Shown here one piece after another: positions 1 through 32,342 of a DNA stretch of 32,342 bases. A model generated the notes under the pieces. That model was not told the origin of the DNA and made no database searches. It saw nothing but the letters and a program-made list of their open reading frames with translations. This stretch comes from Bacteroidota bacterium (lineage in GTDB: Bacteria > Bacteroidota > Bacteroidia > Bacteroidales > WCHB1-69). The stretch lies in contig JAKPTX010000246.1 of assembly GCA_029570835.1 (NCBI GenBank), positions 1 to 32,342 of the forward strand, read 5' to 3'. Position 1 is the first letter of the stretch; each line of letters opens with the position of its first letter. The position numbers were made by a program, and so were the translations under genes.

Positions 1-375
1 TACAACATTAGTTTGCAAATAGATATAGACATTTTTTTCCGTTTTAATATAGATTCCTTTAGCTTCAATAAAGCGAATAGTATCTGAAGGACTATTTGGT
101 ACATTACACATGATATCTTCTTTTGGAATAGCAATCACCAAAACACTATCCGGAACCACAGTAAAAGTTTGGTAAAAAGAAGTATTTGGGTTTTCAATAT
201 AGCCTGTACACAAAGTATCTCCCATAATGTAGATTAGTGCACTATCCGGCATTACATCAGAAAGGATATTCTTTGAAGAAGTAACCCAAAACTCACGCCC
301 GGCATTGGTTAGCTCCTGTGCTTGTAAGGAGAGGAAGGAAAGGGTTAATAATATTGCAATGCTGAGACGTTTCAT
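1..375 (-). CDS. Exported IgGFc-binding-domain-like protein, 5' part only
   Basis: The first 125 codons are visible; the gene runs off the left edge. The start ATG (complement of 373-375) opens a clear signal peptide, MKRLSIAILLTLSFLSLQAQ, with likely cleavage after AQA or AQ. The mature N-terminus reads ELTNAGREFWVTSSKN. The G-[RK]-[ED]-F-W-V start is typical of the IgGFc-binding N-terminal domain found in large T9SS-exported Bacteroidota surface proteins. A beta-rich pattern follows (DSVLVIAIPK, KGIYIKTEKNVYIYLQTN). If the family call is right, the unseen C-terminus probably carries a T9SS type B (gliding-motility-associated) sorting domain, but that is inference. A well-spaced promoter lies about 100 bp upstream (485-515), and a GAATTTA heptamer array sits in the 5' UTR directly before the start codon. 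Confidence 0.7.
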   Translation of the reverse strand, partial: MKRLSIAILLTLSFLSLQAQELTNAGREFWVTSSKNILSDVMPDSALIYIMGDTLCTGYIENPNTSFYQTFTVVPDSVLVIAIPKEDIMCNVPNSPSDTIRFIEAKGIYIKTEKNVYIYLQTNVV

Positions 376-376
376 T

Positions 377-408
377 GAATTTAGAATTTAGAAATTAGAA
401 TTTAGAAG
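377..408 (+). repeat. GAATTTA heptamer array
   Basis: Four 7-bp units (GAATTTA, GAATTTA, GAAATTA, GAATTTA) plus a trailing GAAG. The array ends two bases before the start codon of the minus-strand gene, so it lies in that gene's 5' UTR. The same heptamer recurs on the other strand at 2954-2985. Confidence 0.9.
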
Positions 409-484
409 TTTTGTGGTTAGAGTTTGATTTTTTGTCGCTTGTTTTCAACTTCTAATCTTCTAATTTTCAATTGGTTTGACACAG

Positions 485-515
485 CAAAGTTAGTTGTTTT
501 TTTTGTATTTGTCAA
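485..515 (-). promoter_or_regulatory. Bacteroidota-type promoter for the 1-375 gene
   Basis: On the minus strand there is TTG (515-513), 20 bp, then TAACTTTG (492-485), which fits the TAnnTTTG -7 box and TTG -33 box of Bacteroidota primary sigma promoters. Predicted start of transcription is near 478, giving a leader of about 100 nt. Confidence 0.6.
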
Positions 516-609
516 TACTTTTGTGGGATTATTTTCTAAAATTATATTAAATGTTTGATTATCAATAATATAAATGTGGAATAATCATGTTACCCTATAG
601 GGTTATGTT

Positions 610-640
610 GAAGGCGGAAGGCGGAGGGCGGAAGGCGGAA
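610..640 (+). repeat. GAAGGCG heptamer array
   Basis: Units GAAGGCG, GAAGGCG, GAGGGCG, GAAGGCG, then GAA. The order of perfect and variant (GAGGGCG) units is identical to the array at 26954-26984, so these two arrays are copies of one sequence rather than independent expansions. Confidence 0.92.
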
Positions 641-678
641 TAAAAAAAAGGCGAGAGGCAAAATCCGAAATTTCATTG

Positions 679-686
679 TACTTTTG
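679..686 (+). promoter_or_regulatory. -7 box of the redox operon promoter
   Basis: TACTTTTG matches TAnnTTTG. Transcription would start near 693, about 18 nt before the ATG at 711. This argues against the in-frame TTG at 699 as the start. Confidence 0.55.
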
Positions 687-710
687 CGGGTTGCTTAATT
701 GCGTTTTGAT

Positions 711-1895
711 ATGAAATCTCGTGGTTTAGAATGGATTGTTTTGGGGTTGCTTTCAGCACTCCTTATTTTGTTTATTTACAAGCAAATAGAAATTACTTCT
801 TCCGAAAAAGAGGGAACGGTTGTGCTGACGGAAGTGAATCAACCCGGTTGTGGAGGGTGCCCTTCCGCGTCCGAATGTGGTGGAAAGTCCGATTCGGAAG
901 GAGCTTGTGCCGAGACAACAGATGACACTGAAGAAGAGTGGAGTGATTGGGATGATTCGGGCGATGAAAGTGAGGAGTGGAGCGACTGGGAGGATTCAGG
1001 TGAAGTTGATGAAGTGAGTGCCAACCCTGCGGAGGTGAACGATGAAATCGAAGAGAGGGGCGATGAACTGGAAGAGGAAAATGGCTCTGCTGCCCCCCAA
1101 TCTTTTTTATTCCTAATAGAAAAACATTATTCAACCCTGATTCGCTTCACCATTTTGATGATGATATGGGTGCTGATTTCAATCTTTTATCATACCCGTT
1201 GGATCCATTATTTGCGTTATCCGATTCTGTTGGGCTCCCTTATTTATTTTGGTTTTATATTAGGGGGGTGCCCATGTATCTCTCTTCTTTTCAATGATAC
1301 CATCCTTCTGCTATCGGGTAACTCCACGCTACTGATCTACCCCACCCTACTGATCGTGCTGATTATCATGACCTTCCTCTTCGGAAAGATCTGGTGCGGC
1401 TGGCTCTGCCATATCGGTGCGTTGCAAGAATTTTTGTACAAAGGAGAACGTTTGCAGTGGCTTAAATCAAAGAAAAGTCAGAAAATATTGCATATCATTC
1501 AAAGTTCGGCAGTGGTGATCCTGATTATCGCTATTTTGATTACCAAAACCAATTTAGTGTGCCAATATTTTCCCTTTGTGAATATCTTTATCCTGCAAAT
1601 TTTTAATCCGATTAGTTACTTTTTGGTGGGATTGGTCATCATTTCTTCACTGTTGATTTACCGTCCCTTCTGTCGTACGGTTTGTCCGGTCGGATTGATA
1701 CTCAACTGGGTGTCGCGAATTCCTTTTGCCAAACGGGTCCGCATTTCAGAATGTAAAGAGTGCAAAAGATGTTACCGTTATTGCAAAATGGGCAGCATAC
1801 AAGGAGGTGCAATAGATATGAGTTGTATCGCTTGTGGAGAGTGTTCCCAAGCCAACTGCGAAACCATACAATTAACCAGAAAAAAAGATCAATAA
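711..1895 (+). CDS. Membrane [4Fe-4S] polyferredoxin-like protein with an acidic periplasmic insert
   Basis: 394 aa from the ATG at 711. Residues 8-24 form a membrane anchor. Residues 47-66 hold four cysteines (C47, C50, C56, C66). Residues 75-125 are very acidic and contain a duplicated EEWSDW(D/E)DSG motif. Residues about 145-325 are a multi-span membrane core. It has GCPC near 186, CGWLC near 229 (as in NapH/NosR/CcoG-type proteins) and CRTVCP near 321. The C-terminus has two ferredoxin-like cysteine clusters: CKECKRCYRYC (348-358) and CIACGECSQANC (372-383). The NapH/NosR-like fold suggests electron transfer across or along the membrane. It is 2 bp from a CxxC thioredoxin-like gene, which is followed by a CcdA-like gene, so all three probably move reducing equivalents to the cell envelope. 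The electron donor and acceptor are unknown. The acidic Trp-containing insert is not a feature I recognise from the family. Confidence 0.8.
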   Translation: MKSRGLEWIVLGLLSALLILFIYKQIEITSSEKEGTVVLTEVNQPGCGGCPSASECGGKSDSEGACAETTDDTEEEWSDWDDSGDESEEWSDWEDSGEVDEVSANPAEVNDEIEERGDELEEENGSAAPQSFLFLIEKHYSTLIRFTILMMIWVLISIFYHTRWIHYLRYPILLGSLIYFGFILGGCPCISLLFNDTILLLSGNSTLLIYPTLLIVLIIMTFLFGKIWCGWLCHIGALQEFLYKGERLQWLKSKKSQKILHIIQSSAVVILIIAILITKTNLVCQYFPFVNIFILQIFNPISYFLVGLVIISSLLIYRPFCRTVCPVGLILNWVSRIPFAKRVRISECKECKRCYRYCKMGSIQGGAIDMSCIACGECSQANCETIQLTRKKDQ

Positions 1896-1897
1896 AT

Positions 1898-2158
1898 ATG
1901 AGTCAGGAGAAGCAAATTATTATTTTGGGAGATGCCTGTGCGCATTGTAAAGTGATGGAAAATCGGGTCAGAGAAGTTGTTAAAGAGGAACAGTGGGAAG
2001 TGCCCATAACGGTGATTGGTGATATTGGACAAATCCTGAAATATGGGGTTTTAAGCACGCCTGCCCTGATTTTGGGAAAAGATATTGTGATGGTGGGACA
2101 TATCGGTAGCAAAGCTGAAATAAAAGAACTAATCGAAAATTACCTGAACTCTAATTAA
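1898..2158 (+). CDS. Thioredoxin/glutaredoxin-like small redox protein (CAHC)
   Basis: 86 aa. The start at 1898 follows the upstream stop by 2 bp; a longer in-frame reading back to 1760 only overlaps the ferredoxin gene and is rejected. The active site CAHC is at residues 14-17 (GDACAHCKVMENRV), and the cis-proline loop is VLSTPALIL near residue 53. This matches the short thioredoxin_3 (TM0996/MTH895) group. There is no signal peptide, so the protein is probably cytoplasmic and hands electrons to the CcdA-like membrane protein encoded 6 bp downstream. Similar small redox proteins sit beside ArsG-type CcdA relatives (ArsE in the arsEFG cluster), but I cannot tell an ArsE role from a general one here. 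Confidence 0.85.
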   Translation: MSQEKQIIILGDACAHCKVMENRVREVVKEEQWEVPITVIGDIGQILKYGVLSTPALILGKDIVMVGHIGSKAEIKELIENYLNSN

Positions 2159-2164
2159 TCTCAA

Positions 2165-2875
2165 ATGGAATATTTACAACACTTGATAGAAAACTCCGGT
2201 TTCCCTATTTTTTCTGCTTTTCTGATTGGACTGATGGTAACATTAAGTCCTTGTCAATTAATGAGTAACATTACTGCCATTGCATTTATTGGACGGGATA
2301 TTGAACAGAAAAGAAGAGTGATTTGGAACAGTCTGATCTTCGTTTTGGGAAGAATGGTAACCTATCTGGTTTTGGTCATCATTCTTTATTATGGCGCCAA
2401 ACAACTGCATATCGAGAAGCTATTTCAATACGTAGAACACTATTTGGGCTTTATTTTTGTCATTTTGGGCGTATTGATGCTGGACTTGATTCCGCTACGG
2501 ATTCCCGGCTTGGGCAAGATTACCAACCGGATTCAACAGCAAGGGAGCAGCAAAGGGTATATCACCGCATTTCTGTTAGGAGTACTGCTGGCATTATCTT
2601 TTTGTCCCCACTGTATCGTCCTCTTTTTCGGGATGTTAGTACCCCTCACGATAGCTTCTCCGGAAGGATTATTGCTCCCGGTCATATTTGCTATCACCAC
2701 CGGACTTCCCGTACTGATTTTTTCCTTTTTAATGGCATATAGCCTTGCCGGTATCAGCAAGTGGTACAACAAAATCAAAAATGTCGAGATCTGGGTCAGA
2801 CGAGGCGTTGCGCTGCTCTTTATCCTGATTGGACTTTACTTTATTATTTCTCACTTTTTCGGACACCAGCATTAG
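2165..2875 (+). CDS. CcdA/DsbD-type thiol-disulfide membrane transporter (possibly ArsG-like)
   Basis: 236 aa, about six membrane spans and no other domain. Two conserved cysteine sites mark the CcdA/DsbD-beta core: SPCQ (residues 28-31) in the first span and SFCPHC (about 145-150) in the fourth. The second site has an extra cysteine, as in proteins annotated as ArsG-type transporters in Bacteroidota. The family carries reducing power from cytoplasmic thioredoxin to the periplasm. The preceding CAHC protein is the obvious donor and the [4Fe-4S] membrane protein a possible partner. The substrate is not known. The stop codon at 2873-2875 is followed immediately by a GAAGGCG heptamer array. Confidence 0.8.
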   Translation: MEYLQHLIENSGFPIFSAFLIGLMVTLSPCQLMSNITAIAFIGRDIEQKRRVIWNSLIFVLGRMVTYLVLVIILYYGAKQLHIEKLFQYVEHYLGFIFVILGVLMLDLIPLRIPGLGKITNRIQQQGSSKGYITAFLLGVLLALSFCPHCIVLFFGMLVPLTIASPEGLLLPVIFAITTGLPVLIFSFLMAYSLAGISKWYNKIKNVEIWVRRGVALLFILIGLYFIISHFFGHQH

Positions 2876-3009
2876 GAAGGCGGAAGGTTGAAGGCGGAAG
2901 GCGGAATCCAATTACGAATTACGAATTACGACTGGGACTATCACTCAAAATTTAATTCTAAATTCTAAAATCTAAATTCTAAATTTAAGATTCCGAAATC
3001 CGAAATTTT
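2876..3009 (+). repeat. Run of four different heptamer arrays
   Basis: Starting on the base after the ccdA-like stop: GAAGGCG units at 2876-2906 (second unit GAAGGTT), GAATTAC units at 2911-2931, GAATTTA units on the minus strand at 2954-2985 (TTC or ATC every 7 bp at 2956, 2963, 2970, 2977), and GAAATCC units at 2995-3005. Different heptamers, same period, side by side. The phase between blocks is not kept. Confidence 0.9.
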
Positions 3010-3013
3010 TTTA

Positions 3014-3021
3014 TATCTTTG
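3014..3021 (+). promoter_or_regulatory. -7 box for the sugar kinase/permease operon
   Basis: TATCTTTG matches TAnnTTTG. Predicted transcription start is near 3028, about 23 nt before the ATG at 3051. Confidence 0.55.
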
Positions 3022-3050
3022 TTGACTATTTTATAAAAAATTATAAAGAC

Positions 3051-3986
3051 ATGAAACATCTTGCTATCGGCGTTGATATTGGGGGCACTCACGTTAGTTG
3101 TGCTGCTTGTGACATTCAAAAACAGATATACTTAGCTGATACATTTCAGAGTTCGCCGCTGAATAATCAGGGAAGTGTTCAAGAGATTATTACCATTTGG
3201 GCTGACACGATTCAGAGAACACTTGCGCAGATTGGCACGGAAAACTGCTTGGGCATCGGTTTTGCTATGCCCGGTCCATTTGATTATGTGAACGGCATTG
3301 CGCTATTTCAAGGCAACAACAAGAAATATGAAGCTTTATACGGAGTGAGTATTCCACATATGATTCGTCAAAAGTTGGGATTACCGGACACATTCCCAAT
3401 TCGTTTTATTAACGATGCTACAGCATTCGCATTGGGTGAAGACTGGCTTGGAGAGTTAAAAGGAAGCGAACGTTCCTTGGCAATCACATTAGGAACCGGT
3501 TTTGGATCAGCCTTTTTATCGGATCACCTTCCCGTAGTTGCCGGAGAGGAAGTACCGGAGTTCGGTTGCGTATGGCACCTTCCTTTTAAAGATGGAAATG
3601 CAGACGATTACTTCTCTACACGCGGCTTGGTAGGACGGTATGAACAATTGAGTGGCGAAAAGCTACCGGGAGTGAAAGAGATCGCCATGAGAGCAGATCA
3701 AGATCCTAAAGTTCAGGAACTTTTTGATGATTTTGGAGAACAATTGGCTCTCTTTCTGCACACCTGGATGACACGCTTTAGAGCAGAAAAGCTGGTAGTA
3801 GGTGGAAGTATTGCCCGGAATTTTCATCTATTCGAAAAAAAGATGAATGAAACACTGCAATCGGTTGGATCTCTTGTACAGGTCGAGTCATCTAAGCTAC
3901 TAGAGTCTGCTGCCATGATCGGTAGTGCTACGCTGGTTGATCCTTCCTATTATAAAAAAGTTGAGCACCTGCTCCCATTAATGTAA
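3051..3986 (+). CDS. ROK-family sugar kinase lacking the usual zinc motif
   Basis: 311 aa. The N-terminal phosphate-binding motif is GVDIGGTHVS (residues 7-16). GFAMPGPFD (70-78) and FINDATAFALGE (119-130) follow, with D122 as the expected catalytic base. The second phosphate motif is LGTGFGSAFL (147-156). The family is well supported. The usual ROK zinc-binding stretch (CxCGxxGC) is missing. In its place is PEFGCVWHLPFKDG (169-182), so this is a zinc-free subgroup. It probably phosphorylates an imported hexose or amino sugar in the cytoplasm. The sugar permease gene starts 27 bp downstream in the same direction, so import and phosphorylation are probably coupled. The exact sugar cannot be read from the sequence. 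Confidence 0.88.
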   Translation: MKHLAIGVDIGGTHVSCAACDIQKQIYLADTFQSSPLNNQGSVQEIITIWADTIQRTLAQIGTENCLGIGFAMPGPFDYVNGIALFQGNNKKYEALYGVSIPHMIRQKLGLPDTFPIRFINDATAFALGEDWLGELKGSERSLAITLGTGFGSAFLSDHLPVVAGEEVPEFGCVWHLPFKDGNADDYFSTRGLVGRYEQLSGEKLPGVKEIAMRADQDPKVQELFDDFGEQLALFLHTWMTRFRAEKLVVGGSIARNFHLFEKKMNETLQSVGSLVQVESSKLLESAAMIGSATLVDPSYYKKVEHLLPLM

Positions 3987-4013
3987 AAAATAAAAATTAA
4001 TAACAATTTATAA

Positions 4014-5165
4014 ATGAAACAGAATAAGATCTCTCTAAAAATTATCTTTCCTGTATTGCTCTCCTTTTTTGTGATGAGCTTTTGTGACTTGGTAGGTATT
4101 GGCGTGGACAGAGTCAAGGAGGACTTTGAATTGAGCAACACCATTGCCGGTCTGATCCCATCAGCCGTATTTCTATGGTTTTTCATTTTATCGGTACCGG
4201 TGGGAGTTTTACAAGATCGGATAGGAAAACGAAACATGCTGAATATCGGGATGAGTGTTACTGCTTTGGGACTCTTTTTCCCTTTAATCAATTACTCCGT
4301 CACTATGGTTCTCATAGGATTTGCCCTGTTGGGAATTGGGAACACTATTGTTCAGGTCTCTGCTAATCCGCTTTTAGTGGATGTAGTACCCTCCAACCGC
4401 AGATCCAGTTTTCTCAGCTTTTCACAATTTATTAAAGCCTTAGGCTCCATGATTGCCCCTCCTTTAGCGGGAATTTTGGCTGCCCAATATGGCGATTGGA
4501 AGCTGATCTTTTTGATCTTTGGTATTGTTTCCCTACTCTCTGTGATATGGTTGTATTCTGTTAAAATTGAAGAGAGTGTTAACCTGGAAAAAAGAGCTAC
4601 TTTTGGTTCTTCATTCAAGCTTTTAGGTAATCGATATATCGCATTAATGGTATTGGGAATCTTCTTAGTAGTGGGAATCGATGTGGGAGTCAACGCCATC
4701 TCCGGATCCTTTTTGAAGGAGCGATTTGGAACAGAACAAATTCTGGCAGAATCGGGACGAAGCATCTACTTTTTCGGAAAAATGTTGGGTACTTTCTTGG
4801 GAGCGATGCTCTTAACCCGCATTTCAACACGCCACTTCTTTATCGGTAGTTCCATCTTAGGATTAATCTCTATTCTTGTTTTTGCATTCATTCCTTCTGA
4901 AATGGGAGCTTTAGTGCTACTATTTATCATCGGATTGGGTTTTGCCAATATCTTCCCATTGATCTTTTCCATCACTGTTGGAAGATATCCCGATCGTGCT
5001 AATGAAATCTCCGGATTGATGGTGATGGCTATCAGTGGTGGAGCGGTAATTCCTCCATTAATGGGCTTCATCTCCGACCGTTCAGGTATTGTCGCTGCTA
5101 TCGGAGTACTGATCATCTCAGCTGTATATCTGTTGGGACTCTCATTCTCAGCAAAGGAAAAGTAG
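4014..5165 (+). CDS. MFS sugar permease (FHS, fucose/glucose-galactose porter type)
   Basis: 383 aa, about 12 hydrophobic segments. GVLQDRIGKRN near residue 63 is the MFS loop 2-3 motif (G-x-x-x-D-R-x-G-R/K). VSANPLLVDVVP near 116 resembles the FHS signature around the fourth and fifth spans. GGAVIPPLMGFISDRSG near 342 resembles the end of FHS carriers. The gene follows the ROK kinase at 27 bp, consistent with a proton-coupled sugar uptake and phosphorylation pair in the inner membrane. No other sugar catabolic gene is linked. Confidence 0.85.
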   Translation: MKQNKISLKIIFPVLLSFFVMSFCDLVGIGVDRVKEDFELSNTIAGLIPSAVFLWFFILSVPVGVLQDRIGKRNMLNIGMSVTALGLFFPLINYSVTMVLIGFALLGIGNTIVQVSANPLLVDVVPSNRRSSFLSFSQFIKALGSMIAPPLAGILAAQYGDWKLIFLIFGIVSLLSVIWLYSVKIEESVNLEKRATFGSSFKLLGNRYIALMVLGIFLVVGIDVGVNAISGSFLKERFGTEQILAESGRSIYFFGKMLGTFLGAMLLTRISTRHFFIGSSILGLISILVFAFIPSEMGALVLLFIIGLGFANIFPLIFSITVGRYPDRANEISGLMVMAISGGAVIPPLMGFISDRSGIVAAIGVLIISAVYLLGLSFSAKEK

Positions 5166-5238
5166 AAAAGTTTTTCCTATCGATTTTATCAATAGACACA
5201 ATCACTATAATTGGATAGTTATTGTCAAATAAATAGTA

Positions 5239-5246
5239 TATTTTTG
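5239..5246 (+). promoter_or_regulatory. -7 box for fhs
   Basis: TATTTTTG matches TAnnTTTG. Predicted transcription start is near 5253, about 30 nt before the ATG. A TTG at 5211 is further upstream than ideal. Confidence 0.5.
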
Positions 5247-5282
5247 CAATCTAATTTATCAACTTTTTAAAACATAACAAAT

Positions 5283-6953
5283 ATGAAATCAGACATTGAA
5301 ATAGCAAAAGCAGCCAATATGTTACCCATCAGGGCTATTGCTGCCAATTTGAATATTGACCAGGATTTAGTTGAAAAGTTTGGAAGATATAAGGCTAAAT
5401 TACCTCTCAGCTTAATTGATGAAGAGAAAGTTAAAAAAAGTAAGTTGATCCTGGTGACTGCCATCACCCCAACACCTGCCGGTGAAGGAAAAACAACCAC
5501 ATCCATTGGATTGGCTCAGGGAATGAACAAGTTGGGACACAAAACCATGGTGGTTCTTCGTGAGCCTTCGTTAGGACCTGTTTTTGGAGTAAAAGGAGGA
5601 GCTGCAGGGGGTGGTTACGCACAAGTCATCCCGATGGAAGATATCAACCTGCATTTTACCGGTGACCTGGCAGCTATTGAAAGAGCACATAACTTGTTAG
5701 CTGCACTGATTGATAATAACTTACAGAGTAAAACCAGAAAACTTAACCTGGATCCCAGAACCGTGAAATGGAAAAGAGTAATGGACATGAATGAGCGCGC
5801 ATTGCGTGACATTGTTATTGGTTTGGGTGGAACATCACAAGGAGTACCTCGTGAAACAGGATTTGATATTACAGCTGCATCCGAAATTATGGCTATCCTT
5901 TGCTTATCTGAAAGCATTGAAGATCTTAAAAATAAATTAGGCAATATCTTTATCGGGTATACCTATGATAAGAAACCAATTTTTGCCAGAGACTTGAATG
6001 CACAAGGAGCTATGGCAGCACTACTAAGAGACGCCATTAAACCTAACTTAGTACAAACTTTAGAGAATACACCTGCTTTGATTCACGGTGGACCTTTTGC
6101 GAATATTGCTCAAGGTACAAACTCCATTATTGCTACTAAAATGGGACTTTCCCTGTCAGACTATGTAGTTACTGAAGCAGGGTTTGCTTCTGAATTGGGA
6201 GCAGAGAAGTTCTTTGACATTAAATCACAATATGGCGGATTAACTCCTCATGCAACCGTAATTGTAGCCACTATCAGAGCATTGAAATATCATGGTGGAG
6301 TAGATTTAAAAAGCTTAAGTACATCTAATCCGGAAGCAGTTAGAGAAGGATTACAAAACTTGGATAAACATATTGAGAATATTCTTCACTTCAATATCAA
6401 ACCGGTAGTTGCTTTGAATAAATTTGCTACCGATTCCGAAGAGGAGATCGCTGTTTTAACAAATCACCTCAATGATTTAGGAATTCAGTTTGCTGTTAAT
6501 GATGCCTGGGCTAAAGGAGGAGAAGGTGCACTCGACTTAGCAAAAGTAGTGGTTGAAGCAGCTCAAAGTTGTTCAACTTGCTTCAGACCATTATATGAAT
6601 TTGACTGGACTATTGAAAAGAAAATCCATAAAATTGCAACTGAGTTATACGGCGCGGTAGATGTAGAGTATTCTCTTAAAGCCAGAAAAGACCTCAAAAC
6701 CATTGCTGATTTGAATCTGGAAAATCTACCCGTATGTATTGCTAAAACTCAAAAATCACTTTCTGACAACCCCAGATTATTGAACAGACCGCATGGTTTC
6801 GTTGTCAATATCCGTGAAATTGAGATTGCATCAGGTGCAGGCTTTGTGATTCCTATCGCGAGTGATATCATGAGAATGCCCGGACTACCCGAGGTGCCAT
6901 CAGCCGAAAATATCGACATCGATAATGATGGGAATATTACAGGACTATTCTAA
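5283..6953 (+). CDS. fhs: Formate-tetrahydrofolate ligase
   Basis: 556 aa, the normal length. It makes 10-formyl-THF from formate, THF and ATP in the cytoplasm. This supplies one-carbon units for purines and initiator tRNA formylation. The P-loop TPTPAGEGKTTT lies at residues 63-72 or so. The signature REPSLGPVFGVKGGAAGGGY (93-112) and the motif IPMEDINLHFTGD (116-128) follow. The C-terminus with MRMPGLPEVPSAENID is also standard. It is a single-gene unit with its own promoter and a hairpin terminator at 7003-7035. Fermentative Bacteroidales commonly keep this enzyme; nothing nearby indicates a Wood-Ljungdahl pathway. The stop codon is followed after one base by a GAAGGTA heptamer array. Confidence 0.97.
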   Translation: MKSDIEIAKAANMLPIRAIAANLNIDQDLVEKFGRYKAKLPLSLIDEEKVKKSKLILVTAITPTPAGEGKTTTSIGLAQGMNKLGHKTMVVLREPSLGPVFGVKGGAAGGGYAQVIPMEDINLHFTGDLAAIERAHNLLAALIDNNLQSKTRKLNLDPRTVKWKRVMDMNERALRDIVIGLGGTSQGVPRETGFDITAASEIMAILCLSESIEDLKNKLGNIFIGYTYDKKPIFARDLNAQGAMAALLRDAIKPNLVQTLENTPALIHGGPFANIAQGTNSIIATKMGLSLSDYVVTEAGFASELGAEKFFDIKSQYGGLTPHATVIVATIRALKYHGGVDLKSLSTSNPEAVREGLQNLDKHIENILHFNIKPVVALNKFATDSEEEIAVLTNHLNDLGIQFAVNDAWAKGGEGALDLAKVVVEAAQSCSTCFRPLYEFDWTIEKKIHKIATELYGAVDVEYSLKARKDLKTIADLNLENLPVCIAKTQKSLSDNPRLLNRPHGFVVNIREIEIASGAGFVIPIASDIMRMPGLPEVPSAENIDIDNDGNITGLF

Positions 6954-6954
6954 A

Positions 6955-6984
6955 GGTAGAAGGTAGAAGGTAGAAGGTAGAAGG
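6955..6984 (+). repeat. GAAGGTA heptamer array
   Basis: Four 7-bp units (GAA at 6959, 6966, 6973, 6980), beginning one base after the fhs stop codon and so within its 3' UTR, ahead of the terminator hairpin. Confidence 0.92.
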
Positions 6985-7002
6985 AGTTTGCGAATTACGA
7001 GG

Positions 7003-7035
7003 TTGCGGGGTTTGAGAGAGCTCCGCAATTTTTAT
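7003..7035 (+). terminator. Rho-independent terminator of fhs
   Basis: TTGCGGGGT (7003-7011) pairs with GCTCCGCAA (7020-7028) in a 9-bp stem with two G-U pairs, followed directly by TTTTTATTTT. Confidence 0.75.
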
Positions 7036-7161
7036 TTTATAGTTCTCCTGACTTGAACCTTTTAGTACTGAAAACAGTTTTGACAAAACTGATTGATTAA
7101 TTTTATATTCTTCTATATCAGTTTATTGAGGCTACTGGGATGTACCATAACATTTTTATTT

Positions 7162-8661
7162 CTAATTGTTCACTAATGTATCAAAATCAGTTTTTGAAGC
7201 TTCCTTTAGCATTTTCAGAAATAGGCATCCCTGATTTGTTATTTTAAACTTTTGGTCGGGATGATTTTTGACATTCGGAATCGTATGTTCAATAAGCCCA
7301 CCTTCTACCAATTTTTTCAAGGTTCTATTTAGACTTCCCGAAATCTGTTTTTCTCCAAATAATTCTGAAATCTCTTTTCGAGCAAGAGGATTAATATTAA
7401 GTTTTTCAAGAATTCCCGAATATCGCGTCGGATTTTTTAACTCTTGCTCTAACTCTTGCTCTAACTCTTGCCCTAACTCTTGCCCTAACTCTTGCCTCGA
7501 AACATAGTCCCTCTTAACAAACTGTACCTGAAATGAAAGTCCTACCTCTTTCCAACGAAATTCAATTTGAGGATACTCTTTCAATTCATCAGCGATTAGC
7601 TTTAGCCCATTTCCCCATTGGTCTATAATCCCCATACGCTTAAAAACAGGTGCAATAACTTTATTACGAGCGTCGCTTTGACGACTTTCCATTGCCGAGT
7701 AATCGATAGAAGGAGGCAAAAGTCCCGGACTTGTAATTTCAACCATATCATCGTATATTGCCACTTTGACATCTTTTCCTGTAAGTGAGTAATCGCGATG
7801 CACAGTAGCATTCCTTATTGCTTCACGTATAGCTTTTACGGGATATTCCCATCGTGAAACGGTATAAACTCCCTTTACAACCGCACCTTTATTTATGTGT
7901 CGTAATACAAAATTATAAGCTTCTTCTGCTTGTAAGGCAATGTTTGACGTAATACTCTTTTGGTCAATAAACTCTTCCGAAGTGACACCTTTAAACCTGG
8001 CACATTCTACTTTAGCAAAAGGGAAAATGGTATTGCGTAGCGTATCATCAGAGAATAAAATTAGAGCATTAGTCGGGTATTCCATCCCACTTACTGTTTT
8101 AGTAAGTTCTAATTTACGTAGTGCCTGAACATTTAACATCTCACCTGTTTTGTCGTGATACACTTGTTTGAAACTTTCAATATACAACTCACCGACAGAT
8201 TTTTGCATTACCAATTCGCTATCAAAAGATATGTTTTGTTTTCTACGCTCCAATTCTGAAATTATTTCAGCATCGGCTAAACGGTTTGAAGAGCCGACAC
8301 GGATATACGTCCCCTTCAACTTTCCCTTCTCTTTCGAATAGTATGGTGGTGTACTTCCACGACAAACAGTTACTCTGATAATATGTTTGTCTTCCTCTGT
8401 AAGAAACGTAATATCGGGTAAAATAGCAGGATAGCAACGGTTAGAAATTATATTACTTATTTTTTCTTCAATTTTTATTAATTCCTCTTCCGGCAATCCT
8501 ACAATCTCTCTTGGACTGTTTCGAACTCCAATGTATAATTCTCCCCCAGCATCATTGGCAAAAGCTATAATGGTATTAGCTAATTCGGCATTTTTGGGCA
8601 ATACCTCTTTAAACTCCAAGCGTCTTCCTTCGGTTTGTTTTATAATATCTTTAAGGATCAT
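7162..8661 (-). CDS. AlbA_2 (Schlafen-type) / HATPase_c_4 / winged-helix putative regulator
   Basis: 499 aa. Residues about 10-130 form an AlbA_2 (Slfn-like) domain with GRRLEFKEVLPKN (12-24) and AFANDAGGELYIGV (33-46). Residues about 245-385 match the RecG-related HATPase_c_4 region, with AIREAIRNATVHRDY and QWGNGLKLI. A short glutamine-glutamate repeat (389-408) leads to a winged-helix-like C-terminus (about 410-480). The family is usually annotated as ATP-binding, putative DNA-binding transcriptional regulator or 'RecG-like'; no function has been firmly shown for this architecture. The gene stands alone on the minus strand, next to AAA_14 ATPase and Fic genes that are common in variable regions of Bacteroidota genomes. 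Confidence 0.85.
   Translation of the reverse strand: MILKDIIKQTEGRRLEFKEVLPKNAELANTIIAFANDAGGELYIGVRNSPREIVGLPEEELIKIEEKISNIISNRCYPAILPDITFLTEEDKHIIRVTVCRGSTPPYYSKEKGKLKGTYIRVGSSNRLADAEIISELERRKQNISFDSELVMQKSVGELYIESFKQVYHDKTGEMLNVQALRKLELTKTVSGMEYPTNALILFSDDTLRNTIFPFAKVECARFKGVTSEEFIDQKSITSNIALQAEEAYNFVLRHINKGAVVKGVYTVSRWEYPVKAIREAIRNATVHRDYSLTGKDVKVAIYDDMVEITSPGLLPPSIDYSAMESRQSDARNKVIAPVFKRMGIIDQWGNGLKLIADELKEYPQIEFRWKEVGLSFQVQFVKRDYVSRQELGQELGQELEQELEQELKNPTRYSGILEKLNINPLARKEISELFGEKQISGSLNRTLKKLVEGGLIEHTIPNVKNHPDQKFKITNQGCLFLKMLKEASKTDFDTLVNN
7438..7497 (-). repeat. In-frame 12-bp tandem repeat coding for a QEL(G/E) linker
   Basis: Five exact-length 12-bp units (TAACTCTTGCTC twice, TAACTCTTGCCC twice, TAACTCTTGCCT on the plus strand). 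They encode (Q-E-L-G/E) repeats between the ATPase-like and winged-helix domains. Unit number can change without a frameshift, adding or removing four residues. Confidence 0.95.
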
Positions 8662-8737
8662 ATCTACTTTAATCTATCTTTTTTTGTATCCATAAATTTT
8701 ACCGAAAAATAATGCAAAGTAATAAATTTACAACATA

Positions 8738-8745
8738 CAAAAATA
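8738..8745 (-). promoter_or_regulatory. -7 box for the AlbA_2 gene
   Basis: The minus strand reads TATTTTTG. Predicted transcription start is near 8731, about 70 nt before the ATG. Confidence 0.45.
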
Positions 8746-8794
8746 GCATTTCTTTTTAATATAAATCCAAAATTTGATTTTGATTTTTTTAACC

Positions 8795-9955
8795 TCAAAC
8801 ATCTACCTCACTCCAGGGTAGCACTCGTGCTACGCTGCGTTCTTGACGTTCACTGCCTCCATAAACTAACGTTTTAACCAGTTTTGTGTCTGTTTCAAGA
8901 GCAGCGTAATAATTCAAACCTTTAAATAAATTAGACATAATGGTTTGTGTTGATTTTATTTCTACAATCTCAGTTTCATGGGGCTTTTCGATGAGCAAAT
9001 CCACCTCATTACCTTCCGAATCCCGCCAAAACCACAAGTCTGTTTGCCTCTCATTTTTGTGGTATTTCTTTTTCATATATTCCGAAACTACCATATTCTC
9101 AAATAATGCACCCTTTATGGTTTGATCATTAATTTGAGATAAATCGCTTATTCTGAGCAAATTACAAAGCAGTCCCGTATCATAAAAATAGAGTTTAGGC
9201 GACTTTATAACACGTTTGCTGAAATTTTTATAATAGGGTTGTAAGAAGAAAATCACATAACTATTTTCTAACGCGGACAACCATGATTTAACCGTTGGAG
9301 ATGATATGCCACACTCCTTTGCCAAATTGCTCATATTTAATATCTGTCCGGCTCTGGTAGCACATAATGCTAGAAATTTTCGAAATAAACTCATGTCCTG
9401 AATTGCAAGAAGCTCACTTACATCTCGCTGAATATAGGTTTCTATATAATTGGGATAAAAATCTACTGCTCTAATATTTCTATCATAAATTGCGGGATAA
9501 AACCCTTTCAATAAATGTGTTGTATAATCATTTTGAAGCCAATCAGCACTTTTTAATTCTTGAAAATCAAACGGAAAGAGCCTGAAAATAGCAACTCTAC
9601 CCGCCAAACTTTGTGTTATGTTTTGCATCAAGTGAAAGTTTTGCGACCCCGAAAAAATAAATTGTCCCATTATCCCGCTATCATCTACAATGGATTGTAT
9701 GTAGGAAAACAGGTGTGGTACTCGTTGCACTTCATCGAAAATAACATATTTATCATATTGTTTCAAAAAACTTTGCGGATCTGTTTCCGCAAAATTCCGC
9801 ATGTCAGGATTTTCCAGACTTACGTACCTATAATCTGAAAATATAAACTTTAATAGCGTTGTTTTTCCTGATTGCCTCGGTCCCGTAAGTGCGATAATAG
9901 GATACTTATCAATCAATTGTTTTATGGAGTCCTTTATTTTGCGATAAACTAACAT
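8795..9955 (-). CDS. AAA_14 ATPase with C-terminal DUF4143 (PD-(D/E)XK-like) domain, intact ExK
   Basis: 386 aa. Walker A is GPRQSGKTT (25-33) and Walker B is VIFDEVQ (71-77). GQFIFSGSQNFHLM near 137 and a winged-helix-like region (about 205-245) follow. The C-terminal DUF4143 domain shows a PD-(D/E)XK nuclease-like core: NEVDLLI with D319, then VEIKS with E332 and K334. Multiple paralogues of this family are common in Bacteroidota and other anaerobes. Their function is not established. The nuclease-like residues being complete here contrasts with the second copy at 10810-12024. The upstream region has a TATCTTTG box and a 15-bp direct repeat (10001-10037) that may be an operator. Confidence 0.88.
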   Translation of the reverse strand: MLVYRKIKDSIKQLIDKYPIIALTGPRQSGKTTLLKFIFSDYRYVSLENPDMRNFAETDPQSFLKQYDKYVIFDEVQRVPHLFSYIQSIVDDSGIMGQFIFSGSQNFHLMQNITQSLAGRVAIFRLFPFDFQELKSADWLQNDYTTHLLKGFYPAIYDRNIRAVDFYPNYIETYIQRDVSELLAIQDMSLFRKFLALCATRAGQILNMSNLAKECGISSPTVKSWLSALENSYVIFFLQPYYKNFSKRVIKSPKLYFYDTGLLCNLLRISDLSQINDQTIKGALFENMVVSEYMKKKYHKNERQTDLWFWRDSEGNEVDLLIEKPHETEIVEIKSTQTIMSNLFKGLNYYAALETDTKLVKTLVYGGSERQERSVARVLPWSEVDV

Positions 9956-9984
9956 AATACACTGGTTTTAATCTATTTCTGCCG

Positions 9985-9992
9985 CAAAGATA
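9985..9992 (-). promoter_or_regulatory. -7 box for the first AAA_14 ATPase
   Basis: The minus strand reads TATCTTTG, with predicted transcription start near 9978, about 22 nt before the ATG. Confidence 0.5.
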
Positions 9993-10000
9993 ATACAATT

Positions 10001-10037
10001 TTTTAAATTTACAGGAAAATTATTTTAAATTTACAGG
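10001..10037. repeat. 15-bp direct repeat spaced two helical turns apart
   Basis: TTTTAAATTTACAGG occurs exactly at 10001-10015 and 10023-10037 (period 22 bp). It covers roughly -23 to -59 of the minus-strand ATPase promoter, a good place for a regulator dimer to bind. The regulator is unknown. Confidence 0.7.
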
Positions 10038-10098
10038 GATTTTTAAAGTATAACCTTTGACTGCTCATCTTTTCGGAATACAGCATACTATAGTCTTT

Positions 10099-10587
10099 TT
10101 ACCAGTATAAGTGTCTTTTGGCATTTTTATTTAAATATCTTAATTTAAAAAAATTATCTTTCCTTAATTTTATAAAGGTATATTCAAAACTTTGATCAAC
10201 AACAGCATTAACGGGTTTATATTTAAGTGATAAAAATACCACATTAAAGCGGTTATCTACATCTGAAGGAAGAGTGATCTTCATCTCTTTTCCATTTGTA
10301 AAATAAACGTTTGTTGTTGTCTGCTCTCCATCTTCACAATCTTTGAAATAAAGAACTTTTGTTTTCGGAATTATATTAATAATTAAAGAATCATTCCTTA
10401 TAGAATAATCGTATGAGTACCAATCCTTCCTTGATAGATTAGGCAATAGTCTCTTACGAAAAGAATTGACTAACAAAATCTCATTATCACTGTTAGTTTG
10501 GGGTGAAGTTTGTGCAAAAATCGGTTGTAATGCAATACAAATAAGTATTAATAGCACAAAATATTGTTTTTTTTGTTTAAAACTCAT
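10099..10587 (-). CDS. Small exported protein of unknown function
   Basis: 162 aa, not recognised. Residues 8-26 are a signal peptide (FVLLILICIALQPIFAQ, cleavage after AQ). The mature part is basic and mixed alpha/beta, with a short loop KDCEDGEQTTT containing a single cysteine. The C-terminus is rich in Lys, Arg and aromatic residues (FFKLRYLNKNAKRHLYW). There is no lipobox and no T9SS domain, so it is probably periplasmic. It has its own promoter with good spacing (10615-10645). Its neighbours on both sides are AAA_14 ATPases, but nothing else ties it to them. Confidence 0.6.
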   Translation of the reverse strand: MSFKQKKQYFVLLILICIALQPIFAQTSPQTNSDNEILLVNSFRKRLLPNLSRKDWYSYDYSIRNDSLIINIIPKTKVLYFKDCEDGEQTTTNVYFTNGKEMKITLPSDVDNRFNVVFLSLKYKPVNAVVDQSFEYTFIKLRKDNFFKLRYLNKNAKRHLYW

Positions 10588-10614
10588 GATATTCGAATTA
10601 TATTAACCAACGAA

Positions 10615-10645
10615 CAAAAATACACAATTTTTAGAATGAAGTCAA
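10615..10645 (-). promoter_or_regulatory. Promoter for the 162-aa exported protein
   Basis: On the minus strand TTG (10645-10643), 20 bp, TATTTTTG (10622-10615). Predicted transcription start is near 10608, giving a leader of about 21 nt. Confidence 0.6.
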
Positions 10646-10713
10646 TAGAATTTAATTTTCGGTGAGAATTTTCGTAATATCTCGACAATAAATAAAAATT
10701 ATTGCCTTTTGAG

Positions 10714-10744
10714 TTGTGAATTAACCAAAAAGAGAGTATCTTTG
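10714..10744 (+). promoter_or_regulatory. Promoter of the second AAA_14 ATPase
   Basis: TTG (10714-10716), 20 bp, TATCTTTG (10737-10744). Predicted transcription start is near 10751, inside the palindrome at 10745-10773. Confidence 0.65.
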
Positions 10745-10815
10745 TCAAAACTTTCAAAAATCGGAAGTTTTGATAAAGTGAAATGTAATTCAATAATTAT
10801 CAGATAGATATGAAA
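10740..10815 (+). repeat. 76-bp leader repeat, copy A (with palindrome)
   Basis: This copy matches 12051-12126 at 74 of 76 positions (offset 1311 bp). It begins inside the -7 box, includes the palindrome TCAAAACTT / AAGTTTTGA (10745-10773, 11-nt loop), and ends with ATGAAA, the start of the ATPase gene. The palindrome lies over the predicted transcription start, so it could be an operator or a leader hairpin. Confidence 0.95.
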
Positions 10816-12024
10816 GATCTTATCAGTCGTAAAAACTACATTCAGCAATTAGAAAAGCTGAAAAACAAGCATATCATTAAAGTCGTAACCGGTTTGAGGC
10901 GTTCAGGTAAGTCTACTTTGTTGGCTATGTTTGCCGAACAGATCATTGCTTCGGGAGTGCCCTCAAACAGAGTGCAGCAGTACAACTTTGAAAGACCGAT
11001 TTTCCCGGAAGATTATACTTGGCGCGATATGTACAAAGATATTCTTTCAAAAACCGACAAAGATAATATGAACTATATTTTTCTTGATGAACCTCAACAA
11101 ATTCCTGAATTTGAGCGACTTATTGATGCACTTTATGTTGAAACTAATATCGATTTGTATGTTACGGGATCGAACGCCTATTTTTTATCGGGTGAAATTG
11201 CCACTTTACTTTCGGGTCGTTACATCACCATTCACATTTTACCGTTTTCGTTTTCTGAATTTGTTGAAAGTCAGCAAGATAATACACTTGACAAACAGGA
11301 TCTCTTTAATTATTATCTTTATGAAACTTCGCTACCACAAGGTGTTTTATTGCGCGATCAGGGGGCAGACATTCAAAACCGCTACATTCAGGACGTTTAC
11401 AACACTATTGTAGAAAAAGATATCCGACAACGGTATAATATTCAGAATATGAGGAGTTTTGACAATCTTTCAAAGTTTTTGATGGGAAATATTGGTAGTG
11501 CAGTGTCACCCAACAACATTTCAAAAGCAATGAAGCAAGATAACCAAAACATTCATCACAATACCGTTGAAAAGTATATTAAATATTTGGTAGACTCTTA
11601 TGTTTTTTATCAGGTAAATCGCTTTGATATAAAGGGGAAACAGCAACTTGCGACAAAAGAAAAATACTACTTGGTAGATATTGGTTTTCGCAATCTAAAA
11701 CTGGGCAAGTTCCATTATCAGGATGTTGGACATATTTTGGAAAACATTGTATATCTCGAATTAAACAGAAGAGGCTACCAGATTTGGATAGGAAAAATAG
11801 GTGAATACGAGGTCGACTTTATAGTAAGAAACATGTTGAATAAATTTGAATACTATCAAGTTACCTGGTCAATATCAGATCCACATACGGCAGAGCGGGA
11901 AATCCGTCCACTAAAAGCAATAGACGACAATTATCCTAAATATCTTATCTCAACTGACTTGATAACGACTGAAATAGATGGGATTGAACATATCAATATT
12001 ATAGATTGGTTGTTGAAAAAATAG
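10810..12024 (+). CDS. AAA_14 ATPase with DUF4143 domain, degenerate nuclease-like core
   Basis: 404 aa. Walker A is GLRRSGKSTL (28-37) and Walker B is YIFLDEPQQ (89-97). VTGSNAYFLSGEIATLLSGR (about 118-137) is the usual sensor/GR region. The C-terminal DUF4143 domain has EVDFIV (D336), but the expected E-x-K is replaced by QVT (Q350-T352), so the nuclease-like site cannot be canonical. The protein belongs to a different branch of the family from the 8795-9955 protein. It has its own promoter, and a 76-bp repeat containing its leader and first codons recurs after its stop codon. Function is not established for the family. Confidence 0.88.
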   Translation: MKDLISRKNYIQQLEKLKNKHIIKVVTGLRRSGKSTLLAMFAEQIIASGVPSNRVQQYNFERPIFPEDYTWRDMYKDILSKTDKDNMNYIFLDEPQQIPEFERLIDALYVETNIDLYVTGSNAYFLSGEIATLLSGRYITIHILPFSFSEFVESQQDNTLDKQDLFNYYLYETSLPQGVLLRDQGADIQNRYIQDVYNTIVEKDIRQRYNIQNMRSFDNLSKFLMGNIGSAVSPNNISKAMKQDNQNIHHNTVEKYIKYLVDSYVFYQVNRFDIKGKQQLATKEKYYLVDIGFRNLKLGKFHYQDVGHILENIVYLELNRRGYQIWIGKIGEYEVDFIVRNMLNKFEYYQVTWSISDPHTAEREIRPLKAIDDNYPKYLISTDLITTEIDGIEHINIIDWLLKK

Positions 12025-12050
12025 TAAAGTAAAACATTTTCAAACTTCTC

Positions 12051-12126
12051 CTTTGTCAAAACTTTCAAAAATCGGAAGTTTTGATAAAGCGAGATGTAAT
12101 TCAATAATTATCAGATAGATATGAAA
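12051..12126 (+). repeat. 76-bp leader repeat, copy B (orphan)
   Basis: Copy of 10740-10815 with two substitutions. It starts 26 bp after the ATPase stop codon. It has the palindrome (12056-12084) and the ATGAAA start, but the TA of the -7 box is missing. The reading frame from its ATG closes after 11 codons, inside the 3' end of the convergent fic gene. Confidence 0.95.
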
Positions 12127-12140
12127 TATATTGGGTTTCT

Positions 12141-12902
12141 TTATTGTAAACAATAGGGAAGCATTTCCAAAAAAACTAAGCATTTGTCATAATTCAATTC
12201 GTAATAATTAACTCCCAAGTTTATAGTCTCATAGTACCTTGCTTGATTTGTCTTATAGTATTCTTCCGATGGTATTTGCCAAAAATGATGCCCCAATTTC
12301 TCTGTGATAAACCACTTTTCAATCAGTCGTGCAGCTCTTCCGTTTCCATCTCGAAATGGGTGAATATGTGCCAATTTTAAATGAATCAGTGAAGCAAAAT
12401 AAAAAACCTCTTTTTCGTTTAAATCTGAAGAGATCAACTCTTCAATATCCTGAAAATAAATTTTCATTTCCTGTTCAACAAATTCAGGTTCAACTGCCAT
12501 ATAAGATAATCCCGATTTACCGAAAACCCCCACTTGTTCAATCCTATATTTCCCTCTTTTGCTCCTAATCAGCAAAGTTTCAGAAAACATTTTATGACAA
12601 TTCTTAAAATTGGTTTCATTCAATTTATTTTGTTGAGCAAACTCGTACGCTTTAATTAAATTCTCGATTTCTTCTATCTCCTTACCACCCTTGAACTTCT
12701 CTTTGTTCAACTCGTAGTTCATATAAGAGTTCAAATCAATACTATTTCCCTCTATATTAGAAGAATAAACCGCAGACGATTTGGTCAAATAATCAAAACT
12801 CCTTTTATTTTCAGAAAAGTTAAAATCCCGGATTAATCTTGGAATTTCATCTCCAACGATCTGATTATAGGTCTCAAAATATTTTCTGTCAGTTATTCTC
12901 AT
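12141..12902 (-). CDS. Fic-domain protein, class II (N-terminal inhibitory motif)
   Basis: 253 aa. The Fic motif is perfect, HPFRDGNGR at 181-189, with the catalytic histidine H181. The N-terminal inhibitory motif SSNIEGN (47-53) fits (S/T)xxxE(G/N), so the protein is predicted to be a class II Fic AMP-transferase or related enzyme that represses itself. No separate antitoxin gene is adjacent, which agrees with that class. There is no recognisable extra DNA-binding domain at the C-terminus. Targets are unknown. The stop codon lies 15 bp beyond the orphan leader repeat, on the opposite strand. Confidence 0.9.
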   Translation of the reverse strand: MRITDRKYFETYNQIVGDEIPRLIRDFNFSENKRSFDYLTKSSAVYSSNIEGNSIDLNSYMNYELNKEKFKGGKEIEEIENLIKAYEFAQQNKLNETNFKNCHKMFSETLLIRSKRGKYRIEQVGVFGKSGLSYMAVEPEFVEQEMKIYFQDIEELISSDLNEKEVFYFASLIHLKLAHIHPFRDGNGRAARLIEKWFITEKLGHHFWQIPSEEYYKTNQARYYETINLGVNYYELNYDKCLVFLEMLPYCLQ

Positions 12903-12967
12903 TGGATGTCAAATTCTTACAATAACATTGATCCCATGCACAAAACACAACATCTGATTTCATCAAA

Positions 12968-12975
12968 CAAAGATA
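12968..12975 (-). promoter_or_regulatory. -7 box for fic
   Basis: The minus strand reads TATCTTTG. Predicted transcription start is near 12961, about 59 nt before the ATG. Confidence 0.45.
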
Positions 12976-13030
12976 CAACAAAAATAATTACGAATTACAG
13001 TTTAAAATTCTGTTTATTAAAATTTCTAAT

Positions 13031-13155
13031 TTCTTTCTTCTTTTTGAAATAAAAAAAAAGGGGGGCAGGATTTGAGGTGTCTTTTCTATTAATCTATCAC
13101 CCCACTCTGGAATATGATACCTTTATGCAGGTTCAATTACGAATTACGAATTACG
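13031..13155 (+). repeat. Half copy of the composite dispersed element (5' module)
   Basis: The 352-bp region 12903-13254 has no gene. Most of it is this module: a T/C-rich lead with CTTTTTGAAATAAA, GGGGGGCAG (13060-13068), a 31-nt spacer, CCCCACTCTGG (13100-13110), then GAATTAC heptamers (13135-13155). The same order and nearly the same spacing occur at 27049-27178 and, inverted, at 32072-32195. The 67-nt hairpin module is missing here. A two-unit GAATTAC array is also present at 12986-12999. Confidence 0.85.
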
Positions 13156-13183
13156 GATCAATTTGGAACAAATACACCGTAAT

Positions 13184-13201
13184 GACAGGTCGCGACCTGT
13201 C
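13184..13201. repeat. 18-bp perfect palindrome
   Basis: GACAGGTCGCGACCTGTC reads the same on both strands. It stands alone, between the composite element and the 3' end of the T9SS repeat protein gene. It could form a hairpin with almost no loop or bind a dimer; I know no specific role. Confidence 0.8.
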
Positions 13202-13254
13202 CCTATGACCAAAATAATGATCATAATTATTACAATGAACTTCTTCTGAATAAT

Positions 13255-14385
13255 CTAATCTTTAACAAATTTTGTTGTACCTATCTTTCCGTCAGATTGA
13301 ACGATTAAAAGATAAATACCTGATGGAATTCCCTTTACATCTATTGAAACTTGACTACCTACAAAACGCTCTGTCATGATCAACTTCCCTTGCATATCTA
13401 ATACTGAAATTATTGTCTCAGAGTAACTTTCAAGAGAGATATTGATATTGTCTGTACCTGGATTTGGAAATACTGTAAATTGTACTTCATCTCTATCACA
13501 AACATCGACAGTATTGGTGTAAATGTAAGTTCCTCTGTCAAGATTATTCCAGGAATTGGTAGAATTGATCCAAATTTGACTAATCCGTTGATGTAGTGTT
13601 CCGTCATCATTATTTGTGTAGTTGATCTGTGAGAAATTTTTGTAAGAGTTTGTTGAATTCTCCCAATTCTGTTGCAAACTGTTCGTTAAGTAACCATTAG
13701 CATCATAGGTATTAGTCTGCTTATTATAATTTTCCCAATTTCCATTTGTCCATTTGTCAGTAATGATAGTTAAAGGTTTATCAAAAGCATTGTATGTATA
13801 AGTTGCCTGTTTTGAGTTATCCCAGGAATTTGTTTCATTATTCCAGGTTTGCTCAATATAGTGTTGTACAGTTCCATTTTCATTGTTTGTATAGTTGAAC
13901 TGTAAACCATTTTGAAAAGAACTTGTTGGAGTGTCCCAACTCTGTCTCAGTTCATAGGTTAAATAGCCGTTATTATCATAAGTAAAAAAATACTTTTTTA
14001 AATTTTGCCAACTTCCACTTTGCCACCCTTCATAGGTTACAGTTAAAGGTTTATCAAAAACATTGTATGTATATGTTTTCCGTTCGAGGTTATTCCAGGA
14101 ACTTGTTCCATTATCCCAAATTTGAAAAATGGATTGTTGAATTGTTCCGTTGCTATTGTTTGTGTAGTTGACCTGCGAATAAATTTTATAAGAATTGGTT
14201 TGGGCGTCCCAACGTTGGATCTGTTTTTTTATCAGGTAGTCGTTAACATCATACGTAAAAATATGCTTACTTGAATTTGCCCAACTCCCACTTGTCCATG
14301 AATCATAAATAATGGTGTAAACATTTTGCCCATATACAGTTATTGACAAAATAACTGCAAGAATAAGTGTAATCGTTTTTTTCAT
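13255..14385 (-). CDS. T9SS type A secreted protein with YD-like repeats
   Basis: 376 aa. The signal peptide is residues 1-19 (ITLILAVILSITVYGQ). Residues about 20-295 consist of roughly 30-residue repeats rich in Trp, Tyr, Asn and Thr, arranged as a 91-residue higher-order repeat. Examples are YTYNAFDKPLT, TYDANGYLT and NYTNNxNGTxQ. TYDANGYLT resembles the YD/RHS repeat, but with conserved tryptophans (QxW, GxW). The last 75 residues are a T9SS type A sorting domain (VFPNPGTDNINI to IPSGIYLLIVQSDGKIGTTKFVKD). The protein is therefore expected to be secreted and probably attached to the cell surface. No ligand or enzyme activity can be named. No clear -7 box is visible upstream. Confidence 0.85.
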   Translation of the reverse strand: MKKTITLILAVILSITVYGQNVYTIIYDSWTSGSWANSSKHIFTYDVNDYLIKKQIQRWDAQTNSYKIYSQVNYTNNSNGTIQQSIFQIWDNGTSSWNNLERKTYTYNVFDKPLTVTYEGWQSGSWQNLKKYFFTYDNNGYLTYELRQSWDTPTSSFQNGLQFNYTNNENGTVQHYIEQTWNNETNSWDNSKQATYTYNAFDKPLTIITDKWTNGNWENYNKQTNTYDANGYLTNSLQQNWENSTNSYKNFSQINYTNNDDGTLHQRISQIWINSTNSWNNLDRGTYIYTNTVDVCDRDEVQFTVFPNPGTDNINISLESYSETIISVLDMQGKLIMTERFVGSQVSIDVKGIPSGIYLLIVQSDGKIGTTKFVKD

Positions 14386-14567
14386 AATAACAGGTATTTA
14401 ATTTGGGTAATATATTTTATTGCATCCTAACAACTATGTATATCATCAAATTTTAATGATATTTAATATAATCCATAAATATAGACAACATTTTTGATAC
14501 AAACGTTGCCTGAGGATAACAATTTTTTATTCCAAAATCAAAAACCGTAGAGAACAGGATTTTTCTA

Positions 14568-14575
14568 TAACTTTG
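14568..14575 (+). promoter_or_regulatory. -7 box for the solute-binding lipoprotein
   Basis: TAACTTTG matches TAnnTTTG. Transcription would start near 14582, only 9 nt before the ATG at 14591. This excludes the in-frame TTG at 14573, which is inside the box. Confidence 0.6.
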
Positions 14576-14590
14576 CAGTTTGTTCTAACA

Positions 14591-16234
14591 ATGAAACAAC
14601 ACACTTTCTTCTTTGCGGTGCTTTTACTTTTTGCGGTTTGCGGTTTTGGCTGTAAATCGGGACCAGATCAATCGGATAAGAAGATCTTTAAATACAATGA
14701 GTCGGTGGGGATTACCTCGCTGGATCCGGCGTTTTCTTCCGGACAAGCTACGCTCTGGCCCTGCAATCTGCTGTACAACGGATTGGTAGATCTGGATGAG
14801 CAGCTGCGAGTAGTCCCGATGATCGCCAAACGATGGGAAATCTCAGAGGATGGAACGTTGTATACTTTTTATCTAAGGGATGATGTCTATTTCCACGACG
14901 GAGGAGAGTTTCAGTTCCCGGAACCCAGACTTGTAGTTGCGGAAGATTTTGTGTACAGCTTAAGTCGTATTTTGGATCCGGAAGTAGCCTCTCCCGGTGC
15001 GTGGATCTTCCGGCAAGTAGCACTGGATGAAAATGGAAAGCCCCAATTTATCGCAGTGGATGATACGACCTTTCAAATTCGGTTGAGTGCTCCGTTTCCC
15101 CCTTTTATCAATATTTTATCGATGAAATATTGCTCTGTCGTTCCGAAAGAGGTGGTAGAAAAGTATGGTAAAGAGTTTCGGAAACATCCTGTGGGAACCG
15201 GTCCTTTCCGGTTTCAGCTGTGGGAAGAGGGAATCAAACTGGTGTTGCGGAAAAATGAACACTACTTTGAAAAAGATGAACAAGGCAATGCTCTCCCCTA
15301 TTTAGATGGAGTTGCCATCACCTTTATCTCCGACAAACAAGCGATGTTTATGGAGTTTATGAAGGGAAACCTGGATCTGATTTCAGGATTGGACGCTTGT
15401 TACAAAGATGCTCTGCTCACCCGGGATGGCAATCTGAAAGAGGAGTTCCACCAACAGATCAGAGTACAAAAAGCACCTTATCTCAATACGGAGTATCTGG
15501 GATTTCTACACAAAGAAAATAAAAGCGGAGAGCTCAATCCGCTGCTGATTAAAGAAGTACGTGAGGCGATCAATTACGGAATTGACCGCGAAAAGATGAT
15601 TCGCTATTTACGTAACGGAATTGGCAATCCTCACACCCACGGATTTGTTCCTGCCGGATTGCCCTCTTTCGATACCGCCAAAGTTAAAGGCTATCAATAT
15701 AATCCGCAGAAGAGTGCGGCACTGCTTGCAAAAGCGGGATTTCCCGGCGGACAAGGATTACCGCCTATCCCACTCTCTGTTTCATCCGGCTATTTGGATC
15801 TGATCCAATATATTCAGCACGAACTGGGAAAATTGGGCATTCAAATCAAGATTGATGTCCAGCAGGCAGCCCAACAACGCGAGATGATGCGCAACTACCA
15901 ACTCCCCTTCTTCAGAGGCTCCTGGATTGCAGATTATCCCGATGCAGAGAACTATCTGGCGCTCTTTTATTCCAAAAATCTTCAACCTGTCGGATCCAAC
16001 TATACTCACTATGTGAATCTACAGTTTGACGCGCTGTTTGAAAAATCGCAGCAAATTATCGATCCCGTTGAGAGAAACAAAGCTTATACCCAATTGGATT
16101 CACTCCTGATGGCAGATGCTCCTGTCGTGATCCTTTTTTACGATCAGGTGATCCGATTTGTGCAGCAGAACATCAGTGAAATGGAGATTCCGGCGACCAA
16201 TATGCTGGAATTGAGGAGAGTCAAAAAAGAGTAA
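14591..16234 (+). CDS. Peptide/oligopeptide-type solute-binding lipoprotein (SBP_bac_5)
   Basis: 547 aa. The signal sequence has a lipobox-like end GFGC, with lipidation expected at C21. The body has SBP family 5 landmarks: the N-terminal SLDPAFSSG, PMIAKRWEISEDGTLYTFYL (about 72-91), HPVGTGPFRF (about 202-211) and VREAINYGIDREKMI (about 320-334). The C-terminal part has RGSWIADYPDAENYLALFY. The family binds peptides, nickel or sugars for ABC importers. No dpp/opp permease or ATPase genes are adjacent, so the transporter partner is unlinked, or the protein has another role. Bacteroidota members of this family are often such solitary lipoproteins. Confidence 0.88.
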   Translation: MKQHTFFFAVLLLFAVCGFGCKSGPDQSDKKIFKYNESVGITSLDPAFSSGQATLWPCNLLYNGLVDLDEQLRVVPMIAKRWEISEDGTLYTFYLRDDVYFHDGGEFQFPEPRLVVAEDFVYSLSRILDPEVASPGAWIFRQVALDENGKPQFIAVDDTTFQIRLSAPFPPFINILSMKYCSVVPKEVVEKYGKEFRKHPVGTGPFRFQLWEEGIKLVLRKNEHYFEKDEQGNALPYLDGVAITFISDKQAMFMEFMKGNLDLISGLDACYKDALLTRDGNLKEEFHQQIRVQKAPYLNTEYLGFLHKENKSGELNPLLIKEVREAINYGIDREKMIRYLRNGIGNPHTHGFVPAGLPSFDTAKVKGYQYNPQKSAALLAKAGFPGGQGLPPIPLSVSSGYLDLIQYIQHELGKLGIQIKIDVQQAAQQREMMRNYQLPFFRGSWIADYPDAENYLALFYSKNLQPVGSNYTHYVNLQFDALFEKSQQIIDPVERNKAYTQLDSLLMADAPVVILFYDQVIRFVQQNISEMEIPATNMLELRRVKKE

Positions 16235-16290
16235 AATGGCAAAAGAGAAAAAAAATTCAGATTGCAAGCTTTTTATTTAAAAAAAAGTTG

Positions 16291-16298
16291 TACTTTTG
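16291..16298 (+). promoter_or_regulatory. -7 box of the rpsF-rpsR-rplI operon
   Basis: TACTTTTG matches TAnnTTTG. Transcription would start near 16305, giving an A-rich leader of about 50 nt. Confidence 0.6.
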
Positions 16299-16354
16299 CA
16301 CCCCCTAAAATAATTCATTTTAAAAACAATTAAAAAACTAAAAACAAAGTAATT

Positions 16355-16705
16355 ATGTTAAAACAGTACGAAACCGTTTTCATTATGACTCCCGTTTTGT
16401 CTGATGAACAGATGAAGGAAACGGTGCAAAAATTTGAGAATATTCTCGTTGAGAAAGGTGCTGAGATTATTCATCAAGAGAACTGGGGTTTGCGTAAATT
16501 AGAGTACCAAATCCAAAAGAAATCAACCGGTTTTTATCACCTTTTTGAATTTAAAGCTGATCCATCCGTTGTTGCTGAATTAGAACTTCAGTACCGTCGT
16601 GATGAGAAAGTAATTCGTTATCTCACCGTTTCACTAGACAAACACGCTATTGCATACAGTGAAAAAAGACGTAATTTAAGAAAAGCAAGAGAAGAAAACA
16701 ATTAA
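16355..16705 (+). CDS. rpsF: Ribosomal protein bS6
   Basis: 116 aa. The N-terminus [20 protein letters not shown] and the following [19 protein letters not shown] are typical for bS6. The length is normal for Bacteroidota, without the long acidic E. coli tail. bS6 pairs with bS18 on the 30S platform. First gene of a three-gene operon; rpsR begins 12 bp downstream. The start has no Shine-Dalgarno. Confidence 0.97.
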
Positions 16706-16717
16706 AAATCGGAAATT

Positions 16718-16993
16718 ATGGCACAACAAACAGATATTAAATATTTAACCCCTATTGCGGTAGAAATCAGACAAAAGAAATATTGTCGTTTCAAAAAAAG
16801 TGGTATCAAATATATCGACTACAAAGATGGTGAATTTTTGAAAAGATTTGTAAATGAGCAAGGAAGAATTCTTCCTCGTCGTTTAACCGGTACTTCTTTA
16901 AAATATCAAAAGAAAGTAGCTCAGGCAGTAAAACGTGCAAGACACCTTGCGCTTCTACCTTTTGTTGCTGATAATTTAAAAACCAATCAATAA
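16718..16993 (+). CDS. rpsR: Ribosomal protein bS18
   Basis: 91 aa. [18 protein letters not shown] (20-37), [20 protein letters not shown] (50-69) and [12 protein letters not shown] (73-84) are standard bS18. bS18, bS6 and bS21 form the pocket that hides the 16S anti-SD tail in Bacteroidota ribosomes. The start has no useful SD. The stop codon overlaps the strong SD of rplI. Confidence 0.97.
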
Positions 16994-16998
16994 GGAGG
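16992..16998 (+). promoter_or_regulatory. Strong Shine-Dalgarno of rplI
   Basis: AAGGAGG, fully complementary to the CCUCCUU anti-SD, ends 7 nt before the rplI ATG and overlaps the rpsR stop codon. It is the only clear SD I find among the starts in this window. Confidence 0.85.
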
Positions 16999-17005
16999 AA
17001 TTACA

Positions 17006-17455
17006 ATGGAAATAATTTTAACACAAGACGTACATAAGTTAGGTTATGCTGATGATATCGTAAAGGTAAGAGATGGTTACGCAAGAAACTATTTAATTCC
17101 TCAAGGATTTGCGATTCCTGCAACAGAAACCAACAAAAAGATTTTAGCTGAAACTTTGAAACAACGTGCTTTCAAATTAGAGAAAATCAGAAAAGAGGCT
17201 GAATTTTTAGCCGGTAAAATCGAAGGTTTGACACTTCAAATTGGTGTGAAAGCATCTGAAAAAGGAACTATTTTCGGATCTGTTACCAATATTGCTGTTG
17301 CTCAGGCATTAAAAGAACAACATGATATTGAAATCGACCGCAAGAAGATTATCTTATCCAGTGACCACATTAAAGAGTTAGGTAATTACACTGCTCAAGT
17401 TAATGTTCACAAAGATTTCAAAGTAACCGTAAATTTAGAGGTTATCGCTGAATAA
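17006..17455 (+). CDS. rplI: Ribosomal protein bL9
   Basis: 149 aa. The N-terminus MEIILTQDVHKLGYADDIVKV, then RDGYARNYLIPQGFA (22-36), a long central helix (about 40-75) and the C-terminal domain with SEKGTIFGSVTN (83-95) are all standard. Last gene of the rpsF operon, 12 bp after rpsR. Unlike its neighbours it has a strong SD. The operon ends in a heptamer array and a hairpin terminator at 17486-17521. Confidence 0.97.
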   Translation: MEIILTQDVHKLGYADDIVKVRDGYARNYLIPQGFAIPATETNKKILAETLKQRAFKLEKIRKEAEFLAGKIEGLTLQIGVKASEKGTIFGSVTNIAVAQALKEQHDIEIDRKKIILSSDHIKELGNYTAQVNVHKDFKVTVNLEVIAE

Positions 17456-17458
17456 TCC

Positions 17459-17482
17459 GAAGGCGGAAGGCGGAAGGCGGAA
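17459..17482 (+). repeat. GAAGGCG heptamer array
   Basis: GAA at 17459, 17466, 17473 and 17480 (last unit GAATAAA). It starts three bases after the rplI stop codon and directly precedes the terminator hairpin. Confidence 0.92.
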
Positions 17483-17485
17483 TAA

Positions 17486-17521
17486 AAAAAAAGAAGAGCT
17501 CATGAGGGTTCTTCTTTTTTT
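17486..17521. terminator. Bidirectional hairpin terminator between rplI and the tRNA operon
   Basis: AAAAAAAGAAGA (17486-17497) pairs with TCTTCTTTTTTT (17510-17521), giving a 12-bp stem with A and T tails on opposite sides. It can end transcription of the rpsF operon (plus) and of the tRNA operon (minus). Confidence 0.8.
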
Positions 17522-17530
17522 GTGATCTGG

Positions 17531-17603
17531 AGCGGAAGACGGGTCTCGAACCCGCTACCTACAGCTTGGAAGGCTGTCGCTCTACCAAATGAGCTACTTC
17601 CGC
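17531..17603 (-). tRNA. tRNA-Gly (anticodon TCC)
   Basis: 73 nt plus an encoded CCA (17528-17530 on the minus strand). Acceptor stem GCGGAAG/CTTCCGC with discriminator U; anticodon loop CTTCCAA; T-loop TTCGAGA. Third and last gene of the tRNA operon. Confidence 0.96.
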
Positions 17604-17617
17604 TGATAAAAAAATTG

Positions 17618-17699
17618 TGGGAGAGGAAGGATTCGAACCTCCGAAGACTTCGTCAACAGATTTACAGTCTGCCCCATTTGGCCACTCTGGAACTCTCCC
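17618..17699 (-). tRNA. tRNA-Tyr (anticodon GTA)
   Basis: 82 nt with the long variable arm of a class II tRNA. Acceptor stem GGGAGAG/CTCTCCC, discriminator A, anticodon loop CTGTAAA. The next three bases are CAA, so CCA is not encoded. Confidence 0.96.
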
Positions 17700-17711
17700 A
17701 ACAAAAAAAAG

Positions 17712-17785
17712 AGCCGGTGGACGGATTCGAACCGCCGACCAGCTGATTACAAATCAGCTGCTCTGGCCAACTGAGCTACACCGGC
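17712..17785 (-). tRNA. tRNA-Thr (anticodon TGT)
   Basis: 74 nt. Acceptor stem GCCGGTG/CACCGGC, anticodon loop TTTGTAA, T-loop TTCGAAT, discriminator U; CCA not encoded. First gene of the operon. Confidence 0.96.
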
Positions 17786-17841
17786 TTTTTTGTTTTTATT
17801 CTTCTGAGTTATGAAAAGAACTTTACCTCTTAAGAGGAACG

Positions 17842-17849
17842 CAAAAATA
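17842..17849 (-). promoter_or_regulatory. -7 box of the tRNA operon
   Basis: The minus strand reads TATTTTTG. Transcription would start near 17835, inside a perfect 12-bp palindrome CCTCTTAAGAGG (17826-17837). The rest of 17850-18037 is AT-rich with nothing else recognised. Confidence 0.55.
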
Positions 17850-18037
17850 TCATTTTTTTCGTTACAATCGGAACTTTTTTCTATTTTTTTATTATTTTTT
17901 TATTCACTTGAAAATCAGATGTTTATAAATAGATTGTGACGATTTTAATCAAAATTAGAAAAAATCATTCATTTCAAAACCTTTATTTTTGGGAAGAATT
18001 TGAACGATTTATGAAAATATTGAGCTCATCGTAATCC

Positions 18038-20995
18038 CTACTTAACAAATATTTCATCAATAAACAAGTGAGAAGGATTTCCTTCACCCAAGTGCCAGGC
18101 AGGAATAGTTCCGAAATTGATCGCTTTGATTTTTAGATAACGGGTCTTCACGGTTTTCTTAATGATAAAGTCGTCAGTCATCACGGTATAATCCTTAACA
18201 TCGTGTGGATTTTTATATGAACCGTAAGGAGTAAAGTTATCTCCATCGCTGGAGATTTCCACTATCAATTGGGTTGGGAACCAGATCCAGGATCTGACAT
18301 CTTGCAAGAAGCCGGCACCCACTTCATGAATCTCCTTCTCTTCCAGCAAATCGATGATCACTTCACAATCTACACCGTAAAAGCTTTGCCAGCCACCCAA
18401 GCGGAAGTTTTCTGTTCCGCGGATATGATCAATCAATCCCTCATCTCCATCTGCGGTATATTGCGGATTATAGCGGGTAATATATTGGATCTTTTTATCC
18501 CGTTTTATGATAAAATAAACCGCCTCGATAGGCTTACTCCATCCCGTTTTGGGATTCCAGGATGCAGCTTTGACTTTTGTATCACTTTTCAACTTAAAAG
18601 GAACTGTATAGCGATTTGACATGAAATTCGGATCTGTTCCATCAGTAGTATAGTAGATATGATCTGTCTGCGCGGGATAGTGAAACCCCTTTTGTTCACT
18701 CACTCGCGGTTGATGAGCGGATAGAGTAACAATCACACTATCCTTAAAGGAGCGTTGCATGGGAGAGATCACCGGAGCCACAGTCAGAGTAGGCTTGATT
18801 TCGCTAACCGGTCTATATTTCTGATGAGCACCCCATTTTTTATTGGGTTCCGATCCCATTTCAAACTCAATTACAGCGCCATTTTTAATGTCATCGTAAG
18901 TGATATAAGAACGTTGATAGTTTTTACCATTCAACTTCACCGACCGGATATAGATATTCTCTTTGGATTGGTTATGTGCAATAATCTCAATCTGTTTTCC
19001 ATTTTCCAATGCAACGGTCAACTTGTCAAATAGGGGCGATCCAAACAGATATTGGTCGTCCCCGGGCGCTACAGGATAGAAACCCATCGCTGAGAAGACC
19101 AGCCACGCCGACATCTGTCCGCAATCCTCATTGCCAATCAAACCATCCGGCTGAGAGGTATAGAACTCATCCATGATGTAGCGTACCAATTCCTGCGTTT
19201 TCCAGGGTTGCCCTACAAAAGAGTACAAGTAAGCAGCATGGTGACTCGGTTCATTGCCGTGAGCATATTGTCCTATCAAGCCGGTTACGTCCACCTGCTC
19301 CCTTCCGGAGAGTTGGGAAGAGGTATGAAAGAGCGAATCCAGGAAGCGGGCAGCCACTGCATCCCCCCCAATTAATTTAATATAATTATTAAAATCATGA
19401 GGAACATAGGTAGAATATTGCCATGAATTGCCTTCCGTGTAGTTGTTATTCACCTCGGCAGGATCGAAAGGCTCCCACCAGGCACCATTGTACTTGGGTC
19501 TCATAAAGCCATCCGGATCGATTAAATTCTTATAAAATTGCGCCCGTTCAATAAATTCCCGATAGATCTCCTCTTTTCCTATCTCCTTGGCAAACAGAGC
19601 GATACACCAATCGTCAAAAGCATACTCCAATGTTTTTGAGACGCTTTCATGTTCCGATTCAGCCGGGATAAATCCATGTTTTGCGTACTCAACCCTGCCC
19701 AGTTTAGGTAATTTTGCACTGTGAATCATCGCTTCAAGCACCTGTTCAGTATCCCCAACCGGAATTCCCTTTTTATAGGCATCCCATATCACGGGTACGG
19801 AATGGTATCCGATCATACACCAGGTTTCGTATGCGGAAAGCTCCCACACCGGCAACATACCACCCTGTTCATAGTGTTTCATAAAAGTGTAAATAAATTG
19901 TTCCGATCTTTTTTTGTCAATTAAATTAAGGAGGGGATGCAGAGCTCTGTAGGTATCCCAAAGGGAGAAAACGGTATAAATTTGATGCTCTTTGTCAACT
20001 CTCACTTTGCCGTCCATTCCCAGATAGGAACCATCTACGTCGTTGAAGAGATAAGGAGCGGTAAAAGCGTGATATAGAGCTGTATAGAATACGATCAGAT
20101 CCTCTTTATGCTCCGTTTCAGCCTTAAATTTCGACAACTCTTGATTCCAAATCCGATCCGCCTCTTGGCGTACACGGTCAAAGTCAAAATCTGCAATTTC
20201 GATATGATTTTTATGCGCATTATCCATAAATCCGGTTCCTGAAACTGCCACTTTAAGTACTACCTCTTCCACTTCCGGATAGAAGTAAACAATCGCTTTA
20301 CAGTTTTGTCCGGTAATCCCCTCGGGAGACTTAACCAATTGGTCATCTACGTAGTACTCAATCTTTTGAATCGGTTGAGAAGAGAGCAATGAGAAAGCAT
20401 ACTTCTGATTTTGACTCCATGCTCTGGAATCTCTAAATCCCATGATTGCCTTATCCTCTTTGGAATATTTCAATGCACTGTTAATCACAATATCGCGATG
20501 TTTTAAATCGATAATAAATCCTTTCGGTTGATCAGTTTTAGGAAATGTGTAACGGTGCATAGCTACTCTCAATGAGGTCGTCAGCTCCACCTGAACCTTG
20601 TTTTTATCCAGAATCACGCTGTAATAGCCCGGTTGTGCAATCTCATTTTGGTGTGAGAACCGGGAACGGTACTCCGTATTGATGACCGAAGCTTTTCCTA
20701 CAAAAGGCATCAAAAGCACATCAGCATAATCAGCAACGCCGGTACCACTCAGGTGAGAATGGGAAAATCCGTAGAGATATTCCTCATCGTAGTGGTATCC
20801 TGAACAGCCTTCCCATCCGTCCAGTTTGGTATCCGGACTCACCTGAACTGCCCCAAAAGGGAGGATAGCACCCGGAAAGGTATGCCCTGTAAAGGCAGTC
20901 CCAATCATCGGATTTACATATTGTGTGAAATTGGTTTGTGCACTCAATCTTCCAATCAGGAAGAGAAACAATACAAAGGTAATTTTATTTTTCAT
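18038..20995 (-). CDS. GH92 alpha-mannosidase with chitobiase-like and discoidin-like C-terminal domains
   Basis: 985 aa, exported (signal peptide ITFVLFLFLIGRLSAQ, 4-19). The GH92 N-terminal beta-sandwich starts YVNPMIGTAFTGHTFPGA (26-43) and continues with GFSHSHLSGTG. The catalytic domain has FSLWDTYRALHPLL (about 335), EGNSWQYSTYVPHD (about 530) and GNEDCGQMSAWLVFSAMGFY (about 617-636). GH92 enzymes are calcium-dependent exo-mannosidases acting on mannan or N-glycans. An extra beta-sandwich (about 740-835) resembles the chitobiase C-terminal domain (HIYYTTDGTDPN). The last 130 residues resemble an F5/8 type C (discoidin) domain. The protein lacks a lipobox and a T9SS tail, so it is probably periplasmic. 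No SusC/SusD or other glycosidase genes are near, so it does not belong to a classical PUL in this window. Confidence 0.95.
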   Translation of the reverse strand: MKNKITFVLFLFLIGRLSAQTNFTQYVNPMIGTAFTGHTFPGAILPFGAVQVSPDTKLDGWEGCSGYHYDEEYLYGFSHSHLSGTGVADYADVLLMPFVGKASVINTEYRSRFSHQNEIAQPGYYSVILDKNKVQVELTTSLRVAMHRYTFPKTDQPKGFIIDLKHRDIVINSALKYSKEDKAIMGFRDSRAWSQNQKYAFSLLSSQPIQKIEYYVDDQLVKSPEGITGQNCKAIVYFYPEVEEVVLKVAVSGTGFMDNAHKNHIEIADFDFDRVRQEADRIWNQELSKFKAETEHKEDLIVFYTALYHAFTAPYLFNDVDGSYLGMDGKVRVDKEHQIYTVFSLWDTYRALHPLLNLIDKKRSEQFIYTFMKHYEQGGMLPVWELSAYETWCMIGYHSVPVIWDAYKKGIPVGDTEQVLEAMIHSAKLPKLGRVEYAKHGFIPAESEHESVSKTLEYAFDDWCIALFAKEIGKEEIYREFIERAQFYKNLIDPDGFMRPKYNGAWWEPFDPAEVNNNYTEGNSWQYSTYVPHDFNNYIKLIGGDAVAARFLDSLFHTSSQLSGREQVDVTGLIGQYAHGNEPSHHAAYLYSFVGQPWKTQELVRYIMDEFYTSQPDGLIGNEDCGQMSAWLVFSAMGFYPVAPGDDQYLFGSPLFDKLTVALENGKQIEIIAHNQSKENIYIRSVKLNGKNYQRSYITYDDIKNGAVIEFEMGSEPNKKWGAHQKYRPVSEIKPTLTVAPVISPMQRSFKDSVIVTLSAHQPRVSEQKGFHYPAQTDHIYYTTDGTDPNFMSNRYTVPFKLKSDTKVKAASWNPKTGWSKPIEAVYFIIKRDKKIQYITRYNPQYTADGDEGLIDHIRGTENFRLGGWQSFYGVDCEVIIDLLEEKEIHEVGAGFLQDVRSWIWFPTQLIVEISSDGDNFTPYGSYKNPHDVKDYTVMTDDFIIKKTVKTRYLKIKAINFGTIPAWHLGEGNPSHLFIDEIFVK

Positions 20996-21016
20996 TATAC
21001 CGAAAAGATTAACTTA

Positions 21017-21024
21017 CAAAAATA
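21017..21024 (-). promoter_or_regulatory. -7 box for the GH92 gene
   Basis: The minus strand reads TATTTTTG. A TTG 21 bp upstream (21048-21046) lies next to the -7 box of the divergent gene, so the two promoters overlap. Predicted transcription start is near 21010. Confidence 0.6.
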
Positions 21025-21037
21025 CGAATAGTTTTCG

Positions 21038-21045
21038 TAATTTTG
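21038..21045 (+). promoter_or_regulatory. -7 box for the nucleotidyltransferase gene
   Basis: TAATTTTG matches TAnnTTTG. Transcription would start near 21052, only about 4 nt before the ATG, so the mRNA may be nearly leaderless. Confidence 0.55.
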
Positions 21046-21055
21046 CAAAAAAACG

Positions 21056-21763
21056 ATGAAACAGCTTAGTGGAATGATTTTTGCTGCCGGGTTGGGAACG
21101 CGGCTCTACCCTCTTACTGCCGATAAACCCAAAGCCCTGGTTGTGTATAAAGGTAAAACCTTGTTACAATGGGCGATTGAGAAGCTGCAAACAACGCCTG
21201 TCTCTCAAATTGTAGTCAACACACACCACTATAGTGATCAAATTGTCGATTTTGTAGGCGGTCGTGATTGGGGAATCCCGGTTCATATCTCAGATGAAAG
21301 CGATTTGTTACTGGATACCGCCGGTGGATTTAAAAAAGCAGAAGATTTTTTTCAAGAGAGTTCCGACATTCTGCTCTATAACGTGGATATTATCAGCAGT
21401 ATAGATTTAAATTTAGTAATTCAGCAACATTACAAAAGCGATAGTTACGCAACATTGGTCGTAAAAGATCGGGAAACCAGTCGCAAGTTAATCTTTGAAA
21501 AACAGCAGATGCAATTATCCGGGTGGATTAACTACCGGAGTGGCGAAAAGATCATCTGCCGGGAAGCAGCGGAGAGCTTAGAACTGGGTTTTAGCGGAAT
21601 TCATTTAGTAAAAAGAGAGATCTTAGGTTTGATCCCCCCTAATAAAAAGATTTCATTCACTCCATTCTACCTGGAAATAGCGAAAGAGTACCCTGTTATC
21701 GGATATTTAGATCAAAAAAGTGAGTGGAAAGATATGGGTAAAATCGAGGATTTTACTGAATAA
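21056..21763 (+). CDS. Sugar-1-phosphate nucleotidyltransferase (MurU/HddC-like)
   Basis: 235 aa, single NTP_transferase domain. The nucleotide-binding signature FAAGLGTRLYPLTADKPKAL (9-28) is complete. DTAGGFKKA (about 84-92) and LYNVDIISSIDL (about 104-115) give the metal-binding aspartate region. WKDMGKIEDF closes the domain, as in MurU and related enzymes. Likely activity is transfer of a nucleotide to a sugar-1-phosphate, for cell-wall sugar recycling or nucleotide-sugar supply. The exact substrate is unclear; MurU-like or D-glycero-D-manno-heptose-1-phosphate type are both possible. Its end overlaps the end of the convergent S46-like gene by 11 bp. Confidence 0.85.
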   Translation: MKQLSGMIFAAGLGTRLYPLTADKPKALVVYKGKTLLQWAIEKLQTTPVSQIVVNTHHYSDQIVDFVGGRDWGIPVHISDESDLLLDTAGGFKKAEDFFQESSDILLYNVDIISSIDLNLVIQQHYKSDSYATLVVKDRETSRKLIFEKQQMQLSGWINYRSGEKIICREAAESLELGFSGIHLVKREILGLIPPNKKISFTPFYLEIAKEYPVIGYLDQKSEWKDMGKIEDFTE

Positions 21764-23900
21764 TCGTCATCTCTTCAAACAAATAGGAAGCGCCGGCATA
21801 CTTGTCGATCAAAAACATGATATAGCGCATATCGATGCAGATCGTCCTGTGGATTCTCTTGTTGTAGAAATAATCGCCCCCGAGCGCTTCTTTATTCACG
21901 TCAATTGCAATTCCTATCATATTTCCTGATGCATCCAGCACGGCTGCACCCGGAGCCTGATGCGCATAATCGGCATTAGTAATAAAAGAGATTGGAAGTT
22001 CTCCGTCATACTCATAGCTGGAGAAATCCTGTTCATACAGTAGCGTCTTGAGTTCTTCGGGGAAAGGATATTGTTTCGCATCAAGTTCTCCTTTCAGTCT
22101 GTATAAAAATCCTACATGATTTGTTGAACAGTGGTAAGTTACCGCGTCAGCCGGTTTATATCCTTCTATATTTCCGTAGGAAACTCGTAAGGATTGATTT
22201 GCATCGCTGTAAAACCGATCAATAGTTCCTCTTGTACTTTGATGTTGTACAAAAGCATAATCTCTCTGAAGCGGAATCAATGCATGTTCAAGAGAATCTA
22301 TATGAGGTTTGCTCATCATAATCAATTTTGTTAACTCTTCATAATATCGAATCAACGGATCCCGGTGATAGATAGCTGTTTTAGGACGCTTGAGATACTT
22401 TTTTAGATCCTCTTCACTGGAAAAGATTGAACTTTCTACTATTGCTTTAGCATAATCAGCGTTGTTGTTATTATAATACTTCGCGACAAAAGGTTTAATT
22501 TTAGGTCGGTACTGTTCCGGTAATTGATCAAAAAGGGATAACATTGCCTGAATCAACTTGATTTCAACCTCTTTGTGAACAAAGGGAACACGAGCTCTAT
22601 ACTGCTGTAAAATTTCCTCAATCTCAGCATCGGTTCTGCTGCCCGGAGTACAATCAGGAATATAGTAAGGCATCATCAACATAGTAGAGCTTTGGAGTAT
22701 AATATTCGCATACCAATATGTTTTGACCAAATCAGGATTTTGTTTTTTAAAAAGAGTATCTAAATCTGACATTAGGGTATGATAGGAATCATAACGATCA
22801 TCATCGGCAAAGACCCACCTCTTCATATTTTCCTCACGTTCTAAAACCTCATCAATAATATCGAGTGCGGTGAGATTCGACAATTCTTGTTGTGTCTCAA
22901 AGTATTGATTATACAAATTTTGGAAAAAACGCACCTGATTGTACGGCTCATTAATCATTTGTGCGATATCTTTCTTTATGACCGGAATGATAGGCTCAAT
23001 GGCTTCCATTTTGGCTCTACCTTCAACCTTCACTCTATACAACATCTCGTATGAACTGATTGACCTTTTAGATTGCTTAGGATATCCCCATATCATAGTG
23101 AATGCCTCCTCGCCTCCTCCCTGAATAGAGATGGGAACCGCATATTGAGGTTCGTAAGGGATATTGCTCTCATCATAGTGATTGGGATTTCCAAGGGAAT
23201 CTGTATAAATTCTAAATAACGCAAAATTCGCATTATAACGTGGCCAGGAGTGAGGTTCTAAAACAGCACCCTGAGTTGCAACCGATGAGTTCACTACGCC
23301 CACCAAACGAAGATCCGTAAATCGTTTGTAGCATGTTAAATGATACTGATTCCCGTAGTTAACAGGCTTGATTTCAATGGAATCCGAATAAACAGAGCGA
23401 TATTTCTCGTATAATCTCTGAATTTTTCTCTCTATCAATTCAGTCCGTTTATACTCAGGAATTTTCTCCGGAATAGCTCCCAATACCTCATCGGTAATAT
23501 CGATTGCTTCCACCAATAAGGTTACATACAAGTGGGGACAGGGAATCTCTTCTTCTTTACGAATAGCAAAGTAACCCTCTTTGAGATAGTTCTTTTCCCC
23601 TTGTGATAATAGTGTCAGGTAGGGATAAGCTGTTTGATATGAGATTAAAAGGAGTCCCTGCTCTGAAATGATCGTTCCTGTACCCTCTCCGTTCCCAATC
23701 TGCACAATGGCATCCTTGATGGAATGTTGTTCTGATGAATAGAGTTGATCCAGAGAGAGTTCCAATCCGGCCCGCCTCATCTCATTGTAAATAATCTCCT
23801 TGATTTTCCAGGGATACCAAAGTCCCTCATGTGGATCTGCCGCAGAACAGATTATCAAAGAAAAACTAAAAAAAAGAAGAAACAAGAACTTATTTCTCAT
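21753..23900 (-). CDS. S46 (DPP7/DPP11)-like protein with all three catalytic residues replaced
   Basis: 715 aa, full family length, uninterrupted, with a signal peptide (FLFLLFFSFSLIICSA). The start ADPHEGLWYPWKI matches the S46 N-terminus, where active members read EGMW. The C-terminal end IHRTICIDMRYIMFLIDKYA matches the family end. The active site is gone. The family His motif TNHHCGY is ISYQTAY here (Q89 for the catalytic His). WPRHTGDF is WPRYNANF (N225 for Asp). GNSGSP is QAPGAA (P650 for Ser). Active family members release dipeptides from peptides in the periplasm. This one should be non-catalytic, a binding or scaffolding protein. The start codon overlaps the stop of the upstream S8 protease gene (TAATG), suggesting translational coupling. 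Residue correspondence is by eye. Confidence 0.88.
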   Translation of the reverse strand: MRNKFLFLLFFSFSLIICSAADPHEGLWYPWKIKEIIYNEMRRAGLELSLDQLYSSEQHSIKDAIVQIGNGEGTGTIISEQGLLLISYQTAYPYLTLLSQGEKNYLKEGYFAIRKEEEIPCPHLYVTLLVEAIDITDEVLGAIPEKIPEYKRTELIERKIQRLYEKYRSVYSDSIEIKPVNYGNQYHLTCYKRFTDLRLVGVVNSSVATQGAVLEPHSWPRYNANFALFRIYTDSLGNPNHYDESNIPYEPQYAVPISIQGGGEEAFTMIWGYPKQSKRSISSYEMLYRVKVEGRAKMEAIEPIIPVIKKDIAQMINEPYNQVRFFQNLYNQYFETQQELSNLTALDIIDEVLEREENMKRWVFADDDRYDSYHTLMSDLDTLFKKQNPDLVKTYWYANIILQSSTMLMMPYYIPDCTPGSRTDAEIEEILQQYRARVPFVHKEVEIKLIQAMLSLFDQLPEQYRPKIKPFVAKYYNNNNADYAKAIVESSIFSSEEDLKKYLKRPKTAIYHRDPLIRYYEELTKLIMMSKPHIDSLEHALIPLQRDYAFVQHQSTRGTIDRFYSDANQSLRVSYGNIEGYKPADAVTYHCSTNHVGFLYRLKGELDAKQYPFPEELKTLLYEQDFSSYEYDGELPISFITNADYAHQAPGAAVLDASGNMIGIAIDVNKEALGGDYFYNKRIHRTICIDMRYIMFLIDKYAGASYLFEEMTIIQ

Positions 23901-25537
23901 TATCTTTTAATCAACTTAATGGTTTCCGTATGACTTCCAATGGTCACTCTTGCCAAATAAATACCTGATGGAAAATCCGTTAAGGAAATAGACAGTGAAG
24001 GATCTTCGGATCTCCAGCTTCCCAAATTTCTTCCGGTATAATCAAACAGTGTAACACTCATATTTTCCCCAAGAGATGAATAGAAAGTAATTTGATCCGC
24101 AACCGGATTAGGATATGCTGAAACAACAGTCTCCTGCGGATAGGTGAAAATAGAGACACTATTGTCTAAAAAGGCTTGATAAAAGTCGGGAATTCCATAT
24201 CCGAAATAAATATTCGGATTATTATACAGATGGCTTGCTTCACGAACTACTTGCATCAACTCCGTAGAGCTTAGGTGTGGTAGTGCTTGCCATAAACAAG
24301 CTGATAACCCGGCGATTACCGGACCGGAAAAGCTGGTTCCACTCCCTTGCATTATATCTCCATTTTCAGTCACATGCCAGGTATCCCATCCCACTGAAGT
24401 AATATCCGGTTTTACTCTTCCATCTGCACTCGGACCATAAGAGGAGAAGGGTGCAATGATAGAGTCTTTATTCATAGCTCCTACTGAAAGCACATCTATT
24501 GCATCAGCAGGACGGCCAATAAAACCCCATTCGGACCATCCCTCATTGCCTGCACTGATTACCACAACGATTCCTTTTTCTCCCGCAATCGTTGCAGCCT
24601 GAGAGGATACTCCCGTTACTCCATCATTATCTTGCGGAGTTAGATCTCCTTGTGGAAAATCAGGAAAAGTAGTATAACCTAACGAAGAGTTGATCACATC
24701 GGCTCCTAAACTATCTGCCATTTCAGCAGCAGCAACCCAAAAATCCTCTTCAATCAACTGTTCACAATAAGGAATTTCAGAACGAATAAAGAAGTAATTG
24801 GCTTCAGGTGCTGTTCCTATCAGTTCCCCATCGATGTTCGATGCCATAATAGAAGTTACAGAGGTTCCATGAGAATGTCCGGTATAAACAGAAGTCAGAT
24901 TGGGTACAAAATCATAAGTTCCCCATATTTGTCCATTCTGATACAACGGCTGAAAATAAGAGATGGTATTAAAATTGTTCCATCCGGCATCAAATACGGC
25001 AATCAACATCCCTTCCCCACGAAAACCCTCGTCATGGAGTAAATCTCCTCTATGAGCGGCAATCTGTTCAATACTGTTTCCATAATCTAAATTACGCCAT
25101 GAATTAGTACTTTTCTGATCCAATATTTCATCTTGAGATTGCTCCTCTTTAGCCGGAGGATTCAATTCCCAATTTGCAACAGGTACCAAATATTGCACTC
25201 CCCCTAAATTTTGAATTCCGGGAAGATGCGCAGGATTAGGGCAATAGATCACCACAGTATTCAGCCATTTTGAGGTTGCCAATACCCGAATATCAGGATC
25301 AAATGCTTTAATCTGATTGATATAAGATGGGTTAACCGGCAAATCCTGAATCGTTATCGGAATATTGAAACGGGTTCGTTTTGCAATTGCCCGTGGCGAC
25401 AAAAACTCCTCCGGATGATCCGTAGAGAAAGGAGAGTTGTTTTTATTGCTCAGGTAAACACGATAACAGTTGGCATTTTGCGCCCAACTCCATCCTATCA
25501 AACTCAGGATGATTCCTAAAAAGATTAGCTTTTTCAT
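23900..25537 (-). CDS. Subtilisin-family (S8) peptidase with T9SS type A tail
   Basis: 545 aa. The signal peptide is residues 1-19. A propeptide-like region follows (20-150). The S8 catalytic triad is present: D183 (AVFDAGW), H223 (HSHGTS) and S402 (GTSFSGP), with the oxyanion Asn in SAGNEG (about N331). The last 75 residues form a T9SS type A sorting domain (AYPNPVADQITF to FPSGIYLARVTIGSHTETIKLIKR). It is expected to act on the cell surface or be released. It starts 11 bp after ychF in a minus-strand operon that begins with a nifU-like gene. It overlaps the next gene, for a dead S46 protein. A joint role in extracellular protein processing is likely but not shown. Confidence 0.93.
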   Translation of the reverse strand: MKKLIFLGIILSLIGWSWAQNANCYRVYLSNKNNSPFSTDHPEEFLSPRAIAKRTRFNIPITIQDLPVNPSYINQIKAFDPDIRVLATSKWLNTVVIYCPNPAHLPGIQNLGGVQYLVPVANWELNPPAKEEQSQDEILDQKSTNSWRNLDYGNSIEQIAAHRGDLLHDEGFRGEGMLIAVFDAGWNNFNTISYFQPLYQNGQIWGTYDFVPNLTSVYTGHSHGTSVTSIMASNIDGELIGTAPEANYFFIRSEIPYCEQLIEEDFWVAAAEMADSLGADVINSSLGYTTFPDFPQGDLTPQDNDGVTGVSSQAATIAGEKGIVVVISAGNEGWSEWGFIGRPADAIDVLSVGAMNKDSIIAPFSSYGPSADGRVKPDITSVGWDTWHVTENGDIMQGSGTSFSGPVIAGLSACLWQALPHLSSTELMQVVREASHLYNNPNIYFGYGIPDFYQAFLDNSVSIFTYPQETVVSAYPNPVADQITFYSSLGENMSVTLFDYTGRNLGSWRSEDPSLSISLTDFPSGIYLARVTIGSHTETIKLIKR

Positions 25538-25548
25538 TCTTAATCAGA

Positions 25549-26646
25549 TTATACATTAAATCGAATATGGAGAATATCTCCATCTTTTACTTCGTAATTT
25601 TTTCCTTCTACAGACAGTTTTCCTGCTTCTTTACACTTCAATTCCGATCCCAAACTCACCAAATCATCATACTTGATCACTTCAGCACGAATAAAACCTC
25701 TTTCCAGGTCTGAGTGAATCACACCTGCAGCCTGCGGTGCCAGCATTCCTTTTCGGATTGTCCAGGCACGATTCTCTTTTCCACCTACCGTAAAGAAGGA
25801 GATCAAATTGAGCAGTTTGTACGCAGCACGGATCACTTTTCTTACACCGGCTTCTTTCAATCCAACATCTTCCAAAAACAGAGCTCTCTCCTCTTCATCG
25901 TCCAGTTCGGCAATCTCCGATTCAATTTTACCTGCAATCACCAGCATATCGGAAGCATGATCCTTTAAATATTCCTTTACTTGTTCAACATATTGATTTC
26001 CTTCCACTGCATCCTCATCATTCACATTACAAACGAACAGTTGCGGTTTTTCAGTCAAAAGCAAAAGATCCGCTACCACTTCCCGTTCTTCCGGGGTTAC
26101 TTCCAAAGTACGCACATTTTGAAAATCTGCAATATGTGCTTTATACTTCTGTAACACTTCATAATCTCTTTTGGCATTGCGTTCTCCTGCTTTCATTGCC
26201 TTTTCCACTTTGAGCATCTTTCTTTCAATCTGCTCCAAATCTTTCACTTGCAGTTCGAAATCAATAATTTCTATATCTCTAACCGGATCAATTGAACCCT
26301 CTACGTGGGGTAATCCGGGATTTTCAAAGCAGCGGAGGACGTGAATCAGTGCATCACAAAGTCTCACATCAGCCAAAAAGCTGTTTCCGATACCTTCTCC
26401 ATGAGAAGCACCTTTTGCTAAACCGGGGATATCCACAATATCCATAGTGGCATACACCAACTTTTCCGCTTTAATAAACGTGTTGATATGCTCCAGTCTG
26501 GAATCCGGAACATTACACACTCCGATATTCGATTTCGCTGTACTAAACGCAAAATCGGTTACTGCTGCTTTGGTATTGGATATACAATTAAACAACGTGG
26601 TTTTCCCACTATTGGTTAATCCAATAATTCCACATTTTAAACCCAT
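25549..26646 (-). CDS. ychF: Obg-family ATPase YchF
   Basis: 365 aa. The P-loop GLTNSGKTTLFN (9-20) fits YchF, though the usual proline-asparagine-valine is threonine-asparagine-serine here. DIVDIPGLAKGASHGEGIGN (about 71-90) is the switch II region. The specificity motif is NVND in place of NKxD, as expected for this ATP-binding branch. The C-terminal TGS domain is present (SFFTVGGKENRAWTIRKG to VKDGDILHIRFNV). A conserved cytoplasmic protein linked to ribosomes and oxidative stress. Second gene of the operon, 10 bp after the NifU-like gene. Confidence 0.95.
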   Translation of the reverse strand: MGLKCGIIGLTNSGKTTLFNCISNTKAAVTDFAFSTAKSNIGVCNVPDSRLEHINTFIKAEKLVYATMDIVDIPGLAKGASHGEGIGNSFLADVRLCDALIHVLRCFENPGLPHVEGSIDPVRDIEIIDFELQVKDLEQIERKMLKVEKAMKAGERNAKRDYEVLQKYKAHIADFQNVRTLEVTPEEREVVADLLLLTEKPQLFVCNVNDEDAVEGNQYVEQVKEYLKDHASDMLVIAGKIESEIAELDDEEERALFLEDVGLKEAGVRKVIRAAYKLLNLISFFTVGGKENRAWTIRKGMLAPQAAGVIHSDLERGFIRAEVIKYDDLVSLGSELKCKEAGKLSVEGKNYEVKDGDILHIRFNV

Positions 26647-26656
26647 ATTTTTAAAA

Positions 26657-26905
26657 TTAGAATCCTAAACTATCATCCTCAACGCGAACAATCTCAGGAA
26701 TATATTTTTTTATTGTTGCCTCAACCCCACTTTTGAGTGTTACTTTAGCATGAGGACAAGTTCCGCAAGCCCCTTGAAGTCTCACTTTCACTACATTATC
26801 AGGAGTTAAATCAACAAAAGCAATATCGCCCCCATCTTGTTGTAAAAAAGGACGAAGTTGATCTATAATATCAATAACACGATCTCTTAAAGTTACATTT
26901 TCCAT
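26657..26905 (-). CDS. NifU C-terminal-domain iron-sulfur scaffold protein
   Basis: 82 aa from the ATG at 26905. The domain starts LRDRVIDIIDQLRPFLQQDGGD and holds the cluster-binding motif GACGTCPHAKVTLK (CxxC). This is the stand-alone NifU-like (Nfu) domain that carries a [4Fe-4S] cluster for delivery to target enzymes. A longer version from TTG at 26935 is rejected because that TTG lies in the -7 box. First gene of the operon with ychF, the S8 protease and the S46-like gene. Confidence 0.92.
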   Translation of the reverse strand: MENVTLRDRVIDIIDQLRPFLQQDGGDIAFVDLTPDNVVKVRLQGACGTCPHAKVTLKSGVEATIKKYIPEIVRVEDDSLGF

Positions 26906-26932
26906 TATTCTACTATTTAACAAATCAATCGG

Positions 26933-26940
26933 CAAAGATA
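26933..26940 (-). promoter_or_regulatory. -7 box of the nifU-ychF-S8-S46 operon
   Basis: The minus strand reads TATCTTTG. Predicted transcription start is near 26926, about 21 nt before the ATG. It appears to be the only promoter for the four genes, since the gaps between them are 10 bp, 11 bp and an overlap. Confidence 0.6.
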
Positions 26941-26953
26941 TAAAAAATCTTTT

Positions 26954-26984
26954 GAAGGCGGAAGGCGGAGGGCGGAAGGCGGAA
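26954..26984 (+). repeat. GAAGGCG heptamer array
   Basis: Units GAAGGCG, GAAGGCG, GAGGGCG, GAAGGCG, then GAAT. It is identical in unit order to the array at 610-640. It lies just upstream of the nifU promoter. Confidence 0.92.
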
Positions 26985-26997
26985 TCAACATTGTACT

Positions 26998-27025
26998 GTA
27001 GAGACGCAAAGCATTGCGTCTTTAC
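26998..27025. repeat. Dispersed hairpin repeat with GAGACGCAA arms
   Basis: GTAGAGACGCAA and TTGCGTCTTTAC flank a 4-nt loop; the 12-bp stem has one mismatch (a G-U pair in one orientation). GAGACGC hairpins of this look are widespread in bacterial intergenic DNA, including in cyanobacteria and Bacteroidota. Confidence 0.75.
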
Positions 27026-27048
27026 GGCATGTCTTACTTCTTATTTAT

Positions 27049-27320
27049 TATTTCTTCTTCTTTTTGAAATAAAAATAAAAGGGGGCAGATCATATCTAAC
27101 TTTTTAGCTATTTCATTTCCCCACTCGAAAAATTATACCATTTAGGACATGTGTGATCAATTACGAATTACGAATTACGTTTTACAAGGTAGAAGGTAGA
27201 AGATAGAAGATAAAAGGTTCACTCGGGGTGCGACTTCAAGTTATAAACCGAATAGTGAGTTACATGAGTAGTAGTCGCGCCCCGAGTAGCCCAATTTAAA
27301 AACTTTCGACTTTCGACTTT
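27049..27320 (+). repeat. Composite dispersed element, copy 1
   Basis: Most of the 495-bp gene-free region 26906-27400 is this element. Order: T/C-rich lead, GGGGGCAG (27081-27088), 30-nt spacer, CCCCAC (27119-27124), GAATTAC units (27158-27178), GAAGGTA/GAAGATA units (27187-27217), a 67-nt hairpin (27221-27287), then GAAAGTC units read on the minus strand (27304-27320). The same order, inverted, is at 31930-32195. There is no ORF in it. It may be a non-autonomous mobile repeat or a structured RNA. Confidence 0.9.
27221..27287 (+). other. 67-nt conserved hairpin in the composite element (copy 1)
   Basis: ACTCGGGGTGCGACT (27221-27235) pairs with AGTCGCGCCCCGAGT (27273-27287): 15 bp with one T/G position that is a U-G pair in RNA of this strand. 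Copy 2 has the same asymmetry. The loop is 37 nt and differs from copy 2 at a handful of positions, mostly transitions. Confidence 0.85.
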
Positions 27321-27366
27321 ATTTAATCCTAAAATCTTTTAATCCCACAAATCCTAGTTTTTTTTG

Positions 27367-27374
27367 TATTTTTG
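27367..27374 (+). promoter_or_regulatory. -7 box for udk
   Basis: TATTTTTG matches TAnnTTTG. Predicted transcription start is near 27381, about 20 nt before the ATG. Confidence 0.55.
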
Positions 27375-27400
27375 TAGCTTGAATTCAAAACAGCACGGTT

Positions 27401-28018
27401 ATGTATATTATTGGTATTGCCGGTGGATCCGGATCGGGAAAGACATCTGTAGTGAAACAAGTAGTTCAGGCACTCCCTTCTGAACGGGTTAGAGTGATAT
27501 CTCAAGACTCCTACTATTGTGACAATGGACACCTGACCCAAGAGGAGCGGGAGCAGATCAACTTTGACCATCCCTCCTCCATTGAGTTCTCCCTTTTGGT
27601 GGAACATATCAAACAACTCAAAGATAATAAGCCGATTGAGATGCCAACTTATTCCTACATCACCTGTGCCAGAGGCAAAGAAACCATTCACGTTGAGCCC
27701 GGAGAAGTGATTATCGTAGAAGGAATCCTCATCTTTACTTGTCCTGAATTGTGCGAACTATTAGATCTCAAAGTGTTTGTTGACACGGAAGCTGATGATC
27801 GCATCATCCGCATCATTCAGAGAGATGTCAATGAAAGGGGACGCGGTTTGGATAAATCGATCCGCCATTATGAAACCTACGTTAAACCGATGCATGAGAT
27901 GTTTATCGAACCGACCAAACGGTTGGCGGACATCATCATCCCTGTTGGAGGACACAATCTGAAAGGAATCGATATCCTCACTTCCAAAATCAAACAAACC
28001 TTAAATATAACCGATTAG
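27401..28018 (+). CDS. udk: Uridine kinase
   Basis: 205 aa, the normal length. The P-loop GGSGSGKTS (8-16) is followed by VISQDSYYCDNG (about 34-45), NFDHPSSIEF (about 55-64) and MPTYSYITCAR (about 80-90). IVEGILIF (about 108-115) and the lid region RDVNERGRGLDKSIRHYETYVKPMHEMFI are also standard. It phosphorylates uridine and cytidine in pyrimidine salvage. Its last four bases overlap the end of the convergent tatD gene. It lies between the two inverted composite elements. Confidence 0.93.
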   Translation: MYIIGIAGGSGSGKTSVVKQVVQALPSERVRVISQDSYYCDNGHLTQEEREQINFDHPSSIEFSLLVEHIKQLKDNKPIEMPTYSYITCARGKETIHVEPGEVIIVEGILIFTCPELCELLDLKVFVDTEADDRIIRIIQRDVNERGRGLDKSIRHYETYVKPMHEMFIEPTKRLADIIIPVGGHNLKGIDILTSKIKQTLNITD

Positions 28019-28788
28019 GGTAGCTTGTAAAAAACTGCTTTCGCATTCTTTCTCGTAATCCGTGCTACCTCTTCGAGAGTTAGACCGGAAATTTCTGCTA
28101 TTTTTTCTGCGATCAGTGGAATATAGGCACTCTCATTCCTCTTTCCCCGATACGGCATCGGAGCTAAAAAAGGAGCATCCGTTTCCAGCACAATATGTTC
28201 TACTCCAATCTCTTTGACAATCTCCTGTAATCTGCTGTTCTTAAAAGTAACAGGACCGGCAATTCCCAACAGAAAACCATGATCTATAGCCCAGCGCGCT
28301 TCCTGAATCCCCCCTGAAAAGCAGTGTAAAACTCCTGAAAAAGAGTCCCAGCGATATCTTTTTAAAATAGCGATAGCCTCATTATACGCATCTCTGATAT
28401 GAATCGAAAAGGGTAGATTCAAATCACGCCCCCACCCAAGTTGTTGTTGAAATGCAATCTTTTGCTCCTCAATAAAGGTTGTGTCGTGATACAAATCCAG
28501 ACCAATCTCCCCAACGGCAATCATCCGGGGATCCTCCAGGTAGCGCTCCATCACCTCCAGTTGCTCCCGATAATCCTTTTTTACCTCTGTCGGATGCAGT
28601 CCAATCATGGGAAACAGGTTATCCGGATACTTTTCCACTGCATTGAGTAAGTGAGGTATTGTATCCGCTGCCACACAAGGTAACAGAATTGTATCGACAT
28701 GAGCTGCTATAGCGCGTTGCACAACTTGATCAAACTGCTCGGGATAATATTCAGCATATAAGTGACTATGAGTATCTATAAATTTCAT
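28015..28788 (-). CDS. tatD: TatD-family metal-dependent hydrolase
   Basis: 257 aa. The metal ligands are where expected: DTHSHLY (5-11, H7 and H9), GEIGLDLYHD (E about 93), SIHIRDA (H about 129), HCFSGG (H about 155) and ETDAPFL (D about 204). The family is a single-domain TIM-barrel nuclease of the YcfH/YabD/TatD type, acting on DNA or RNA 3' ends. Convergent with udk. A -7 box lies 27 bp upstream of its ATG. Confidence 0.92.
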   Translation of the reverse strand: MKFIDTHSHLYAEYYPEQFDQVVQRAIAAHVDTILLPCVAADTIPHLLNAVEKYPDNLFPMIGLHPTEVKKDYREQLEVMERYLEDPRMIAVGEIGLDLYHDTTFIEEQKIAFQQQLGWGRDLNLPFSIHIRDAYNEAIAILKRYRWDSFSGVLHCFSGGIQEARWAIDHGFLLGIAGPVTFKNSRLQEIVKEIGVEHIVLETDAPFLAPMPYRGKRNESAYIPLIAEKIAEISGLTLEEVARITRKNAKAVFYKLP

Positions 28789-28814
28789 TTTAATATAAAT
28801 AAAATTGGGGGGTG

Positions 28815-28822
28815 CAAAGATA
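28815..28822 (-). promoter_or_regulatory. -7 box for tatD
   Basis: The minus strand reads TATCTTTG. Predicted transcription start is near 28808, about 20 nt before the ATG. Confidence 0.55.
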
Positions 28823-28951
28823 GAGCCTTTTTTTCAATTCTACCCTCTCAATCTATCAATTTTTCCTTTTAGAAAATGACAATAAATGCAGAAAATCTGT
28901 CATTTTATGCTTTTTTTCAAATAATTTGTGTTGAATAGGCAACTTATTTAG

Positions 28952-28959
28952 TATTTTTG
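28952..28959 (+). promoter_or_regulatory. -7 box for the T9SS type B protein
   Basis: TATTTTTG matches TAnnTTTG. Predicted transcription start is near 28966. The first ATG (28974) would be only 8 nt downstream, while the preferred ATG (29034) is 68 nt downstream. A 17-bp direct repeat with a 21-bp period (28979-29016) lies between them. Confidence 0.55.
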
Positions 28960-29033
28960 CATCTTATTATATAATGAAAATTACATTTTTTAATCAAGAA
29001 ATTACATTTTTTAATCGAAAAAACACAAATATC

Positions 29034-31367
29034 ATGGAGTTTATAAAGTCATTTTACAGCAAACTATTCATACTTTTTGGTGCTCTTTTATTCTCCACCC
29101 TCACTCTTTCATCTCAAATCACGGTTCAAAGTCCCAATGGTTGGACACCCCTACAATTGTTGGAAAACATGTTGGTTCAACCCCCTGCAATTTCCGGAGT
29201 TTATATTGATAATGCCAAATTTTGCAACTCAACCGCCGCCCTTCCCAATAGTACTACATCCAGAATTGGAAGATTTCTAAATGGTTCTAGCTTTACCGAT
29301 TTTCCACTCACTAGTGGAATCATTATGACCACAGGAAACATTAGCGTTGCTCCCGGTCCTAACAACAGTACAAGTGCCAGTAGCCAAAACACACAAGGGA
29401 TCCCTGATGCCCAACTGGCTGCTCTAGTAGCGCCTTACAGTTTGGGAAGTAATGGTGCTTCCGTGCTGGAGTTTGAATTTATCTCTATTTCAGGAACGGT
29501 TTCTTTTGAGTATGTTTTTGCTTCTGAAGAGTATCCCGAATATGCTAATACCAGTTTTAATGATGTGTTTGCTTTCTGGGTTACCGGACCCGACCCGGTG
29601 ACAGGAAATAATGTAAGCAGAAACATTGCATTAATTCCGGGAACCAACCTGCCGGTAACCATTAACAATTTAAATCATACGGAATATACTGAATATTACT
29701 ACAGTGTTCCAAGCGGGTCCCCGGGGATTCAATTCGATGCATTCACTTATGTTCCGGCCGACTCCTCTGAAACCGGCGAGCGTTCGGGCTTAGTGGCACG
29801 AGGTTATGTTTTGCCTTGCACTCCATACATCATGAAATTAGCTATCGCTAATGTAAGTGATAATATTTTGGATTCCGGTGTGTTTTTGAAAGAGGGAAGT
29901 TTCCAGGCTCCTAAAATATTCAGAACTCACAACTACACTATAGATAATGGAGACACATTGCTAAAAGCTTGTAATATGGATACACTCACCTTCAGTTTGG
30001 AAAGAAGAGACCCCACCAGAGCCTACTCCTATACTGTCCATACCAATCATTTTCCCAATGTGGGTGTGGATCTAAATGAAGATTACGAAATTTACTATTA
30101 CCATCCTGTTACCGGAGATTATACTCAAATGACAGGTACATCAGCTTCTTTCCGTATTCCTGCAGACTCTTTGAGTACCTACATGGTTATTAAAGTAGCT
30201 GATGACGCTGAATTTGCACCCGGAGAGGTAAAAACATTAACCCTACTCTTGGAATTGGAAACTTGTGATGGTATTGAAGATCCCAGAAAAGACACTCTGG
30301 TGTATTATATAAAAGACAACTTCCCTATCATCCTGAGTGATACCAATATTGTGGGATGTGAATTAGTCAATGAAATCACTATTGAAGAGTTGGGAGGTGG
30401 AGATGTTAAAAATGTAACCTGGATTCCCTCTACTAATATTGATGATCCTACCAGTTTGTCAACCACTTGTAATATCTCCGATACCATCACCTATACCGTT
30501 TTTGCATGGGATGATATCAACTGTAGAAAAGATTCGGCAATTGTCAATGTGTATGTAGTTGCACCACCAACTCCCTCATTTACAGTGAGTGAGAAAACCG
30601 GTTGTGCTCCTCTTTCCTCTCGAATTACCTCTACAACAACACCTTCTGATGCCGAAGTTATATTTGTGATTACCAGTGAAGATGGTACTATTCAAGACAC
30701 CATTAGAGATCAAGAATTTATCTACGATTTTACAATTCCGGGTTACTATTCGATAGATTATTTCACATCTACAGCAGATGCTGAAGCATGCCAAAAATCA
30801 CTGTTAAATCCTAACTATATTTTTGTTTCCGATTTTCCTACGGCTGATTTTACCTGGACGCCTGACGAGCCTACCAATGGCAGACCGATACAATTTACGA
30901 ATACCTCGACCGGAGAAGAAATCACAGATTTTCATTGGAATTTTGGAGATGGAGGAGTTTCTATCAACGAAAACCCCGTTCACGCATACCATGTTCTCTC
31001 TGATGAAAATTTTAATGTTTATTTAAAAGTTACCAATCGCTTTGGCTGTAGTCATGACACGCTAAAACAGATTACTGTTACTGATAAGTATGCTTTTTAT
31101 GTTCCCAACTCATTTACACCCAATAATGATGGCATTAATGATTTGTTCTTACCTCGCGTTACAGATGTTTTAAAGTATCATTTGGTTGTCTACGACCGCT
31201 ACGGTAAAGCGATTTTCCAAACTATAAATACGGAAGAAGCCTGGGATGGAACATTCAATGGAGCACCCTGCCCAAGAGGAGTCTATACCTGGGTAATTAC
31301 ATACATCAGATATTCTGCTCAGGAAACGGAATTAAGAAAAAGCGGTACGGTTACGTTGATCCGTTAA
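29034..31367 (+). CDS. Choice-of-anchor L / PKD-domain surface protein with T9SS type B tail
   Basis: 777 aa from the ATG at 29034. This start gives a normal signal peptide (KLFILFGALLFSTLTLSSQ); the ATG at 28974 would add 20 residues with a repeated ITFFN. Residues about 70-270 match the choice-of-anchor L domain: TSRIGRFLNG, GIIMTTGN, FEYVFASEEYPEY (about 157-169) and FNDVFAFWV (about 173-181). Residues about 280-590 are beta-rich segments. A PKD domain lies at about 605-680 (FTWTPDEPTNGRPIQFTNTS, FHWNFGDGG). The final 85 residues are the type B (gliding-motility-associated, CHU_C) sorting domain: FYVPNSFTPNNDGINDLFLP, YDRYGKAIFQ, AWDGTFNG, GVYTWVI. It is expected on the cell surface, probably as an adhesin. 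No enzyme motif is visible. Confidence 0.92.
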   Translation: MEFIKSFYSKLFILFGALLFSTLTLSSQITVQSPNGWTPLQLLENMLVQPPAISGVYIDNAKFCNSTAALPNSTTSRIGRFLNGSSFTDFPLTSGIIMTTGNISVAPGPNNSTSASSQNTQGIPDAQLAALVAPYSLGSNGASVLEFEFISISGTVSFEYVFASEEYPEYANTSFNDVFAFWVTGPDPVTGNNVSRNIALIPGTNLPVTINNLNHTEYTEYYYSVPSGSPGIQFDAFTYVPADSSETGERSGLVARGYVLPCTPYIMKLAIANVSDNILDSGVFLKEGSFQAPKIFRTHNYTIDNGDTLLKACNMDTLTFSLERRDPTRAYSYTVHTNHFPNVGVDLNEDYEIYYYHPVTGDYTQMTGTSASFRIPADSLSTYMVIKVADDAEFAPGEVKTLTLLLELETCDGIEDPRKDTLVYYIKDNFPIILSDTNIVGCELVNEITIEELGGGDVKNVTWIPSTNIDDPTSLSTTCNISDTITYTVFAWDDINCRKDSAIVNVYVVAPPTPSFTVSEKTGCAPLSSRITSTTTPSDAEVIFVITSEDGTIQDTIRDQEFIYDFTIPGYYSIDYFTSTADAEACQKSLLNPNYIFVSDFPTADFTWTPDEPTNGRPIQFTNTSTGEEITDFHWNFGDGGVSINENPVHAYHVLSDENFNVYLKVTNRFGCSHDTLKQITVTDKYAFYVPNSFTPNNDGINDLFLPRVTDVLKYHLVVYDRYGKAIFQTINTEEAWDGTFNGAPCPRGVYTWVITYIRYSAQETELRKSGTVTLIR

Positions 31368-31379
31368 CCCTAATTTTTA

Positions 31380-31387
31380 TACTTTTG
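31380..31387 (+). promoter_or_regulatory. -7 box for purE
   Basis: TACTTTTG matches TAnnTTTG. Predicted transcription start is near 31394, about 29 nt before the ATG at 31423. Confidence 0.55.
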
Positions 31388-31422
31388 CATTTTCTTAACG
31401 TGAAACAAAAAATTTGAGATCC

Positions 31423-31893
31423 ATGCAAAAAAAAGTTGTCATTATCATGGGGTCCAAATCGGATCTGGAGTGGGCAAAAAAAATCGAAACAGTACTACAC
31501 TCTTTTGATATTCAAGTTGTTATACGTATTGCTTCCGCACACAAAGTGCCACTCAAATGCTACGAGATTATCAAAGAGTATGAAAAAGAGAATCCTATAT
31601 TTATCACCATTGCCGGAATGAGCAATGCGCTAAGTGGTTTCGCAGATGCACAAACTCACTGTCCCGTGATTGCTTCGCCTCCTTACAGCGATAAATTTGG
31701 TGGTGCCGATATCTACTCCTCTCTCCGTATGCCTTCGGGTGTAGCCCCCATGACCGTCATCTCTCCGGAAAATACAGCCCTGGCAGCAGCCAAAATAATC
31801 GGGTTGGTATATCCTGACGTACAACAAAAGATTATCGCGTTCCAGGAAAAGAAACGCGCTGAAATTGAAGCAGCAGACAAGGAGTTAAGATAG
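31423..31893 (+). CDS. purE: Class II PurE (AIR carboxylase type)
   Basis: 156 aa from the ATG at 31423; the in-frame TTG at 31414 is not needed. The substrate-binding motif is MGSKSDLEW (9-17). The next motif is SAHK (about 43-46), where class I PurE (N5-CAIR mutase) has SAHR. The active-site loop reads AGMSNALSGF (about 67-76). Class I has GGAAHLPG there. PPYSDKFGGADIYSSLRMPSG (about 88-108) resembles the matching stretch in class II enzymes from Treponema and the AIR carboxylase part of animal PAICS. Class II enzymes carboxylate AIR directly with CO2 and do not need PurK. No purK is present in this window. The gene is monocistronic and its stop codon lies inside a GAAGATA heptamer array. 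Confidence 0.9.
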   Translation: MQKKVVIIMGSKSDLEWAKKIETVLHSFDIQVVIRIASAHKVPLKCYEIIKEYEKENPIFITIAGMSNALSGFADAQTHCPVIASPPYSDKFGGADIYSSLRMPSGVAPMTVISPENTALAAAKIIGLVYPDVQQKIIAFQEKKRAEIEAADKELR

Positions 31894-31926
31894 AAGATAG
31901 AATGATTTCGGATTTCGGATTTCGGA
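31889..31926 (+). repeat. GAAGATA and GAAATCC heptamer arrays at the purE stop
   Basis: GAAGATA units (GAA at 31893 and 31900) overlap the TAG stop of purE. GAAATCC units on the minus strand follow (TTC at 31907, 31914, 31921). They lead into composite element copy 2. Confidence 0.9.
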
Positions 31927-31929
31927 ACC

Positions 31930-32195
31930 AAAAAAAGGCGAAAGGCGAAAGTTTTCTTAAATCGGGCTACTCGGGGCGCGACTACTACTCGTGTGACTCA
32001 CTGCTCGGTTCATAACTTGAAGTCGCACCCCGAGTGAACCTTCTATCTTCTACCTTCTACCTTGTAATACCGTAATTCGTAATTCGTAATTGATCCTGCA
32101 TATCTAAAATGGGAAATATTCCAGAGTGGGGTGATAAAATAAGCAAAAAGGATTGGCTATTCTGCCCCCCAATTATTTAAAATACCAAATAAGAA
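31930..32195 (-). repeat. Composite dispersed element, copy 2 (inverted)
   Basis: This is the reverse-strand counterpart of 27049-27320. Reading on the minus strand from the right: T/C-rich lead, GGGGGGCAG (32170-32162), 30-nt spacer, CCCCAC (32131-32126), GAATTAC units (about 32092-32072), GAAGGTA/GAAGATA units (about 32066-32040), hairpin (32035-31969). At the far end are GAAAGGC units (GAA on the plus strand at 31940 and 31947), where copy 1 has GAAAGTC. The gene-free region 31894-32332 contains little else; 32196-32332 is AT-rich with no clear feature. Confidence 0.9.
31969..32035 (-). other. 67-nt conserved hairpin in the composite element (copy 2)
   Basis: Same length as copy 1. On the element strand the left arm keeps T and the right arm keeps G at the one non-Watson-Crick position, so RNA of that strand has a U-G pair, while the other strand would have an A-C mismatch. 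Confidence 0.85.
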
Positions 32196-32332
32196 AATAC
32201 CAAATAAGAAACTTCCATGATTTTTTTTAACACCCGCGAGCATGAAAATTGTACCGGTGATTTTATATTTATGCTTTTTTGTTAACTTTTTGCTGTCTAT
32301 TTAGTATAAGTATAAAAGTAAAACAAACAAAT

Positions 32333-32342
32333 ATGGAAACAG
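32333..32342 (+). CDS. Possible start of a gene running off the right edge
   Basis: ATGGAAACAG follows an A-rich stretch (AAACAAACAAAT) like the leaders of other genes here. Only three codons (M-E-T) are visible, and no clear -7 box was found, so this is weak. Confidence 0.25.

Follow-up and report, generated by a model that had tools for sequence, protein, structure and literature searches.

Two gene-free elements of about 265 bases lie in opposite orientation on either side of udk-tatD-T9SS-purE in the DNA analyzed here, a stretch of 32,342 nucleotides (the window), and this arrangement raises the question of what they are: a switch that inverts the enclosed genes, copies of a mobile repeat, or a repeat of another kind. 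Copy 1 (27049-27320, plus strand) and copy 2 (31930-32195, minus strand) are 4.6 kb apart and, as the original prediction held, have the same five modules in the same order: a G-run/C-run module (module A), GAATTAC units, GAAGGTA units, a 67-nt hairpin and GAAAG units (Table 1). Copy 1 aligns with positions 31930-32210 over about 280 bases with 81% identity (E 4e-66). The sequence between the modules was said to have diverged; this is true mainly of module A and the edges, but the stretch that runs from the GAATTAC and GAAGGTA units through the hairpin to the GAAAG units is much more alike. The hairpin fold is more stable than that of shuffled sequences in both copies (z of -5.7 in copy 1 and -4.2 in copy 2), and GTAG overlaps the 3' foot of its stem; REPs are recognized by a palindrome of 20-40 nt with an unpaired GTAG or CGTC tag at one end. 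The third copy (13031-13155) is partial, as predicted, with module A and GAATTAC units and nothing more. The window is the entire contig, which puts copy 2 some 130-150 bases away from a contig end.

Table 1. Positions of the repeat modules in the window.
Feature	Positions	Strand	Remark
Copy 1, left flank of module A, pyrimidine-rich / AAATAAAAATAAA	27030-27080	+	near-identical in UBA5429 as far as GGGGGCAG
Copy 1, module A core, GGGGGCAG-N30-CCCCACTC	27081-27126	+	interior unlike UBA5429 site
Copy 1, connector from module A to heptamers	27127-27158	+	
Copy 1, GAATTAC heptamer array	27159-27179	+	
Copy 1, GAAGGTA heptamer array	27186-27218	+	
Copy 1, 67-nt hairpin	27221-27287	+	fold against shuffles
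Copy 1, GAAAGTC heptamer array	27302-27320	-	GAAAGTC read on minus strand
Copy 2, GAAAGGC heptamer array	31934-31951	+	right end of minus-oriented composite
Copy 2, 67-nt hairpin	31969-32035	-	fold against shuffles
Copy 2, GAAGGTA heptamer array	32038-32063	-	
Copy 2, GAATTAC heptamer array	32071-32091	-	
Copy 2, module A core	32124-32169	-	
Copy 2, AT-rich flank of module A with AAAATACCAAATAAG tandem repeat	32170-32211	-	
Partial copy, AT-rich flank and module A core	13026-13107 (core 13061-13107)	+	
Partial copy, GAATTAC heptamer array	13135-13155	+	

Recombination between two inverted copies that are this similar and this close could flip udk-tatD-T9SS-purE, and a difference in gene order between this genome and that of its sister, Bacteroidales bacterium UBA5429, does lie at the 3' copy. 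However, the enclosed genes are collinear in UBA5429, with the same orientation relative to the upstream genes, so inversion is not supported; UBA5429 is the sole relative in which the whole segment was aligned, and the opposite orientation was not observed there. Module A has the same opposite orientations there at the two sites that flank the segment. The pair in the window is also not special, because 125 matches to the core of module A are spread over this genome on both strands. We regard an invertible segment as extremely improbable.

These 125 matches are exact matches to the pattern GGGGGCAG-N26..34-CCCCACTC, which occurs 154 times in UBA5429, and the reversed control pattern has no match in the same two genomes. 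The exact pattern has no match in the other genome of the genus, which is 65% complete, and is absent from 95 of 96 further relatives (all of the compared genomes are metagenome assemblies). A concern of the original prediction, that the element might occur nowhere else in the genome, is set aside by these core matches and by at least 98 matching pieces, found with 40 of 225 candidates scored. The two 265-base elements are members of a large gene-free intergenic repeat family in one group of uncultured Bacteroidales. Among 111 copies of module A, 54 consist of module A only, 35 continue with GAATTAC units, 11 with GAATTAC and GAAGGTA units, and seven with GGGCAGGG; only four have the full chain, and so the complete chains are outnumbered by partial ones. 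As in composite repeats of the BOX and BIME kind, distinct modules occur in a set order together with partial versions. Viral contigs, searched with two exact patterns, and plasmids, searched with blastn, gave no match, and a phage or plasmid origin was rejected. A literature search with general terms found no paper on the element, which does not establish its absence from print.

A non-autonomous mobile repeat was the second option of the original prediction. The composite or its hairpin part would then be transposed, like a MITE, by an enzyme supplied in trans, e.g., a Y1/HuH transposase. The elements are dispersed, have no gene of their own and contain a stable hairpin. Long hairpins (three mismatches or fewer) number 11 here and one in UBA5429, so they either spread in this lineage or were lost in the UBA5429 lineage. 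This genome also has two matches to the Y1 family (PF01797), but the composite does not flank them in the stretches read, and UBA5429, which is 98% complete, has no Y1 match in spite of its many cores. Mobilization by Y1 or RAYT proteins, Y1 being the transposase family searched, was thus judged not sufficient. No inverted repeat joins the ends of the composite; the only ones present are the hairpin of each copy and a 10-nt match within the left flank of copy 1. No target-site duplication was recognized by eye; the ends fall inside heptamer arrays or AT-rich repeats, where one would not be recognizable. The predominance of partial chains and the shared positions described below also speak against transposition, and we consider a MITE-like element unlikely. 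Dispersal, the lack of a gene and the hairpin numbers are what stands of this option.

The comparison with UBA5429 displays a different pattern. Module A is present in both genomes at 27 compared sites, although positional conservation is biased upward because most UBA5429 loci were fetched for holding module A, and the sites are not all independent, as some lie in the same intergenic gap. Around these sites, the two genomes are about 80-99% identical in their flanking DNA. The 30-nt interior is conserved (at least 0.83 identical) at 11 sites and replaced or strongly diverged (0.77 or less) at the other 16, four of which (0.68-0.77) could reflect fast divergence; random pairs of copies average 0.62, with a 95th percentile of 0.77. 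The comparison used 117 copies from this genome and 124 from UBA5429 and left out 60 pairs with a single matching flank; in one pair (L007/L173), a paralogous locus was probably matched. Three copies (L013, L089- and L097+) initially had no partner of the same orientation in the interval, and L089- was paired in a later comparison.

The replacement can also be followed at individual sites. For example, the interior is replaced between L075 and L171 while both flanks of about 100 nt are conserved, and L056 and L160 have an identical interior with both flanks different. Within UBA5429, L170 and L255 have an identical interior, but their left flanks are unrelated and have their orthologs at two different sites of this genome, both with another interior; their right flanks are of one module type, yet differ. 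Copy 1 of the window is nearly identical to its UBA5429 counterpart over a stretch of about 85 nt that reaches GGGGGCAG, and is then replaced as far as the udk promoter. Between the species, it is the contents of the sites that differ, and neither inversion nor a mobile repeat, the two options of the original prediction, covers that.

The explanation that we favor, and hold to be reasonably probable, is that these are modular intergenic repeats that carry no gene, of a kind comparable to BOX, BIME and STAR, and that exchange between copies remodels them. The composite would be a chain of short gene-less repeat modules and no single transposon with fixed ends, and module A would be a repeat specific to the lineage, retained at intergenic positions that the genomes share. 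The left side, the interior and the right side of module A would each trade contents with other copies across the genome, and the joints would fall on or close to the two G/C-run octamers and also at the GAAN4 heptamer arrays. Judging by where it is present and absent in the two genomes, the right part with the hairpin probably joined copies of module A that were already in place. The copies tend to stay while their contents are replaced, probably by copying between sites; the likeliest process would be non-reciprocal copying between dispersed copies, either by ectopic gene conversion or through template switching in the course of repair. The data show the dispersal, the common positions and replaced contents at the compared sites, and the constancy of the octamers, and the copying mechanism is an inference. 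The shared homology is short (8-30 nt), which speaks against conversion of the RecA type.

In a rival reading, dedicated cassette exchange, GGGGGCAG and CCCCACTC would be the ends that a recombinase or a template-directed enzyme recognizes when it swaps the 30-nt interior from one site to another. The swap with both flanks kept and the interior common to two sites with unrelated left flanks speak for this reading, as does the constancy of the octamers, which also counts for the favored explanation. A profile with the octamers masked found 107 cores in the loci of this genome, with GGGGGCAG exact in all 107 and CCCCACTC in 104, and both octamers are exact in 31 of 31 cores from loci fetched by similarity. 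The interior is also nearly constant in length: in 209 copies (117 here and 92 in UBA5429; the pattern allowed 27-33 nt), it is 30 nt in 146, 31 in 42, 29 in 19, 28 in one and 32 in one, i.e., 29-31 nt in 207, although at least two of the 117 (window position 1097 on the minus strand and L054) resemble coding sequence rather than the repeat. However, the octamers are neither inverted nor direct repeats of one another, the interiors share a consensus and are themselves weakly linked mosaics, no merged empty site was found among the fetched loci, and no candidate enzyme was identified among the Y1 transposases searched.

Linkage between neighboring blocks bears on the favored explanation. Their similarity (116 and 117 copies) is correlated within each flank (r of 0.30-0.49), which speaks for it, as does the weak correlation across the octamers (-0.03 to 0.095). 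Small as they are, the values across CCCCACTC in both genomes and across GGGGGCAG in UBA5429 still exceed most shuffles, 12-28 of 499 of which reach them. In a sliding control (78 and 80 copies with a 46-nt core), linkage is weak over the whole core and the octamers are not singled out; UBA5429 has residual linkage across CCCCACTC (z of 1.6-2.7, and 4.0 for one neighboring placement). Therefore, it is not proven that the joints fall exactly on the motifs. As for the rival, we think it quite unlikely that a dedicated exchange enzyme operates; if it did, it would serve a genome-wide network, copying 30-nt interiors from site to site under the guidance of the constant octamers, and more than 100 intergenic sites would draw on one pool of interchangeable inserts.

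Conserved octamers and an intergenic location might also suggest that module A serves as a regulatory RNA, a terminator or a promoter element and that its spread is secondary. The AT-rich side faces gene starts/ends in 37/49 and 39/56 cases and the C-run side in 39/47 and 35/60 (86 and 95 copies; ORFs of at least 70 aa chosen by length, without the 19 and 13 copies inside a predicted ORF and those lacking a gene on one side). These similar proportions indicate no side preference, and the mild excess of gene 3' ends would fit a role of this kind. However, the module has no stable fold in either full window copy (z of -0.2 in both), no base-pair covariation within the core (160 copies with the 46-nt core) and no match in Rfam, for which the window, scanned at gathering scores, yielded three tRNAs alone. 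A structured RNA was rejected on the lack of compensatory changes and of a fold, and we find a regulatory role with secondary spread very unlikely.

Interspersed bacterial repeats are usually pictured either as copies fixed in place or as units that hop. In this family, the positions appear constant and the contents change, i.e., a constant frame surrounds a variable insert, and the family makes the drivers of inter-repeat exchange in bacteria a question that can be asked. STAR elements of Staphylococcus are intergenic, with a short GC-rich motif repeated with variable spacers of near-constant length (40-44 bp); their copy numbers differ between species, their propagation mechanism is described as unknown, and no frequent transfer of spacers between loci is reported for them (PMC3532100). 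Module A resembles STAR in its GC-rich motif, intergenic position, variable interior of near-constant length and different numbers between species; it differs in the sequence of the motif and in that its interiors appear to move between sites. The 14-bp STAR motif T(G/A/T)TGTTG(G/T)GGCCC(C/A) has no match in the window with up to two mismatches. The BOX elements of Streptococcus pneumoniae have a predicted RNA fold and a proposed IS partner; their modules keep a fixed order around a variable middle, and they spread mainly in a past burst (PMC3049150). The composite is BOX-like in its distinct modules, fixed order and variable middle, whereas module A has no fold, no partner was found for it, and contents differ at shared sites.

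BIMEs are intergenic clusters that contain palindromes. REPs are GTAG- or CGTC-tagged palindromes in intergenic clusters (PMC3733652). The family shares the clusters with palindromes, including GTAG-like ones next to module A; it differs in that its core is a non-palindromic G-run/C-run module and no cognate RAYT was found. Cyanobacterial STRR repeats are intergenic tandem heptamers. TAACTGA direct repeats are likewise intergenic tandem heptamers with a patchy distribution across phyla, including Bacteroidetes (PMC4679880). The arrays of this family are similar in kind, but they comprise fifteen different units per genome, nearly all GAAN4, and are joined to hairpins and module A. The tandem arrays are almost wholly restricted to period 7 with GAA in the unit, a second regularity that awaits explanation.

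The sequence contains the composite element as the original prediction described it: both copies, the third and partial one, and each of the five modules. The finding is real and larger in extent than that description. The element belongs to a family of intergenic repeats that are modular and carry no gene; their sites stay fixed while the contents are replaced, by a mechanism that is inferred. The recurrent part is the G-run/C-run module (module A), the core of which consists of the octamers GGGGGCAG and CCCCACTC with an interior of about 30 nt between them. In the full chain it is followed by a GAATTAC array, a GAAGGTA array, a 67-nt hairpin and GAAAG units.

Positions of features in the window and of two ORFs in other loci
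Feature	Locus	Position	Strand
Composite copy 1	window	27049-27320	+
Composite copy 2	window	31930-32195	-
Partial third copy	window	13031-13155	
Palindrome GTAGAGACGCAAAGCATTGCGTCTTTAC, adjoining module A	window	26998-27027	
Palindrome GACAGGTCGCGACCTGTCC, adjoining module A	window	13184-13202	
Heptamer array (example)	window	377-407	
Heptamer array (example)	window	2910-2931	
Heptamer array (example)	window	6953-6984	
Heptamer array (example)	window	26954-26984	
304-aa ORF	L200	5683-6597	
IS110-like ORF	L306	3-773	

The family is not confined to the window (contig C223 of a 2.92-Mb assembly in 277 contigs). The exact pattern GGGGGCAG-N26..34-CCCCACTC has 125 matches in this genome, 67 and 58 on the two strands, a few of which have unusual interiors and may be non-members (e.g., C55:15290, C92:88353 and C104:6481); the reversed control pattern has none. 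Searching by similarity with copy 1 brought up at least 98 matching pieces when 40 of 225 candidates had been scored. Among 98 relatives scanned, the exact pattern occurs 154 times in the sister genome, Bacteroidales bacterium UBA5429, once in one genome of another genus of the same family, and not at all in a second genome of the same genus (65% complete) or in the 95 remaining genomes. A named-genome scan returned at least 62 stretches and, among those listed, 60 are from UBA5429; the other two are L174, from an assembly labelled Gastranaerophilales, and L200, from one labelled Bacillota. L200 shares 98% identity with this genome across 3.1 kb and is probably a wrongly binned contig. L174 agrees with a fetched locus at only 83% over about 350 bases. 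No copies were found in the viral contigs or plasmids searched.

Most copies carry only part of the chain. Among module-A copies with enough right-hand sequence (111 in this genome, 108 in UBA5429), module A stands alone in 54 and 42, is followed by GAATTAC in 35 and 44, and by GAATTAC and GAAGGTA in 11 and 7, respectively; the whole chain occurs in four copies here, and two in UBA5429 reach as far as the hairpin. Module A is joined to a GGGCAGGGACAAGCCC palindrome in 7/111 and 13/108 copies, and several palindrome families like those adjoining module A in the window recur in the fetched loci. The long hairpin (three mismatches or fewer) occurs 11 times in this genome versus once in UBA5429, and was absent from five other relatives searched. 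Copies 1 and 2 are 81% identical over about 280 aligned bases, and a looser alignment adds one full-length relative at 75% (C150:106011). Their hairpins fold far better than shuffled sequence, their module-A stretches show no such advantage, and no inverted repeat joining the composite ends was found.

Several readings of module A were rejected. No covariation was detected in 160 cores, as a structured RNA would require, and no Rfam family matched. The module has no preferred side towards genes, with a mild excess of gene ends. Y1 transposases, the one enzyme family covered by the search, have no match in UBA5429 and two in this genome, neither flanked by the composite in the stretches read.

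The octamers are conserved. A profile with both octamers masked recovered 107 distinct cores from loci of this genome, with GGGGGCAG exact in all 107 and CCCCACTC in 104, and both are present in all 31 cores of loci fetched by similarity rather than by pattern. Between the species, the 11 conserved interiors differ at 23 of 332 positions and their octamers at 0 of 176 (Fisher 6e-5); the second figure is lowered by selection, since the copies came from a pattern search in which each octamer could carry no more than one mismatch. Linkage, taken as the correlation of similarity between neighbouring 15-nt blocks in the two genomes, is 0.30-0.35 inside the left flank and 0.42-0.49 inside the right, -0.03 and 0.08 across GGGGGCAG, and 0.095 and 0.078 across CCCCACTC; the values 0.08, 0.095 and 0.078 are weak but were reached by just 12 to 28 of 499 shuffles. 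A sliding control further tempers the contrast at the octamers: linkage is weak through the entire core, and UBA5429 keeps some of it across CCCCACTC. The interior is a mosaic in its own right, and the joint can be placed only approximately. In L071, L148, L177 and L260, a CCCCTCC...GGGGTGCCCGAAGGGCGGGGTGGTTATT repeat separates the interior from CCCCACTC or a sequence close to it. Module A in L075, L174, L196 and L241 has its AT-rich left flank and G-run joined immediately to a GATTTCG heptamer array, and no core comes next.

Replacement is seen when sites are compared. Demanding a flank match on both sides, 117 fetched copies from this genome and 124 from UBA5429 gave 27 site pairs. Interior identity is at least 0.83 for 11 pairs and does not exceed 0.77 for the other 16, against a baseline for random pairs of copies with mean 0.62, 95th percentile 0.77 and 99th 0.87. 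Of these 16, four lie within 0.68-0.77 and twelve reach no more than 0.63, among them L007/L173, which is probably a paralogous locus. In L075/L171, flanks of about 100 nt are kept on both sides and the difference falls between the octamers (interior 0.60); in L056/L160, the interior is kept (1.0) and both flanks are changed (0.61 and 0.43). The UBA5429 loci L170 and L255 have identical interiors, and the left flank of each is orthologous to a different site of this genome with another interior; their right flanks share a module type and differ in sequence. At window copy 1, some 85 nt leading up to GGGGGCAG agree almost fully with UBA5429, and the sequence from there to the udk promoter is replaced, as is the GAAGGCG array farther left. 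At one site L200, a third genome, is identical to this genome in core and flanks. Its next site holds different contents and an additional 304-aa ORF, with joints on both sides at heptamers or sequence close to heptamers; no Pfam family matches this ORF, and this genome and UBA5429 have just the repeat there. The family works like BOX or STAR composite repeats, and its sequences fall outside the sequence definition of STAR. The STAR study considered exchange between sites and reports not finding it (PMC3532100).

Nearly all the arrays are heptamers. Exact tandem arrays of periods 5-12 in the fetched loci (at least 20 nt up to period 8, above that twice the period plus 6) number 173 in this genome and 153 in UBA5429 at period 7, and 0-2 at every other period. 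The unit contains GAA in 171 and 149 of them, respectively, and nearly all are GAAN4 (GAATTAC, GAAATCC, GAAAGTC, GAAGGTA, GAAGGCG and GAATTTA). GAATTAC arrays occur in 7 of 97 relatives other than the sister genome; in stretches sampled from part of this group and selected for GAATTAC, that unit predominates, a few single arrays have other units, and module A is absent. In L271, from another genus, GAATTAC heptamers seemingly lie within the coding end of a protein.

The suggestion that the inverted copies allow inversion of the enclosed genes finds no support in the sister genome. From the genes upstream of udk, through udk, tatD and the gene for the T9SS protein, to purE, UBA5429 is collinear with the window at 87-93% identity, and at both sites it has module A in matching orientation and lacks the hairpin. 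On the right side of purE the two genomes differ in gene order. For the final 131 bases of the window, a search run without a positive control gave no match in UBA5429 or the second same-genus genome. In UBA5429 purE is followed by an ORF that we take to be sufC; in this genome that ORF is on contig C62, with an ORF resembling an IS110-type transposase upstream of it. In the place of this IS110-like ORF, upstream of sufC, UBA5429 has purE and a module-A site.
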